NCBI RefSeq assembly: GCF_000759025.1
Contig: NZ_JPOS01000033.1
Coordinates: 62,001 to 126,000, forward strand
DNA: 64,000 bases
DNA from: Phaeodactylibacter xiamenensis
GTDB lineage: Bacteria; Bacteroidota; Bacteroidia; Chitinophagales; Saprospiraceae
Direction: 5' to 3'
How positions within the stretch are numbered: position 1 is the first letter of the stretch; each line of letters starts with the position of its first letter. A program made the translations under genes and the position numbers. Below are positions 1 to 64,000 of the stretch, piece by piece. Under the pieces are notes generated by a model, which was given only the letters and a program-made list of their open reading frames with translations, ran no database searches and was not told the origin of the DNA.

Positions 1-2
1 TA

Positions 3-83
3 AGTCAACTGGATGAATTGCGGATTTTCAACAGGGCGCTGACTCAGGAAGAAATCCAGCAAATCATTGATGATGAATCGTAA
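3..83 (+). CDS. C-terminal end of a LamG/concanavalin-like domain protein (partial)
   Basis: Only the last 26 codons are in the window; the reading frame enters from the left edge and stops at TAA 81-83. The end reads like the final strand and helix of a LamG/LamG_3 jelly-roll domain (core motif LDELRIFNRALTQEEI, compare the family pattern DDVRIYNRALSxxEI). Such domains sit in large secreted or surface proteins of Bacteroidota. A strong terminator follows at 111-150. The rest of the protein cannot be judged from here. Confidence 0.6.
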   Translation, partial: SQLDELRIFNRALTQEEIQQIIDDES

Positions 84-110
84 GGTCTAAAGCTGTTTAC
101 GATACTTTAA

Positions 111-150
111 ATGTTGGATGCTCCAAAGCGGAGTATCCAACATTTTTTTT
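111..150 (+). terminator. Rho-independent terminator after the LamG protein
   Basis: A hairpin with arms ATGTTGGATgCTCC and GGAGtATCCAACAT around a short AAAGC loop is followed directly by eight T. It lies 28 bases after the stop of the upstream partial gene and on the same strand. Confidence 0.85.
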
Positions 151-256
151 GCCCATCCAATATTGACTGAAGGACCTCAATCCTATAAGGTCATCCTGGT
201 AGTCCGTCAGCAGTGTGAGGCTTAAAAACGGTATCACAAATAGTCAGGCTGCGAAA

Positions 257-3245
<2,989 letters not shown>

Positions 3246-3274
3246 ATACGGATGGCTTGGCTTTGTTTGAGGGG

Positions 3275-3282
3275 CAAAGGTA
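3275..3282 (-). promoter_or_regulatory. Bacteroidota -7 promoter box for the rRNA pseudouridine synthase-ligA unit
   Basis: On the minus strand this reads TACCTTTG, an exact match to the Bacteroidota -7 consensus TAnnTTTG. It is 30 bases before the ATG at 3245. No TTTG at the expected -33 distance was found, so this rests on the -7 box alone. Confidence 0.45.
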
Positions 3283-3448
3283 CGGAAATTGGGGGGATAC
3301 TGCTTTATGCCAAATTCTTTGGTCAGCAGGTTCGGCCGGAAAAGAGCACAGAGGGCACACTAGGTGAGCATACGGGCATCAGCGAAGGTCTCTGTAAAAC
3401 AGATCCTCAGGAATTTATGAATCAGCTTAGGGTAAGCAATCGTTCAGG

Positions 3449-4141
3449 TTAATGTGGCCCCAGGGTGTATCCAATGCTCAATTGTGGCGATAGTAACAAT
3501 CCGTTTTCCTGGTCATAAGTATTGAAGAATAAAATGGGGTTCGCCTCCAGGTTGAGATATGCCTTTTCAGCGAAAGCCCATTGTATGCCAAGATGAGCGA
3601 GTCCTGCAAAACCCATTGGATTTCGGTTAACCGTAATGCGGATATCCTGACCATTAAATGCAGTATGCCCGAAAGCAGCGCCAAAGCCAAAATAATAACT
3701 TAGTTTTTCGAGGGGCTGATGCTTCCAGATTATTGAGTGGCTAAGCCCCAATCCCTCTATCCAGTTGCCATTTAGTGCCATACCGACCCGCGGGATGAGA
3801 TATAAACTCTGGTTTGAAGCGCGTTGCCATCGGTATTGTGCATGCAGGCTATAGCCGGTGCGTAGATTGCTGTTCCAGTTCCGGGTAGCTGCCCAGCCGC
3901 GTAGACCAATGGCCAGACGATCTGAGAATCCATAAGTCAGTTGTCCGCTAATGCCAGGAGCAGCTAAACCTTCACTGTGGGAAGGTCGGGTTTCGGGTAA
4001 AAGCTCAGCACTGCCCTGCAAGTCGATCTGGTTTTCTGAAAGCGGTCGGAAAGGTAGGCTGACCGCAGGGCTGTAGACGAGGCTGCGGCTGCAGCTTTGG
4101 AGCACAAAGACAGATAGTAAGCATATAGTATATGTTTTCAT
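3449..4141 (-). CDS. Outer-membrane lipoprotein, beta-barrel-like, unknown function
   Basis: 230 residues with a short N-terminal signal and a lipobox-like LLSVFVLQSCSRS (Cys at about residue 17), so probably a lipoprotein. The rest alternates polar and aromatic residues in strand-like stretches (for example QLTYGFSDRLAIGLRGW and LNLEANPILFFN) and ends in a hydrophobic-aromatic strand. This resembles small beta-barrel surface proteins of Bacteroidota, which often measure about 200-230 residues. No specific family was recognised. It stands alone, with 203 bases before the pseudouridine synthase gene and 190 bases to the frameshifted thioredoxin gene. Confidence 0.6.
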   Translation of the reverse strand: MKTYTICLLSVFVLQSCSRSLVYSPAVSLPFRPLSENQIDLQGSAELLPETRPSHSEGLAAPGISGQLTYGFSDRLAIGLRGWAATRNWNSNLRTGYSLHAQYRWQRASNQSLYLIPRVGMALNGNWIEGLGLSHSIIWKHQPLEKLSYYFGFGAAFGHTAFNGQDIRITVNRNPMGFAGLAHLGIQWAFAEKAYLNLEANPILFFNTYDQENGLLLSPQLSIGYTLGPH

Positions 4142-4331
4142 AACAATGATTCAGTTGATGATTTGACCGAAAATACGGTCTTCCGTCATGTGGGAAGAAA
4201 TCAGAGCAAGGGTTAACCTTGCGTTAGCTTGCTTAAGGTTTTAGATCATAAACGCTCCCGGAGTTTTATCGCTTCCGGTTCGAAATAATTTAAAACCTAC
4301 CTTTTAGCCAGCACCGACAGGAAAAGGAATT

Positions 4332-5892
4332 TCAATACGATCGCAGTTTCTCCTCCAGCCCTCTCAAGTCCGCCGGCCCGGGGACATAGGGCTCCACAAC
4401 CTGCCCATCGATCAGCAGTAGGTGCCGGGGGAGGACAATTGGGCCACCTCCATAAAACTGTTCAGCAATCCATTTTCGCAATACCGTCCCCGCCAACACA
4501 TGGCGCCCGTTAAGCTGATAGCGTTCAATCGTTTCCACCCATCGCGAATAATGATAATCCGGATCATCAATTGAAATATACAATCGGTTGTACCCGTTGG
4601 CATTGAGTAGGCTATCGGCAGCTTTGTTATTGGCAAAACCTTGCGGACAAGGCTTGCACCAGGTGGCCCAGAGGTCGATGTAGTACTTGTCTAATTTTCA
4701 GGTTAACTCCCTGATTCACAAAAGTGAAATCCGTCATCCTGCCAATATCGTCTATGATGCCTGTACGCCAGGGCTGATCGTGGGGCGGAGGCGGTTGCGG
4801 TTCTGATTCCTGAACGATTTCGGCGTAGCGAACCGGGTTCTTATTGCGGGCAGCAGATAAGGGCTGCAAGTAGCGGCTCGACGGGTAGATAGTCTTGAAG
4901 TAAGCCAGCACAGGCTCCCGCGTACGGTCAAATTCCGGGCCAATCAGTGAGGAGTAGGAAAAATGCAGGTAGCGGGCCAGCAAAAATTCACGTAGTGTAT
5001 CATTGGGTTCCAAAATAGCAGGTGCATATTTCGCAGGGATGTAAAAGAGTTGCCCATTAACTTCCACTGTAGTATCGGGCAGGTTTGCGTATCGTTCAGC
5101 TTTCAGTTCCCGGAGCCATTCGTAGCGAAGCCAATCGATACGGCGAAACGCATATGCTGCGTCCCGAAAAGGAGAAGCTGCTGCGGGCTTCCCATATCGG
5201 AGGAGCTGTTCCGAAAGGTTAATTTTTTTCTCTGTAGTAAGCGCCTCGTCAGATTTCCCCCACCGGTCATGGTACAGGCTATTGATGAGGCTCTGACAGA
5301 TGTACTCCCGGAAGTGCGCGCTTACAATCGCGTGAAAAGCGGTATCAATCTCATCCCTGTGCAGCAAACTGTCGTAAGGGTGAAGGATGGATTCAATTTT
5401 AGCAATGATGGTATCTGGCAGGTTTGGCAGCGTGGGCTGGAGGTCATAAAACTGCTGCAAAAACCGGATAGGAGGGGAGTATTGCCGGTCGAAAACAGCC
5501 CGGGCTTCGTAGCCAGCTGCATTAGGGCCCTGTACGTGCAATTCAAGTTCCCGACTACCAGAGAGGTACTGAAAATCCAGCTGAACGCTATCGCCGGGAT
5601 ACAGGTAAAAGGTGTGGTACTGCCTGGGTTGGGGGGCGTACTCCTGCGGCAGCCCGATAGTTACCGCCCGCATCTTTTCAGCCGGAAGGCTCAGTCGGAA
5701 GGACTGCTTTTTTAACAACAGCGTATCGTAAGCTCGGGGCAGCTCGAATTCGCCTGCATTGGTGTAGAGAATGTTTTGAAAGGGATAGTCGGCGGGCATC
5801 TGCCCAATAATGGTGATCTGAGCCAATAAACTTCGGTAAGAGAGCACGGACAGAAAGGCGAGTATCAGTAATGGGAGATGTAGTTTTTTCAT
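4332..5892 (-). pseudogene. TlpA-like thioredoxin-fold protein, frameshifted
   Basis: An exported thiol-disulfide oxidoreductase of the TlpA/ResA kind common in Bacteroidota, split by a single-base shift. The first piece (5892 to about 4700) starts with a clear signal peptide (MKKLHLPLLILAFLSVLSYR) followed by an N-terminal domain of strand-like segments and a long helical middle. After about residue 395 the frame becomes meaningless and stops at 4627. Moving one base at the run of four T at 4695-4698 (plus strand) restores KLDKYYIDLWATWCKPC, with the CxxC redox motif WCKPC, and continues without a stop to the end at 4332 (RLYISIDDP...PGPADLRGLEEKLRSY). A true frameshift mutation and a sequencing or assembly error cannot be told apart. 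The fragments 4332-4583 and 4627-5892 should be read as one gene. Confidence 0.8.
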
Positions 5893-6091
5893 AATAGTGT
5901 GGGTTTCTGCTCTAAAAATACGGAAAAATTGTAGAGTACCTGTAAAGTAAGCCCCGGCGAATTCCGTACTGCCGGGAACTTTTTTGTCCTCCTGGCCGGT
6001 AGAAAAAGGGGTAACTTCACCAGGGTTTGCCCTGATGGAAGTGAGGGAGGAGTTGGGAGGTAAATCTCGGGTAGTAGCGGCATTAATTTCT

Positions 6092-6099
6092 TATCTTTG
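6092..6099 (+). promoter_or_regulatory. Putative -7 box immediately before the AAA-ATPase-like gene
   Basis: TATCTTTG matches TAnnTTTG exactly and ends only five bases before the ATG at 6105, which would put transcription start at or next to the start codon (a leaderless or near-leaderless mRNA). No clear -33 TTTG is present. The two paralogues at 59067 and 60739 have the related TATCTTGC just before their start codons. Confidence 0.4.
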
Positions 6100-6104
6100 A
6101 ACGT

Positions 6105-7625
6105 ATGAAGTATCCAATTGGCATACAGGATTTTCGAAAGCTTAGGGAAGGCGGTTATGTTTATGTGGACAAGACCATGAACTTATATCGTATTCTGGAG
6201 GGTGGGAGTTACTTCTTTCTCTCCCGGCCACGCCGCTTTGGCAAAAGCCTGTTACTTTCCATCATAAATGAGCTGTATAGAGGCAGCAAGGAGTTATTTC
6301 AGGGGCTTTGGATTGAAAACCACTGGGATTGGGAAGGGGAGTACCGGCCTGTAATTTGGTTGCGGTTTGCTTCCTTCAACTACAAAGATAACGAGCTCAA
6401 AGCGGCCATTTGGGAGGGCGTGGAGGAAGCCGCCGAAAGCTTGGGGATTGAATTGGATAATCGTGAACTTACGCACCCACTTCAACAGCTCATTCAAAAA
6501 GCGTATCATCACTTTGGTCAGAAAGTGGTATTGCTCATCGACGAGTACGACAAGCCGATCATTGACTACCTTGACGAACCTGAAAAGGCAGAAGCTAACC
6601 GGGATACGCTAAAATGGTTTTATTCGGTTTTAAAGGATAGCGACCCCTATCTGGAGCTCGTTTTCGTAACCGGCGTTTCGGCCTTCAGTAAAGTCAGCAT
6701 CTTTTCTGACCTCAACAACCTGTATAACCTTTCTCTCGTAGCCCCGGCCCGAACCTTGCTCGGCATCACGCAGGAAGAGCTGGAGCACTATTTTGCGCAG
6801 CCCTTGAAAACCGTGGATAAAGAGGAGGTCCGTCGTTGGTATAATGGTTATTCCTGGGGCGGCACAGAGAGAGTGTATAATCCCTTCTCTATTCTTAGTT
6901 TTTTCCGGGGTGGGGGAGAGTACCGAAATTTTTGGTTCGAGACCGGTACACCGACCTTTCTCGTAAAAGAAATGAAGAAGCGCAGCTACTTCAACCTGAG
7001 GGATACGCTTGCCACCCAGCATGACCTCAATAGTTTCGACCTGCGTAATTTACAGCCCATCCCCATCCTTTTTCAAACGGGATACCTCACCATTAAGCAC
7101 TATGAGCCGGCAGACTTGGTTTATACCCTGGATTACCCCAACCAGGAAGTCCGGCATTCCCTTCAGGAAGTGCTTTTGAAAGAGTACCTCGATTATCCGT
7201 CTGAGAATCCGGTACCAAAAGTATTGCGGCTGCGGGAGGCAATGCGCTCCGGTCATTTAGAGGAAGCTTTTCAGATTATCAATTCGGCTTTTTCAGAAAT
7301 TCCTTACGATCATTGGAAAGGGCAAACGGAGCATTTTTACCACGCTGTAGTAGCTTTGATTTTTTCATTGTTAGGGACCTACATTCGCTCAGAAGTACAC
7401 TCTTCCCGCGGCCGCTGCGATGCGCTGGTGGAAACGGCTGATCGTGTTTATGCGCTTGAGTTCAAATTGGATAAAAGTGCGGGAGAAGCGCTTCAGCAAA
7501 TTCAGGATAAAGGATACCTTGAGCCCTACGCGGACTCACCCCGGCAAAAAATTGCTGTAGGTATCAATTTCTCTTCAGCCGAGCGGCGTATTGTGGAATG
7601 GGAAGCGGTGGAGCTATATTTTTAA
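6105..7625 (+). CDS. AAA-ATPase-like protein with C-terminal PD-(D/E)XK nuclease-like domain
   Basis: 506 residues. The N-terminal two thirds is the AAA-ATPase_like family, with GIQDFRKLREGGYVYVDKT, a P-loop variant RPRRFGKSLLLS (about 45-56), a Walker B-type VVLLIDEYDKPI (about 140) and FVTGVSAFSKVSIFSDLNNL. The C-terminal part is PDDEXK_9-like: EVHSSRGRCDALVETADRVYALEFK carries the Asp...Glu-x-Lys pattern of restriction-type nucleases. The family is strongly expanded in Bacteroidota and has no established role; an accessory or defence function has been suggested from its fold. Two close relatives lie at 59067 and 60739. Intact, with an ATG start right after a promoter-like box. Confidence 0.9.
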   Translation: MKYPIGIQDFRKLREGGYVYVDKTMNLYRILEGGSYFFLSRPRRFGKSLLLSIINELYRGSKELFQGLWIENHWDWEGEYRPVIWLRFASFNYKDNELKAAIWEGVEEAAESLGIELDNRELTHPLQQLIQKAYHHFGQKVVLLIDEYDKPIIDYLDEPEKAEANRDTLKWFYSVLKDSDPYLELVFVTGVSAFSKVSIFSDLNNLYNLSLVAPARTLLGITQEELEHYFAQPLKTVDKEEVRRWYNGYSWGGTERVYNPFSILSFFRGGGEYRNFWFETGTPTFLVKEMKKRSYFNLRDTLATQHDLNSFDLRNLQPIPILFQTGYLTIKHYEPADLVYTLDYPNQEVRHSLQEVLLKEYLDYPSENPVPKVLRLREAMRSGHLEEAFQIINSAFSEIPYDHWKGQTEHFYHAVVALIFSLLGTYIRSEVHSSRGRCDALVETADRVYALEFKLDKSAGEALQQIQDKGYLEPYADSPRQKIAVGINFSSAERRIVEWEAVELYF

Positions 7626-7642
7626 AGTCCGCTTCTGAGCAT

Positions 7643-10600
7643 TTACTGTTCGTGAGATAGCACATGCTCAAGAAATAAATACTGATATGTCATCTCCCGG
7701 ATCCGCGTCCGGTAGGGGATATTGCCCGGATGATAATTTCTGCCCAAATGCAATAGCACCGGAGCATCGTTGGTCTGCAGGGCGCGGTACCGGGCGGCTG
7801 CTTTCATGATTTGCCAGTAGGGCGTTTGCAAATCGTAGAGGCCGCCCAGCATCAGGATGGGCGGATAAGCCTGTACTTTGATGTTTTGGTAGGGCGAGTA
7901 AGCCTGCAGCGCCTGAAGTTCTGCCGGGCGGTCGGGGTAGCCCCATTCCGGGTATTCCAGGCTGGTAAGCGGGAGGAGGCTGTCCAGGGAAATACCGAGG
8001 GCATCGAGAAAGGGGTAGTCCAGAATAGCAGCGTCAAACAGCTGAGGGTGCTCATTAAGGGTGGCGGCGGCGATCAGTCCTCCGGCGCTCTGCCCGTAGG
8101 CGAAGGTTTTGGAAAGTTGAAGCTCCTCTCGGACGTACGTGGCGCAGGCCAGATAATCTGAAATACCCACAGTTTTATTGGCTCCCCGGCCCGCCCGGTA
8201 CCACTGCCAGCCTTTAGCACGGCTGCCCCGTACGCTGGCCTGCGCCACCACATAGCCCTCGTCCATCAGCAGGCGCTCGTACTCGTCAAAGTTAGCCTCG
8301 CTGAAGGCACCGTAGGCACCGTATACGGATAACAGTACGCCTTTGGTGGCCTTCACGTTTTTGAAGTCGCTCCGGTAGCTGAGCCGCAGGGGTACCCATT
8401 CTCCATCCTCTGCCGGAACCTTATAGAGGGTGGTTTCATAAGCGGCTTCCGGTGGGTTGCGCAGGCAATCAATTGGTTGTTCCGTGAGCTGCCGGGTAGT
8501 CAGATTAATAGTATACTGAGTGAAGGGCTGATTGGGCGATTCAAAGTAGTACTGGCAGGTGTTGGAAGCGTAGTCGGTAACTTTGTCCAATTGCACGGAC
8601 CCATGAAGTTCCGGCAGGGAGAGGCTGTCCTGCAATGCCCCATTTTTGGATAACAAATACAATTTGACTTTGGCCCGGTCAATCGCTTTGACCAGAAGGT
8701 AGTCCGCTGTGGCACGCACTTCGTCAAGGGCTACTGTAGGAGGGGCTGTCCAGAGTATTTGGTCCGAATGGCCATCTGTTTTTAGAATGCAGGATTGGAA
8801 TGCGGTATCCCTTGCTGCCAGGTAGTACAAATCCTCGTCGAAATAGAAATCGGTGCTGTACCAGTCTGTGCCGTGCAGGCGGAGGAGTTCTACACCTGCG
8901 GTACCCTCTTTGATCCTGAATAATTCATTGCCATTGCTGTTCAAACAACTGAGCAGCAGGGTGCCCTGCACTTCATATAGCTCTAATTCAAACTCAGGGT
9001 CAGTCGCCTCAAACAGCAGCCGCCTGTCACCGTGCTGAGGCTGGTAAGCATAGCAGGCATAGGCGCGCTTGCTTTCGTTCACAACAGTATAGACCAGCGT
9101 ATTTTCACTAAGCCATTCCATTTCGTACAGCTGGTCAGAAAGGGAGTCTACCCGGTTGGAGGCAAAGGTTTTCACCCTGCCGGCTCTGGCATAGGCATCA
9201 CCGTTGCTCAGGGTAAATGCAAGACTCCCATACTCCGGACTGGGCTGGTAGGAGCGTAAGCTTTTGCCATCAGGCAGGTCAGTGGTAAAGCTGAGGAGCA
9301 TTCTGGGCTCACTCCCGGTGCTATCGGTCAGGAACAGGCCCCGGTTATCCCGGTAGACATATGGATGCCTGGGTGGTGTGGAATTGGTATCGCAGCGCCC
9401 CAGCGTCATTAGCATTTTGCGGAAAGCGGAAAACTGCTGCCGCTTCCATGGGATGTATTCATTGAAAAAGTAGCAGTTTTCGGTATTGATGTAGGCCTGG
9501 GTTTGGTTGTCCCGTCTCTCCATCCACCGGTAGGGATCAGCGATAAGCCTGCCATCGGGCAGCAAAAGCGTATCGGCTTGTGCATTGGCCACAGGCGGGA
9601 GCATTTCCTCTTTGACGAACCACCTGCTCCACTGCTGATGCAACGGCCCTTTCCGTTCAAGCGACTGCACATCCCCGGCACTTAACTCAGGGTACCGCGC
9701 GGTCTGTTCAAACGCCTGCCAAAGGGAGTCTTTGTATTCGAAAGGGAAGGTGGCCAGGCGTGCATCGCGCTGATCATGCAGCAGTTGGTCATCTGCCTCA
9801 TCGAATGGGGATGCATCGGGTTCAATACCTTGTACCCAAAGCTGCCGGGTAAGCCGGTAATTGTGGCTCAGGCGTTGGAAGACAGGCTGCCCCGGACTGA
9901 GGAACTCCGCGCGGCTGATGTGCTGCTCCGTCTTGATGTTTTTGAGAAACCAGCGCCCATTTTGCTTCTGGTAATCAATGGCGAGCGTACTGCGGTCGGG
10001 AAAGACCTGCCAGGCGCGGTGTCGTTTATAGTTGTCAAACCGGGCCAGGGGAGAAAGCTGACATCGGATAGCGACCACGGCAAAGCTTTCAATGTCGACA
10101 TAGATGATTCCTGAAAAGATCGGGTCTTTCATACGCTGATGCCAGCCTTGAAAAATAGGATCTTCACCAGGTAAAGGCTTGAATGTAATGGCATAGCAGG
10201 GGTGGCCGTTGAACATTACCGCACTTGATTTAGCGTAGGCATATTTGTCGCGCATAGTAGGATCCATGAAATCGGACCGGTACTTCACTTTGTCCTGAGA
10301 AAGCAGCGCAAGGGGCCCACCTTGTACATGTGGGTGCAAATCTTCGGTACTGCTGTTGTCACTTAACCGGACGCCCAGCATTTTGCATTGATCCTTCACC
10401 GTGTTGTAGTATTTGAAATACATGGGGTTGGAAAGCAGCACAAAGTGGTTGGCAAAGCGGTTGTCGGCCCGCCCCTCGTAGGCGCCATCGTAGTAGTGCC
10501 GGAAGGAGCGCCTGGTAAACCAGCGGCGGGGGTAGGGGGTGTAGTAAATATCGGCTATGGCTTCATCTACGGTAGCCAGTTGCCCGCCTTCCGAAAAGGA

Positions 10601-11044
10601 CTCCCGGTAAAACGTATGGAGCTGAACCGCATCCCGGCTGTAATTTTTACGAATGGACTTGATAGCGTTGCGGACGATTTCCTCTGCGCTCAGATTTTCC
10701 GCCTGCCCTTTGATTTCAGCGGCTTCCAGCAGTACGGGTTTGGGCTGTAGCCCAATGCGCAGTTCCTGATCTGAGGGTTGCACCTGAATGATGGTATCCC
10801 GGTACCCTACATAAGAAAGAGTCAACTGATCCCTGATGGGCCCTCCTTTCGGAAAATGGAGCAGGGCTTTTCCTTCCAAATCAGTGGTTGTCCCGGTCTT
10901 GCTTTCTTGCAAATAGCAGTGGGCGAAGGCCAGTGGTGCACCGGATGTTGCGTCTGACACTGAAACGGGCAAGTGGTTTTGGGCAAGAGCCATACAACCC
11001 GAAAGGAGAACGAGCAGACAGGTAAGAAAGTAGCGAATAGACAT
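7643..11044 (-). CDS. Carboxypeptidase-regulatory-like module fused to oligopeptidase B-like S9 peptidase
   Basis: 1133 residues. A signal peptide with a lipobox-like LVLLSGCMALAQ leads into a carboxypeptidase-regulatory-like beta sandwich (about 24-100, VSDATSGAPLAFAHCYLQE) and then a Bacteroidota-specific domain starting SAEEIVRNAIKSIRKNYSRD (to about 480). From about 490 the protein is a complete prolyl oligopeptidase-type enzyme: DPYRWMERRDNQTQAYIN opens the S9 fold, a seven-bladed propeller follows, then the catalytic domain with Ser in AYGQSAGGLIAAATLNEHP, Asp in GGLYDLQTPYW and His in LGRNYHPGN. The GxSAGGLI context and the LDSLLPLTSLEYPEWG stretch resemble oligopeptidase B, which cuts after basic residues in short peptides. 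The two halves are normally separate proteins; the fusion is unusual. No break is visible at the junction. Confidence 0.85.
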   Translation of the reverse strand: MSIRYFLTCLLVLLSGCMALAQNHLPVSVSDATSGAPLAFAHCYLQESKTGTTTDLEGKALLHFPKGGPIRDQLTLSYVGYRDTIIQVQPSDQELRIGLQPKPVLLEAAEIKGQAENLSAEEIVRNAIKSIRKNYSRDAVQLHTFYRESFSEGGQLATVDEAIADIYYTPYPRRWFTRRSFRHYYDGAYEGRADNRFANHFVLLSNPMYFKYYNTVKDQCKMLGVRLSDNSSTEDLHPHVQGGPLALLSQDKVKYRSDFMDPTMRDKYAYAKSSAVMFNGHPCYAITFKPLPGEDPIFQGWHQRMKDPIFSGIIYVDIESFAVVAIRCQLSPLARFDNYKRHRAWQVFPDRSTLAIDYQKQNGRWFLKNIKTEQHISRAEFLSPGQPVFQRLSHNYRLTRQLWVQGIEPDASPFDEADDQLLHDQRDARLATFPFEYKDSLWQAFEQTARYPELSAGDVQSLERKGPLHQQWSRWFVKEEMLPPVANAQADTLLLPDGRLIADPYRWMERRDNQTQAYINTENCYFFNEYIPWKRQQFSAFRKMLMTLGRCDTNSTPPRHPYVYRDNRGLFLTDSTGSEPRMLLSFTTDLPDGKSLRSYQPSPEYGSLAFTLSNGDAYARAGRVKTFASNRVDSLSDQLYEMEWLSENTLVYTVVNESKRAYACYAYQPQHGDRRLLFEATDPEFELELYEVQGTLLLSCLNSNGNELFRIKEGTAGVELLRLHGTDWYSTDFYFDEDLYYLAARDTAFQSCILKTDGHSDQILWTAPPTVALDEVRATADYLLVKAIDRAKVKLYLLSKNGALQDSLSLPELHGSVQLDKVTDYASNTCQYYFESPNQPFTQYTINLTTRQLTEQPIDCLRNPPEAAYETTLYKVPAEDGEWVPLRLSYRSDFKNVKATKGVLLSVYGAYGAFSEANFDEYERLLMDEGYVVAQASVRGSRAKGWQWYRAGRGANKTVGISDYLACATYVREELQLSKTFAYGQSAGGLIAAATLNEHPQLFDAAILDYPFLDALGISLDSLLPLTSLEYPEWGYPDRPAELQALQAYSPYQNIKVQAYPPILMLGGLYDLQTPYWQIMKAAARYRALQTNDAPVLLHLGRNYHPGNIPYRTRIREMTYQYLFLEHVLSHEQ

Positions 11045-11117
11045 GATGACGGGGCTTTACCTGTTCAAACGCCAGCGCCCTCTGTTCCTATATTAACCCT
11101 TGTTGTTTTAACCGTCA

Positions 11118-14084
11118 CTAAAACGGAATGTCCTCATCATCATTCATCTTAGAAGGCCGGGTGATGATGTTGGGCGCCTGTGGGTCCCCAAAGGTATCCC
11201 CGGGCAGGTCGCCAAAGTCAGGGTCATCGAGGTCGGAAAAGCGCGCGAACTCGGCTTCAAAGCGCATGCGGACGGTTTCCAGGGCACCATGCCGGTGCTT
11301 GGCGACAATCAGCTCGGCTACGTTTTTGAGGGACATGCCTTCCTCGTCTTCGAGAATATCATAGTATTCTGGCCTATATATAAATGCGACGATGTCAGCA
11401 TCTTGCTCTATAGAGTTGTGGACAATGATGTCGTTAGCCACAAAGTTGTGTACCCCTTCTATGGTAGCATCATATACATCTTCTTCTTTAAGGGGAGTGA
11501 TTGATTTTATTTCATCCCAGAAAATATCAAGATAACTCCAAGTGACTGCAATCCGGTCTCCCGGGTTCAGGTCTTCCAATGCAGTCCAGCCTTCCAGTTT
11601 CCGGAAAGGGTGGTTTGCGCTAGCTTTTATAGTCCTGCCACTACGTGTTGTCAGTTCGTAGGTCATTTTTCTGCCTGAGTAGAAGGCCCTAGTAAGCGTA
11701 TGCGCTCCAATTTTATAATCGTCGCTCATCGCCAGAACTTTAACTGGAGATTGTTCCTTTCGTTCAGCCAATTCTTTTATGGTCATGAGGCGACCCGTGT
11801 CGGCATCCTGTAGAATGGTATCTCCTGTTAAACATCCCGATTCCCTCAAATCCGACAGCTGCGGCCGTTTGCTGCCCCCGCGGGTCTCCACCGCCCGGCT
11901 TAGCTGGGAAAGGGCGATGACCGGCACATTAAGTTCTTTTGCCAGGCCTTTGAGGGCACGAGAGATGGCACTGACCTCCTGTTCCCGGTTGCCGCGCTGA
12001 TTGTCCCCGCCACCACTCATCAGCTGCAGGTAGTCGATCACGATCAGGTCGATGTCGTGCTGCATCTTCAGGCGGCGGCATTTGGCCCGCAGCTCGAAGA
12101 CGTTGATGCCCGGCGTATCGTCAATGTAGATGGGGACTTCGCTCACTCGCTCCAGGGCGGCATTGAGCTGTTCCCACTCGTAGTCCTCCAACTGCCCGTT
12201 ACGCATTTTCATACCGGAGATCTCCGCTTCCATCGCAATGATACGCTGAGCGAGCTGCAGGGCAGACATCTCAAGGGAAAAAAAGGCGACTGCTTTTTTG
12301 AAGGTCATGGCGGCGTTACGGGCCAGAGAGAGGGTGAAGGCGGTATTATGCGTAACGGTCATGTCTTCCAGTAGGAAGCGCCGGTTGCCGTCAATCTCAA
12401 ACCCGTAGTAATCGTCTACTTTATCGTACTCCACCTGAATACCGGTTACTTGCCAGTTGATCAGGCTCTTCCATGGATTGGCTTGTTTGCGTTTCACTTT
12501 GACCGGCACTTCATCCAGATTGCCATAAATCCGGAGCCGGTAAACGGTAGATTCATAGCCGATGCTGCTGATGACCGCCTGCTTGGGCTTGAAGCTGACC
12601 CGGTAGCCAAGGCTGTCGCAGAGGAATTTGATTTGGCGGGCCAGCGCTTCGTTCTTTTGGGTGATTTCATACCCATTGGACTGCACAAGATAGTGCCCGT
12701 CGCTGTCAATCAGCCCGGCAAGCAACTCCAGCCGCTTTTGACGGCTATTGATAAGGTAGGCTTGTGGAATATGTTTATTTTGCAGGAGCTCCATTTCCCG
12801 GAGTACGCCCTGAATACTGTACCCATGCCGGCCCTCTGCCCGGTTGCTGATCCGGTGTTCCGGGCATTTTCCTTCCTGCTTGTAAGTGACCAGCTCCAGC
12901 CCTTTAGCCTGAGCCAGTTCCTCCAGATAGGCAACCACCTCCTCATCCTGATTGATAATGTTACTTTTGTAGGAAGACCCATCACCCAACCATAATCCGA
13001 GAAAGTAGGGGGGGAGTGGAACCGCCTGTTCCGGAAAGTCGACCGCAACTTTATAGCCTTTGTAATTACTCTGGAATTTAGCAGACATTGCCAGGTAGTC
13101 TCTTACCGAAATATCAAGAATGCTGCCATGCTCCCCTTTACCTTCCTGACGGCTCTTCTTCAGGGAAAGGATATGGCTTTCGTTCACCCGGTAATCCTTA
13201 CCCTTGTTTTGCCGGATCCAGTACATCTGTTCCCGGCCTCTGGCAATCGTCAGGACGCGCCTCGGGGTAGAATCGTCACCCATGAGCAGGTCGCCGGGCA
13301 CCACGTCCTCTACTTTCTTTAGGCTGCCATCGTACATTAGCACCTTAGTACCTTTGCCCAGGCATTTTCCCATGCCCGGACGCGCTGCCAAAATGATCAA
13401 ATCTGACCGCTGCAGGCCTGAAGTCAGGCGGTCCAGGTCGGTAAAGCCGGAAGGTACTCCGGTCAGGCCATCTTCCTTCTTGCGCAGCTCCTCCATTTGC
13501 TTTTGGGCCTTGGCGGCAAGGGAAGACATGCTTTCCACGCCACGGCTCATATTCTGCTGAGCAATGGAAAAAAGCCCCTGCTCGGCATCATCCAGTAGTT
13601 CAAAAACATCTGTGGAGTCTTCGTAGGCGTCGGTGATGATTTTGGTGGATACGGTGATGAGCTCCCGCTGCACAAATTTCTGAGCAATGATACGGGCGTG
13701 GTATTCGATATTGGCGGCGGAAGCGACTTTATTGGTCAGTTCTATGAGGTAGTAAGGGCCGCCGGCAGCTTCCAGGTCGCTGGTTTTCTTCAGTTCTTCC
13801 GTGACCGTGAGCAGATCGACAGGCTGCGATTTCTCAAACAACCGCATCATAGCCTTATAAATCAGCTGATGGGCATCCAGGTAGAAACTTTCAGCCCGTA
13901 AAATATCAAGGACTACCGTGAGGGCTTCCTTATCCAGCATAATGGCGCCAAGTACGGCTTCCTCCAGGGGCACGGCCTGTGGCTGCACCTTTCCGAACAC
14001 GAAGTTGGAAAGGTCTTCCTTTTTCTGCCGCCCGCCTTTTCGGTAGGCTGGCTTATTGCCGTCCTGATATTTGTCGCCCGCCAT
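11118..14084 (-). CDS. dnaB: Replicative DNA helicase DnaB containing two inteins
   Basis: Hexameric helicase that unwinds DNA at the replication fork. The start is taken at the ATG at 14084 (MAGDKYQDGNK); the open frame also extends 18 codons upstream from a GTG that has no support. The N-terminal DnaB domain (VPLEEAVLGAIMLDKEAL) is followed by the RecA-like domain. Its Walker A motif RPGMGK-T is interrupted by a 340-residue intein, and the later RESG-SIEQDADIVAFIYRPE segment by a 140-residue mini-intein. With both removed the mature protein is 508 residues, normal for DnaB. Between the inteins lie AVAFFSLEMSALQLAQRI and IDLIVIDYLQLM (Walker B), and the C-terminus has AKHRHGALETVRMRFE. Both inteins keep the residues needed for splicing, and the host cannot make working helicase unless both splice. 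Confidence 0.97.
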   Translation of the reverse strand: MAGDKYQDGNKPAYRKGGRQKKEDLSNFVFGKVQPQAVPLEEAVLGAIMLDKEALTVVLDILRAESFYLDAHQLIYKAMMRLFEKSQPVDLLTVTEELKKTSDLEAAGGPYYLIELTNKVASAANIEYHARIIAQKFVQRELITVSTKIITDAYEDSTDVFELLDDAEQGLFSIAQQNMSRGVESMSSLAAKAQKQMEELRKKEDGLTGVPSGFTDLDRLTSGLQRSDLIILAARPGMGKCLGKGTKVLMYDGSLKKVEDVVPGDLLMGDDSTPRRVLTIARGREQMYWIRQNKGKDYRVNESHILSLKKSRQEGKGEHGSILDISVRDYLAMSAKFQSNYKGYKVAVDFPEQAVPLPPYFLGLWLGDGSSYKSNIINQDEEVVAYLEELAQAKGLELVTYKQEGKCPEHRISNRAEGRHGYSIQGVLREMELLQNKHIPQAYLINSRQKRLELLAGLIDSDGHYLVQSNGYEITQKNEALARQIKFLCDSLGYRVSFKPKQAVISSIGYESTVYRLRIYGNLDEVPVKVKRKQANPWKSLINWQVTGIQVEYDKVDDYYGFEIDGNRRFLLEDMTVTHNTAFTLSLARNAAMTFKKAVAFFSLEMSALQLAQRIIAMEAEISGMKMRNGQLEDYEWEQLNAALERVSEVPIYIDDTPGINVFELRAKCRRLKMQHDIDLIVIDYLQLMSGGGDNQRGNREQEVSAISRALKGLAKELNVPVIALSQLSRAVETRGGSKRPQLSDLRESGCLTGDTILQDADTGRLMTIKELAERKEQSPVKVLAMSDDYKIGAHTLTRAFYSGRKMTYELTTRSGRTIKASANHPFRKLEGWTALEDLNPGDRIAVTWSYLDIFWDEIKSITPLKEEDVYDATIEGVHNFVANDIIVHNSIEQDADIVAFIYRPEYYDILEDEEGMSLKNVAELIVAKHRHGALETVRMRFEAEFARFSDLDDPDFGDLPGDTFGDPQAPNIITRPSKMNDDEDIPF
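11415..11834 (-). other. DnaB mini-intein at the RESG/SIEQ site (140 aa, no endonuclease)
   Basis: Begins with Cys in CLTGDTILQDADTG (block A). Block B is TIKASANHPFRKLEGW with the conserved His, and block F/G ends VHNFVANDIIVHN with His-Asn before the +1 Ser of SIEQDAD. At 140 residues it is a minimal splicing domain with no room for a homing endonuclease. The insertion point (SDLRESG before SIEQDADIV) and the ending FVANDIIVHN match, as I recall, those of the Synechocystis and Rhodothermus DnaB inteins. All catalytic residues are present, so splicing is expected. Confidence 0.93.
12345..13364 (-). other. DnaB intein in the Walker A loop, with LAGLIDADG homing endonuclease (340 aa)
   Basis: Begins with Cys in CLGKGTKVLMYDGSLKKVED directly after RPGMGK, so it splits the P-loop between Lys and Thr. 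Block B contains YRVNESHILSLKK. The middle carries a LAGLIDADG motif as LELLAGLIDSDGHYLVQ (a DOD homing endonuclease half) and ends with YYGFEIDGNRRFLLEDMTV followed by THN and the +1 Thr. The terminal His-Asn and Cys1 are present, so it should splice. The endonuclease motif keeps both key acidic positions in the region seen, so the element may still be mobile. Confidence 0.93.
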
Positions 14085-14218
14085 ATTTTGCTGTGCTGTT
14101 TTTTTGCAGCTTACAAAGCTAAGGCATTCTGTGCACAAACGAGGTGAACCCCTTTCACTTATTGCTAAGAGCCCCTGTTGGTAACTGGAGAAAAGATGTG
14201 GAAAAAAACCAAGCTGGG

Positions 14219-14794
14219 CTACTGGTAAGCCTTTAGGAAAGTGTTGTATTGCTCAAGGGTAGACTGCCCAATAGCTTCAGCCAGGTGAATGAGGCCTAAT
14301 GTGGCATCCAACTGGGCCTGAGGGTGGTCTGCAGCCTGATAAAAGTCTACGGTAGCAATTTGCTGAAGGAATTGATTGCCCTGCTCCAGGTACATGTTTT
14401 GCAAATCATAAAGCAGGGAAAGCTGCTGCACCAGTTCGGGGTCAAAATGTTGGGTCGCTCCGGTAATCTGAGCCATTTCCCAGGCGGCCCGGCTCAAAAA
14501 GGTTTGGTCGTAGCCTAGTTCCAGATCGATGCCATCTGCGGTGCCCTTCAGTTTGATGGTGTCCTTGGCGGCAGAAAGCTGTTGGCTTCTCAAGCGGTTA
14601 TCTTTAAGGTTGTTTTCGAGGGCCGATCGGTTTTGTTTTACTTCAAGAAGGATGGCCTCCATCGTTTTTGCGGCAGCGGCCTCCTGTTTACGCTCCTCAT
14701 TGCAGTTGTTGACAGCGAGGGCCAGAAAAACAGCCAGCACCACGGCGGGCACTTCCAATAAAACCTGACTTAGTATTGTCTTGAATGCGGTCAT
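14219..14794 (-). CDS. Small membrane-anchored protein, DUF6090-like
   Basis: 191 residues with one N-terminal membrane segment (VPAVVLAVFLALAVNNCNEE, about 15-34) followed by a helical, probably coiled-coil region (RKQEAAAAKTMEAILLEVKQ and onward). The layout, a hydrophobic helix ending in NxCNE/NxWNE and a first helix containing ...L..E...N...LE..., resembles the DUF6090 family found in Bacteroidota; function unknown. It lies 131 bases downstream of the sigma factor gene, separated by a hairpin, so it may or may not share its transcript. Confidence 0.6.
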   Translation of the reverse strand: MTAFKTILSQVLLEVPAVVLAVFLALAVNNCNEERKQEAAAAKTMEAILLEVKQNRSALENNLKDNRLRSQQLSAAKDTIKLKGTADGIDLELGYDQTFLSRAAWEMAQITGATQHFDPELVQQLSLLYDLQNMYLEQGNQFLQQIATVDFYQAADHPQAQLDATLGLIHLAEAIGQSTLEQYNTFLKAYQ

Positions 14795-14862
14795 ACTTTA
14801 GGCGTTATGCCTTGAAGATACGACCTTATAGAATGAGAAGGGGCGAAGAAATTGGGAAATTT

Positions 14863-14894
14863 CCTGCCGCGCAGCAAGGTCGCTGCACGGCAGG
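14863..14894 (-). terminator. Strong hairpin after the ECF sigma factor gene
   Basis: Arms CCTGCCG-c-GCAGC and GCTGC-a-CGGCAGG around a six-base loop give a 12-pair GC-rich stem. On the minus strand it is followed by AAATTTCCC rather than a clear T run, so it may be a weak terminator or an mRNA-stabilising hairpin at the end of the lpxK operon. Confidence 0.5.
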
Positions 14895-14925
14895 GGATCT
14901 TCGCGAACAGGGGGCAATCCCCTGC

Positions 14926-15579
14926 TTAGGCGCGCTGACGCACCTGGTCGATGTAGGCGCTGGCGCCGGGTTGGTTGAGTAGGTTGCTCAGGACTTCCTT
15001 GGCACGGAAAAGCTGGGCTTTCACCGTTCCGAGCGGAATATCGAGCTCGGTGCTGATTTCTTCGTAGCTCATTTCCTCAAAGTAGCGCAGTTCGATCATC
15101 AGGCGGTACTTCTGGCTGAGGTGGCCGAGCAGCTCCCGCATCAGGCTCAGGCGCTGATTGCGGATGATCTCCTGCTCCGGGTCCAGGGTGTAGGACGGGA
15201 TGTTGCTGGAGTAATCGCTGCTGTTGTCGCCGTCCATCGGTTCGTCGATGGAAAGGATTTGCAGGCGCTTGCGGCGAATGTGATCAATACCATTATTAAT
15301 GGCAATACGGAACAGCCAGGTGCTGAATGCGTAGCGGGGCACGTAGCTGGAAAGTTTGGAGAAAGCCTTTTCGAAGGCTTCGATCGTCAAATCGTCGGCA
15401 TCTTCGCGGTTGTTGACCATCTTCAGCATCATGTGGTAAATCGGCGTACGATAGCGGTTCATCAGCGTTTCGTAAGCGCGCTGATTGCCGCGGATGGCTG
15501 CCTTGACGATGCTGTAGTCGTCGTTTGTGGAAGAGATTGTCGTCTGCTTTTGGGTTGGGTTTTGTACTGCTATGTCCAT
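14926..15579 (-). CDS. ECF-type RNA polymerase sigma-70 factor
   Basis: 217 residues starting at the ATG at 15579 (MDIAVQNPTQKQ), which has GGAA just upstream; the open frame continues higher but only inside the preceding gene. Region 2 (AAIRGNQRAYETLMNRYRTP ... DADDLTIEAFEKAFSKL) and region 4 (LSQKYRLMIELRYFEEMSYE ... LDIPLGTVKAQLFRAKE) are both complete, matching an ECF sigma of the RpoE-like group. Its ATG lies 10 bases inside the end of the glycosyltransferase gene, so translation is probably coupled. No anti-sigma factor is adjacent. The context (lpxK, acyltransferase, glycosyltransferase) suggests control of envelope functions. Confidence 0.93.
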   Translation of the reverse strand: MDIAVQNPTQKQTTISSTNDDYSIVKAAIRGNQRAYETLMNRYRTPIYHMMLKMVNNREDADDLTIEAFEKAFSKLSSYVPRYAFSTWLFRIAINNGIDHIRRKRLQILSIDEPMDGDNSSDYSSNIPSYTLDPEQEIIRNQRLSLMRELLGHLSQKYRLMIELRYFEEMSYEEISTELDIPLGTVKAQLFRAKEVLSNLLNQPGASAYIDQVRQRA

Positions 15580-16685
15580 GGTTCCTTTTTTTTGAAAAGG
15601 GCTGGCGCGAATATCAGGTAGTACAGGATGAACAACGCATCGAACAAGGGAACCCAAAACACTAGTGAGGGGTCTCGAAGCTTTCTCGTAATGAGGCCGT
15701 ACATCGCCGTAACCACCACTATCCGTACCAGATAGTTAATGAATACGATGGTTTCCAAATTGTGAAATAGGATCAAGGCAAGACCAAAAACATAGTGCCC
15801 AAAGTGGCTCGCTGACAGTGCGCCCAGCAAAAGCTGATGCACCGGGCGGTACCGGGTACCGGTTGATAAATGCCTCGATTTCTGGCGATAGTAGCCTCTC
15901 CAACTACTCTTGGCTTTAGAAAAGACGAATGCTTCGGGCGAAAGGATCACCCGGGTATTGTATGGCGTAGCCACCGCGTTGATGAACAAATCATCGTCAC
16001 CGGAAGTCACGTCCATGTGATCATCGAAACCACCTGCCTCACGATACAAGTGTTTGCGATAAATTAAATTTCGCCCTACTCCCATGTAGGGCATCCCAAC
16101 GAATGCGAATGAAGAATATTGGACAGCAGAATAAACCGTCTCAAAGCGGATGGTGGCATTTAATATGCCTTTCTCACGAATGTAAGGGCTGTATCCTAAG
16201 CCTATTTCGACCCTATCCCGTATGAATGCTTGCATGTGCTCCAGCCATTTGGAGCTAACGGGTCGACAATCAGCGTCGGAAAGTAGAAGAATGCTATGTT
16301 TTGCAGCTTTAATGCCCTTGCTTAAGGCTGCTTTTTTCCCACGACTTACTTTGGTTGTAAGATTAGCTATGCGCAAGTTGGGGTTTTTTCTTTTAAATTC
16401 CAAAAGAATTTCCAAAGAATTATCCGAAGAAGCATCATTCACAACCAAGACCTCGAAATCGGGGTAATCCTGAGCAAGGAAAAAGGGGAGGTTCTGACGG
16501 AGGTTCTCCGCCTCGTTATGAGCGCAAATGATAATAGATACGGGCTCCGGAGGCACTTTGGGCGGCGGTGGCTGCCGGTACAGCGCAAGCCTTGAAAACA
16601 ACCCCAGCCAGTACAAAAGCTGTACAAAGGTGGCAGCCAGAAACAGGCCCAGCAGGATAGGTTCCATGGCTTCGGGGTAACCCAT
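15570..16685 (-). CDS. Membrane glycosyltransferase, family 2
   Basis: 371 residues. An N-terminal membrane helix (MEPILLGLFLAATFVQLLYW) precedes a GT-A fold: SIIICAHNEAENLRQNLP, VLVVNDASSDNSLEIL (the DxD-like first acidic pair), HSILLLSDADCRPVSSKWLE (DxD), VTSGDDDLFIN (acceptor-site acid) and KSSWRGYYRQKSRH in place of QxxRW. Two or three membrane helices end the protein. The family adds sugars from nucleotide donors to lipid or polysaccharide acceptors; the exact substrate is unknown. It lies four bases after the acyltransferase gene and overlaps the sigma factor start, so all are in one operon. Confidence 0.9.
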   Translation of the reverse strand: MGYPEAMEPILLGLFLAATFVQLLYWLGLFSRLALYRQPPPPKVPPEPVSIIICAHNEAENLRQNLPFFLAQDYPDFEVLVVNDASSDNSLEILLEFKRKNPNLRIANLTTKVSRGKKAALSKGIKAAKHSILLLSDADCRPVSSKWLEHMQAFIRDRVEIGLGYSPYIREKGILNATIRFETVYSAVQYSSFAFVGMPYMGVGRNLIYRKHLYREAGGFDDHMDVTSGDDDLFINAVATPYNTRVILSPEAFVFSKAKSSWRGYYRQKSRHLSTGTRYRPVHQLLLGALSASHFGHYVFGLALILFHNLETIVFINYLVRIVVVTAMYGLITRKLRDPSLVFWVPLFDALFILYYLIFAPALFKKKEPWT

Positions 16686-16689
16686 AGGC

Positions 16690-17979
16690 TCAGGGGTTAA
16701 GGTATTGAAGGGTAGCCTTCAGCAGGGTGGCCCGCTCAGCCTTTGCTTCATCAAGGTGCTTCATGCTTTTGGCCTTTTGCCGGTTTTTGAATCGCGTGGC
16801 CACCGGTTGCCATTTCAGGTACAGCCAGCCGGTGAGCGGAAGGCTCAACAGGTAGAGCCATCCTGCTGTGCTTCCCAGCCAGGCGCCTACCGCCCAGGAT
16901 TGCAAGGCGTAAATAACAGGAAAGGCCAGCAATCCGCACAGAATTTGTACCGAAGCGGTGTAGCCGATGTAAAGGTCGAGCTTTTTGGAAACCAGTTTTG
17001 GCAGGTAGCCTGCCAAAAAGTTGTTGGTCAAGCCGTACAGCGCAAAAGGTGCCCCAAGTATCAGGAAAATCAAAGTAGCCGTGCCGGGGCGTTTGGCTAC
17101 AGCCTCATCGGTGGTCCGGGCAGCAGTGAGCTTTTCCCAATAGGCTTCCTGTTGTTGTACGTAAGCCTTGTAACCCTCGGGAGACTGCTCTGCCTGCTTC
17201 CGCAAACCTTCAATCCAGTTTTTCGTGCGCCTGAAATGATCGGAGCCTTTCAGCGGGGGGCTATTTCTTAGTAGTTCTTCTGCCCGTAATATGATGGTAT
17301 CCTCGGCTTCGTCTTTCGTGTCGATCGTATGATCGCGGATAGCCTGCTCCAGATCTTGCGTAAGCTGCCGGGCGGCCTGTACCTTGTCTGTCCGGTAGGC
17401 TTCAGCATAATCCCGCGCAAGAATCGGAGGCGCTGCATTGACCGTCATGCGGGACCGGAAACGATGGGGGTGGTCATAAGTAAGGCCCACGGGTAAAATC
17501 CGCAAATCAGTTTCGAAATCGTTCATGGCAGCTGCCCCGAGCAAAATCCGCGCCGTGCCGGTTTTGAAAGGCCGCACCCGCCGTTCCATATCACTTCCGC
17601 CCTCAGGGGCAATGAAAAGGCACCCCCCTTTGTTGATGAATTGCTGGCTCTTTCGGAAAGCGTTGGCATTATTGATCGGCTTGCCCTTGGTGTCCTGGGG
17701 GCGCTCCACCGGAATGCAATAGAAGGTATTGAAAAACCAGTTGGTAAACGGCGTCTGAAAAAGACTGGCATTAGCCAGAAAATGCACCACCTTGGGTACC
17801 CGGCAGGCGGCATTGAGGGGGTCGAGCAGGGTATTGGGGTGGTTGGATACCAAAATACTGCCGCCCCGGTAGCGCAACCGGTCCAGGTTCATCCTAGTGG
17901 CATTAGGGTAGTAAACCCGGAAGGAAATCTTGGTAAGCAGCTTCAGGAACTGATATATAAGGTAAAGGATGGGGTTCAT
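16690..17979 (-). CDS. PlsC-like 1-acyl-glycerol-phosphate/glycerol-phosphate acyltransferase
   Basis: 429 residues. The acyltransferase motif is SNHPNTLLDP (the HxxxxD pair, about residues 47-55), with further blocks RPQDTKGKPINN, FIAPEGGSD and RILPVGLTYDHPHRF matching the PlsC/GPAT fold that adds acyl chains to lipid precursors. The C-terminal third holds four hydrophobic segments, an extra membrane part often seen in Bacteroidota members. The ATG abuts the TAG stop of lpxK without spacing, indicating coupled translation. Its place between lpxK and a glycosyltransferase supports a lipid A or membrane-lipid role. Confidence 0.85.
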   Translation of the reverse strand: MNPILYLIYQFLKLLTKISFRVYYPNATRMNLDRLRYRGGSILVSNHPNTLLDPLNAACRVPKVVHFLANASLFQTPFTNWFFNTFYCIPVERPQDTKGKPINNANAFRKSQQFINKGGCLFIAPEGGSDMERRVRPFKTGTARILLGAAAMNDFETDLRILPVGLTYDHPHRFRSRMTVNAAPPILARDYAEAYRTDKVQAARQLTQDLEQAIRDHTIDTKDEAEDTIILRAEELLRNSPPLKGSDHFRRTKNWIEGLRKQAEQSPEGYKAYVQQQEAYWEKLTAARTTDEAVAKRPGTATLIFLILGAPFALYGLTNNFLAGYLPKLVSKKLDLYIGYTASVQILCGLLAFPVIYALQSWAVGAWLGSTAGWLYLLSLPLTGWLYLKWQPVATRFKNRQKAKSMKHLDEAKAERATLLKATLQYLNP

Positions 17980-19047
17980 CTACACCTGAAAATTTAAGAG
18001 GTATTGTTGGATGGTTTCGTCAAAATCGGCAGCCTGACCGAAGTGGAAGCGCACCTGAACCGGCAGGGCAAAAACAGGCAGTTGGTGCTCCTTTATATAT
18101 TGATGGTGCAACTGCAGGCGCATGGCGTCCTTCTCTGTGGTGAGAATCACCTTTCGGTTGGTCTCCATGCGGTCAAAGTTCGCTTTGAGCTGCCCCACAT
18201 CATATTTGGTAAAGTAGTGGTGGTCTTCGTATTCCATCGCTTTGATGTGTTCAACCTGCTCCTCCAGGTAAGCCTGCAGGTAGTCCGTCCGGGCAATAGC
18301 AGAAATCAGCAGTACCTCCAGTTCCGGCGTAAACTCCAGCCGGTAGCGCGGGTTCAGAATGAAGTAAGGCTGCCCGTAATCGTAATAAGAAAAGTACAAT
18401 TTCTGATGGGGTAGGGGGGAGATTTCGGCTGTAAAGGCCTGCCGTTCCTCCTCCGATAGCTGCGGCGGGCACTTACTGACAATAATGATATCCGCCCGCT
18501 CATAGGCCGAACGCCATTCCCGGAGCCGGCCTGCAGGTAAAAGGTAGTCCCTGGTAAAGGGATGGCTGTATTCGGTGAGCAGGATATTCATCCCGGGCTT
18601 CACCGACCGGTGCTGAAAGGCATCGTCCAGCAGTATGGCTTTAGTCTCGGGCCGGGCCATCATGATTTTGGGAATGGCAAAGGTGCGGCTTTCGCAAACC
18701 GTGACCATGATTTCCGGGAACTTGCGCTTAAACTGCAGTGGCTCATCACCGGCCTGCTCGGCAGTCATATCGGCGTGGACTTCCAGGTAGCCCTTGGTCT
18801 TGCGGCCATAGCCCCGGCTTAAGGTAGCGATGTCGATGTAGTCCTTCAACAATCGGATGAGGTACTCAATATGCGGGCTTTTGCCTGCACCCCCAACCGA
18901 TAAATTACCAACAGAGATAACCGGAAGATTGAACTCCACCCCCTTGAGCAGCCCCTGCTTGTACAGGAAGTCCCGCACACTGACACCGATGCCGTACAGC
19001 AAAGAAAAGGGGGCGAGTAGAATCTGTACAAGTTGTTTTTGTATCAT
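17980..19047 (-). CDS. lpxK: Tetraacyldisaccharide 4'-kinase LpxK
   Basis: Phosphorylates the 4' position of the lipid A disaccharide precursor on the inner face of the inner membrane. The N-terminal membrane-associated helix (LVQILLAPFSLLYGIGVSVR) is followed by the P-loop VISVGNLSVGGAGKSPHIEY (GAGKSP). Other blocks include TLSRGYGRKTKG, GDEPLQFKRKFP and ILLDDAFQHRSVKPGMNILL. 355 residues, close to the usual 340. First gene of a leftward operon with the acyltransferase, glycosyltransferase and ECF sigma factor. It is divergent from the nucleotidyltransferase at 19072, with only 24 bases between the start codons. Confidence 0.96.
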   Translation of the reverse strand: MIQKQLVQILLAPFSLLYGIGVSVRDFLYKQGLLKGVEFNLPVISVGNLSVGGAGKSPHIEYLIRLLKDYIDIATLSRGYGRKTKGYLEVHADMTAEQAGDEPLQFKRKFPEIMVTVCESRTFAIPKIMMARPETKAILLDDAFQHRSVKPGMNILLTEYSHPFTRDYLLPAGRLREWRSAYERADIIIVSKCPPQLSEEERQAFTAEISPLPHQKLYFSYYDYGQPYFILNPRYRLEFTPELEVLLISAIARTDYLQAYLEEQVEHIKAMEYEDHHYFTKYDVGQLKANFDRMETNRKVILTTEKDAMRLQLHHQYIKEHQLPVFALPVQVRFHFGQAADFDETIQQYLLNFQV

Positions 19048-19071
19048 AGCGGCTAAAATAACAGAATTATC

Positions 19072-19818
19072 ATGAAAGCTATGATCTTCGCTGCCGGCCT
19101 TGGCACCCGACTCCGCCCTTTAACCAATGACCGCCCGAAAGCGCTTGTGGAAGTGGGGGGGTACCCGTTGCTGGAAATCGCCTTGCGCCGCCTTCTGGCT
19201 TTCGGGTATGAGGAAGTGGTTGTTAACGTACACCACTTCGCCGATCAGATCGAAGATTTTCTGCAAAGGAATAATAATTTCGGGGCGGTCATTCATATTT
19301 CCGATGAAAGGAAGCAATTGCTGGACACAGGAGGCGGCTTGCGCAAGGCTGCAAAGTGGCTACAGGGCGGAGATTCCTTTTTGGTGCACAATGCGGACAT
19401 TCTCACCGACCTTGACCTACACGCTCTGCGGCGCGCCCATGAAGCCAGCGGGGCGCTTGCCACCCTTGCCGTGCGGGACCGTAAGACTTCGCGCTATCTC
19501 CTGTTTGATGAAGCAGGGTTGCTCAGTGGCTGGAAAAATGCCAAAACGGGAGAAGAAAAAATCAGCAGAGCGGTGCCTTCCACCACAGCATTGGCCTTTA
19601 GCGGGATACAGTATCTCCACCCGCGGCTGTTCGATTACATGCCAGAGCAGGAAGCCTTTTCAATCATAGACGTTTATCTGAATGCAGCCCGCAGTGCAAA
19701 GATAGCTGGCTTTCGGCACGAGCATTCGCAGTGGCTGGATGTGGGAAAGCCAGATGCGCTGGAGCCGGCGGCTGAACTTGCCCGGGCTTTATCCGCATCT
19801 GGCTTTACAGGCTATTAA
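19072..19818 (+). CDS. Sugar-1-phosphate nucleotidyltransferase (MurU/RmlA-like)
   Basis: 248 residues of the NTP_transferase fold. The N-terminal MIFAAGLGTRLRPLTNDRPK is the nucleotide-binding loop with the PK substrate contact, and HNADILTDLDL holds the metal-binding Asp. Length and the single Rossmann-like domain fit MurNAc-1-phosphate uridylyltransferase or mannose-1-phosphate guanylyltransferase rather than GlmU, whose LbH repeats are absent. The stop touches that of pyruvate kinase, tail to tail. The sugar substrate is not decided by sequence alone; no amgK-like kinase lies beside it. Confidence 0.85.
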   Translation: MKAMIFAAGLGTRLRPLTNDRPKALVEVGGYPLLEIALRRLLAFGYEEVVVNVHHFADQIEDFLQRNNNFGAVIHISDERKQLLDTGGGLRKAAKWLQGGDSFLVHNADILTDLDLHALRRAHEASGALATLAVRDRKTSRYLLFDEAGLLSGWKNAKTGEEKISRAVPSTTALAFSGIQYLHPRLFDYMPEQEAFSIIDVYLNAARSAKIAGFRHEHSQWLDVGKPDALEPAAELARALSASGFTGY

Positions 19819-21252
19819 TTACTCGACCGGCGTGATTTTCATCATGTTGGTCCGGTGGCGGCGGTGCAGCGGCATACTACCCGTATTGATGATGACATCA
19901 CCGGGTTTGACGCGCCCTTCGCGCTTCAGGATTTCCGTTACATCCGCGATGGTCTCATCAGTGGTGGTGAACCGGTCGTAGTAGAAGCAGCGCACGCCCC
20001 AAACAAGGTTAAGGGTGGCGAGCATGTGCATACGGTCGGAGAAGATGTAGATATCGGTCTTCGGCCGGTAGCTCGAAACTTTGAATGCGGTGTAGCCCGA
20101 GCTTGTCATACCGATAATTGCTTTGGCATTGACCTGCATAGCGGTCTGTGCGGCATTAAAGCAAATGACATCCGAGTGGAACGTCCGGGTTTTTGAGGTT
20201 GCGATCGGGCGGCGGTCCTTGAAGTCGTAGTGCGTCTCTGCCTCCTCAATGATTTTATTCATGGCTTCCACCACCTTCACGGGATGCTTACCCACGGAGG
20301 TTTCACCACTTAGCATTACCGCATCCGCGCCATCGAGTACGGCGTTGGCTACGTCGGTGATCTCTGCACGGGTCGGGCTTGGATTGGTGATCATGCTATC
20401 CATCATCTGCGTGGCTACAATCACTGGTCGGGCCCGCTGAATACACTTAGCGATGATGTCCTTCTGAATAAGCGGCAGGCGCTCCATAGCCACTTCGATG
20501 CCCAGGTCGCCCCGGGCTACCATGATCGCATTGGAGTGCTTGATGATTTTGTCAATCCGCTCTACCGCTTCCGGCTTCTCGATTTTGGAGATGATTTTGG
20601 CAGGGTGGTTTTTCGCTTCGATGCGTCTGCGTAAATCTTTGAGGTCTTTGGGGTGCCGTACGAAGGAGAGGGCAATCCAGTTGACCGGCTGCGTGAGGAT
20701 GAACTCCAGGTCGACCAGGTCTTTCTCCGTAAGGGAAGGCAGAGAAATTTTGGTATTGGGCAGGTTGACACCTTTATTGGAGGAAAGGGTGCCGCCGAAG
20801 AGGGTCTTGAGCCTGACCGTATCCTCTTTATTGGTTTCAAGGACTTCAAATACGAGTTTGCCGTCATCTACGAGCACGCGCTCGCCCACCTTAACATCCC
20901 GGGCAAAACTTTCGTAGCTCATATAGATTTTCTCCATGGTACCCACGCACTTTTCGTTGACGAGGGTGATCACATCCCCTTCTTTAAGCTCAAGGGCGTT
21001 ATCCTTGATTTTGCCTACACGGAGCTTAGGGCCCTGCAAGTCAGCAAGAATACTAATGTGCAGGTTATACTTTTCGTTGATGTAAGTGACGTGATCAATG
21101 ACCTGTTGGTGATCCTGATGGGTGCCGTGGGAAAAGTTAAGGCGGAATACGTCCACACCCGTTTTGACCAATTCCAGCAATTGATTGTAACTATTGCAGG
21201 CAGGACCTACGGTTGCCACAATTTTAGTATTTTGATGGTCAACGACTTTCAT
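19819..21252 (-). CDS. pyk: Pyruvate kinase
   Basis: Last step of glycolysis: transfers phosphate from phosphoenolpyruvate to ADP. 477 residues, the usual bacterial length. Visible motifs: KIVATVGPACNSYNQLL at the start, RLNFSHGTHQDHQ, ISKIEKPEAVERIDKI (active-site Lys of the LSKIE type), NAIMVARGDLGIEV, and the substrate block VIVATQMMDSMITNPSPTR with AVMLSGETSVGKHPV. The C-terminal domain is complete. Single gene with 360 bases of noncoding DNA before it. Confidence 0.97.
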   Translation of the reverse strand: MKVVDHQNTKIVATVGPACNSYNQLLELVKTGVDVFRLNFSHGTHQDHQQVIDHVTYINEKYNLHISILADLQGPKLRVGKIKDNALELKEGDVITLVNEKCVGTMEKIYMSYESFARDVKVGERVLVDDGKLVFEVLETNKEDTVRLKTLFGGTLSSNKGVNLPNTKISLPSLTEKDLVDLEFILTQPVNWIALSFVRHPKDLKDLRRRIEAKNHPAKIISKIEKPEAVERIDKIIKHSNAIMVARGDLGIEVAMERLPLIQKDIIAKCIQRARPVIVATQMMDSMITNPSPTRAEITDVANAVLDGADAVMLSGETSVGKHPVKVVEAMNKIIEEAETHYDFKDRRPIATSKTRTFHSDVICFNAAQTAMQVNAKAIIGMTSSGYTAFKVSSYRPKTDIYIFSDRMHMLATLNLVWGVRCFYYDRFTTTDETIADVTEILKREGRVKPGDVIINTGSMPLHRRHRTNMMKITPVE

Positions 21253-21612
21253 GCGTCTGGTAATTTTTTAATTGGGTGTAATTTTGTGTTTGCAACAGAC
21301 TAAGTGTAAAATTTACAATAATCCTAACTGTAAAAGTACGCTAATCCTAATAATATACAAACGGCCTATGGTTAAAAACCTGTGAACAAATACTGGTACG
21401 GCGGCATTTGAGGGGCTGATTTCCGAACAGGCAGCAGCCACTTTAAAAGAAAAAAACCAGGCTGAAACGGAACCCTGAATCGGCTGGGATTCAGCAATAG
21501 CAGGGTATTTCAGAGGTTCAGGGGGGTAACTTTTTTTTGAAAAACTTTGGTAGTCAAGGTTCTTCTACGTTTCTTTGCATCGCAATTGTAAACCAATAAA
21601 GCGAATTCACTT
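21253..21612. other. Noncoding region between divergent pyk and acpP
   Basis: 360 bases, AT-rich, containing the divergent control regions of pyk (leftward) and acpP (rightward). A small stem CTGAATC/GATTCAG with flanking CCCTG...CAGGG sits at about 21473-21507. No open frame or RNA gene was recognised. The acpP promoter is listed separately. Confidence 0.6.
21546..21577 (+). promoter_or_regulatory. Putative acpP-fabF promoter
   Basis: TTTG at 21546-21549 and TTTCTTTG at 21570-21577 (one mismatch to TAnnTTTG) are 20 bases apart, the expected spacing for the Bacteroidota housekeeping promoter. Transcription would start about 25-30 bases before the acpP ATG at 21613. Confidence 0.5.
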
Positions 21613-21855
21613 ATGTCTAGCATTGCAGAAAGAGTTAATAAGATCATCGTCGACAAATTAGGTGTCGACGAATCAGAGGTGAACCCGGATGCAAACTTCA
21701 CGAACGATCTGGGGGCCGACTCTCTGGACACCGTGGAGCTCATCATGGAGTTCGAAAAGGAGTTCGATATCGCTATTCCGGACGAACAGGCTGAAGCTAT
21801 CCAAACGGTAGGCCAGGCTGTTTCTTATCTGGAGTCACAGGTTAAAGAAGCGTAA
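21613..21855 (+). CDS. acpP: Acyl carrier protein
   Basis: 80 residues, acidic, the carrier of growing fatty acyl chains. The phosphopantetheine attachment Ser is S37 in [19 protein letters not shown]. The helical layout matches AcpP throughout. Followed by fabF, the classical pairing, with a long RNA hairpin between them. Confidence 0.98.
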
Positions 21856-21887
21856 CAGCGTTTGCTGTTTCCGGATTTAACGTATGC

Positions 21888-21921
21888 AAATTAGAGGCTT
21901 TCTGAGGAAAGTCTCTGATTT
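21888..21921 (+). other. 15-bp RNA hairpin between acpP and fabF
   Basis: Arms AAATTAGAGGCTTTC and GAAAGTCTCTGATTT enclose a TGAG tetraloop. As RNA all 15 positions pair, two as G-U wobbles. There is no T run, so it is not a standard terminator. It may be an attenuator or mRNA-processing site that sets the acpP to fabF ratio; the RNase III gene lies downstream in the same cluster. Confidence 0.6.
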
Positions 21922-22068
21922 GTATCTCCGCGCCTTCTTTAAAATTGCATTTTGAACCTCCCGGCTACATTCTCTACCAAATACAAGGCGCAAATTTCCA
22001 ACCAAACAATTACACGGGCATAACTTAGCCGTTGCAACAGGAGGCTGGAACCAAATCAAATTAAGCCA

Positions 22069-23316
22069 ATGAAAAGGGTTGTCGTAACAGGACTAGGAGC
22101 AGTAACCCCCATCGGAAACTCAATTAGCGAATACCTGGAAGGTTTACAGAATGGCCTCAGTGGTGCTAATCCTATCACTCATTTTGATGCTTCCCAATTC
22201 AAGACTCAGTTTGCCTGCGAACTCAAGAATTTCCAACCTGAAGAAAAAGTAGACCGCCGCGAAATGCGCCGCATGGATAATTTTACCATCTATGCGATGT
22301 ATAGCGTTGCGGAGGCCATGGAAAATTCGGGCATCGATGTTGAAAAGATTAACGTCGACCGTGCAGGGGTTATCTGGGGCTCCGGGATTGGCGGACTGGC
22401 TACACTGGAAAAGGAAATCGAAGATCATATCACGGGAAATGGCACACCTCGCTACAACCCTTTCATGATCCCTAAGATGATCTCCGATATTGCTGCCGGG
22501 CTGATCTCCATCAGGTATGGTTTCCGGGGCGCGAATTTTGCGACCGTTTCTGCCTGTGCTTCTTCTTCTCATGCGATTGGCACTGCTTTTGATCAAATCC
22601 GCCTGGGCCGGCAGGATGTTGTCATTACCGGTGGCTCAGAAGCTACAGTGACAAAGGCTGGAGTAGGCGGCTTCAATGCGATGAAAGCACTCTCTACCCG
22701 CAACGATGATTACAAAACCGCCTCCCGTCCGTTTGACGCGGACCGTGATGGCTTCGTCCTTGGCGAGGGCGCAGGTGCAATCGTGCTCGAAGAACTGGAG
22801 CACGCTAAAAAGCGTGGTGCGACCATCTATGCCGAAATCGTTGGTGCAGGCGCCACCGCAGACGCCCACCACATCACTGCGCCACATCCCGAGGGACTGG
22901 GTGCAGGCAACGTTATGCGGATCGCATTGGCAGATGCCGGGCTCAATCCGGAAGATATTGATTACATCAACGTGCACGGCACGTCTACCCCACTTGGGGA
23001 TATTGCAGAGGTGAAAGCCATTCAGCAGGTCTTTGGCGAGCATGCCTACAATCTGAATATCAGTTCCACGAAATCCATGACCGGGCATTTGCTTGGCGCC
23101 GCCGGAGCAGTGGAGTCGATTGCAGGCATCCTGGCCATTCAGCATGGTTTTATCCCGCCTACGATCAACCACTTCACGGATGATCCGGAGCTGGATGCTA
23201 AACTGAACCTGACCTTTAACGAAGCGCAGGAGCGGGAAGTCAGAGCGATTCTCAGCAACACTTTTGGCTTCGGAGGGCACAATTCCTCTGTCGTATTTAA
23301 GAAGTACGAAGATTAG
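22069..23316 (+). CDS. fabF: 3-oxoacyl-[acyl-carrier-protein] synthase II
   Basis: Elongating ketosynthase of fatty acid synthesis. 415 residues, standard length. N-terminal MKRVVVTGLGAVTPIGN; active-site Cys in ATVSACASSSHAIG (about residue 165); the two catalytic His in INVHGTSTPLGD and MTGHLLGAAGAVESIAG; C-terminal NTFGFGGHNSSVVFK. Located between acpP and rnc, 213 bases after acpP. Confidence 0.98.
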   Translation: MKRVVVTGLGAVTPIGNSISEYLEGLQNGLSGANPITHFDASQFKTQFACELKNFQPEEKVDRREMRRMDNFTIYAMYSVAEAMENSGIDVEKINVDRAGVIWGSGIGGLATLEKEIEDHITGNGTPRYNPFMIPKMISDIAAGLISIRYGFRGANFATVSACASSSHAIGTAFDQIRLGRQDVVITGGSEATVTKAGVGGFNAMKALSTRNDDYKTASRPFDADRDGFVLGEGAGAIVLEELEHAKKRGATIYAEIVGAGATADAHHITAPHPEGLGAGNVMRIALADAGLNPEDIDYINVHGTSTPLGDIAEVKAIQQVFGEHAYNLNISSTKSMTGHLLGAAGAVESIAGILAIQHGFIPPTINHFTDDPELDAKLNLTFNEAQEREVRAILSNTFGFGGHNSSVVFKKYED

Positions 23317-23325
23317 GCACTTCTG

Positions 23326-23358
23326 CGCCTGGGGAATTGGATTCCCCAATCGCAGGCG
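23326..23358 (+). terminator. Hairpin after fabF
   Basis: GGGGAAT-TGG-ATTCCCC forms a tight inner stem, enclosed by CGCCTG/CAGGCG with a small bulge. There is no strong T run, so it is a weak terminator or a processing/stability element before rnc. Confidence 0.5.
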
Positions 23359-23400
23359 AGCCGTCTTTTAGGGAGGCTGGTATGGGGCCGCCGCATTTAT

Positions 23401-24258
23401 TTGAGCGGGCTTGGTATACCGGATTCTCCCGTTGGTTTTAAAAGAGTAGAGCGGCAGCGCGCATCAAGCCTGTTACCGCCTTACTCCTTAGATAACAATA
23501 TCTTTTCACAAAACACTAAGGTTTTGTTGCGGCTCGTATTTAGGTTTTATAACCATTTTTTATCTGAGGATAAGGAACTGGCCCGCCGTTTGAGGCAGCT
23601 CATTGGGTTTACCCCTGCCAATATGGCTATTTTCAGGCTGGCTTTTTCCCACAAGTCTTCCTCTTCGGAGAAACCCTACGCAGTGCAGAACAACGAACGC
23701 CTGGAATACCTGGGCGACGCTGTGCTCGGTACTATCGTAGCAGAGTATCTCTTTAAGAAATACCCTAACAGCGACGAGGGCTTCCTCACCAAAATGCGCT
23801 CGAAGATCGTCAAGCGCAAATCCCTCAACCTGATCGGCGATAAGATGGGGCTGGATATGCTGCTCTCTGAGTACAATCAGACCCGCCTGAGCCGCTCTAT
23901 GCTGGGAAATGCGGTGGAGGCACTCGTTGGCGCAGTTTATCTGGAAAAGGGTTACAAAGGCACTAAGCGCTTCGTAGTCAATAAAATCCTACGCAACTAC
24001 GTGGACGTACACGAGCTGGAAACCGTGGATGACAACTACAAGAGCCAGCTGCTGGAATGGTGCCAGAAAAACGGCCAAACCGTTACTTACAAGCTCCTGG
24101 CACGGTATAAGTTCGAAAAGCGGGACCGCTTCAAAGTTGCAGTCATGGTGAATGGCAAGAAAATAGCCACCGCCGACGACTTCAACAAGAAAAGCGCCGA
24201 ACAAACCGCTTCTGAAAAAGCCATGCACTCTATGGGCATCCTCGATACAGAGGACTAA
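23401..24258 (+). CDS. rnc: Ribonuclease III
   Basis: Cuts double-stranded RNA in rRNA and mRNA processing. The catalytic domain has the family signature NNERLEYLGDAVLGTI and the second acidic block MLGNAVEALVGAVYLEKGYK. The C-terminal double-stranded RNA-binding domain runs from NYKSQLLEWCQKNGQ to ASEKAMHSMG. No ATG precedes the conserved part: the frame opens at TTG 23401, but the first 40 residues look unlike the family. TTG at 23524 or 23527, just after AAGG, would give a more usual N-terminus (LLRLVFRFYNHFLSEDKELA). Part of the acpP-fabF-rnc order common in Bacteroidota. Confidence 0.92.
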   Translation: MSGLGIPDSPVGFKRVERQRASSLLPPYSLDNNIFSQNTKVLLRLVFRFYNHFLSEDKELARRLRQLIGFTPANMAIFRLAFSHKSSSSEKPYAVQNNERLEYLGDAVLGTIVAEYLFKKYPNSDEGFLTKMRSKIVKRKSLNLIGDKMGLDMLLSEYNQTRLSRSMLGNAVEALVGAVYLEKGYKGTKRFVVNKILRNYVDVHELETVDDNYKSQLLEWCQKNGQTVTYKLLARYKFEKRDRFKVAVMVNGKKIATADDFNKKSAEQTASEKAMHSMGILDTED

Positions 24259-24269
24259 TCTGTTACAAT

Positions 24270-25598
24270 GTGAGCTGGACCTACGCCACCCTGCAAGCGT
24301 ACGCACCGAATACCCTCGTCCTGAACCGGGCACGGGCACTCTTCTACGGGCGAAAGTGGGAAAACGTAGCTTCCGATGGCGATGCCCTTTGGGGCATTTG
24401 CAAGTCTACAGGTGAGCTCACCTACCCGGTCATGGTAACTCTCGACGGGAAAGCCTTCCATTGTACCTGCAAAAACCGGTACCGCCCCTGTCAGCACGTA
24501 CTTTCCCTGTTGCTTTTCTTCCTTCGCAAAAATGATCAGATCACACCCGCCGATGAGCGCCCGGGCTGGGTTCGCGATGCGATCCGGCAGCCGGAGGCCC
24601 GAAAGTCTGCCGTAGCAGATACCAGCGAACGCGAAGCCCGCCTGCACAAGCGTATTGTGGAGATGAAGTCAGGCGTGGAAGAGCTGGATCAATGGCTTCG
24701 TGATGTCATCCGGCAGGGGCTTTCCAGCCTTGAAGGGGCAGGGCCAGATTTCTGGGAACGCATAGCAGCCCGTATGGTGGACGCTAAACTAGGGAGTGTC
24801 GCCCGCCGCATTCGCAGCTTCCCAAAGCTGATGGAAGAAGAACAGTGGCATGGTAAATTACTAGGCGCTTTGTCTGAGCTTTATCTGTTCGTGCAAAGCT
24901 TCCGTCAGTTAGAGGGGCTGCCCCAGGCCATGCAGGTAGAACTGCTGTCCTACGGAGGCGTCAATTTGAAAAAGGAAGAGGTACTGGAAGGGCCGGCTGT
25001 CTCAGACCGATGGCTGGTGATCGGACTGGTGGAGGGAGAGGAAGAAAAGCTTCGTTACCGCCGTACCTGGCTGGTAGGGGAGCAGACCGGCCGGTTTGCA
25101 CTTATTTTGGACTTTGCGTGGGGAAACGAACGTTTTGAGGGGCATTGGGTCTTGGGCAGTGCCCTGCAGGGGGAGCTCGTTTACTATCCGGGTACCTATC
25201 CGTTGCGGGCTTTATTGAAAAGGGTACAGCCCTACCGGCAGCCTATGGATGCAATCCCCATAACAGAGCATGGGCAGGAAATGCTGGAAGCCTATGCGCA
25301 GGCACTGTCTAAGAACCCATGGCTTTCCGGCTTTCCGGTATTGCTGGGGCAGATCCGGGCGGTTTGGCAATCAGGGAAGGTGGTACTGCTTGACGCCCGG
25401 GGCATGGAAATACCAGTGCAGGCAGAGGAGGCCCATGAGTGGGTACTTTTGGCCGTAGGAGGGCATCAGGAGGTTACCGTTTTTGGAGAATGGACAGGCG
25501 AATCGCTCCGGGCCCTTTCCGTTCTGGACAGTAGTCGGATTATTCAACTTCAGGGGCCGCCACCCTCGGCTTTTGGCGAAGCGGAGGAAATGCTTTGA
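24270..25598 (+). CDS. SWIM zinc-finger protein
   Basis: 442 residues, starting at GTG (the ATG two bases before is followed at once by a stop). The N-terminal AFHCTCKNRYRPCQHVLSLL is a SWIM zinc finger of the CxCx(n)CxH type. The rest is a long region with no catalytic motif that I recognise. In other bacteria such genes often neighbour MoxR and vWA protein genes; here the nearest MoxR lies 14 kb away. The gene follows rnc by 11 bases and may be co-transcribed with it. Function unknown; nucleic-acid or protein binding through the SWIM finger is the family's expectation. Confidence 0.8.
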   Translation: MSWTYATLQAYAPNTLVLNRARALFYGRKWENVASDGDALWGICKSTGELTYPVMVTLDGKAFHCTCKNRYRPCQHVLSLLLFFLRKNDQITPADERPGWVRDAIRQPEARKSAVADTSEREARLHKRIVEMKSGVEELDQWLRDVIRQGLSSLEGAGPDFWERIAARMVDAKLGSVARRIRSFPKLMEEEQWHGKLLGALSELYLFVQSFRQLEGLPQAMQVELLSYGGVNLKKEEVLEGPAVSDRWLVIGLVEGEEEKLRYRRTWLVGEQTGRFALILDFAWGNERFEGHWVLGSALQGELVYYPGTYPLRALLKRVQPYRQPMDAIPITEHGQEMLEAYAQALSKNPWLSGFPVLLGQIRAVWQSGKVVLLDARGMEIPVQAEEAHEWVLLAVGGHQEVTVFGEWTGESLRALSVLDSSRIIQLQGPPPSAFGEAEEML

Positions 25599-25608
25599 AA
25601 CCGGGCAT

Positions 25609-25616
25609 TACTTTTG
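25609..25616 (+). promoter_or_regulatory. -7 promoter box before the OmpA/PD40 gene
   Basis: TACTTTTG matches TAnnTTTG exactly, 76 bases before the ATG at 25692. No TTTG at a proper -33 distance was found. Confidence 0.4.
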
Positions 25617-25691
25617 TGTGTTTTATCGTCATAAGGAGTGTACAAGTCGTTTTCGGCCGATTTCTTTTAAGTTCTGCTTATACACTAAATT

Positions 25692-28115
25692 ATGAGAAAG
25701 CCCTTCCTGCCACTGCTATTCCTGCTTCTTATGGGCCGCTGTGTGATTCCTGCCACCGCACAGCGTACGCTGCAGGAGGTTGTTAATACCACTTACGACG
25801 AACTTTACCCGGTCGTTAATATGCAGGGCGATGCCCTGTACTTCGCCCGCTTTGGGCACCCGAGGAACCGGGGCGAGCAAAACGCCAGCGACGTTTGGGT
25901 CACCTACCGTTCAGGTAGCGGCATCTGGTCCAAACCGGTGAACGTTGGCGCTCCTGTCAACACCAGAGGAGCCGAGTGGCCTCTGAGCCTGAATACTTCC
26001 GCAAGGCAGCTGTTGGTTTATGCTGCCGGAAAAGGTCAGCTGCGCCGGTACCGGGAGGCTGGCCGGCTTTGGAGCCTGTCAGATACGCACCACCTTGAGG
26101 GCGGCCACGCAAGTGTACCGGAAGCTTTTTTTCAGATCGCTCAGGACAATCACCATATGATCTGCGTGCTGCCGCAAAAGGGGCACCCTGCCCATAAAGA
26201 CCTTTGCCTGAGTACCCGGACGGATGCCGCTGCCTGGAGCGCTCCCATAGTGCTGCCGAAGACCATCAACAGCTCTGCAGATGAGCAGAGTGCCTATCTC
26301 GCTCCGGACAACCGGACCCTTTATTTTTCCTCCAATCGCGCTGGCGGCAAAGGCGGCTACGATCTGTATATGACCAGGCGAAAAGGAGGTGGTTGGAATA
26401 ATTGGACGGAACCGGTCAACCTTGGCCAGGAAATCAATACCAAAGCTGATGAGTTGTTCATCAGCGTTCCGGCTTCCGGAACAGAGGCTTTTATTGCACG
26501 CCGCCCCGTAGGCAGAGATATGGATATTTTTCAAATGACGCTGCCTGAACCACTCCGGCCTGAAGCATTGCGCCTGATCAAAGGCGAGGTGCAGGTTGAC
26601 CGCTTCAGTTTGGCAGGAGAAGTGGAGGTGCGCCTTGAGGATACAAAAGCCGGGAAGATAGTACAGGTTGCAGAAGTTGATGCAGACGGGACCTACAGCC
26701 TCCTGCTTCCTGCCACTGAAAAAGGAGTGGTTTTTGCGGAATTACCCGGCTATTTCCCCGTGGCGCAGCCGATAGAAGCTCTTGGAGAAGACTTGTCTGC
26801 CAACGCTATGGTATCGAATGGTTCTGCCGTTGTAATGTCAGAGGAAGAGGCAGATATCCGGGGCCTTCACCTGCACCTGGATAAGCTGGATAATGAGTTG
26901 CTGGAGCTTAAACGGATGCGGCAGGAGGCACTGGCTGAAGTCCGGGCTCAGCAATACGGACTGGATTTGCCTCCGCCTTCGGACCCCGAAATTGAGGCCC
27001 TGCGTCACCGGTACCGGTATTTTACAGAAGTTGTGGCGCATCAGGATACCTTACCGGACGATGGCTACGATGAGGCTGCTGCTGCCGAACGGGAGCTGGA
27101 AGATATGCAAGCACGGTTTAAGCGATTTTACGTGCATGAGAAGTCCCTGCAGGAGGCGGAACAGGAAACAGCCGAAGGAGAACGCCACCTTTGGGAAGAC
27201 CAACCGACCTTCGAAGAGCTTCAGGATCAGGCCAAAGCAGAGCTGGAACAGGAATTGATCCCTGAAGTGGAAAAGCGGCTGATACAGGAAATGGAAATAC
27301 CTGTTAAGGTGGAGCCCAGCCCGGCTTTGACGGAATCGGAGCGTGCCTCGCTGGAGCAAAAGGCCCGGCAGCTGCAAGCTCAAATTAAGGAAGGGCTGAC
27401 TTCTGCCGATGCCTTACCCCCGGACTGGACAGCCAAAGGTGCATTTCAGCCTGCTGGACAAGAACCAGAAGCATGGGAGGCTCAGGTACTGGAAGGGTTG
27501 AAAGCTGCAATGGAAGATGAAGTGGCAGAAGCTCTGGCCCCGCATCTGGAAGAAAAAGTGGAAGGGCTGGTTGAAATAGACGGACGGTATCAGGTCAAAA
27601 AACTGGAACGGGCAATGGTGCAGCAAAAGCTCGACCGCAAAGTGGCACAGCAACTATCCACAGAACCCGTGCCGCCCGTTAATGACGATCCTGATGCAGT
27701 GCCTGCTCTTGTACCGGTTTCATCATCGGCTCCTGCAGCCTATCAGGAGGTCAGCCAAAACCTCACCTTAATCCCGGCAGAAATAGGCCAGAATATTGCA
27801 CTTAACAGCGTGCATTTTGAGACTGGTACAGATCGTCTGAAGCCGGGGGCTTATCCCGAACTCAACCGTTTGCTGTCTTTTCTCAATCAGCATCCGGATC
27901 TCATAGCAGAGGTTGGCGCGCATATTGGCGAGCCTCATTCCTATGCCAAAGCACTTGAACTGACCCGGCAGCGGGCTCAGGTAGTGGTAAGTTTTTTAGT
28001 TGGGAATGGCATTGATGCCACGCGCCTGCACGGTAAGGGTTATGGAAAAGCTTTCCCAAAACCCAACCCGGCCTTTTCCGAACGTCTCGAAATACGTATC
28101 ATTGGCAAAAATTGA
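25692..28115 (+). CDS. OmpA-family protein with PD40 beta-propeller and coiled coil
   Basis: 807 residues, exported (signal peptide MRKPFLPLLFLLLMGRCVIP, residues 1-25). Residues about 40-290 form a WD40-like/PD40 propeller, with repeats such as YLAPDNRTLYFSSNRAGGKG. A carboxypeptidase-like beta sandwich follows (about 297-365, IKGEVQVDRFSLAGEVEVRL). The middle (about 390-660) is strongly helical and acidic, rich in Glu and Gln, probably coiled coil. The C-terminal OmpA domain (about 700-807, NSVHFETGTDRLKPGAYPEL, then LHGKGYGKAFP) binds peptidoglycan. The layout is typical of Bacteroidota OmpA/PD40 proteins that tie the outer membrane to the wall. The long coiled coil is more than the usual family carries. 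Confidence 0.88.
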   Translation: MRKPFLPLLFLLLMGRCVIPATAQRTLQEVVNTTYDELYPVVNMQGDALYFARFGHPRNRGEQNASDVWVTYRSGSGIWSKPVNVGAPVNTRGAEWPLSLNTSARQLLVYAAGKGQLRRYREAGRLWSLSDTHHLEGGHASVPEAFFQIAQDNHHMICVLPQKGHPAHKDLCLSTRTDAAAWSAPIVLPKTINSSADEQSAYLAPDNRTLYFSSNRAGGKGGYDLYMTRRKGGGWNNWTEPVNLGQEINTKADELFISVPASGTEAFIARRPVGRDMDIFQMTLPEPLRPEALRLIKGEVQVDRFSLAGEVEVRLEDTKAGKIVQVAEVDADGTYSLLLPATEKGVVFAELPGYFPVAQPIEALGEDLSANAMVSNGSAVVMSEEEADIRGLHLHLDKLDNELLELKRMRQEALAEVRAQQYGLDLPPPSDPEIEALRHRYRYFTEVVAHQDTLPDDGYDEAAAAERELEDMQARFKRFYVHEKSLQEAEQETAEGERHLWEDQPTFEELQDQAKAELEQELIPEVEKRLIQEMEIPVKVEPSPALTESERASLEQKARQLQAQIKEGLTSADALPPDWTAKGAFQPAGQEPEAWEAQVLEGLKAAMEDEVAEALAPHLEEKVEGLVEIDGRYQVKKLERAMVQQKLDRKVAQQLSTEPVPPVNDDPDAVPALVPVSSSAPAAYQEVSQNLTLIPAEIGQNIALNSVHFETGTDRLKPGAYPELNRLLSFLNQHPDLIAEVGAHIGEPHSYAKALELTRQRAQVVVSFLVGNGIDATRLHGKGYGKAFPKPNPAFSERLEIRIIGKN

Positions 28116-28152
28116 AAGGGTGCCCATGTGGGCACGCTAAAACCAACCTTGT

Positions 28153-28647
28153 ATGCAGTTTATACCTGAAGACGCGATTGATCAGGCGGTAGCCGAACTG
28201 GAGGGAAAGTCTGATGCCTACGCGCAGGGGCTGGAGGCCATGCAGCAGGAGCAGCCCGTATTGTTTGCCTACCCTTTTACAGAAAACTTCGAGGCGTTCA
28301 CAGCGGAAGAGCGTGAGTACTTTCTGTTTCTGATGCTGGTGGTTTGGCATGCCGTCCGAAAAGAGGCGCTCCCGCCTGTTATTGACGAAAAGCACATCAG
28401 CGAAGTGGAGGAAGCCAACTGGGCTGTAATGCATGGCAACAAAGGCGGAAACTTCCGGTCCCGCCTTGACCCCTTCTTCGAGGGCTACCCTCAGGAGGAC
28501 CTGCTGGCTTTTGCAGAAGATGCGCTGACTCAGGACGAAGAAGATGCTCTGGCCCTGGTTTCCCGGGAGGGGCAGGAAGCCCTCTTTGTGAGCTTAAAGA
28601 CCATTATTGATTGCCTGACGGGGTATGAGCCGGACTTTTCCGGGTAG
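28153..28647 (+). CDS. Hypothetical acidic protein
   Basis: 164 residues, clearly acidic and helical, with no signal peptide, membrane segment or motif that I recognise. The middle segment YFLFLMLVVWHAVRKEALPP is hydrophobic enough for a buried helix. It follows the OmpA/PD40 gene by 37 bases on the same strand, so it may share that transcript. A promoter box for the next gene begins 42 bases after its stop. Confidence 0.65.
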   Translation: MQFIPEDAIDQAVAELEGKSDAYAQGLEAMQQEQPVLFAYPFTENFEAFTAEEREYFLFLMLVVWHAVRKEALPPVIDEKHISEVEEANWAVMHGNKGGNFRSRLDPFFEGYPQEDLLAFAEDALTQDEEDALALVSREGQEALFVSLKTIIDCLTGYEPDFSG

Positions 28648-28689
28648 GGCAAATAATATGTTAGCGTGGAAATTTAATTTAATTATTCG

Positions 28690-28697
28690 TACTTTTG
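28690..28697 (+). promoter_or_regulatory. -7 promoter box for the TraR/DksA-like gene
   Basis: TACTTTTG matches TAnnTTTG exactly, about 103 bases before the ATG at 28800. No clear -33 TTTG. Confidence 0.4.
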
Positions 28698-28799
28698 CAC
28701 CGTATTTTAGAGAAATAATTGTTCTGGCTGTCCCTCAATGTAGGCAGAAGTAAGGCTCAGCCGGGTATTAATGTGCTTCATATTAAACTGCAACTTGCT

Positions 28800-29171
28800 A
28801 TGAATCAAAACGCAGAAAAAACACGCTATTCGGATGAAGAGCTGGAAGAATTTCGCGTGCTTATCCAGGGAAAACTGGATAAAGCCAGAAAGGAACTGGA
28901 CTTCTATCTCGATCAGCTATCTGAAATGGCGGATAACCCGGATGCAAAAGTCAAAGGGCTTGACGATGGCATCGGCACTGCTGAAAACGAACGGCTTACC
29001 AGCATGGCATCGCGGCAGCGCAAACTCATTCAGCATTTGGATAATGCACTGATCCGCATTCAAAATAAAGTATACGGCGTTTGCCGCGAAACCGGTAAGC
29101 TGATCTCAAAAGAGCGGCTCCGGGCTGTACCTCATGCCACACTTAGTATAGATGCGAAAAAGAGCCGGTAA
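28800..29171 (+). CDS. TraR/DksA-family regulator with degenerate zinc finger
   Basis: 123 residues from the ATG at 28800 (MNQNAEKTRYSDEELEEFRV); the open frame before it is not coding. The N-terminal long helices (RVLIQGKLDKARKELDFYLD and the loop GLDDGIGTAENERL) are the coiled-coil tip that enters the RNA polymerase secondary channel in DksA relatives. The C-terminal segment YGVCRETGKLISKERLRAVP keeps only one Cys of the usual four, as in many Bacteroidota members, so zinc is probably not bound. It is followed after a terminator by lspA, a gene order common in this phylum. Confidence 0.88.
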   Translation: MNQNAEKTRYSDEELEEFRVLIQGKLDKARKELDFYLDQLSEMADNPDAKVKGLDDGIGTAENERLTSMASRQRKLIQHLDNALIRIQNKVYGVCRETGKLISKERLRAVPHATLSIDAKKSR

Positions 29172-29197
29172 TTTACCTCTTGCGCTCCACGCCCCGA

Positions 29198-29236
29198 AAA
29201 GTCCTCTTTTGCAATAATGCAGAAGAGGGCTTTTTT
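29198..29236 (+). terminator. Rho-independent terminator after the TraR/DksA-like gene
   Basis: Arms CCTCTTtTGCA and TGCAgAAGAGG enclose ATAA and are followed by GC and six T. Confidence 0.9.
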
Positions 29237-29349
29237 ACAATTTACTGCAAACCTAAAAATCTATACGGGCGTTATTAATCCGATTGGACTGAAATTTTAA
29301 GCCCCGCCCATGCCAAAACGGTGACAGGTTTGTCTGGTAGCGTGCAGGT

Positions 29350-29383
29350 TTTGTACAACCTGTGTTCACCTTTGGTATATTTG
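29350..29383 (+). promoter_or_regulatory. lspA promoter
   Basis: TTTG at 29350-29353 and TATATTTG (exact TAnnTTTG) at 29376-29383 with 22 bases between them. The lspA start is only 25 bases further, so the leader would be short. Confidence 0.6.
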
Positions 29384-29408
29384 CAGAACAAACTGAAACA
29401 GCAGTACC

Positions 29409-30140
29409 TTGAAGAAATCAGCCGTTATTGTTTTTGTCGTACTCCTGGTCCTTGTTATCGATCAGTCGCTGAAGATTTGGATCAAAACCCATATGGAGTA
29501 CGGAGAGGAATTCGCAATGTTCGGGCTCGACTGGGCTCGTATCCACTTTGTAGAGAATAATGGCATGGCTTTCGGGCTTTCCCTGGGCGGTGAATATGGA
29601 AAGCTGGCTTTAAGCCTCTTTCGTATTCTGGCTGTAGCCTTTCTGGTCTATTACCTGCGCTTACTGGTTAAATCCGGTGCTTCTCTCGGGCTAATGGTTA
29701 GTTTTGCCCTTATCTTAGCCGGGGCATTGGGCAATATCCTCGATAGTGCTTTCTACGGGCTAATCTTTTCTGCCAGTCATTTTCACGGAGGGGTAGCTGA
29801 ACTATTTCCGGAAGGAGGCGGATACGCCGGGTTCCTGCACGGCAAAGTGGTGGATATGCTTTACTTCCCGCTTGTCAATGGTGTGCTTCCTGAGTGGGTG
29901 CCTTTTTGGGGCGGAGAAAGAGTGATGTTTTTTAAGCCGGTTTTTAATATTGCGGATACGGCGATCACACTAGGTGTGATCAATATTCTGATTTTTCAGC
30001 GGAGCTTCTTTCAGGAAATGTCTGAAGAACAGTCCGGGTCCGGCGCGGAAGTAGCCTCTGATATGCAGGACGAGGAAGCTGCAACCAAGGATGTTGACCG
30101 TGATCATCCGCAGCAGGCTGAGGGCTCATCTCCGGTATAA
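29409..30140 (+). CDS. lspA: Lipoprotein signal peptidase (signal peptidase II)
   Basis: Cuts the signal peptide of prolipoproteins in the inner membrane. 243 residues from a TTG start. Four membrane helices; motifs VIDQSLKIWIK, ENNGMAFGL, GALGNILDSAFYG (first catalytic Asp) and FNIADTAITLGV (second catalytic Asp). As in other Bacteroidota, an extra loop of about 50 residues lies between the two Asp blocks. The C-terminus has an added acidic tail (EMSEEQSGSGAEVASDMQDE) beyond the family core. Confidence 0.95.
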   Translation: MKKSAVIVFVVLLVLVIDQSLKIWIKTHMEYGEEFAMFGLDWARIHFVENNGMAFGLSLGGEYGKLALSLFRILAVAFLVYYLRLLVKSGASLGLMVSFALILAGALGNILDSAFYGLIFSASHFHGGVAELFPEGGGYAGFLHGKVVDMLYFPLVNGVLPEWVPFWGGERVMFFKPVFNIADTAITLGVINILIFQRSFFQEMSEEQSGSGAEVASDMQDEEAATKDVDRDHPQQAEGSSPV

Positions 30141-30149
30141 GGCATACGG

Positions 30150-30187
30150 GCAAAAAAATAAGACCACACAACAATTGCGTGGTCTCA
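30150..30187 (-). terminator. Terminator between convergent lspA and the ArsR gene
   Basis: Stem AGACCAC-A-CA / TG-C-GTGGTCT around a short loop. Read leftward it ends in TTATTTTTTTG, a good terminator for the ArsR gene; read rightward the T tract is weak, so it serves lspA less well. Confidence 0.75.
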
Positions 30188-30219
30188 TTTGGTCTTGGGC
30201 TGTTGCCTGGAAGCCAACT

Positions 30220-30543
30220 TTACTTTTGCAGCACCCTGGACTTTTCCAGAAAGCGCTTGACGCCTTCAACCGTCCCACCTACTTTCTCATAGTTGATGCT
30301 GTAGTGGACGTACTTTCCATCCCGCTCTGTATCTACAAGCCCGGCAAGGCGGAGGATGCGGAGGTGCTGTGAGGTAATAGACTGCTCAAGGCCAAGCGTG
30401 TTGTAGATTTTGTTCACGTTGATCTCGGTGTTGCGGTCAATGAATTCCAGGATTTTCATGCGTAACGGATGAGCAATGGCACGCAGGATCTCAGATGATA
30501 CCTGCAAGCGCTCGTGGTGTACGCTCACTTTTGTTTTTCTCAT
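30220..30543 (-). CDS. ArsR-family transcriptional regulator
   Basis: 107 residues from the ATG at 30543 (MRKTKVSVHHERLQ); the frame extends upstream but the added part is unlike the family. A winged helix-turn-helix: AIAHPLRMKILEFI, NTLGLEQSITSQHLRILRLA (recognition helix) and VDTERDGKYVHYSIN (wing). No metal-binding CxC in helix 3 (ELCVC type) is present, so it is not a classical metal sensor. No target gene is obvious nearby. Confidence 0.88.
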   Translation of the reverse strand: MRKTKVSVHHERLQVSSEILRAIAHPLRMKILEFIDRNTEINVNKIYNTLGLEQSITSQHLRILRLAGLVDTERDGKYVHYSINYEKVGGTVEGVKRFLEKSRVLQK

Positions 30544-30748
30544 AGTAGGTTTTCTTGAAGTATGTAGTTTAGATAGCACTCTCAGTTGGAGTTGCTGCTG
30601 TAACACGCAGTTTTACAAGAGTTTAACGCGTATCACTTATGCAAATATGCATTTTTTTATTATCTTTAGCAAGGAAATACGTCAAAAAAACACCGCTTTC
30701 TCAAAAAAAGATACCGTTCTCTGTGAAAAACCGACCACTTTCTGAGAT

Positions 30749-32659
30749 TCAACCTGCCGTTCTCATGTATTCCCATGCCGTTTGGTAAAGTCCCTGCTGC
30801 TCGCAATAGGTTAAAAAAGCTGCGTAAAAGCGGTCTCCGCCTATGGTTGCGCTGTCGCCTACGATGATTAATTGCTTTTTCGCCCGGGTCATGGCTACGT
30901 TCATCCGCCGGTAATCCTTTAGGAAGCCAATCTCTCCTTTAGCATTGGAGCGTACCAGCGAAATATAAACCACATCCCGCTCCTGACCCTGAAATCCATC
31001 AATAGTGTTGATGGTCAGAGCAAGGTTTTCCAGCGATGGGTCTTCCTCAATCATTTGCTCCATATGCACCACCTGTTCACGGTAAGGCGAAATGATGGCG
31101 ACAGAAGGTAGTGCCTCCGGATGAAAGGCATCCCTGAGCTGATAAAGGTGTTCCCGCAGAATCAGGAACTCTTCCGGATTGTAACGGCTTTTGTATTTGG
31201 GATGTGTTTTTTCGTCAAACCCACAACCGGCCGTATCAATAAAAATCAGTGGATGGTCGGCATCAGCGTCTATCCGATGGCTCTTTACTTCGGGGGCGGC
31301 TTGCAGTTGCCCATTGTAAAAGACCTTATTGGAGAAAGCCATGATGTGTTCATTCATGCGGTACTGCACGTTGAGGAGGTTGACTTTGGGAAGGCGGTCG
31401 AGCAGCTTTTCTATCAATGTCACCCCAAAGCCTTTTCGTGCCGCTTCCTGTGATTTGACGGTGGGCGGTAGCTGAAAGGGGTCGCCCATGAAAATCACGC
31501 GGGAAGCCCGGGCAATAGGGATCCAGGTAGCGGGCTCAAGTGCCTGTGCAGCTTCATCAATGAAGACGGTCCGAAAATTCCGGCTGTAGAGAATGTCATT
31601 AGAAGTGCCTACAAGCGTGGCCGCGATGACCTGAGAGCCATCAAGGATTTGCTCAATCAGCCGGTCCTCAAGTTGCCTTGCCCAGGCGGAAAGCTCCCGG
31701 GCTTCCTGATAGTATTGGTGGCGCTCGGCTCGTTCTTCCGGCCCGAACCGTCGCTTGTATTTTTGAGCGTTACGGCGGGCTTCGGCGGCCTGCACCTTTA
31801 CCTTTTTGATGTTCTTGGCCTCAGGATGGTCGGCGAGTTTCATTTCCAGCGTGTGCCGGATTACCGCCTCGTCTACGCGCGATATGTTGCCGATACGGGT
31901 AACATTGAGCCCCTCCGCCGCGATGCGCTCCACCAAGAGATCTACAGCGGTATTGCTGGGCGCGGTCACCAGGATGTTGTGTTCCTGCTCGGAAAGCCGC
32001 TTTACAGCTTGTATGAGTGTGGTGGTCTTGCCTGTACCGGGAGGGCCATGCACCACTGTTACATCCTGTGCCGCCAGTATCTGAGTAATAGCCCGGTTTT
32101 GGGAGTCGTTGAGTTGAGGATGGGTAAATGGCTCATTGACGGGGGCAAAGCGGGGCGGTTCAATGCCCAGCAAAATATTGCGAAGTTCCGGCAGCCGGCC
32201 TTTCTTTGCTTCCTGCACCGTTTTCAGGGCTTTTTCCATCTCTTTATAGGTGCGGTCGTCAAAGAGGAGGTCCACCCCGATCAGCCCCATCCCAATCCAG
32301 TCCGGAAAGTCCTTGCTGTTGAGGATGATCTGCATACGGTTTTTATTCACATAGTTGACCACGCCGCTGCGCTCCGGCTTGTTGGCTCCGGCCTGTTGGG
32401 TGAAAAAATTGACTACCATGCCGGCCCGGAAATGGTGAGGCGTGTCTTCGGCTGTTTCTCTGGAGATGGTCACGTAGGCCCGGTCGCCGTAGGTGTAGCC
32501 GGTTTTCATCACCTGTACCGGGTACCAGGCGTAGCCATTATCGCGTCTTTCGGTAAGAGGCAGGCGTTGAATCCGGGATTTAAACTGTTCCAGGTCCTCC
32601 TCTTTTTCCAGTTGCAGCAGTTCTGCCAGGCGGTCGAATTCTTCCAGTGCTTTAGCCAT
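30749..32659 (-). CDS. Superfamily 1 DNA/RNA helicase, UPF1/IGHMBP2-like
   Basis: 636 residues. An OB-like N-terminal domain (GYAWYPVQVMKTGYTYGDRA) is followed by the helicase core: Walker A VVHGPPGTGKTTTLIQAVKR, Walker B FIDEAAQALEPATW, motif III GDPFQLPPTVKS, motif IV YRMNEHIMAFSN, motif V TINTIDGFQGQERDVV and motif VI RRMNVAMTRAKKQLIIVGD. All motifs are intact. The family unwinds DNA or RNA 5' to 3'; the cellular role of the bacterial members is poorly known. Divergent from the ABC exporter at 32717. Confidence 0.93.
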   Translation of the reverse strand: MAKALEEFDRLAELLQLEKEEDLEQFKSRIQRLPLTERRDNGYAWYPVQVMKTGYTYGDRAYVTISRETAEDTPHHFRAGMVVNFFTQQAGANKPERSGVVNYVNKNRMQIILNSKDFPDWIGMGLIGVDLLFDDRTYKEMEKALKTVQEAKKGRLPELRNILLGIEPPRFAPVNEPFTHPQLNDSQNRAITQILAAQDVTVVHGPPGTGKTTTLIQAVKRLSEQEHNILVTAPSNTAVDLLVERIAAEGLNVTRIGNISRVDEAVIRHTLEMKLADHPEAKNIKKVKVQAAEARRNAQKYKRRFGPEERAERHQYYQEARELSAWARQLEDRLIEQILDGSQVIAATLVGTSNDILYSRNFRTVFIDEAAQALEPATWIPIARASRVIFMGDPFQLPPTVKSQEAARKGFGVTLIEKLLDRLPKVNLLNVQYRMNEHIMAFSNKVFYNGQLQAAPEVKSHRIDADADHPLIFIDTAGCGFDEKTHPKYKSRYNPEEFLILREHLYQLRDAFHPEALPSVAIISPYREQVVHMEQMIEEDPSLENLALTINTIDGFQGQERDVVYISLVRSNAKGEIGFLKDYRRMNVAMTRAKKQLIIVGDSATIGGDRFYAAFLTYCEQQGLYQTAWEYMRTAG

Positions 32660-32716
32660 GATTGGTGGTTAGTCTTGGGTGTACAACTAATATAGGTGTT
32701 GTGGGTTCATAGAAAT

Positions 32717-34531
32717 ATGGCAGACGACAAAAAACGAAGTTTTCGGGAGCAATTCGAAGCATTGCGCAATTTGCCGCGCTTTTTCCGGCTGATCTGGAAA
32801 GCCAGCCCGGGTATGACACTGGCCAACGCACTGCTACGGTTACTGAAATCGGCAGTGCCGCTGCTCGTCCTATACGTAGGCAAAGAAATTATTGACACCA
32901 TTTTGCTGCTGATCGATGGTGAAAGTACAGATACCACTTACCTCTGGACGATGGTGGGCCTGGAGTTTGCCCTCGCCATCGTTTCTGACCTTATGAACCG
33001 AGGCATTACCCTGCTGGACAGCCTGCTGGGCGACTTGTTTGCCAACCGGACTTCCGTAGAGCTTATTGAGCATGCGGCACGGCTTGATCTCTATCAGTTT
33101 GAGCAGGCCGAGTTTTACGATAAAATGGAGCGGGCCCGAAGGCAGACTACCGGACGTACCGTGCTCATGTCGCAGGTGCTCACCCAAATGCAGGATATCG
33201 TTACCGTCCTGTTCCTTGCCGGAGGGCTTATCGCCTTCAATGCCTGGCTGATCCTGATCCTGATCGTGGCGGTCATCCCTTCCTTCCTTGGGGAAACGCA
33301 CTTCAATCAGCGCACGTATTCCCTTACCCGTAGCTGGACACCCGAACGGCGTGAGCTGGACTACCTGCGCTACATCGGTGCCAGCGACCAAATGGCTAAG
33401 GAGGTGAAAATTTTCAACCTATCGGGTTTCATCACCCGCCGCTTTGCTGATTTGTCTGACCGGTACTACCACGCCAACCGCAAGATTGCCATCCGGCGGG
33501 CCGCCTGGGGCAGTGGACTTTCGGCTATAGGTACTTTATCGTATTACGGGGCCTACGTTTTCATCATCACGCAGGCCGTAGGCGGCATCATCACAGTAGG
33601 TACGCTGACGTTCCTGGCCGGGTCTTTCGAACGGATGCGCAACCGGCTGCAGGGCATTATGAACCGCTTTTCCCGTATTGCGGAAGGAGCAATGTACCTG
33701 CAGGACTTGTTTGAGTTTTTTGAGATTGAGCCCACCATCACTTCCGCCCCGGATAGTTTGCCATTTCCGACGGCTATTCAGCAGGGCTTTGTGTTTGAGC
33801 ATGTCAGTTTTAAGTACCCGAATAGTGAGCACTGGGCCATTCGGAACCTCTCTTTTCAGCTCCGGCCAGGGGAGAAGCTGGCTTTGGTGGGGGAGAATGG
33901 CGCAGGAAAGACTACTCTGGTAAAGCTATTGGCCCGGCTTTATGAGCCCACGGAGGGGCGTATTTTGATTGATGGTGTGGACCTGCGGGCGTACAGCCTG
34001 ACGGAGTTGCGCAATAACATCGGCATCATTTTTCAGGACTACATCCGGTTTCAGCTCAAAGCGGGCGAGAACATCGCCATCGGCAATATTGGCGCCTTAG
34101 AGGATAGCCTGGCTATTGAAGAGGCCGCGCAGAAAAGCCTGGCAGATACGGTTGTGGATACCCTTCCCGAGCGGTACGACCAAATTCTGGGCAAGCGCTT
34201 TGCGAAAGGAGTTGACCTCAGTGGCGGGCAGTGGCAAAAGATCGCCCTGGCACGCGCCTACATGCGGGATGCGCAATTGCTTATTCTCGACGAGCCCACT
34301 GCTGCCCTTGATGCGCGGGCGGAGCACGAGGTTTTCCAACGCTTTTCCGAACTGATAGAAGGTAAAGCGGCGGTCATTATCTCCCACCGTTTCTCTACCG
34401 TCCGCATGGCCGACCGTATCCTTTTTCTGGAGCACGGCCAATTGCTGGAGCTTGGCAGCCACGAGGAGCTGATTGCAAAGGATGGCAAGTACGCAGAGCT
34501 TTTCCACCTGCAGGCGCAGGGGTATGATTAA
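32717..34531 (+). CDS. ABC exporter, permease and ATPase in one chain
   Basis: 604 residues from the ATG at 32717 (MADDKKRSFREQFEALRN); a GTG seven codons earlier is less likely. N-terminal membrane domain with about five or six helices (ALLRLLKSAVPLLVLYVGKE and onward), then the ATPase: Walker A ALVGENGAGKTTLVKLLARL, signature DLSGGQWQKIALARAYMRDA, Walker B LLILDEPTAALDARAE and switch His in AVIISHRFSTVRMADR. It works as a homodimer; the substrate is unknown. Its stop overlaps the stop of the giant membrane protein gene tail to tail by four bases. Confidence 0.93.
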   Translation: MADDKKRSFREQFEALRNLPRFFRLIWKASPGMTLANALLRLLKSAVPLLVLYVGKEIIDTILLLIDGESTDTTYLWTMVGLEFALAIVSDLMNRGITLLDSLLGDLFANRTSVELIEHAARLDLYQFEQAEFYDKMERARRQTTGRTVLMSQVLTQMQDIVTVLFLAGGLIAFNAWLILILIVAVIPSFLGETHFNQRTYSLTRSWTPERRELDYLRYIGASDQMAKEVKIFNLSGFITRRFADLSDRYYHANRKIAIRRAAWGSGLSAIGTLSYYGAYVFIITQAVGGIITVGTLTFLAGSFERMRNRLQGIMNRFSRIAEGAMYLQDLFEFFEIEPTITSAPDSLPFPTAIQQGFVFEHVSFKYPNSEHWAIRNLSFQLRPGEKLALVGENGAGKTTLVKLLARLYEPTEGRILIDGVDLRAYSLTELRNNIGIIFQDYIRFQLKAGENIAIGNIGALEDSLAIEEAAQKSLADTVVDTLPERYDQILGKRFAKGVDLSGGQWQKIALARAYMRDAQLLILDEPTAALDARAEHEVFQRFSELIEGKAAVIISHRFSTVRMADRILFLEHGQLLELGSHEELIAKDGKYAELFHLQAQGYD

Positions 34532-37500
34532 TTCGTCTGTCTGTAGAGAAAATCCGGATCAAAAGTTTGCAGCGTCAGCAGCATCAGATTATAGAATTCC
34601 TCATCCGTACCATCAATGGAACGGCGGAACCAAAAACGGGCGGCCATCATTTTTTCAAGAGAGTCTCCGTCACCCGGCAGGTTGCGGAAATTGTCCAGGA
34701 AAAAACGATTGACGGCTATACTTTTGCGCTCTTTGGTTACACTGCGCAGCAATTCCAGGAACGGGCGTTGCAGCTGTTGCTGACTCGTACCGAATTGGTG
34801 CATCTGGTAAAAGGTACGCATGACTTGTCTGAATTCCTGGTTGTAAAGCGGTTGAAGTTGCCGTTGGAGAGCCTGGTTTTGGGCAGCCATGTTCAGGTAG
34901 TCCGTGAGTTTGGTCAGGAAAGCCGGATTGTAGTATCCAAAAGCATCTTCAGCGTTGAAGTTAATATCGGCTCCGTTATGTGGGCCGCTCAGGTAAACAG
35001 GCTCGCCGATAAGCGTCTCAAGTGCAGCGGGGTTAATGAGTGTTTTGAGAATGCCGTATCGCCCCCGTACCCCAATCTCAGGGAAAATAGTACCGGTAGT
35101 GTTGAAATTCTGTGGTGTATTTTTCCGTTCCTCCCAGACACCTGTTGCCTTTCTCAGTGCGGCTTCGAGTGCTTCCTGGTCTGTTTTTTCTACCGGGCAG
35201 CCATCGCTTGTACCTTCGCCAGGCTCGAAGGGGCAACGGTCAAGCCGGTTTTCAATGCCATCGTCGTCTGCATCCCGGTTTTCGATATAGGGGGCAGGGG
35301 TTTTGGCCAAACCGCTGCTCTCGATAGCGTATATAGCACTGAGATAGGCATTGGCCAGTTCCTGCCTGAAAGCCGGCTGAACCAGCAAAGTGGCATTTTC
35401 CCGGTTAGTCAGAAAGCCATTTTGAAAGATCGCTACAGGTACCTGCAGCCCATTCAAAAGCGGGGAAGGCGACTCCGGGGCGGTGGCCAGGTTGGCATTG
35501 CGCAGGCTGGTTTGCCGCATGATAGCCTCCATGAAAATGGCCGCCAGACGAGCACTGCTTTCGCTGCTGTTGATACGGGCACTGATGCCGCCCTTGTCCT
35601 GAGTAGCCCAGGCTGGGTTGAGGACGAAGCCCAGTCCAGAGCCTGCACCAGTGAAGTCAAAGTCCTGAGTAGCCGAGGCTGGGTTGCTGACTGATCCGGT
35701 GAAACCAAAGCTAAAGGTCAACACCAGTTTATTCCCTGGCTGGGCATTGATCCGCTGTACCTGCTCGCCTTCCGTAGGTCGTTTGCCGATAGGATTGACC
35801 TCAAAATAAGAAATGTTGTTTTGTTCGAGGCCAGCTTTGATCCGGTTGAGCAGGTCCGTGATGATCTCCTGTCCGTCCAAACGGGTGCGGCCATCATCAA
35901 AGGTGGGAGAGTAGTAGTCCTGGCTGATTCGGTTGAGGCACCACAGGTATCTTGAGCCTGTGCTGGCTTCTACGGTTTGCTGAGGAATATCCTGCTGCAC
36001 AGGAATATTCCCTTCGGGCTTTAGGACTACGATTTTTTGGAACACCGCTTCCTTTTCCAGTTCCTGGAAGCTAAGGGTGGTCTGATTGCTCTGGAAGCCC
36101 TCTTTTTGAAACTGAAAAGCTACACGCTCATTCCGGGCCAGGGCGGGCCTCGGCACATAGAGGTCTAATCTGCCGTTTGGGCCAGTCAGCCCCACCAAGG
36201 TGTCTGGCTGTATAAGCCGCACGGCAACATCACTCAATGGGCTGCCATCTGAAAGATTTTGAAGTACAAAGGAAACAGAGTACACTGCACTGGTATCCAG
36301 ATAATCAGCATCGGGATAAAGTTGCACACTGGGGATGCGCTCCAGAGAAAGATCAGAAGTGATGGTGTCGGGCTGGTATCCAACCTTCTGGTAGAAGACC
36401 AGCTGGCCGGGCTTTGCCAGCCTGTTAGGGATTTCCAGTGTAAAATTGCCCTCCCCATCGGTAATGGCAGTATACTGATCTGTAAGTACCATTACACCAC
36501 TAAGTGGAGCTGCGCTCTGTTTTGTGCCGTCGAGGACCTGCCCCTGAACGTACCGGTAGCGGGTCTCACAGGGGATCAGGAGGCTGTCCTCTTCCGGAAA
36601 CTTCGGCAGATAGCCGGGAATGCCCCGAATGACAGCCCAGTAACCCAGTGCCCGCTCTTCCAGTAGGGTAGCCCTTGTGCCAGCCGGTACCTGAAAGAGT
36701 GCCCAATCGGTATTGAGCTCCGTATCTCCCTGATTGTTTTGAAACCGCCTCATGATTTCCTCCAGCTTGGCATCACTGACAGGGCGGGAGCGGAAAGCGA
36801 TGTTTTTGCCCAGGATTCGGCATTCCGGGCTAAACCCAGCTTGTCCTTCGCACCACTGTTGCATGATCTCCCTGGGTAAGTGGACGCTATCTATAGCCAG
36901 CGCTGCGGCAAAATAGGTACAGGCTGAGCCATCTCCCGAAAGGCTGTCAGGCATTTGCCGGGCTATTTCAGCACCTTTATTATAGAGCAAAACGGCTAGG
37001 TTGGCGCGAAGTTCCTGGTCCAGTGTGTCAATACCAGGGGCTGCATCAAGGGTGATCATTAAGGAGTCTCTGAAAGTCGAGACTCTGCCCCAGCTGCTGT
37101 TAAGGGAAGCACCGGGCTCTGGGAAGTACCATTCCCAACTATGGGCGGTACTGGTTTGGTCTTCCCGGGCTACCTCAAGCACCGAAAGGCCGCGGCTGCA
37201 ACTCAGGGAACGGCTAACAGCGGAAATAGCGGAAATGGGATCCTGGGTGGTCTGAATCTGCTGCCGGGCACGTGTTTCCAGGAAAAGCTGCCAGGCGGTA
37301 CGCTCATTCAGACATACGAAGTCACTGGCCTCTTTAGATTTTAGTGCAACAAGTGCACCCTCGCAGGGGCTGAGGCTTAAATTCCAGGGCATTTGGGATA
37401 AGCCGGCCACAAAAAACAAGGCAGGTATAAACCAGCGCATTTCCCGCCAAAGGTGCTTCAGTCCCAATGCTGGCAACCCCTGCCAATACAGCCGTTCTTT

Positions 37501-39666
37501 CCATTTATCTGAAAGTTTGGCAGACCATTTGGGCTGTCGGGCCTTAAGCTGTGCTGCAGCCACTTCGTCCAGTGGGTTGCCGGCTTCCATCAGGGTAGCG
37601 ATTTCCTGGCTAAGCTGGTCCCTGCGGGCGGAGCGCCCCAGGGAAAGGTATTCGTTGAGTGCAGTGTGCAACTGATGTTCTTCAAATGCTGCACTGCCGG
37701 CCGGTGGCGCATAGCGGCGGAGTACATCATTGAGTTCGGTCCTTAGTGCGCGTAGCAGGGCAGGGTGCTCCGTTTGCAGCCACTGCGTGAGTTGCAGCCG
37801 GGCGTTGTCCGGGATGCTCCCTTCTACGAACCAGGGTAGCCGGCAGAGTTCCTGTATGTTGGTGTAGGTAAGCAATGGGGCTTCTGCAGTAGACAGGTAG
37901 CGGCCAAGGTAAAGCGTCAGATGCCAGTGTAAAGTTGGGAAGAGGGCACAGGCAGCAATCCATTCGAGCATCGGCTGAGGATAATGGCGCTTTAGCGTAT
38001 CCAGCAGGGGCCCTTCCATTTGAACCGGAGGGCGCAGCTGCCCTGCCAGCCGGTTTTGCCAAGCCTCAGCTGTGGGGGCTTCGTCGTTTTCTGAAGCTTC
38101 GAGTAAAATCTCCAGGCTTTCCAGTTCCAGTGGGAGTACGATGAAGCGCTGACTCAGGCGACGTTCCTTTCTGCCCCAGTTATCGTAGGGTTTTGGAGTA
38201 AACAAGGCGCGGCTTTTCCATCCTTCCAGTACCGTCGTCCAGGCAGCAAGCTTACCCGTCATTTTGTTGAGCATCGACTGCCCCTGCCCAATGATGAAGA
38301 GCCGCGCATATCCAAATTGCTGTTGCAGGTCGGTGAGCGTGATCCCATCGGGGTATTGCTTGTTGTAGCATATCCTGGGGTCACCATCGTAGAAGAATCG
38401 TTCGGCCAGAACCTCGTTTGCCCGGAAGGTGCGGAAGATATAGTCGAATAACCGGGCTCTGTGATTGCGGGCAGACTGCTGGTCAATAAGCAGTAAATAC
38501 TCTGGCTGCCGGGTTTGCTGCCGGTATTGAAAGTCTGCCATGCCGGCTTTCTGAATGGTCGCCCGAATCGTACCGGGCACATCGAGCTGATAGACACCGC
38601 CCCGTGTCCGCTGCCGCAGGCGGTTCAGGAGCCGCTGAAATGCTGGCCCAAATTGGAGGTGTTCTACTTCAGGGATGCGAATATGCCATACATAGGGCGG
38701 CTTGTCACTGTCCAGTGCTATTTGCTCGCTTTGCCGTCGTCTGAACCGGTAGAGCAAGAGTGCTATCAGAAAGGCATAAGCCAGGATATAACCCCCCAGT
38801 CGAATAAGGTCTTCGTAGCGTGCCAGCAACTGCTGTAGCTTGCTTGGGGCTTCTATGCTGTAGGCAAACAGGTCATGGTCAAAAGGAGGGCTGATGGTGC
38901 TCCACCCCGAGCGGGCGACAGTAGTAGCGGGCCCTGATTTGGGATTAGTAGGTTTTTTAGGCTCTTTATTATCAGGAGTTGGTGGCGAAACGGCATAGCC
39001 TTCGATGACCGGCCGGAAATTGACCAGTAGTTCGCGGTCACCGTTTAGGTAGCGGATAAGAATAGAGTCTTGTCCGCTCACTGAGTCGCGGGCGATATAT
39101 TCCAGGCAGTTGCGGTCGAGCATGAAGCTGCCCAGTGCCTGCCCCTTCCGGCCTGCGTAGACGACCTCAAAGGTGTCAATGCTGCCTATGTGTTCCTGAA
39201 GAACAGAGTCCGGTATACAGCTGCTGGCAGATGCCCCTGCATTGACGGTAAAAATACGCTCATACGGGCGCGTGCTCTCCTTCAGGTAGTAAAGTCCGAT
39301 AACGATAACAGGGGGCACAACTAACAGTAGGGCCAATGCCACAAGAAGCCACTGCAGCTTCCGGGGGCGGCGTTGGAGTAGGGGGATCTCCTCCGTTGTA
39401 TTCTGAGCTTGGTCAATCGCACGGAAATAAGCCTCCGTCCGGTCCCGGGCCTGTTGGAACAGCCGGTAAAATTGATCTTGTTGCTGTGGGGTTTGCACAA
39501 AGAGTGGGCCGAGGGCGTACATCAACTCCTCAGCGGGCATACCATCGGGCAACTGACGCAGCAATTCCTGCACCCGAAGGTATTGTCCGGTCCCGATTTG
39601 GTACCCTTCTGTTTCCAGGGTCTGTATCAGGTCGGCTACGAGGCGATATGTGAATCCCCTTTCCAT
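34528..39666 (-). CDS. Giant membrane protein: CoxE/vWA-like cytosolic part plus amidase-like exterior part
   Basis: 1712 residues, third gene of a tight operon with a MoxR ATPase and an iSTAND-like protein. Residues 1-75 resemble the N-terminal helical region of CoxE-type vWA partners of MoxR (YQIGTGQYLRVQELLRQLP). Membrane helices at about 104-128, 291-307 and 742-760. Between the second and third lies a cytosolic vWA-like domain (about 330-520, EYLLLIDQQSARNHRARLF, then FFYDGDPRICYN), whose MIDAS motif is DQQS instead of DxSxS. After the third helix, in order: a helical part, an SH3-like stretch (about 990-1020, VPAGTRATLLEERALGYW), two carboxypeptidase-regulatory-like sandwiches (about 1035-1205), an N-acetylmuramoyl-L-alanine amidase-like domain (about 1237-1445) lacking its zinc His, a TSP3 calcium repeat (NRDADDDGIENRLDRCPF) and a C-terminal unknown domain. 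Probably a membrane-spanning substrate or effector of the MoxR ATPase. No complete homologue is known to me. Confidence 0.8.
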   Translation of the reverse strand: MERGFTYRLVADLIQTLETEGYQIGTGQYLRVQELLRQLPDGMPAEELMYALGPLFVQTPQQQDQFYRLFQQARDRTEAYFRAIDQAQNTTEEIPLLQRRPRKLQWLLVALALLLVVPPVIVIGLYYLKESTRPYERIFTVNAGASASSCIPDSVLQEHIGSIDTFEVVYAGRKGQALGSFMLDRNCLEYIARDSVSGQDSILIRYLNGDRELLVNFRPVIEGYAVSPPTPDNKEPKKPTNPKSGPATTVARSGWSTISPPFDHDLFAYSIEAPSKLQQLLARYEDLIRLGGYILAYAFLIALLLYRFRRRQSEQIALDSDKPPYVWHIRIPEVEHLQFGPAFQRLLNRLRQRTRGGVYQLDVPGTIRATIQKAGMADFQYRQQTRQPEYLLLIDQQSARNHRARLFDYIFRTFRANEVLAERFFYDGDPRICYNKQYPDGITLTDLQQQFGYARLFIIGQGQSMLNKMTGKLAAWTTVLEGWKSRALFTPKPYDNWGRKERRLSQRFIVLPLELESLEILLEASENDEAPTAEAWQNRLAGQLRPPVQMEGPLLDTLKRHYPQPMLEWIAACALFPTLHWHLTLYLGRYLSTAEAPLLTYTNIQELCRLPWFVEGSIPDNARLQLTQWLQTEHPALLRALRTELNDVLRRYAPPAGSAAFEEHQLHTALNEYLSLGRSARRDQLSQEIATLMEAGNPLDEVAAAQLKARQPKWSAKLSDKWKERLYWQGLPALGLKHLWREMRWFIPALFFVAGLSQMPWNLSLSPCEGALVALKSKEASDFVCLNERTAWQLFLETRARQQIQTTQDPISAISAVSRSLSCSRGLSVLEVAREDQTSTAHSWEWYFPEPGASLNSSWGRVSTFRDSLMITLDAAPGIDTLDQELRANLAVLLYNKGAEIARQMPDSLSGDGSACTYFAAALAIDSVHLPREIMQQWCEGQAGFSPECRILGKNIAFRSRPVSDAKLEEIMRRFQNNQGDTELNTDWALFQVPAGTRATLLEERALGYWAVIRGIPGYLPKFPEEDSLLIPCETRYRYVQGQVLDGTKQSAAPLSGVMVLTDQYTAITDGEGNFTLEIPNRLAKPGQLVFYQKVGYQPDTITSDLSLERIPSVQLYPDADYLDTSAVYSVSFVLQNLSDGSPLSDVAVRLIQPDTLVGLTGPNGRLDLYVPRPALARNERVAFQFQKEGFQSNQTTLSFQELEKEAVFQKIVVLKPEGNIPVQQDIPQQTVEASTGSRYLWCLNRISQDYYSPTFDDGRTRLDGQEIITDLLNRIKAGLEQNNISYFEVNPIGKRPTEGEQVQRINAQPGNKLVLTFSFGFTGSVSNPASATQDFDFTGAGSGLGFVLNPAWATQDKGGISARINSSESSARLAAIFMEAIMRQTSLRNANLATAPESPSPLLNGLQVPVAIFQNGFLTNRENATLLVQPAFRQELANAYLSAIYAIESSGLAKTPAPYIENRDADDDGIENRLDRCPFEPGEGTSDGCPVEKTDQEALEAALRKATGVWEERKNTPQNFNTTGTIFPEIGVRGRYGILKTLINPAALETLIGEPVYLSGPHNGADINFNAEDAFGYYNPAFLTKLTDYLNMAAQNQALQRQLQPLYNQEFRQVMRTFYQMHQFGTSQQQLQRPFLELLRSVTKERKSIAVNRFFLDNFRNLPGDGDSLEKMMAARFWFRRSIDGTDEEFYNLMLLTLQTFDPDFLYRQTN
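35596..35686 (-). repeat. 25-bp direct repeat within the amidase-like domain
   Basis: Two copies (35596-35620 and 35662-35686), 24 of 25 bases identical, offset 66 bases, in the same reading frame. They encode NPAWATQD and NPASATQD. The segment lies where the amidase fold carries its SxHxN motif, here lost, so an internal duplication has remodelled this site. Confidence 0.8.
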
Positions 39667-39668
39667 CC

Positions 39669-40610
39669 TTAAGCTTGGTCAATCATGCGGTACAATTGGT
39701 CAAGGTCATCCTTGTTTTTGGCCAGCACACAGTAAGAAAGCTTCAGATCGGCACGGGCTTTTTCTGACAGGCTTCCCGGATCGCTGAGCTGCCGGACCCC
39801 AAAGCCGAGCTTATGCAGTAGGGCGGCCCATTGTATGAGTTCTGCTGTAGCGGGGTCTTTCCGTAACTTGACGGAGGTCCGGGAGCGGATATGCTCAAAG
39901 TGGTCGATGATGGCCTGTAGCTTGACTTCACCCTCCGTGCCCTGATACCCTTCGACTTTTCGCTGTAGAATGTGGAGGAGATCCTGGGCTGTAGGAAAGT
40001 CAATATGGTAAAAGGCAACCCGGCGCAGGAAGGGTTCCGGCAGGTTTTTCTCCGAGTTGGAGGTCATGATGATGATAGGGCGGTTGTCTTTGCTTGTGGC
40101 ATAGCTTTTATCGATCTCCGGCACATCGAACTCCAGGCGTTCCAGGGCCGCGAGGATGTCGTTGGGCAGGTCGCGGGGCGCTTTGTCCACTTCGTCGATC
40201 AGCACGAGGCGGCGTTGTTCGCTCCGGATGGCTTCGCCCAGCGCCTGGTAACGGATGTATCGGCGCTCGATCTCTTCGGTACTTAGCGCATCCGGCTGGG
40301 TTTGGCTGTGCTGGAAGTGGCCCAGTGCATCGTACCGGTAGAACAAATCTTTGGCCGATGAGGTGGTCTGTGCATTGAACACCAGCACATCACTCAATGA
40401 AAAATAATGTGCGATATGATAAGCCAGCTGGGTCTTACCAGTGCCGGGCTCTCCCGTGAGCAAGAGCGGCAGCCCGAGGTTGAGCGCCACATTGACTGCA
40501 CTCACCAGGCCGGGTGCAGGCAGGTATAATGCCGGGTCGTTGATCCGTTCGTTCAGGGTGATGGGCGGCAATGCCTGTTGCCCTTCCGCACCGTAAAGAT
40601 GGAAACTCAT
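39669..40610 (-). CDS. MoxR-family AAA+ ATPase
   Basis: 313 residues. Walker A at 53-60 (LTGEPGTGKTQLAYHIAHYF), Walker B RRLVLIDEVDKAPRDLPND (135-143), sensor 1 IIIMTSNSEKNLPEPFLRRV and a C-terminal lid domain. MoxR ATPases act as chaperones that remodel or insert ions into partner proteins containing a vWA domain; here the partner is almost certainly the next gene, which starts two bases after this stop. Three bases separate it from the upstream iSTAND-like gene. The family has no fixed target, so the substrate is inferred from neighbours. Confidence 0.92.
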   Translation of the reverse strand: MSFHLYGAEGQQALPPITLNERINDPALYLPAPGLVSAVNVALNLGLPLLLTGEPGTGKTQLAYHIAHYFSLSDVLVFNAQTTSSAKDLFYRYDALGHFQHSQTQPDALSTEEIERRYIRYQALGEAIRSEQRRLVLIDEVDKAPRDLPNDILAALERLEFDVPEIDKSYATSKDNRPIIIMTSNSEKNLPEPFLRRVAFYHIDFPTAQDLLHILQRKVEGYQGTEGEVKLQAIIDHFEHIRSRTSVKLRKDPATAELIQWAALLHKLGFGVRQLSDPGSLSEKARADLKLSYCVLAKNKDDLDQLYRMIDQA

Positions 40611-40613
40611 AGC

Positions 40614-41693
40614 CTATTCATTTGCAATGTTATAAATCAGAGCCTGAAGCTCTTCGATATCTTTCATGTTGAACTGCTGCTTGTCACGAAACAGCAGCTG
40701 GTCTTCTTCCCGCAGCCCGGTCACCATCGCATCGATCACCGATTGTACCTGATTCGGGTTGCGCTCCCCCAGGTCCATCAGCCAGGCTCTCAGGTCACCG
40801 TCTTCTACGGGTAGCAGAGGCGTGAGCAGGGTCGTCTCATGGCGGACGGTCAGCTCGCTCAGGGCGGTGAGTATGGACTTCTGTTCACTTTTAAGTCCGC
40901 CCAGATGCTGCCCATCGACATAAAACACGAAGAAGAATAAGAATTTAGGGACCTGTTTATTCGGATTTTTGAAGGTCTCAATCATCCACTCCAGGTATTC
41001 GGGCAGGAAACTGCTCCATTTGCGTTCGTGCAGTTCGAAAACGACGGCCACGTAGTCGTAGGGCAGATTGGGCACGCCAGTCTCAATGAAAGTATCAAAC
41101 GACTGGGTGTCTGCAAAGCGAAAGCGTTCCTGTACGTAAGCTTTGAAGCGTTGCTGGCTTTTGCGGGTATTTCTACCCAGTGGAAGGTCCTGAATGCGAA
41201 GGCGGCCATTGTCTTCCTGAGTGAGAATGTGGAGGGCATCGCTTTCCCCATCCAGCTCTTCGACTAAAAGCTCGTACACCATACGCTCTGCAAAACTGGG
41301 CGGCATCTGCGTGGGGCAGCCGGTAATGAAGTAAAACTGAAAGTGCTCTTCTTCCTTCTCATCAAAGGCGTTCCAGAATTTGTCTACCATCTGGTGGCGG
41401 TCGCAATTCACGAGGTGGAGCAGCCCGATTTCCTCTTCCTCATCCATATTGAGCTGCCGGATAGCCTCGGCAAGCCGTTCCTTTTGATTTGCAACGGGCA
41501 GGCCATGAGCAGCGCTGAGTTTGCCCTTGAGATCAGAGATTTGCCCTTCCATCTGGGCAATTTCTTCCGTTATGGCAAACTTTGCGTTTGGGTCAATAGT
41601 ACGCCCCAGCTCACTTTTCATGAAGTTGAGCTTCCGGACCAGCAAATCCAGCTGGCCCTCGAAACCTTCGATTTCTTCAGGGCTGTACCGCAT
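40614..41693 (-). CDS. iSTAND-like (inactive STAND) protein with coiled-coil effector-associated N-terminus
   Basis: 359 residues, first gene of the MoxR operon. Residues 1-65 form a coiled coil of a type widely found at the ends of bacterial conflict-system proteins (LVRKLNFMKSELGRTIDPNA, then ITEEIAQMEGQISDLKGKL). The remainder looks like the inactive STAND domain described in NTPase-dependent conflict systems: LLHLVNCDRHQMVDKFWNAF, HFQFYFITGCPTQMPPSFAE and the later FLFFFVFYVDGQHLGGLKSE. Such domains keep the STAND fold but lack the P-loop, which is absent here. Likely role: adaptor that senses a signal or brings an effector to the MoxR complex. The assignment is from motif memory, not a search. 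Confidence 0.7.
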   Translation of the reverse strand: MRYSPEEIEGFEGQLDLLVRKLNFMKSELGRTIDPNAKFAITEEIAQMEGQISDLKGKLSAAHGLPVANQKERLAEAIRQLNMDEEEEIGLLHLVNCDRHQMVDKFWNAFDEKEEEHFQFYFITGCPTQMPPSFAERMVYELLVEELDGESDALHILTQEDNGRLRIQDLPLGRNTRKSQQRFKAYVQERFRFADTQSFDTFIETGVPNLPYDYVAVVFELHERKWSSFLPEYLEWMIETFKNPNKQVPKFLFFFVFYVDGQHLGGLKSEQKSILTALSELTVRHETTLLTPLLPVEDGDLRAWLMDLGERNPNQVQSVIDAMVTGLREEDQLLFRDKQQFNMKDIEELQALIYNIANE

Positions 41694-41900
41694 GCAGGGT
41701 TTTAGTGTTTGTATGGTGCCGCTTTGGGAAGCCTCAGGGTGAAGCTTCGCTTTTCAAATGTAAGGAAAAATAAATTGTAAAAAGCGGTAGTTGTCGGAAC
41801 ACTGTGGAAACGAGGCAGGAATTGTAAATACACGCAGGGTATCGGGGGGAGTGAGATTATCCTGCGCCAGTTCAAAGCCTGGCGCAGGGTATCATATTAG

Positions 41901-42710
41901 TTATTGTTTCTGCACATTAAGCGTTGCAGCAGGCACACCATCCGCACGGAGATGCACGAAATACTGTCCTTTAGGAAGCTGTTGTGCAGGGATGCTAGTG
42001 GTGTGTTCACCGGCTGTCCACTGCCCGGCATCATGCTGTAGTACAATCTGCCCAAGTGCGTTCAGGACTTCAACCTGTATACGCGCCGGGGTATCGGTAT
42101 GGCCGGTAATGCTTAGCATCTCTGCAAATGGATTGGGCTGCGCTTTGGCTTCGAAACCCGCAATCAGTGCTGCGTCAGCCGTGCTGACCGGTGCGCATTC
42201 CTGTTGTGCGGGGCCGTAGCCTTCCACAAGGGCTGTAGCACCGTCGACTTCGAAAGGCCAGATGTCTTGCTCCACGATCGTACGGTCAGGGGCAATGAGG
42301 ATGACGGTAGGGAAAGCCAAAGGATTGAATTGGTCAACAACAGCGCTGGCGCCTCCGTCCAGCCCACTGACCACCGGGAAACCGCCGGCAGCGCCGCAGT
42401 CATTCTCAAAGGCTTCAGTCTGTGCCAGGGTACCATCGGCTTCCAGCCCTATGACAACGAGGTTGCCGGAGTTGCAGCCAAAGTTTTCGTAGACCTCTTT
42501 CACTGCCGGAGCAGTAGAACAGCAAGGGCCGCACCAGTAGGCGTAAAGCTTGATCATGACATATTTGCCATCGTCCAGCAAATCGTATAAATGGTGTTCC
42601 TCTCCGTGGATATCCGTGAGGGTGAAATCAGGCGCTTCCGTGATGGACACCTGGGCAAAAGCCAGCTGAAAGCTGAGGCAAAGGGTAAAAAGGGTAAAAA
42701 ATTACTTCAT
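41901..42710 (-). pseudogene. T9SS-exported thioredoxin-like protein with a stop in its signal peptide
   Basis: From GTG at 42650 downward there is a 249-residue frame: a TlpA/AhpC-like thioredoxin fold (APDFTLTDIHGEEHHLYDLL, redox motif AYWCGPCCSTAP) and, after a QPNPF link at about 170, a T9SS type A sorting domain (VEVLNALGQIVLQHD ... GQYFVHLRADG). Upstream in the same frame, from ATG at 42710, lies a complete signal peptide, FFTLFTLCLSFQLAFAQ, but codon 3 is TAA (42702-42704): M-K-stop. Without that stop the gene would be a normal exported cargo; a change from AAA would explain it. As it stands the protein cannot be exported unless it starts at an unusual codon. Sequencing error is possible. 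Confidence 0.8.
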
Positions 42711-42814
42711 GAAGCTGAGGTTTATGAGTTGAAAAATTAAAATCAAATGTAGCACCGGGCAGCCAATAACCGCACGTATTCTGCCAAAATGCCTGCCAGG
42801 AGACCTGTTTTCCC

Positions 42815-45800
42815 TTACCGGGCCAGGGTGACGTCCCCTTTTAGCAAATCAGTGGTGCCATCAAAGTATTCCACCTCTACCACATAGGCAAACACGCCTG
42901 GATTTAGGTATTGATTGCGGAAGAGCCCGTCCCAGCCTTCTGCTGGTACATTGGGCTGGAAGTTATGGTTTTGGAAGACCTGCTCGCCCCACCGGTTAAA
43001 AATCTGCATGGAGCGGATATTGGTGATGGTGCCCTGCCCGGCATAAACCGTAAACCAGTCGTTGTTGCCATCGCCATTTGGGGAAAAGGCCGTCGGGATA
43101 TAAACCGGGATGTCTTTTTTGACGATAATACGGATACTTGCCTGATCCCGGCAGCCATTAGCGTTGGTGGCGGTTACCTGATACACCGTGGAAAGCCTCG
43201 GGCTTGCTACCGGGCTTAGGCAGTCGTAACAGTCTAGCCCGGGATTAGGGGACCAGGTGATGTTCGTCAGCTCACCCAGCGGGTAGTTGGACTGAAGTTG
43301 GATCGTCTGGCTTTCGCCGTAATTGATTTCTGCAGTTTCCGGAGCCATCAATACCACCAGGGAATCCGGCTGTACGATTGACGTGGTAAGTACCGCTTCG
43401 CACCCGTTGACATCCTGAACGATGAGGGTGTAGGTGCCGGGCGCCTGTACCTGGAAGCTTGGTGTATTTTCATAAGTGTCTCCGCCATTGATAGAGTACA
43501 CATAGGGCGGCGCTCCACCGGATATATTTTCAAAGCTGATTTGGCCGGAATCTCCAAAACACAATGGTTGAATGGTAGTAGAGGTCGCTTCCGGTATATC
43601 CTGACTGACTTCTACGGCATCGGTGGCCGTGCACCCGTTTTCTGTATTCGTAACCAGCAAGGTGTAGGTGCCCGGTGCATCGATGGCAGGATTGAGCGTA
43701 GTGCTATCATCCAGAATTGCCCCATCGGTACTGCTCCAGCTATAGCTGAATGTGGGCCCGGTAGAGGAATTGCTGCCATCCAGTTGGCGGAGCTCCGGGA
43801 AGCAGGGGATGATAAAGTCGGTGCCTGCGGCGGCTGTTGGTGGCGTTATATCCTGCGTAACTGCTACGCTGGCAGCTGAAGAACACCCGTTATTCGGGTT
43901 GGTAATAGTCAGGCTGTAAGTACCAGGTTGAGCTACCACCGGTTCGAGCCCATCCTGCCCGGATAAAAACCCGCCTGCAGGCCCATTCCAAATCAGGTCA
44001 TACCCGGTGCCGGCGTTGCTGACATCCCCGCTGAGCGGGACGCTGTTCTGATCACAGTTCAGTACAGCGGGCGGTGCCAGGGAAACGGTTGGCGAAAGGG
44101 TATCTATGGGTACGGTAACGCTGCTGGTGGTGCTGCAAAAGTTCTGCAGGTTCGTGACTTCCAATGTGTATTCCCCGGCGGCTCCGGCTTCCGGCTGTAG
44201 TCCATCTGCGCCGCTCAGCAGCAGTCCGGTGCCCGTGGTCCAGGCGTAGGCAAAGGTATTGCCAGTGCTGCTTCCGGTAGCGTCAAGAAGGATGCTGCTG
44301 CTATTGCAGTTAAGGGTGTCGGCTACAGCAATCTGGGCGATGGGTGCAAGCGTATCCTGAGGAACGACAACGCTTTGGTTGGCGGTGCAGCCATTGATCA
44401 GGTTCTCAATGAACAGGGTGTAGGTACCGGGCGCATTTGCCGTAGCATCAGGCTGATTGGTTTGTCCGCTCAATTGGCCATCATCTGTGTTCCAGCTCAA
44501 ACTAAAGCCGTTCCCTGAATCTGACCCATTGCCGGCCAGGGGGACGCTACTGACTGCGCAGTTCAGAGTATCCGGCTGGGCTATGCTGACTATGGGCGAT
44601 AGGGTATCCATCGTTACGGTATAGCTCTGGGTGGCCGTGCAGGCATTTTCCGGGTTGTTGACCAACACCTGGTAGGTACCGGCGGCCGTCACTTCAACGG
44701 CATTGCTGTCTGCCGGGCTGTTGAGGAGCCCCCCGTTGGCAGCAGTCCAGCTGTAAGTCCAGGTAGGGTTGCTGCCGGTTGCTGCATTCAGCCAGGTTTG
44801 AGGGGCTGTGCAGGTCAGTGGCGCAGGTGCAAGGGTGGCGAGGGCAGGGGCAATCGTGTCTTGCAATACGAGCAGGCTGTCGACGGTCTGACAGCCGTTA
44901 TTCTCATTGGTTGCGGTGAAGTAGTACCAGCCCGGAGTTCCTGCCGTGGCGTTCAGGCTGTTGGCACCGGAAAGGATTTGCCCATCGACAGAAGTCCACT
45001 GGTAGGCTGGGGCGGCGGTGGTGCTGACATTACTGCTGAGGGCAATGGTTGGGGTGGCGCAATCCAGGGTGTCCGCAGGTAGCAGGGCCACTGTGGGCTG
45101 CAGGGTGTCCTGGACAACCGATATGGCGGCCATGTTCCGGCAGAAGTTGTCCGTGTTTAGAATTTCGAGCGTGTAGGTCCCTGGCATGTCCACTTCAGCG
45201 AGCAAGGTGTCATTGATGCTATTGCCATCGGGTGCCTGCCAGGTGATTTCCCATCCGGGAGCCTGGTCAGAGGCGGAGCCGTTAAGCAGGACGGAGGTTC
45301 GGGTACAGGTGAGCACGGCAGCTGGCGCAATGGTGATGTTGGGCAAGGCGATGTCTTGCAGTACGGTACGGAAGATAGAGTTGGTACAGCCATTGGCCGG
45401 ATTAACCACTGTGGCCTGATAGGTACCGGGCGCATCAATCGCCGGCGTGGGGGTGTCCGCACCACTAAGGAGGTTGCCGTCTGTGGTACTCCAGGTCCAC
45501 TGAGCAGCAGGAGCCGGAGTGCTGCCATTTAGGGTCAGTATGGTATCCCGGCAGTTGAGTACCCCGGTCGGACTTAGCGCTAAAGCCGGTGATACGGTGT
45601 CTATGGCTACTGCAACGCTGGCATTTACGGTACAGTCGTTGTTGAGGTCGGTAACCACAAGGTCGTACACGCCAGGTGCATCGACGACAGGCTGTAATCC
45701 GTTTTGTCCGGACAGGATATTCCCGTTCATTGTGGACCATTGCAGGCTAAGGTTGTTATTGGAATTGCTCAGAGCAGCATTCAGGGTAACCTGTGACTGA

Positions 45801-48800
45801 GCGCAGGTCAGGGTATCGGCCAGCTCAATCGCCGCAACGGGCAGGTTGGTATCCTGGAACACCTCGACGGTATCAGTTGCCGTACAGCCGTTGTCCAGAT
45901 TCCCGACTTCCAGCACGTAGGGGCCTGCTGCCGTAACTTCTGCGGTGGGGTTGTTAGAAACAAACATGACGCCACTGTTGAGAGCCGTCCACTCGTACCT
46001 GAAGTTGCCGTTGGTACTAGAGCCACTGCCATTTAAGGTGACGAGGCTGTCTACGCAGTTGAGCGTGTCAGGCATAGCAAGTGTGGCCACAGGAGCCTCG
46101 AAGTCTTCGGTAAGCGTCACGCTGTCGGAAGCCTGGCAGCCATTCACAGTATCTGTAACAACGAGCTGGAAGGTGCCACCTGTTTCTACTAACGGCATAG
46201 GCGTGGTAGTGTCCCCGGTAATTGGGCTGCTGCCGGACCAGTCATAGGTGAAGCGGCTGCCGGCTGAGGTGTTGCTGCTGCCCAGTTGCAGAGCAGGCTG
46301 ATAACAGTTGAGGGTGTCATCCGGGCCTGCAGCAGCGACAGGAGGCAGGGTGTCGGCCGGCACAAAGACCGTGGCGGTGCTGCTGCAACCATTTAGGCTG
46401 TTAGCAACCTGTAAGGTGTAGGTGCCGCTTGCATTGACCTCCGGGCTTAAGGATTGTGTGCCACTTAGGATCACTCCATCCGTGGTGGACCAGTTGTATG
46501 CTATATTTGGGCCTGTGCTGGTGCCCTGGGCAGAAAGCATCACGGCAGGCAAAGCACAGGTGATCGTTGAGGGCGGAATGATATTGGCCACAGGCGCGGT
46601 AGTATCCTGCGCCACGGTAATGCTGGCGGTGGAGGAGCACTGGTTCTGTAAATTTAGCACTTCAAGTACGTAGGTGCCCGGCTCATTTACGACAGGAGTA
46701 TAGGTTTCTGAACCGGTAATGATATGGCCGTCGCTGGTGTTCCATTGCAGGTCAAAAATCTGGCCTGAGCTGCTTCCCGTACCGTCCAGCGCCAGCATGG
46801 TGTTTGTGCAGGTAAGCGTATCGGTGTCCTCAATTGAAGCGATGGGGAGGAGTGTGTCCTGTAAAACAAGGACGGAGGCAATTGCCGAGCAGTCGTTGAG
46901 GGTATCCAGAATTTCCAGCGTATAGGTGCCCGGCTCCGTAACCGTAGCGGTCAGCTGGCTGGCATTGGTGATTGGGTGCCCATCAGTGCTGCTCCAGGCG
47001 ACAGTAAAGCCATTACCTCCTGCTGTCGCCCCGTTCCCAATAAGGTCAATGCTTGAGGTTGCACAGTCAAGGGTATCTGGCATGGCGATGCTTACGGAGG
47101 GTACATTCCCATCATTGACAATCAGGACGGTATCTGTACCTGAACATTGGGTGATGGTATCAAGCACTGTCAGTATGTATAGGCCGGGACCTCCGGCCGT
47201 TGGTGTCAGGGTTTGCCCACCGTTCAGCAGGCTGCCGTTTGGAGTGGACCATATAGGGACATAACCCGCCGGGAGGCCGGTGCCCGATCCATCCAGGCTA
47301 ACGGAGGTGGTACCGCAATCCAGGCTTTGATCAGGGCCAGCATCGGCTACCGGCATGCTCAGTTGCTGAATGACCACTACAGAGTCGGTGGTGATGCAAT
47401 TGGTAAGCGTATCTGAAACCGAAAAATAATAGGTGCCAGGCGCTCCGGCGGTAGCCACTAGCGTATCCGCTCCGGACAGTAGCAGCCCATCAGTAGTCGT
47501 CCAGTCATAGATGAAGTCAGTTGATTGCTCAGAACCGCTGGCATCCAGCGTGACGGATTCGATGGCGCAGTTTAGGGTATCCGTGACAATGATATCAACC
47601 GCAGGGCCGGGCGCGCTGGCTGCAACGGTAACATCAGCTATGCTAAAGCAACCTGTCTCCTCATTCGTAACGAGAAGCACATAGTTCCCGGGGGCATCCA
47701 CTGTGGGCGTCAGGGTATTAGCCCCGGAGACGATATTTCCGTCATTGGTTTGCCAGCTGTACTCGATTTGCTGTCCGGTAGCTGAGCCAGCGCCGGTCAG
47801 GGTGACCTGGCTGGTATTGCAACCCAGCTCCCCAATTGCACTGGCGGCTGCTACCGGCGGGTCGGTTTCATCCTCTACTTCTACGGTGACCTGAGACATG
47901 CAGTTGGTGTTGGTATTGACGACTGTGAGCGTGTACAGCCCAGGTTGGCTTACGACCGGGGTCAGGGTTTGGGCACCGCTAACGATGAGGCCGTCGCTAG
48001 TGATCCATTGGTAGGAAAACTGAGGCCCGATATAAGGACCTAAGCCATTGAGCGCAACGACCGGGTTGTTACAGGTAATATCACCGCCTGTGGCTGTGGC
48101 AACCGGGATATCGATGTTAGGCTGCAGGGTTACACTTTCCTGTTCGGTACAAACAACCTGCCCGTCATTGTAGGTAATTGTAAGTGTGTAGGTGCCCGGT
48201 GCGCCTGCCAGTACGGTGGGCTGATTGGGAGCAGAAAGCAAAAGCCCGTTCGGCGTAGACCACTGATAGGTGATGAATCCGCCGGAAGAGGAGGCACTCC
48301 CATCCAGCAAAACTTCACCCCCGGCGCAGGGAGCGAAAGCCGGTGCATTGATATTTACCTCCAAAGGGTCGATATTGACCACGACCTCGTCTGTTTCCTG
48401 GCAGCCGCCGTTGGGGTCGGTGAGGGTGAGGATGTAAGTGCCCGCGCCCATCACCGTTGGGGTGAGTGTATTGCCCCCGGAAATAATGGTGCCGCCGTTT
48501 GGCGAAGACCAGGAGTAGGTGTAGGGCCCTACAGCGGTGCCGGTGCCATCCAGTGTGATTTGCGCAGAGGCACAGGGCACGATGACATCCGCTCCTGCAT
48601 CAGTGGGAATAGGGGGAGGGAGGATTGGGCAAACCGACTGAGTGTTGAAAGCCGCTCCGGTAGAGGCCGTATAACCCCAGTAAGCCAGGGTGTTGCCGCC
48701 AAAACACTGATTGATGATGTCAAAAGAGCCTGACATGATGGTATTCCCGTCGAAGACTACCGTATACTGATTGCCAACCGGGTTCCACGAAAAGGTAATA

Positions 48801-49279
48801 GTATGATTTTGCCCGTCTTCTATGTTGGGCAAGGCTACCGGCCCGTTCTGCTGATTGTTGAGATCACCATTGATGGAAATGGCAGAGTGGTCGGGCGCAA
48901 TATCTGATTGAAGTGAACCATTGTCCCAGGTGTCAAACTCTACGATAAATGAGTTGGCGATGCCCTGTGCCCCCATGCCACCTCCTGATATTCCGCAAAT
49001 GGTCGGGCCACCTGTTTGGTAGATCAGGCAAATGCCATCTGCCCCGCTGCCGTCCACGACTCCGAAATTGGCAGACATATTGTGGGTGAATGGTTGGCTG
49101 AAGTCTACGGGCGTATTGAGCCATGCACAGCCTTGTTGGGCGGTGGTACTTGCTGTCAGCTGAATGCAGTCGCCCTGCTGTACAGCAGTGCCCGAAAGCA
49201 GGAATTCTCCATTGCAGGGGATCTGTCCATAAATTGCAAGTGCCATCAGTAGAAAGGAAGGCAGTAAAAGTGTTCTCAT
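42815..49279 (-). CDS. Giant secreted adhesin: L-type lectin domain, about 20 Ig-like repeats, gliding-type C-terminus
   Basis: 2154 residues. Signal peptide MRTLLLPSFLLMALAIYGQ (1-19). Residues about 30-220 are an L-type (legume-like) lectin domain: ADGICLIYQTGGPTICGISG and SFIVEFDTWDN. Then about 20 tandem Ig/PKD-like domains of roughly 84 residues, most beginning with an A/V-rich strand, a D-T-L-x-C motif and ending in PGTYTLxVxN. Next a SprB-like repeat (PLCFGDSGQISFENISGGAPP) and, at the C-terminus (about 2060-2154), the gliding-motility/CHU_C type B sorting domain (YIPTAFSPNGDGNNDWFTVY, IFNRWGEQVF, GWDGLFRNQYLNPGVF). Exported by type IX secretion and held at the surface, probably binding carbohydrates. 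Only the leader and the 3' domain are unique; the rest is one repeat family. Confidence 0.93.
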   Translation of the reverse strand: MRTLLLPSFLLMALAIYGQIPCNGEFLLSGTAVQQGDCIQLTASTTAQQGCAWLNTPVDFSQPFTHNMSANFGVVDGSGADGICLIYQTGGPTICGISGGGMGAQGIANSFIVEFDTWDNGSLQSDIAPDHSAISINGDLNNQQNGPVALPNIEDGQNHTITFSWNPVGNQYTVVFDGNTIMSGSFDIINQCFGGNTLAYWGYTASTGAAFNTQSVCPILPPPIPTDAGADVIVPCASAQITLDGTGTAVGPYTYSWSSPNGGTIISGGNTLTPTVMGAGTYILTLTDPNGGCQETDEVVVNIDPLEVNINAPAFAPCAGGEVLLDGSASSSGGFITYQWSTPNGLLLSAPNQPTVLAGAPGTYTLTITYNDGQVVCTEQESVTLQPNIDIPVATATGGDITCNNPVVALNGLGPYIGPQFSYQWITSDGLIVSGAQTLTPVVSQPGLYTLTVVNTNTNCMSQVTVEVEDETDPPVAAASAIGELGCNTSQVTLTGAGSATGQQIEYSWQTNDGNIVSGANTLTPTVDAPGNYVLLVTNEETGCFSIADVTVAASAPGPAVDIIVTDTLNCAIESVTLDASGSEQSTDFIYDWTTTDGLLLSGADTLVATAGAPGTYYFSVSDTLTNCITTDSVVVIQQLSMPVADAGPDQSLDCGTTSVSLDGSGTGLPAGYVPIWSTPNGSLLNGGQTLTPTAGGPGLYILTVLDTITQCSGTDTVLIVNDGNVPSVSIAMPDTLDCATSSIDLIGNGATAGGNGFTVAWSSTDGHPITNASQLTATVTEPGTYTLEILDTLNDCSAIASVLVLQDTLLPIASIEDTDTLTCTNTMLALDGTGSSSGQIFDLQWNTSDGHIITGSETYTPVVNEPGTYVLEVLNLQNQCSSTASITVAQDTTAPVANIIPPSTITCALPAVMLSAQGTSTGPNIAYNWSTTDGVILSGTQSLSPEVNASGTYTLQVANSLNGCSSTATVFVPADTLPPVAAAGPDDTLNCYQPALQLGSSNTSAGSRFTYDWSGSSPITGDTTTPMPLVETGGTFQLVVTDTVNGCQASDSVTLTEDFEAPVATLAMPDTLNCVDSLVTLNGSGSSTNGNFRYEWTALNSGVMFVSNNPTAEVTAAGPYVLEVGNLDNGCTATDTVEVFQDTNLPVAAIELADTLTCAQSQVTLNAALSNSNNNLSLQWSTMNGNILSGQNGLQPVVDAPGVYDLVVTDLNNDCTVNASVAVAIDTVSPALALSPTGVLNCRDTILTLNGSTPAPAAQWTWSTTDGNLLSGADTPTPAIDAPGTYQATVVNPANGCTNSIFRTVLQDIALPNITIAPAAVLTCTRTSVLLNGSASDQAPGWEITWQAPDGNSINDTLLAEVDMPGTYTLEILNTDNFCRNMAAISVVQDTLQPTVALLPADTLDCATPTIALSSNVSTTAAPAYQWTSVDGQILSGANSLNATAGTPGWYYFTATNENNGCQTVDSLLVLQDTIAPALATLAPAPLTCTAPQTWLNAATGSNPTWTYSWTAANGGLLNSPADSNAVEVTAAGTYQVLVNNPENACTATQSYTVTMDTLSPIVSIAQPDTLNCAVSSVPLAGNGSDSGNGFSLSWNTDDGQLSGQTNQPDATANAPGTYTLFIENLINGCTANQSVVVPQDTLAPIAQIAVADTLNCNSSSILLDATGSSTGNTFAYAWTTGTGLLLSGADGLQPEAGAAGEYTLEVTNLQNFCSTTSSVTVPIDTLSPTVSLAPPAVLNCDQNSVPLSGDVSNAGTGYDLIWNGPAGGFLSGQDGLEPVVAQPGTYSLTITNPNNGCSSAASVAVTQDITPPTAAAGTDFIIPCFPELRQLDGSNSSTGPTFSYSWSSTDGAILDDSTTLNPAIDAPGTYTLLVTNTENGCTATDAVEVSQDIPEATSTTIQPLCFGDSGQISFENISGGAPPYVYSINGGDTYENTPSFQVQAPGTYTLIVQDVNGCEAVLTTSIVQPDSLVVLMAPETAEINYGESQTIQLQSNYPLGELTNITWSPNPGLDCYDCLSPVASPRLSTVYQVTATNANGCRDQASIRIIVKKDIPVYIPTAFSPNGDGNNDWFTVYAGQGTITNIRSMQIFNRWGEQVFQNHNFQPNVPAEGWDGLFRNQYLNPGVFAYVVEVEYFDGTTDLLKGDVTLAR
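43590..48605 (-). repeat. Tandem Ig-like repeat array in the adhesin
   Basis: About 20 units of roughly 250 bases. Each begins with a segment such as VSIAQPDTLNCAVSSVPLAG or AQIAVADTLNCNSSSILLDA and contains the tryptophan core YxWST.DG and the end strand PGTY.L.V. Units are related but not identical at the DNA level, which argues for an old array rather than a recent expansion. Confidence 0.85.
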
Positions 49280-49524
49280 TGCAGTATTTGCTATTTCTTA
49301 ACAGGGGATGCGGGATGATTACCGCAACGCAGTTCATTGAGCTACAAGCAGGGGCTCATCAGGGTTATGGATAGGGAGAATGAATGGAGTAAGGGTATCA
49401 GCCATTACAAAAGTACAAAAAAAGAAAATACAATTGAACGTATTTTTGGTCAGCTATGAAACAGCAAGAGGGGTATGCCCACCTGGGCTACCCCTCTGCC
49501 CCTTGTTTATTCATAACGGGCTGT

Positions 49525-52500
49525 TTATTCCGATTTCACCCGCTGTACATTATCATCCGGCATCCGGTCAATGAGGTAATAGTTGGGGTCGAAGCCCACC
49601 TCGTAGGGCCGTTCATCCACCACAATTTTGACTGGTGTTTCCTTTTTCTGTATCAGCAGGCGCTCCTGATGCAGCACCCTGCCACGCTCTTCGTCCTCTT
49701 CGGGCTCCGCAAATACAGCCACATCTATGTAGTCGCGGATTGGGATTTCCGTTTCTGTGCCCAGAGAGTCTGCCCGGAACTTGGTGGCGTAGGCCGTGAA
49801 GTTAACCTCGTACTTTCCATTGTCCAGCTTCCGGTAGGCAGGTTCCTGCACCCGGTTGTCAAACAAGGTGATGGTCTCAAACATATCGGTGATCAGGTAT
49901 TGCAGGGAGTCTGGTGTTTGCGCCCTGAAGGCATCCACCAAGTGATGGGCATTGGGGTAGGGCGGCTGCCGGTAGGCAAAGGAGTCGATGACGCTGCGCA
50001 ACGCTGCATTCACCCGGTCTTCCCCAATCATCTCCTTGAGGTAGTACATCACCGCACTGCCTTTCCGGTAGTGGATGTAGCCCTGATTGGCGTAGACTTC
50101 GAGGAGGGGCTTTTCCCGTTCCGTTTCCCGGCCACGCCCCCGCAGGTAGCTGTCCACCTCGTACTTTAGGAATTTGTGGATACGCTCCTGCCCGTAGGTT
50201 TCCTCCATCACCATCAGGGCGGAGTACTGCGCGAGGGTTTCAGAAAGCAGAGTAGCACCCTGCATGCCCGAACCGATAACCTGATGCGCCCACCATTGGT
50301 GCGCCATCTCGTGCGCTACGACGTAATAGACCATGTCCACATCTTTTTGGTCTTCTTCGATTTCCGCGATAAAGCCAATGCCTTCAGAGTAAGGCATCGT
50401 GCCCGGGAAAGCCTGCGCAAAACTGGCATAGCGCGGGAACTCAATGATCCGGGCCTGCTTGTGGCGGTAGGGCGAGAAGTTTTTGGAATAGTATGCCAGA
50501 GAATTGCGGATACTGCTGGCCATGTTTTCCACATTGTACTCGTGCCCTTCCTGATAGTAGACTTCCACATCCACGTCCTGCCACTTTTCCCGTTCCACTT
50601 CATAGTCGGCAGAAATGAAGGAATAAAAATTCATAGACGGGTGGTCAAGCTTGTATTGGAAGTAAGCCCGGTCGCCTTCTTCCCACTTGCGCACCAGGGA
50701 GCCCGGTGCGACTGCCGTCTGCCCTTTGGCAGTGCTGATCGTGGTTTCCGCGGTTACCCAGTCGGCATGAAGCCCGAGGTAGTGATGGCGGCAGACGTAG
50801 GCATCGGCACACTCGCGCTGTAGGGATGGCATGGCTTCCTGCTCCGGCAGATCGTACTTTTTGCGGTACCGCTTTTCCGAAATTTCCCGGCTCTTCTGAT
50901 AGCCAAAGCTGGGAGTGATTTCGGTATTGTTGAAAAAGGAACCGTTCGGTACGATGGAGGTATTGCTGACTTCATTCTCAAAGCCCCGGTGGTCGATCTT
51001 GCCGGTGTACTGCATGCTGATGGTGTCGCCGGGTTGCAGGGCAGGCTCAAAAGCATAGAACTGCATTTGGAAGTCGGCTTCTTCCCGCACGAGCCGGGCT
51101 CCTTCAATGGTAATTTCGGTTTCAAAGTCATCAATGAGGTTCACGACCATTGTGTCAATCGGCTGGCTGGAGTTGTTGGTAAGGTGCAGTTGGGCTTTCA
51201 CGTCCAGGTCGCGCGCTTCAGGGTAGAGGTCGATTTCGTACTTCGCATCCACGATGTGCGGCTGCGGCTGTTTTTCCAGGTAGGAAAAAGTCTTTTCGTA
51301 TGCCGCACTTAGCTTTCTGGAAGCCTTCGGCGTATCGTAATCGTTCAGCATTTGGGTATTGTAGAAAACAAAGCCCGCAGTTAGGACCCAAAGCCCGAGT
51401 AAGCCAATCATTGGCCACCGGCTTTGGCGGAAGCCTGCAGCAGCAGCCTGCCGGCGATTTTTCCAAACGGTATCCTTTCCGCGCACCCAGAAGAAGACCG
51501 TCCCACCGATCAGCAGCAGGCTGAACAGGAACCAGTACAGGTTGAACCAGACAAGCCCGGGGATAAAAGGCCCAAAGCCATTCATGTCGGAGTACGTGTA
51601 GTTGGGTGTAGCCCCAAAGCTGAGCATATTGCTGAAAACATCCAGCGGCAGCCAGATGAAGGCATTCACAATCAGAAAAGCCACCACGGCAAAGTACGCC
51701 AGGTACTTATTGTTGATCAGCGTATGGAAAAGCATGGACAACACGGCTACAAAAAAGAAGCCCAGCAGGTCCAGCACCATCAGCTCTTTGAAGTAGACCC
51801 CCAATTCGAAGTTGGTATAGCCCTTGATGGTCTGTGCGACTACTCCGGTAAGGATAGAAATCAGCTGCAGGGCGGCAATAATGCCCGTCATGGCCAGTAT
51901 TTTGGAAATCACCGGCACCCAGTTCGGGTAAGGCAGGCTACCGTAGATTTCATCTGCCTTGGCGTCCCGCTCCTTCCAGATCAGTGCGCCGGAGTAGAAA
52001 ATCAGGATGGCAATAACCGACAAATACATGGAGCCCCGGATATTGTCGATGATTCGGTAGGTAACGGGATATAGGTCTAGTCCGTAACTACCATTGACCG
52101 AGGCGATGCCAGGCGCCATATTCAGAATACCGAACAGCAGGATCACCAGAAAAGGCGCTCCTTTGATCACACCCATAAAGTCGAGGCGGGCCTGGCTCAG
52201 CATTTGACGGAAGTATACCCCAAAGCCCTGCTGCAAGGCCACTTTTGGAAGCGCTACCGATGTGGTAGAGGCTACTTCCTCCGCAGTATCCGCCTGCTTT
52301 TTCTTTTTCTTATTGCGCAGCGTGAAAGAGAAACGGGTGTAAGTCAGGAACCAGATTAGGGCGCCTGCGCCCAGCCATATCGCCCGGTTGAGCAGCATCA
52401 TGGGGTGAGCGCCCAGGGTCATGGTGTTCTTTTCGGCTACGGTCCAGTATTTTGTTATGATTTGAAAAGTGCTCAGGCCGAAGGGGTCTACAAGCATGGC

Positions 52501-53112
52501 AATGTACTCGCTATCCAGATCGGAAGTTTGAGAGACGGCGACGCCATACCCCACCAGCACACCCAAAGCTCCAATGAAAGAGCCGATAGTGCTCCGGGTC
52601 AGCGTGGCAATACCAAAGATAATCGCTCCGATGAGCAAGGTGTTGGGGATGCCGAAAAGCAGCATGCCCCAGAGGTCGCCGCTCAGGTTTAGGGGGCCGA
52701 GCTGTTCGGGGGCTACCCAGGGGGCAAAGCTACCCAGGATGCCAGCCAGGGTCACGCCCAATAATGGGATCAGTGCAATGATACAAGCGCCAAGATAGCG
52801 CCCCATCAGGTAAGGGAACTTGCGCAAAGGCGTGGAAAAGATGATCTGATGCGTATTGTTGTTGAAGTCCCGCAGTGCCGCGCCCTGCATAAAGGCGGTA
52901 GACATGAGCAGCATGATGATCGACATATTGCCGTACATGCCTTGCAGCACAAAGGGCGCATTTTTATGCACGCTGCCGTAGGACTGCCCGATGGTGACAT
53001 TGTCGCTCGTGACCGCGAAGAAGACGAGCAGGGTATTCAGCAGCAAAAACACCCAAACCATTGGCCGCTTCAGCCAATAGCGAAGCTCAAATTGTAGCAT
53101 ATTGGTAAGCAT
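49525..53112 (-). CDS. ABC-2 type permease fused to an M1-family aminopeptidase
   Basis: 1195 residues. The N-terminal half has two sets of about six membrane helices (ABC-2 type permease; for example YGNMSIIMLLMSTAFMQGAA and YLSVIAILIFYSGALIWKE). The C-terminal half is a gluzincin peptidase domain outside the membrane: HEMAHQWWAHQ with the downstream zinc Glu in LLSETLAQYSALM, and a GTMPYSEGIGF block in place of the GAMEN motif. Its ATPase is the neighbouring gene at 53125, which ends 13 bases upstream. This fused permease-peptidase is known in Bacteroidota; its substrate is not established. Confidence 0.9.
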   Translation of the reverse strand: MLTNMLQFELRYWLKRPMVWVFLLLNTLLVFFAVTSDNVTIGQSYGSVHKNAPFVLQGMYGNMSIIMLLMSTAFMQGAALRDFNNNTHQIIFSTPLRKFPYLMGRYLGACIIALIPLLGVTLAGILGSFAPWVAPEQLGPLNLSGDLWGMLLFGIPNTLLIGAIIFGIATLTRSTIGSFIGALGVLVGYGVAVSQTSDLDSEYIAMLVDPFGLSTFQIITKYWTVAEKNTMTLGAHPMMLLNRAIWLGAGALIWFLTYTRFSFTLRNKKKKKQADTAEEVASTTSVALPKVALQQGFGVYFRQMLSQARLDFMGVIKGAPFLVILLFGILNMAPGIASVNGSYGLDLYPVTYRIIDNIRGSMYLSVIAILIFYSGALIWKERDAKADEIYGSLPYPNWVPVISKILAMTGIIAALQLISILTGVVAQTIKGYTNFELGVYFKELMVLDLLGFFFVAVLSMLFHTLINNKYLAYFAVVAFLIVNAFIWLPLDVFSNMLSFGATPNYTYSDMNGFGPFIPGLVWFNLYWFLFSLLLIGGTVFFWVRGKDTVWKNRRQAAAAGFRQSRWPMIGLLGLWVLTAGFVFYNTQMLNDYDTPKASRKLSAAYEKTFSYLEKQPQPHIVDAKYEIDLYPEARDLDVKAQLHLTNNSSQPIDTMVVNLIDDFETEITIEGARLVREEADFQMQFYAFEPALQPGDTISMQYTGKIDHRGFENEVSNTSIVPNGSFFNNTEITPSFGYQKSREISEKRYRKKYDLPEQEAMPSLQRECADAYVCRHHYLGLHADWVTAETTISTAKGQTAVAPGSLVRKWEEGDRAYFQYKLDHPSMNFYSFISADYEVEREKWQDVDVEVYYQEGHEYNVENMASSIRNSLAYYSKNFSPYRHKQARIIEFPRYASFAQAFPGTMPYSEGIGFIAEIEEDQKDVDMVYYVVAHEMAHQWWAHQVIGSGMQGATLLSETLAQYSALMVMEETYGQERIHKFLKYEVDSYLRGRGRETEREKPLLEVYANQGYIHYRKGSAVMYYLKEMIGEDRVNAALRSVIDSFAYRQPPYPNAHHLVDAFRAQTPDSLQYLITDMFETITLFDNRVQEPAYRKLDNGKYEVNFTAYATKFRADSLGTETEIPIRDYIDVAVFAEPEEDEERGRVLHQERLLIQKKETPVKIVVDERPYEVGFDPNYYLIDRMPDDNVQRVKSE

Positions 53113-53124
53113 AGGGTTGGGGTT

Positions 53125-53997
53125 TTAGTTGACACCAAAGATTTTTCCAAAAAAGACGTCTTCCAGGCTGGGGTCAGCCGCCTCAAAGCCATCGCCCGGG
53201 GCCGCCTCGCTGTACACGTGGATGAGGGGCTGCCCGGCTACGAGCTTGGAGGAGATGACCTGATGCTCTGCTTTGTAGCGGTCCAGTTCGGCTTTGGCGA
53301 CCGACTTTTCCCAGACCTTGCCGCTCATTTCCGAAAGGGCAGCATCGGGCGCACCGGTGAAGAGGAGGTGGCCCTCGTTGATGATCGCCATGTTGGTGCA
53401 CAGTTCCTTGACGTCCTGCACGATGTGGGTGGAGAGGATGACGATGACGTTCTCACCGATCTCCGAGAGCAGGTTGTAGAACCGGTTGCGCTCTCCGGGG
53501 TCTAGTCCGGCGGTAGGCTCATCCACAATGATCAGCTGGGGGCTGCCAATGAGGCACTGGGCAATGCCAAAGCGCTGCCGCATACCGCCGGAGTAGCTGC
53601 TCACGGCCTTTTTGCGGTGTTCGTACAGATTTACCCGGTGGAGCAGGGCTTCGACCAGTTCTTTGCGCTCGCTTTTGTTTTGCACGCCTTTTAGCATGGC
53701 GATGTGGTCGAGCATGGCCGTAGCCGATACTTTGGGGTAGACCCCGAATTCCTGTGGCAGGTAGCCCAGGATTTGGCGGGTCGCCTGTTTGTCTTTGAGA
53801 ATGTCTAAATGGCCCAGGCGCACACTGCCCTCATCTGCATCCTGCAGGGTAGCAATGATGCGCATCAGAGTCGATTTGCCGGCGCCATTTGGGCCCAGGA
53901 GCCCAAACATGCCTTTAGGGATGGAAAAACTTACGCCTTTCAGGGCTTGAGTGCCGTTGGGGTAGGTTTTGCTCAGGTGTTCTATGGTTAGTTCCAT
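53125..53997 (-). CDS. ABC transporter ATP-binding protein
   Basis: 290 residues. Walker A GLLGPNGAGKSTLMRIIATL, signature SSYSGGMRQRFGIAQCL, Walker B QLIIVDEPTAGLDPGERNRF and the switch His in VILSTHIVQDVKELC. The C-terminal 60 residues are an extra beta/alpha tail beyond the core, as in the CcmA/NatA-like group. Works with the permease-peptidase encoded directly downstream. Confidence 0.93.
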   Translation of the reverse strand: MELTIEHLSKTYPNGTQALKGVSFSIPKGMFGLLGPNGAGKSTLMRIIATLQDADEGSVRLGHLDILKDKQATRQILGYLPQEFGVYPKVSATAMLDHIAMLKGVQNKSERKELVEALLHRVNLYEHRKKAVSSYSGGMRQRFGIAQCLIGSPQLIIVDEPTAGLDPGERNRFYNLLSEIGENVIVILSTHIVQDVKELCTNMAIINEGHLLFTGAPDAALSEMSGKVWEKSVAKAELDRYKAEHQVISSKLVAGQPLIHVYSEAAPGDGFEAADPSLEDVFFGKIFGVN

Positions 53998-54139
53998 TGC
54001 ACGGGTTTTGTTCTGAGTGCAATGATAGGGAGCATATATTATTTGGAAGCAGGTGGTTGGACTAAGCGGGGTGAGGATTCGACGAAAAATAACTTCAACT
54101 TAAGTATCAGAGATCTATGACTTGAGGCACTAGGCTTGA

Positions 54140-54175
54140 TTTTCACGTGTATACGACTTATTTTTACACGTAAAA
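54140..54175 (+). promoter_or_regulatory. Inverted repeat upstream of the antitoxin gene, possible operator
   Basis: Arms TTTTCACGTGTA and TACACGTAAAA, with one extra base in the left arm, lie 11-47 bases before the antitoxin ATG at 54187. Type II toxin-antitoxin operons are usually autoregulated by such sites. Confidence 0.4.
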
Positions 54176-54359
54176 CAATTAAATCAATGGACAAAAAACT
54201 GACGCTTAGTCTCGATGAAAGGGTGATTGAAAAAGCTAAGGTTTACGCCAAACAACATCAAGTTAGCCTGTCAAGGCTTATAGAGGCCTACTTAAGCGCA
54301 TTAATTGACAATAAACCAAAGGATATCGAAATCACGCCATTGGTAAAGTCTTTAAGTGG

Positions 54360-54371
54360 AGTGGTTGAGAT
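54360..54371. repeat. 12-bp target-site duplication, left copy
   Basis: AGTGGTTGAGAT stands directly before the left end of the insertion sequence and again at 55889-55900 directly after its right end. Confidence 0.9.
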
Positions 54372-55888
54372 AGGGTGTGTAATCTGGCCCCTTTCCAGCC
54401 CGTCGTTTTTTATGCAACTTAGAAGTGCCCGCACTTCCGTAGCTTTAGGGTGTGAAACAAAAAACGACATCCATGCGGGCACGACTCAAAGCTACGATTT
54501 TTCGGTTACATCGCCGCATCCATAAAAATACGCGTCAGCGCCGCCGGCTTAAGGACCAGGTCCGCCACCGCGATGCGATGATAGCAAAGCTCCAGGCCCA
54601 AGTCCGGGAGCTACAAGCCATTACAGCCCCCCAACCCGTGTTTAATTGTGTTTACCCGGCGCAGATGATGGCTCTGGCTGTCTATATTATCTTGCACGGC
54701 GGGTCACTGCGCTGTGCTGCAGCCACGGCAGGCTTTTACGCCGAGCTGATGGGCTGGCACTATTCCGCCCCGAGCTGGAAGACGGCCAGCAACTGGGTGC
54801 AGCGCTGCGGGCTGCACGCGCTTGGGCTGACGCACGGCCTGAAGGGCGAATATGTGGGGATACTGGACGCTAGCATTGAGGTCGGCAAGGAGCAGCTGCT
54901 GTTGCTGCTGGGCGTCAAAGCCGATGCTGCCGCCCAGCAGCGCCCCTTGCGAATAGAAGATGTCAGCGTACTGGGCATGGAAGTCCAACAGTCCTGGACG
55001 GGTGCGGCAGTAGCAGATTTCATCCAGCGTAATATGCGCCTGCGCCCTGGAGCCAGCCTAAGCTACGTGGTCTGCGACCAGGGGGCCAATTTGCTGGCGG
55101 CATTGAGGTCTTTGGGCTTGCCTTGGGTCAGCGACTGCAGCCATGTGATGATGAACCTGGCAAAAGCGCTGTTCAAGGACGATGTGGCACTGAGCCGCCT
55201 GTACGCACAGGTAGGCACGCTGCGCCAGCAGCTGGCGCTGACAGACTGGTCGTTTATCTTGCCGCCCAGCCTGCGGGACAAAGACCGTTTCCTCCGTATC
55301 TTTACTTTGGTAGGCTGGATGGGCCGTATCGACAGCTATTGGCCGATGCTCCCGGCCTCCATGCGAGCCAGGCTCTCGTTTTGCCGGGGCGTCTGGCTCC
55401 GCCTCCGGCTAAGCCAGTTTTACAGCCTGCTCGCCCTGACGGCCAGCGTGCTCAAAAGCCGCGGGCTAAGCGCGGACAGCTACGCAGAGTGGCGTGCGCA
55501 AGTCAATGGCTACCGCATTACGCAACACGTCATGACCCGCCAGGCCAACGCTTTTATCGATGGGATGGACACCTACTTTGCAAGCTATGCAAGCTGGTAT
55601 GAGGAGGGCCGACAAGTACTCTGCTGCTCAGACATTATAGAGAGCATCTTTGGGCGCTACAAAAACAAGGGGGGCATGAAAGCGATCAGCGCCGATGTGC
55701 TTTCCATCGCTCTTTACAATCAGCCAATCACCCTGCAATTTATCCAGCAGGCCATGAAAAACGTCACTGGGCCGCAGCTGCGGCAGTGGCAAAAAGAAAA
55801 CGTCTGCCATAACCGCTTCGGCTTGCGAAAGAGGATGGAAAAGGAGCTCAAAAGCGGTGAAGGCTAAAGCCCTCAGATTACACACCCT
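54372..55888 (+). mobile_element. Insertion sequence, 1517 bp, with 15-bp perfect terminal inverted repeats
   Basis: Left end AGGGTGTGTAATCTG, right end CAGATTACACACCCT (its exact reverse complement). A 12-bp duplication AGTGGTTGAGAT flanks it. One transposase gene fills the element. It is inserted within the antitoxin gene, in the same direction as that gene. Family not assigned: the DDE core is present but no named family signature was confirmed; a long target duplication of 10-13 bases is known for some IS4-type elements. Confidence 0.95.
54452..55867 (+). CDS. DDE-type transposase of the insertion sequence
   Basis: 471 residues from GTG at 54452; an ATG at 54473 (MRARLKATIF) is equally possible. 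A basic N-terminus with a coiled stretch (RRRLKDQVRHRDAMIAKLQA) and a helical DNA-binding part (MMALAVYIILHGGSLRCAAA) lead into an RNase H fold: first Asp in GEYVGILDASIEVG, second Asp in SYVVCDQGANLLAAL, Glu in CSDIIESIFGRYKNKGGM (E followed six residues later by K, as in IS4-type enzymes). Intact, so the element may be active. Confidence 0.9.
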   Translation: MKQKTTSMRARLKATIFRLHRRIHKNTRQRRRLKDQVRHRDAMIAKLQAQVRELQAITAPQPVFNCVYPAQMMALAVYIILHGGSLRCAAATAGFYAELMGWHYSAPSWKTASNWVQRCGLHALGLTHGLKGEYVGILDASIEVGKEQLLLLLGVKADAAAQQRPLRIEDVSVLGMEVQQSWTGAAVADFIQRNMRLRPGASLSYVVCDQGANLLAALRSLGLPWVSDCSHVMMNLAKALFKDDVALSRLYAQVGTLRQQLALTDWSFILPPSLRDKDRFLRIFTLVGWMGRIDSYWPMLPASMRARLSFCRGVWLRLRLSQFYSLLALTASVLKSRGLSADSYAEWRAQVNGYRITQHVMTRQANAFIDGMDTYFASYASWYEEGRQVLCCSDIIESIFGRYKNKGGMKAISADVLSIALYNQPITLQFIQQAMKNVTGPQLRQWQKENVCHNRFGLRKRMEKELKSGEG

Positions 55889-56089
55889 AGTGGTTGAGAT
55901 ACCGGATGGGTTTGACCATCGCAGTGAATACGCAGATTACTTAATGGAGAAGTATAGATGAAGAAGATATTCATTGACACGAATATTGTACTTGATCTGT
56001 TAGGGCAAAGAGCACCGTTTTATCAAGATGCCGCTAAGCTCTTTTCTTTAGCCGATCGAAAAGAAATAAAATTGTGTGTATCTTCTTTA

Positions 56090-56307
56090 TAGTCCGCCAA
56101 CCCAAAATTTGTGATTTCTGACCCCGACGATGAATGTCGGGATTCAAGAACTTGCTCTTTTTCCACCTAGCTGCGTTAAAAGGCCTCGCCGACTTCACCG
56201 TGGGGCCCCTTACCCCACGCTTCGTGTAGGCATCGCCTACGTTTTTCGCCTTGCGAGCTGAAAAAATAGCTGCGCCATAATTTCACAAATCTTAAGTTGT
56301 TGGACTA
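56090..56307. mobile_element. MITE A, 218 bp palindromic element with TA duplication
   Basis: Ends TAGTCCgccaaccc and aagttgttGGACTA, related over about 30 bases as an imperfect inverted repeat, flanked on both sides by TA (56088-56089, 56308-56309). It has no open frame; the interior contains short GC-rich palindromes. TA duplication is the hallmark of Tc1/mariner-IS630 type transposition. No parent transposase is in this window. Confidence 0.85.
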
Positions 56308-56364
56308 TAAGTTTTGCCAATGCAAATTACATTTTATCAAAGCTGAAGTCAAAAGAAGAAGCTA

Positions 56365-56525
56365 GCAGCCTGTCGGAGATGTGCTGATGCGGCGAGAGCG
56401 AGCAAATATTGTTCTGAACAAGGCGCGAAGAAGGAACATAGCCTGAGCTACGTGACTGATGAGCAACGAAGTGCAGAATAATATTTGCCGTTCGCAGACC
56501 ATTGAGCGCCTCTCCGACAGGCTGC
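56365..56525. mobile_element. MITE B, 161 bp palindromic element with TA duplication
   Basis: Perfect 14-base terminal inverted repeats GCAGCCTGTCGGAG / CTCCGACAGGCTGC, flanked by TA on both sides (16 bases perfect when TA is counted). The interior is also partly palindromic: GCAAATATT-TTCTG occurs in both arms. No coding capacity. Inserted in the same PIN toxin as MITE A, with a different sequence. Confidence 0.88.
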
Positions 56526-56761
56526 TAGAGCAATTTTAACAAGGTTCAAGGTATTGGTTGAAGTACTTGCACTCGATGATAAGATTTTAGAATTGTCCTT
56601 GAATGATGATGCCTTCAGCGATTTTGAGGATGGATTACAATACTATACAGCGTTGGAAAACGAATCAGATGTCATTATTACAAGAAATTTGAGGGATTTT
56701 AAAACTTCCGCTATTCCGGTTATGACCGCAGGGCAGTATTTGCAGAAGTAATACTTTGCTA

Positions 56762-56789
56762 TAGTCCAACAACTTAGTAGTTTGGACTA
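56762..56789. mobile_element. 28-bp minimal relic related to MITE A
   Basis: TAGTCCAACAACTTA followed by GTAGTTTGGACTA, flanked by TA on each side (56760-56761, 56790-56791). The left arm equals the reverse complement of MITE A's right end, so this looks like two element ends with the interior deleted. It lies 10 bases after the PIN toxin stop. Confidence 0.6.
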
Positions 56790-56806
56790 TAAAACCAAAA
56801 CAATAA

Positions 56807-56944
56807 GGGCTGCTACAGGCGTACGAAGATGGGGATGACTTTCAGGTAGCATTCCAATTGGCTAACCTGAAGGCTCCGAATAAACTTATTTATACGCAAT
56901 ACGAAGTGGTTTGCGACATCGAAGCAAACCACTTCCCAGCGTAG
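56807..56944 (+). pseudogene. Possible fragment of an unknown gene
   Basis: An open frame of 45 codons without a start codon (AYEDGDDFQVAFQLANLKAP and onward, ending CDIEANHFPA) reads like a piece of a real protein, but no family was recognised. It could be chance. It lies between the MITE relic and a set of short inverted repeats. Confidence 0.3.
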
Positions 56945-57034
56945 ATGCTGACCCTCCTGCCTTTAAGGTGGTCAAAGCCTAAAGGCGGCGAGACACGGGC
57001 AAGCATTGAGTAGGTTTGCTGTGGCAAACCACTT
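56904..57034. repeat. Short inverted repeats GCAAACCACTT in the noncoding region before the DUF885-like gene's end
   Basis: AAGTGGTTTGC (56904-56914) pairs with GCAAACCACTT (56924-56934) as an 11-bp stem with a 9-base loop. GCAAACCACTT recurs at 57024-57034, where its GCAAACC pairs with a nearby GGTTTGC (57013-57019). The whole span 56752-57057 holds no intact gene, only the MITE relic, the fragment at 56807 and these hairpins, one of which may end transcription of the leftward gene. Confidence 0.6.
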
Positions 57035-57057
57035 AATCATCAGTATAACTCGAATTT

Positions 57058-58731
57058 TTAATCTGATTTCGAGCCTGCCTCCTTCGTGTTGTGATAAACT
57101 GCTGGTTCTCCAGTGAGCTCCCAATGCCCAAGCGCAATAGGTATGTTGCCCATCGCATTGAGCCGGTCAAAGAAATCCATAGGTACAAAACCGTCAGCCT
57201 CAGGTTCCTGCAAACGGGCAAAGTCTGCCAATGCTGCTTCGACCAGGTATTTTCCCGTAATGTAACTGGTCCCATAACCTGGTTGGCGCAGGTACAGGTG
57301 CTGCTCAAAGATCAACAACTCTTTTTCCGTTTTCATCCAGCCTCTTGGGGTGTACTCAGAATGAATCTTCCCTGCTTCCTCCATCGTCATTTCATTGGCG
57401 TGTGCATAGAGGGAACCCAGGCCCCGGGCAGCACGCTGGGCAATCAGGATGTACACAATTTCCCTTACTCTGGGGTCATCATCGTACAGTCCGGCCTGCA
57501 GGAACATTTCCTCCACAGCCGTAGCGACACCTTCACTGCGTGAATCAAAGATGTTATACAGTAGGGCCTCACGTCGAATCTCATTGGGATGAGGCTCATT
57601 ATCCATACGGGCCAGTTCAAACCAGTGGTAAAAGTGGGAATAAAGGGGACGTGGATCATAGTGCGCCGTAATCCAGAAGAAGTGCCGGTCTTCCTCCGGG
57701 ATGTACGCCCCGAGGTGTTCGCGGAGTGCAGGTTCAAAATATGCTTTGACCGTTACCATCTGATCCTGTTCTAAAAAGTAGAGTAAACTTTTCGCAGACC
57801 GCTCTGCCAGCTCGGCGTAAGCTTCGGGGCTGTTAGCCGCTGTCAGTTCCGGAAGGTCACGATTGCGATGCTCCTCCAGCTTTAGTGCGGACCAGGCCCG
57901 GGCAAGTTCCCGTTTCATGAGCATTACCTCGTCCTCCCAGGTCATGGGTACCAGATGAACATTTTGCAGGTACCAGGTATAGTTGTCTTTTCCGATTCCT
58001 GAAGGGCCAGTCTTATTGCCGGCTTCAGCCTCCAGCCAACGGACGAGCTCATCTGTGGAGGCGATGGCAGCTTCTATGGTTTCCATCAACTCCTCGTCAC
58101 CTTCCACGCCCGGTTGTTGAATGATCGCTTTCAGGTCGCTGCTTTGGGTGCGGATATCCCGTATTCCGGCTATCCAGAGATCACGGGCATTACCCGTCAG
58201 GTTGAGCTGAGCTTGTTTATTAAGAGGAGGGATGACTTTGAGGTCCTTAATAAGCCGGGCTCTTTCTGAAGTGCTCAGCGGAAACGCGTATGTCCATATC
58301 TCAGTCGTGCGATGATGCGTTGGCCCTTCGTGGGCAGGCACATCAGACCTGTAGGTCCAGAGTGATTTATAAAATGCAGGGTCTCTTGCCCAGGGGCGCA
58401 GGATGCGATCATTGAAATCATAGCCATTCATTTCTGCCCAAACCAGCGCCCAGTCCACCCGCTGTGGAACCGTCCACTCACTGGTATCCATAGCCAAAAG
58501 CGCTTCCTGTAGCTGCTCAAAAGCAGGCCGGCGGGCTTTGAAGGTCTGAGCGGTATAATCTGGCGCCCCTTCGCGTAAAGGAGGCGTTTCAAAAGCACGC
58601 CATTCCTGGAATAAACTTTTAAGCGCCGCATAGCTCGCCGGAGTGGATTTGCTGGTATACGCACTGCCCGGCAGGGTGGGAAAGAGCAAAAAAGATAATA
58701 TCAATATGGACAGGAAACGGGATGTATTCAT
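57058..58731 (-). CDS. Secreted DUF885-like protein
   Basis: 557 residues with a signal peptide ([20 protein letters not shown], 1-25). The helical layout and blocks such as [19 protein letters not shown] and [16 protein letters not shown] resemble the DUF885 family of M32/thermolysin-like helical metallopeptidases, which usually carry HExxPGHH and EGWAxYxE. Here the second block is altered ([10 protein letters not shown]) and no HExxH is seen, so the zinc site appears lost. It may be a non-enzymatic relative or a different helical family. No partner gene is adjacent. Confidence 0.65.
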
Positions 58732-59066
58732 TCGTTTTTTGTAGAAATATACGAAAACGCATAAACAGGAAGGAGGCTACAAGGCTGGAAAACAAGAGGG
58801 CAATGGCTGTTGTGCCTCAAGATGAACAGGGCTTTATTCGATGCAGGGGCATTTTACCTTTTCCTTTTGAATTAAGAAGCCTTAAAGACTATACCGGCAG
58901 CGCCTCCCGCAACCGCTTCACCACCTCATAAGCGGCCGGGCAGATCGTCGTATTCTTCAGCGTTAAATCCAGGATTTGGGAAAGCGCTGTCCACAAGAGG
59001 CGACTTTGGCGCACTTCTGACCGCCGACCCTTGCGAATCCACTCCAAAAGGCTGTATCTTGCCCCT
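58732..59066. other. Noncoding region with a possible 3' gene relic
   Basis: 335 bases between the divergent DUF885-like gene and the first tandem AAA-ATPase-like gene. On the minus strand a frame ending at 58889 gives LTLKNTTICPAAYEVVKRLR then EALPV and stop, protein-like and perhaps the tail of a lost gene; no family recognised. From about 58995 the sequence belongs to the tandem duplication. A TATCTTGC box lies at 59055-59062, just before the ATG. Confidence 0.4.
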
Positions 59067-62000
59067 ATGAAGTACCCCATTGGCATACAAAGCTTCCGCA
59101 AAATCCGCGAAGAGGGATATGTGTACGTGGACAAGACCCGGCAGATTTACGACCTGATGGGGCATGGGAATTATTTTTTTCTGTCCCGGCCGCGCCGCTT
59201 CGGCAAGTCGCTTCTGCTGTCTACATTGTACGAGTTGTATACCGGTCAGGAAACACTGTTCCGGGATTTATGGATACATGCGCACTGGGATTGGCAGGCA
59301 GCGCCCCGGCCAGTCATCTGGCTGAAGTTTGCCCAAATAGATTACAAAACGAAAGGGTTGGAGGCAGCGCTGTTGGCCGAGGTCCATCGTGTCGCGAAGG
59401 AGCTGGGGGTAAGCCTGTCTGAAGATACCCTGAAAAGCAGTTTTTCAGAGTTGCTGTACGAGGTGGGGCGATCGCAGAAGGTTGTTCTGCTCATAGACGA
59501 GTACGATAAACCGATCATTGATTATCTGGACGACACGCCGCAAGCAGAAGCGAACCGGGATGTCCTGAAGAATTTTTACTCGGTGCTCAAAGATGCTGAC
59601 CCTTACATTGAGTTTCTGTTCCTGACCGGGGTGTCCGCCTTCAGCAAAGTGAGTATTTTTTCGGACCTGAACAACCTGTCCAACATTACCCTTTCCCCTC
59701 AGGGCTACACCTTGCTGGGCATCACACAGGAAGAGCTGGACACGGTTTTTGAAACTCCCATGCAGGCCCACGACCGCGACAAAGTGCGCGAGTGGTACAA
59801 CGGCTACAGCTGGGGCGGGGAGGAGCGCCTGTACAACCCGTTTTCCATCCTGCGTTTTTTGCAGAGCGGGCAGTACCAGAACTACTGGTTTGAGACGGGC
59901 ACACCGACGTTTCTGGTCAAAGAAATGCGCGACAAGCAGTTCTACGAGGTCTCAGGGATAGAAGCAGCAGTAAGCGACCTCAGCAACTTCGATTACCGTC
60001 ACCTCAACCCTGTCAGTGTACTGTTTCAGACTGGGTACCTGACGATCCGTCACTACGAGCCAGAGGACTACCTGTACACATTGGATTACCCCAATAAAGA
60101 AGTCCGTTTTTCTTTGGAGCAGGTGCTGTTGGCTACTTATCTGGGGCATCCATCGGAGAGCCCGCTGCCCCGGATTGTCCATTTGAGGCGTGCTTTGCAG
60201 CAGAAAGACTTGCCATCAGCCATTGACATCCTCAATGCGGCTTTCGCCGAAATCCCCTACGAGCACTGGCAAAAAGAGAATGAGCACTTTTACCATGCCC
60301 TCATTCATTTGATTTTCCGGTTGCTGGGCGTGTATGTCCGCTCCGAAGTCCACACCGCCCGCGGCCGCTGCGATGCCCTTGTAGAAACTGCCGATTACCT
60401 CTACGCCTTCGAGTTCAAGCTCGATCGGCCGGTGGCGGAAGCCCTGCGGCAAATCAGGGAGAAAGGCTATCTATCGGCCTACGCGGACAGCCCGAAGGAG
60501 AAGATTGGCGTGGGCGTCAGTTTTTCCACGGAGCAGAAGGGGATTGTGGATTGGGGGGTGGAGGTGGATTAAGCTTCAGATTGAGATAAGTTAGACAAAG
60601 TATTGGGCCAGCGCACTCATTTTGTGATTATAAAGTGCCAGAAAAAGCAGACGGGCGCTCTGTGAAAAGAGGTGACTTTGGCGCACTTATGACCGCCGCC
60701 CCTTGCGTATCCGCTCCAAAAGGCTGTATCTTGCCCCTATGAAGTACCCCATTGGCATACAAAGCTTCCGCAAAATCCGCGAAGAGGGATATGTGTACGT
60801 GGACAAGACCCGGCAGATTTACGACCTGATGGGGCATGGGAATTATTTTTTTCTGTCCCGGCCGCGCCGCTTCGGCAAGTCGCTTCTGCTGTCTACATTG
60901 TACGAGTTGTATACCGGTCAGGAAGCACTGTTCCGGGATTTATGGATACATGCGCACTGGGATTGGCAGGCAGCGCCCCGGCCAGTCATCTGGCTGAAGT
61001 TTGCCCAAATAGATTACAAAACGAAAGGGTTGGAGGCAGCGCTGTTGGCCGAGGTCCATCGTGTCGCGAAGGAGCTGGGGGTAAGCCTGTCTGAAGATAC
61101 CCTGAAAAGCAGTTTTTCAGAGTTGCTGTACGAGGTGGGGCGATCGCAGAAGGTTGTTCTGCTCATAGACGAGTACGATAAACCGATCATTGATTATCTG
61201 GACGACACGCCGCAAGCAGAAGCGAACCGGGATGTCCTGAAGAATTTTTACTCGGTGCTCAAAGATGCTGACCCCTATATCGAGTTTTTGTTCCTGACCG
61301 GGGTGTCCGCCTTCAGCAAAGTGAGTATTTTTTCGGACCTGAACAACCTGTCCAACATTACCCTTTCCCCTCAGGGCTACACCTTGCTGGGTATCACCCA
61401 GGAAGAGCTGGACACGGTTTTTGAGGCCTCTATGCAGGCCCACGACCGCAGCAAGGTGCGCGAGTGGTACAACGGCTACAGCTGGGGCGGGGAGGAGCGC
61501 CTGTACAACCCGTTTTCCATCCTGCGTTTTTTGCAGAGCGGGCAGTACCAGAACTACTGGTTTGAGACGGGCACACCGACGTTTCTGGTGGGGGAAATGC
61601 GCAAGCACCGTTTCTTTAATATGTCTGGCTTTCAGACGGCCATTAATGACCTGGTCAATTTTGATTATGCACGCTTAAACCCTATCAGCGTACTGTTTCA
61701 GACCGGCTATCTGACCATCCGCCACTACGACCCTGAGCTGCTCATCTATACCCTTGATTACCCAAACCGTGAAGTGCGCTCCTCTTTGGAACAGCTCCTC
61801 ATGAGCGAATACATGGACTATCCGCCGCAGGGTGCGCTGCCCAGGGTCGTTAATATCCTGCAAGCATTGCGCCACCGAGATTTAGAGGCTGTGGTGGACA
61901 TCCTCAATGCGGCTTTCGCCGAAATCCCCTACGAGCACTGGCAAAAAGAGAATGAACACTTTTACCACGCGCTCATCCACCTTACCTTCAGCCTCTTGGG

Positions 62001-62239
62001 GGCTTACACCCGCTCTGAAGTCCACACGGCCCGCGGCCGCTGCGATGCCCTTGTGGAAACCGCCGATTACCTTTACGCCTTCGAGTTCAAGCTCGACCGG
62101 CCGGTGGCGGAAGCCCTGCAGCAAATCCGGGAGAAAGGCTACCTGTCGGCCTACGCGGACAGCCCGAAGGAGAAGATTGGCGTGGGCGTCAGTTTTTCCA
62201 CGGAGCAGAAGGGGATTGTGGATTGGGGGGTGGAGGGCG
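58995..62239 (+). repeat. Tandem duplication of a 1.57-kb unit (two copies, offset 1672 bp)
   Basis: 58995-60567 and 60667-62239 are copies of one unit that includes 70 bases before the ATG and nearly all of the coding region. The first 850 coding bases are almost identical. A 307-bp block (59918-60224 against 61590-61896) is strongly divergent without any length change; the flanks return to near identity, with another small divergent patch around 60303-60357. A sharply bounded divergent block between near-identical flanks points to gene conversion or block exchange. Confidence 0.85.
59067..60572 (+). CDS. AAA-ATPase-like/PD-(D/E)XK protein, tandem copy 1
   Basis: 501 residues from the ATG at 59067 (MKYPIGIQSFRKIREEGYVY); an earlier TTG in frame is less likely. 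Same architecture as the gene at 6105: P-loop variant RPRRFGKSLLLSTLYELYTG, VVLLIDEYDKPIIDYL, FLTGVSAFSKVSIFSDLN, and the nuclease-like HTARGRCDALVETADYLYAF with the EFK ending. The block 285-386 differs sharply from copy 2. Function unknown. Confidence 0.9.
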   Translation: MKYPIGIQSFRKIREEGYVYVDKTRQIYDLMGHGNYFFLSRPRRFGKSLLLSTLYELYTGQETLFRDLWIHAHWDWQAAPRPVIWLKFAQIDYKTKGLEAALLAEVHRVAKELGVSLSEDTLKSSFSELLYEVGRSQKVVLLIDEYDKPIIDYLDDTPQAEANRDVLKNFYSVLKDADPYIEFLFLTGVSAFSKVSIFSDLNNLSNITLSPQGYTLLGITQEELDTVFETPMQAHDRDKVREWYNGYSWGGEERLYNPFSILRFLQSGQYQNYWFETGTPTFLVKEMRDKQFYEVSGIEAAVSDLSNFDYRHLNPVSVLFQTGYLTIRHYEPEDYLYTLDYPNKEVRFSLEQVLLATYLGHPSESPLPRIVHLRRALQQKDLPSAIDILNAAFAEIPYEHWQKENEHFYHALIHLIFRLLGVYVRSEVHTARGRCDALVETADYLYAFEFKLDRPVAEALRQIREKGYLSAYADSPKEKIGVGVSFSTEQKGIVDWGVEVD

Positions 62240-62244
62240 TTTAG
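60739..62244 (+). CDS. AAA-ATPase-like/PD-(D/E)XK protein, tandem copy 2
   Basis: 501 residues from the ATG at 60739. The first 285 residues are almost the same as copy 1. Then FLVGEMRKHRFFNMSGFQTA and onward is a variant block to about residue 386, after which identity returns (DILNAAFAEIPYEHWQKENE). The nuclease-like end is intact. The two copies share their promoter-proximal sequence, so they are probably expressed alike. Confidence 0.9.
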   Translation: MKYPIGIQSFRKIREEGYVYVDKTRQIYDLMGHGNYFFLSRPRRFGKSLLLSTLYELYTGQEALFRDLWIHAHWDWQAAPRPVIWLKFAQIDYKTKGLEAALLAEVHRVAKELGVSLSEDTLKSSFSELLYEVGRSQKVVLLIDEYDKPIIDYLDDTPQAEANRDVLKNFYSVLKDADPYIEFLFLTGVSAFSKVSIFSDLNNLSNITLSPQGYTLLGITQEELDTVFEASMQAHDRSKVREWYNGYSWGGEERLYNPFSILRFLQSGQYQNYWFETGTPTFLVGEMRKHRFFNMSGFQTAINDLVNFDYARLNPISVLFQTGYLTIRHYDPELLIYTLDYPNREVRSSLEQLLMSEYMDYPPQGALPRVVNILQALRHRDLEAVVDILNAAFAEIPYEHWQKENEHFYHALIHLTFSLLGAYTRSEVHTARGRCDALVETADYLYAFEFKLDRPVAEALQQIREKGYLSAYADSPKEKIGVGVSFSTEQKGIVDWGVEGV

Positions 62245-62508
62245 CGATGTGCGCTTTCAGGAAGTGTTAATTTTCTCGGTCAACATTGCAGGTTTAAAAA
62301 TATTGGCTTATATTTGGTGGAATTGTATATTTTTATTTTTTGATTCTTAAATATAGAGCTCTATGAAACCCCCCCCCGGTTCCCATTGCTGTTTCAAAAC
62401 TTAATTTGGTTTTTGCTGTGCGTTCTGATAGTGTTATCAGCCCGCTTTTGATTCCTTTAACCTTGCGCCAAATGGCAAGCTGTAGGCTGCCTTAATCTGT
62501 ATACCTCA

Positions 62509-64000
62509 ATGAAATCATTCCCATTTTACAAGCAACTTGATGCTATGGACTGCGGTCCAAGCTGTCTGCGCATGATCGCAAAACATTATGGCAAGTCTTA
62601 TACCCTTCAATATCTTAGAGATATCTCTTATATCGATCGTGAAGGGGTAAGCCTTAAAGGTATTAGTGAAGCTGCCGAAAGAATTGGTTTTCAACCTATG
62701 GCAGTCAAGATTCCCTTTTCTGCGCAGGGAGAAGCCCCCTCACTTTTAGTGGCTCCACTTCCGGTAATTGCTCATTGGAAGCAAAACCACTTTTTAGTAG
62801 TTTACAAAGCCAATAAAAAACATGTATGGGTCGCAGATCCAGGAGCCGGTAAATTCAGGCTCCCAGCGCAAGAATTTAGGGCAGGTTGGTTATCTGATGG
62901 GCAGAAGGGGGTATGCTTGTTGCTATCGCCGGGAGGCCACTTTTATCAGGAAGAAGAGGACCAGAGTAAGCCTTTAGGATTCGCTTATCTCCTGCAATAT
63001 TTAAAACCCCATCGCGGGCTGCTCTCTCAACTTGTGATCGGACTGTTGTTGGGCTCGCTGTTTTCTTTAGTATTTCCCTTTCTGACGCAGTCAGTCGTAG
63101 ATATCGGTATACAAAACCAGAATATAGGGTTTATATATTTGATACTCATCGGGCACTTGGTCTTATTTATAAGCCAAACTGCGGTAAGGTTCATACAAAA
63201 CTGGATACTGCTCCACATTGGCACTCGTATCAATATCAGCCTCATCAACGATTTTCTTTCTCGTCTTATGAGGCTTCCCATCGGTTTTTTTGATACCAAA
63301 ATGACGGGCGACTTGCTGCAGCGCATAGGTGACCATCGGCGGATCGAGGTTTTTCTGACACAATCGGCTTTATCTGTTATTTTCTCCGTTTTTAATCTAG
63401 TCATTTTCAGTTTTGTACTGCTTTATTACTCGGTCACCATTTTTTAATTTTTGCAGTTGCCGCAGCCTTGTATATGATTTGGATTGCATTCTTTCTTAGG
63501 AGAAGGCGGGAGATTGATTACCGTGCTTTTCAGCAAATGTCTGACAATCAAGATACCCTTATCGAGTTGGTACAGGGTATGCAGGAAATAAAACTGCAAG
63601 ATAGTCAGGCCAAGCGGCGCTGGCGGTGGGCTGAAATTCAAGCCAAGCTTTTCAAGGTTCAGATCAAGTCACTGGCTATCACACAATACCAGGATGGTGG
63701 CGCCACTTTTATTAGCCAGCTCAAAGATATTGTAATCACATTCATGGCTGCAAAATCAGTTATAGATGGACAGATTACGCTGGGTATGATGTTGGCGATT
63801 CAATACATATTAGGGCAGCTCAATGCACCGCTCACCCAACTGGTAGGCTTTGTACGTAGTGCCCAGGATGCGAGGATTAGCCTGGAGCGATTGGGGGAGA
63901 TTCAAAACCAATCTCCTGAAGACGCCGAGGATAATGACAAGTCCACTTTGATTCCTAAAGGTGACTTGGCGCTCAATGGAGTTTATTTTCGTTATAACCA
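62509..64000 (+). pseudogene. C39-peptidase ABC exporter, frameshifted and cut by the window end
   Basis: The first frame (62509-63447, 312 residues) has a C39 peptidase domain (catalytic Cys in LDAMDCGPSCLRMIAKHYGK, His in NHFLVVYKANKKHVWVADPG) that removes double-glycine leader peptides, and the first membrane helices (LVIGLLLGSLFSLVFPFLTQ). It stops at TAA after a run of six T at 63440-63445. One more T would continue the frame as TIFLIFAVAAALYMIWIAFF and on through REIDYRAFQQMSDNQDTLIE to the ATPase start GDLALNGVYFRYN at the window edge. The reading after the run is in another frame, so this is a single-base frameshift or a homopolymer miscall. Such transporters secrete bacteriocin-like peptides; no peptide gene was seen here. 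Confidence 0.85.

Follow-up and report, generated by a model that had tools for sequence, protein, structure and literature searches.

How do two neighboring genes come to be almost identical along most of their length and strongly different in one sharply bounded block, and what might such a block do? The question was raised by genes A and B, a tandem pair in the window (the whole 64,000-nucleotide stretch of Phaeodactylibacter xiamenensis DNA that was analyzed). The window also contains a third member of the same family.

59067..60572, + strand: gene A, 501 amino acids from the ATG (the listed open reading frame begins at the TTG at 59031)
60739..62244, + strand: gene B, tandem paralog of gene A, 501 amino acids
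6105..7625, + strand: third family member, 506 amino acids, ~60% identity to gene A

The divergent block of two DUF1703 paralogs

Genes A and B both belong to the DUF1703 family (PF09820 plus PF08011) and are paralogs. PF09820 (AAA-ATPase_like) and PF08011 (PDDEXK_9) scored 195.7 and 62.1 bits in gene A and 195.8 and 60.7 bits in gene B, all above the curated cut-offs of 26.1 and 25.5, respectively. As the initial annotation had proposed, the third relative had the same architecture, with both Pfam domains present in the 6105-7625 protein, and the genome keeps a set of these proteins, as eight members were identified in it with the PF09820 model. The Walker A motif RPRRFGKS (R41-S48), the Walker B motif DEYD (D144-D147), and the nuclease residues D436 and E449 were invariant across 86 aligned sequences, and the nuclease ExK lysine (K451) was kept in at least 90% of them. 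NCBIfam contained nothing that matched gene A or B, and a PDB sequence search with gene A returned 0 matches at E values up to 1. The family includes several tandem arrays.

We set the nucleotide sequences of genes A and B against each other at a constant offset of 1672 bp and compared them in 30-nt bins. Positions 59000-59919 and 60672-61591 were nearly identical (the lowest bin, at 59750, had 23 of 30 matches), and bins within the block (59930-60229) had 15 to 26 of 30 identical nucleotides. On the 3' side, identity was 59/60 at 60230-60289, fell to 40/60 at 60290-60349, and was back to 27 to 30 of 30 per bin from 60350 to 60559. A two-state HMM placed the block at residues 285-386 of the protein. 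The bins and the HMM edges concurred with the initial description of a sharply bounded block between near-identical sequence (284 codons) on the 5' side and mostly agreeing sequence on the 3' side. Two features were absent from that description: a patch at residues 409-428, in which 19 of 20 variable sites followed the block version, and a further weak divergent patch at residues 221-240. The block and the second patch, with the block designated V4, are located as follows.

59919..60224, + strand: module V4 version A (the reported block), residues 285-386, predicted winged-helix domain and following helices
61591..61896, + strand: module V4 version B, in gene B
60291..60350, + strand: second divergent patch in gene A, residues 409-428
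61963..62022, + strand: second divergent patch in gene B, counterpart of gene A residues 409-428

Chance was ruled out as the source of the block because pS was 0.71 in the block (residues 285-392) versus 0.00 to 0.13 in the five preceding segments.

Age and relatives of the block versions

Both block versions were present in the sister species Phaeodactylibacter luteus, for which an independent assembly was available. One version adjoined the ABC transporter that is also seen in the window, the other was located elsewhere, and the P. luteus copies were found at synteny breaks relative to the window's genome. Copy A1 of P. luteus aligned with window positions 59007-60564, and copy B1 aligned with a similar stretch.

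58995..60564, + strand: gene A stretch that aligns with P. luteus copy B1, starting ~70 bp before the ATG and ending close to the stop

These copies bear on whether the block was created by faulty or collapsed assembly, which the initial annotation had named as an outcome that would undo its reading. Most of the genomes compared were drafts or metagenome-assembled genomes (MAGs), a circumstance that invites such errors. Because the P. luteus assembly contains both versions independently, however, the A/B block is very unlikely to stem from assembly error, and this assembly together with a comparable pattern on closed Persicobacter plasmids (see below) excluded the explanation for the family; we give it almost no credence.

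The two versions differed from each other at a near-saturated synonymous distance, and each changed little between species (pS/pN of 0.07/0.00 for V4 version A and 0.15/0.01 for version B). At sites with a two-against-two pattern, 125 block sites grouped the copies by version and 0 grouped them by genome; in the rest of the gene, 3 sites grouped them by version and 16 by genome. Because of the 125-to-0 split, the block versions must be older than the species split. Outside the block, the gene has been homogenized within each genome by conversion. Selection for variety, one of the explanations offered initially, was not supported in the sense of fast change, since each version was almost constant between species; on the two-against-two patterns and the low between-species pS/pN values, we reject fast diversification of the block.

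Donor copies were searched for, as the initial annotation had suggested. Among 160 collected sequences, there was no donor for V4-A (the best non-ortholog was 60% identical), and V1 in P. luteus A1 (module V1 is described below) had none either. For V4-B, the nearest relatives apart from the P. luteus ortholog were in another genus, with 80% identity to L060/L062 versus 58% to V4-A, and a tree of the close set placed V4-B in a clade with L060, L062, and L063 (support of 98/94). Given that monophyly of V4-A and V4-B was not rejected (AU p of 0.069 and 0.058 for protein and 0.184 for DNA), we do not claim that V4-B shares a lineage with the other genus.

Four modules and their re-assortment

Four recurrent modules (V1 to V4) that can be exchanged were recognized in the predicted ATPase core, and the block is one of them. 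The other three are located in gene A as follows.

59097..59174, + strand: module V1, residues 11-36, before Walker A
59340..59474, + strand: module V2, residues 92-136, helices that lie between the strand at 83-87 and Walker B
59679..59879, + strand: module V3, residues 205-271, helical (lid) domain

Genes A and B share the same V1 class, P. luteus A1 carries another, and the V2 protein sequence is identical in A and B. The segments that contain the two Walker motifs and the nuclease stayed more alike than V1 to V4, and divergence remained non-uniform along the gene when more copies were compared. The initially suggested gene conversion of a discrete segment was supported and proved to be wider than proposed, as it involved four modules and several genomes.

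In a triple tandem of P. luteus, V1, V2, and V4 are each common to a different copy pair. Specifically, the odd-one-out sites for copies 1, 2, and 3 numbered 1, 43, and 2 in V1; 0, 0, and 71 in V2; and 98, 1, and 0 in V4. The heterogeneity over seven segments gave a chi2 of 412 (p of 1e-80), a statistic that counts sites and not events.

With module edges taken from Phaeodactylibacter only, the 80% run on 11 other genomes placed 36 of its 87 breakpoint clusters within 8 residues of an edge (null of 19.8, reached in 0 of 20,000 shifts), and the 75% run on 12 genomes did so for 59 of 133 clusters (null of 30.3, 0 of 20,000). Records of the test genome G025 and of G130 (L089 and L093) are named Phaeodactylibacter sp. 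at NCBI, although their genus codes differ from that of the window. An earlier test (69/114, null of 53.3, p of 5e-5; fraction of 0.39 versus 0.32, p of 0.006) used boundaries that were picked after some test genomes had been seen and 19 labels, with G025 under two of them. Breakpoint-edge tests cannot tell recombination from constraint along the protein. The site patterns, the triple tandem, the MAG combinations, and the exact tracts do separate the two.

The MAG in question, from the Cytophagales, yielded seven fetched paralogs with two classes of V1, two of V2, and three of V3. All seven combinations were different, and all four V1 by V2 combinations were seen. The identities were two-peaked (42 or 96-100% in V1, 51-56 or 82-93% in V2, and 51-61 or 96-100% in V3). 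Recent exact tracts were seen as well in the family. One of 392 nt crossed V3 and spanned 144 polymorphic sites, compared to a 95% shuffle maximum of 23; another, of 562 nt, crossed V4 in two paralogs that were 69% identical otherwise. On the closed Persicobacter plasmids, modules were re-assorted among six copies: V2 of the tandem pair pPP7a/pPP7b was 30% identical versus 85-100% elsewhere, and V4 of pPP9 was 47-48% identical to that of the other five copies.

Free re-assortment was not the rule everywhere, as it was contradicted by linkage between V1 and V2 in G107 (r of 0.99), by linkage between V3 and V4 in G138 (0.81) and G046 (0.71), and by G025, in which all six module pairs were positively correlated (0.53-0.90), as expected from a plain tree. 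Nor were classes clean everywhere. Intermediate identities (75-85%) occurred in 14 of 272 module comparisons (7/40 in G046, 5/112 in G107, and 2/84 in the Cytophagales MAG), and V3 of Persicobacter was graded, with 67-86% identity in 14 of 15 pairs. Bacteroidota accounted for all of the re-assortment observed. In Thiothrix, Spirochaetaceae, and Bryobacterales, single pairs had divergent stretches, some at similar positions; because one pair each cannot show re-assortment, we draw no such inference for them. The single close pair on a closed Calditerrivibrio plasmid was 98% identical overall and hence uninformative on modules.

Predicted fold and possible roles of the modules

AlphaFold models of genes A and B (pLDDT of 90.1 and 88.3, respectively; pTM of 0.87 for both) suggested a STAND/NB-ARC-like ATPase, made up of a nucleotide-binding, a helical, and a winged-helix domain, to which a PD-(D/E)XK nuclease is joined. 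In these models, V4 corresponds to the winged helix of the predicted ATPase core, and the secondary structure of the block in gene B is nearly as in gene A. Residues 1-352 of gene A matched 2qen (Z of 15.4, rmsd of 4.1, 282 residues), and other matches among those listed were 2fna (Z of 14.5), RPP1 (14.5), CED-4 (13.2), and the Apaf-1 apoptosome (12.5). Residues 365-498 matched 7et0_A, a chain of the Wolbachia CinA-CinB complex (Z of 10.7), in a part that is presumably its PD-(D/E)XK domain. By fold match, the predicted domain order of gene A is common to the STAND/NB-ARC proteins (2qen, 2fna, CED-4, Apaf-1, plant NLRs, and bacterial Avs3). At the C-terminus of gene A the nuclease follows (Pfam 404-496), and no separate repeat sensor domain is visible in the model; however, the archaeal 2qen and 2fna are themselves no longer than 350 and 352 residues.

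HsdS, the specificity subunit of type I restriction systems, contains two recognition domains but neither an ATPase nor a nuclease, whereas here a single protein carries up to four modules inside its ATPase core. At an E value of 0.001, gene A matched only PF09820 and PF08011 and not PF01420, which we take to be the target recognition domain family of HsdS. As here, variable modules of HsdS lie between conserved segments and are exchanged by recombination; shuffled target recognition domains of these genes are the subject of PMC3077401 and PMC6265443. With regard to a type I restriction-modification operon around the DUF1703 genes, ResIII occurred in 2 of 134 neighbor proteins, among the 25 most frequent of 186 neighbor families. 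As for DUF1703 itself, a fold assignment describes an AAA+-type ATPase with the unusual Walker A motif RPRRFGKS, a helical region, and a PD-(D/E)XK nuclease (PMC1913061); the in-between part is called a small helical region there, whereas our model predicts a winged helix as in STAND/NB-ARC proteins. DUF1703 is also mentioned in PMC12039267 and PMC7046167. Literature searches for the pattern, mostly at the level of listings, turned up a single related report. According to the passages seen, DUF1703 paralogs with the same two domains (PF09820 plus PF08011) have expanded to many per genome, as here, in Cardinium cCpun and a midge Rickettsia, with intragenic recombination detected by RDP4 for Cardinium and by PHI for Rickettsia and a reticulate network (PMC6387759). 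Thus, intragenic recombination in DUF1703 was known before. Those passages contain no module map, discrete classes, between-species class sharing, or combination counts, and they describe no apparent homogenization, whereas segments outside the modules were homogenized in some of our gene sets.

Paralogs in one genome swap segments by gene conversion, presumably through ordinary homologous recombination, and the tracts commonly end at or close to conserved motifs. The classes of V1 to V4 are old, each conserved on its own, and for the most part discrete, and re-assortment joins them in new combinations. We consider it likely that the combination of modules shuffled around a steadier ATPase-nuclease core gives each protein its specificity. 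As in HsdS or bacterial NLR-like sensors, the ATP switch and the output of the nuclease would remain constant while the modules vary, and the combination probably decides which trigger, partner, or target a protein responds to or with which copies it assembles.

The same patterns might instead reflect neutral concerted evolution, in which conversion homogenizes paralogs, diverged segments resist it, and the modules are less constrained stretches that are shuffled without function. The module edges are close to conserved motifs; shared edges may mirror constraint along the protein; G025 was tree-like; and in the Cytophagales MAG the seven combinations were no more distinct than expected by chance (P of 0.35). 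Between classes, three of the five gene sets had saturated synonymous sites, and dN did not exceed dS in the other two (dN/dS of 0.12 and 0.22). Within a class, however, the synonymous and nonsynonymous comparison that the initial annotation had proposed showed the V modules to be under constraint similar to that of the constant segments (dN/dS of 0.04-0.09 versus 0.03-0.12, five gene sets), although the classes were defined by amino acid identity, a possible bias. The near constancy of V4-A and V4-B between species is free of that bias. Furthermore, diverged modules were replaced whole, as in the 562-nt exact tract, and the classes were mostly discrete. We regard the neutral explanation as doubtful, if worth keeping in mind.

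Two other explanations give the modules a function of a different kind. Module classes might stop co-resident paralogs from co-assembling instead of sensing outside triggers. The nucleotide-binding, helical, and winged-helix domains of CED-4, Apaf-1, and NLR wheels touch neighboring protomers, and the modules are in the predicted counterparts of these domains; however, paralogs with the same class in one or two of their modules were common, and insulation of this sort seems rather improbable. Alternatively, the family could be selfish, with a nuclease that cuts relatives or empty sites, copies that spread and convert each other, and modules that recognize DNA targets. The tandem arrays, the synteny breaks in P. 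luteus, and the presence of the family on 61 of 72,556 plasmid records fit this idea, as does the lack of a recurrent neighbor family among the 25 most frequent of 186. On the other hand, no target site was identified, and the ends of the exact tracts vary, unlike those expected from homing at a single fixed cut. We judge selfish spread to be quite unlikely.

The surroundings of the genes lent no support to a defense island or operon, in a scan made without a control set: 134 of 143 neighbor proteins were scanned, and 70 PADLOC models were matched at E of 1e-10, none of them by more than one protein. Genes A and B themselves matched no PADLOC model at E of 0.001 (best E of 0.03 and 0.04, respectively), and the best value for the third copy, 0.0051 for Cas4_II, was above that threshold.

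If module shuffling does set specificity, it may give the cell many versions of one molecular sensor. The variation in this widespread family is patterned: as many as four modules vary, in classes that are mostly discrete, while the catalytic parts are steadier, and the module map points to where specificity probably resides. Were recognition to depend on the modules, the family would amount to a bacterial repertoire, built by recombination, in a protein structurally related to the immune ATPases of animals and plants. Much more tentatively, Bacteroidota and perhaps other phyla might possess a combinatorial NLR-like ATPase-nuclease repertoire, in which a few ancient classes of fixed function at each of the four modules in the ATPase switch are continually re-assorted by gene conversion between paralogs, giving each genome many combinations for recognition and a single output with no need of dedicated recombinases. 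Near-matched pairs occur naturally: genes A and B differ chiefly in V4, Persicobacter pPP7a and pPP7b chiefly in V2, and Cytophagales L070_932 and L077_5534 chiefly in V1.

Divergence between genes A and B

Tandem genes A and B were compared position by position, with a constant shift of 1672 bp between them. The features of the pair were as follows.

Gene A, 59067-60572: 501-residue protein with PF09820 and PF08011
Gene B, 60739-62244: 501-residue protein with PF09820 and PF08011
Divergent block, residues 285-386: 59919-60224 in A versus 61591-61896 in B
Second divergent patch, A versus B: 60290-60349

The genes were near-identical through residue 284, diverged in the block, agreed again at 60230-60289 and, downstream of the second patch, matched almost to the stop. 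The block-wise divergence reported in the initial annotation was confirmed and its block coordinates were correct, but the second patch had been overlooked. Eight PF09820 profile members were found in the window's genome; the family copy at 6105 showed ~60% identity.

For a same-genus comparison, we used Phaeodactylibacter luteus KCTC 42180, which carried one block-A copy (A1) and one block-B copy (B1), and scored the positions that split these copies and genes A and B of the window's genome (A0 and B0) two versus two. In the block plus second patch, 125 such sites grouped by block version and 0 by genome; in the remainder of the gene, 3 grouped by version and 16 by genome. Over residues 285-392, pS/pN was 0.07/0.00 for A0-A1, 0.15/0.01 for B0-B1, and 0.71/0.27 for A0-B0. 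Because divergence was low within versions and high between them, each version is conserved and the A/B split predates the species split. These data indicated that the block is old and that the gene outside it has been homogenised. Of the two explanations initially proposed, segment recombination held up, but rapid diversification of the block did not, as its versions were near-unchanged between species.

Exchangeable modules and their re-assortment

We assembled 160 family sequences, taking ORFs of 300 aa or longer from the fetched loci; one sequence proved to be a duplicate and was later removed. In windowed comparisons of within-genome paralogs, variable stretches recurred at the same places and defined four modules.

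V1, residues ~11-36
V2, residues 92-136
V3, residues 205-271
V4, residues 285-386 (the block)

The segments between modules contained Walker A, Walker B, and the nuclease. V1 agreed among A0, B0, and B1, and in A1 its pS was 0.66 versus A0 and 0.70 versus B1, compared to 0.09 versus either gene in the segment that follows. V1 is therefore a second exchanged module, the exchange having taken place in one of these lineages.

In a triple tandem of P. luteus, copy 2 was the odd one in V1 (43/46 two-state sites), copy 3 in V2 (71/71), and copy 1 in V4 (98/99); heterogeneity across seven segments gave a chi2 of 412 (p 1e-80, with sites rather than events counted). Seven paralogs from three loci of the Cytophagales bin30 MAG, which may have further copies, fell into classes a/b for V1, a/b for V2, and a/b/c for V3, and were 92-100% identical in V4. 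All four V1xV2 combinations were present, and the seven paralogs had seven different combinations, an outcome expected with P 0.35 under random assortment and thus no sign of selection. These patterns showed that modules re-assort among paralogs, as seen in Bacteroidota only. Against free assortment, modules were correlated in compared genomes G107 (V1-V2, r 0.99), G138 (V3-V4, r 0.81; V1-V4, r 0.47), and G046 (V3-V4, r 0.71), and 6/6 module pairs were positive in G025.

Re-assortment was also seen on closed plasmids of Persicobacter psychrovividus NBRC 101262, which has at least six copies; six, from five complete plasmids, were compared. The pPP7 tandem pair was 96-100% identical in C2, V3, V4, and C3 (the C segments are the steadier ones), 85-91% in V1 and C1, and just 30% in V2. 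The pPP2 and pPP9 copies were alike in V1 (100%) and V2 (91%) and did not share V4 (47%), and pPP5 and pPP7b were alike in V2 (88%) and did not share V1 (62%). V3 was graded here, with 67-86% identity in 14 of 15 pairs. A Calditerrivibrio plasmid, tried as a further replicate, was uninformative.

Module edges taken from Phaeodactylibacter only were tested in other genomes with a tolerance of 8 residues. For pairs with at least 80% identity, 36 of 87 breakpoint clusters (11 genomes) lay near an edge (null 19.8; 0/20,000 rotations), as did 59 of 133 (12 genomes) at 75% identity (null 30.3; 0/20,000). The edges are thus common across genomes, a result that alone does not separate recombination from constraint. 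Constraint was seen within classes: dN/dS was 0.04-0.09, versus 0.03-0.12 in constant segments, although within-class pN is lowered because classes were defined by amino-acid identity. The V4 species comparison, which is free of this bias, agreed. Between classes, pS was 0.69-0.80 and pN 0.26-0.31, and dN/dS, computable for two gene sets only, was 0.12 and 0.22. Identity within modules was mostly two-peaked (three gene sets), and 14 of 272 module comparisons (five gene sets) were intermediate (75-85%). Block version V4-B was 80% identical to V4 of two other-genus paralogs and 58% to V4-A. It was placed with the former in the tree (support 98/94, close set); AU tests did not reject an A+B grouping (p 0.069, 0.058, and 0.184).

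Recent copying between paralogs was also evident. An identical tract of 392 nt extended over V3 and took in 144 polymorphic sites, against a 95% shuffle maximum of 23, and V1 class b had a pS of 0.00 among four genes that differed in the following segment (pS 0.19-0.47). In a Saprospirales MAG, a 562-nt identical tract crossed V4 in two genes otherwise 69% identical, and 15 tracts in that genome that were 120 nt or longer fell within the limits set.

Predicted fold, function, and previous work

AlphaFold models of A and B were of high confidence (pLDDT 90.1 and 88.3; pTM 0.87 for both) and had almost identical V4 elements. V1 corresponded to predicted helices preceding Walker A, V2 to helices from strand 83-87 to Walker B, V3 to a helical domain, and V4 to a winged helix. 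VIA-align matched residues 1-352 to 2qen (Z 15.4), followed by 2fna (14.5), RPP1 (14.5), CED-4 (13.2), and the Apaf-1 apoptosome (12.5), and residues 365-498 to 7et0_A of the Wolbachia CinA-CinB complex (Z 10.7). Foldseek alone gave only two ORC entries at E 0.001, and a PDB sequence search gave no match. Walker and nuclease residues were invariant or nearly so among 86 sequences. From this anatomy (steady catalytic parts, constrained classes, and re-assortment), we infer that the modules may set specificity.

Shuffling of segments occurs in HsdS genes, and the pattern described here belongs to a known kind of process, segment shuffling in a paralog family. One paper describes 25 family paralogs with reticulation and intragenic recombination in Cardinium cCpun, intragenic recombination in midge Rickettsia, and a family role stated as unknown (PMC6387759). 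Others assign the folds (PMC1913061) and give PF09820 for RADAR RdrA, PARIS1, and Old-tin (PMC10952713). Recombination in the family has therefore been noted before; the literature covered held no module map, and the mapping is apparently new.

Family members occurred in 61 of 72,556 plasmid records, including 12 from Persicobacter and 8 from Moraxella. Of 50,697 phage records, 28 had a member; each of these was named Bacteriophage sp., and the ten that were listed were unannotated human faecal sequences.

Genomic surroundings

Among 134 proteins beside genes at up to 79 loci, scanned with no control set, AAA_5 was the commonest Pfam domain (4/134), and PADLOC models each matched one protein at most. 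A1 and B0 adjoined the same ABC transporter; on its opposite flank, A1 matched C38, a separate region in the window's genome, and the other side of C38 was carried by B1. Synteny broke at both P. luteus copies (loci L033 and L034 versus window 60679-63429 and L053, which is C38), with A1 linking the transporter side of this window locus to sequence that lies elsewhere in the window's genome, on another contig. An ABC transporter gene at 62509-63998, presumably of the C39-peptidase type, was in two reading frames split near a T run at ~63440, reflecting either a strain frameshift or a sequencing error.

The P. luteus matches listed for window 56300-59000 were all ~200 bp or less (40 of 66 candidates scored); this stretch included a 557-aa ORF (57058-58731) upstream of gene A. 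Two adjacent ORFs neighbouring B1 (L034:10994-12177) resembled parts of an IS630-type transposase. Short dispersed repeats (~40-170 bp) at ~54076-54133 and 56086-56287, near these family genes and the synteny breaks, had several copies in both the window's genome and P. luteus.
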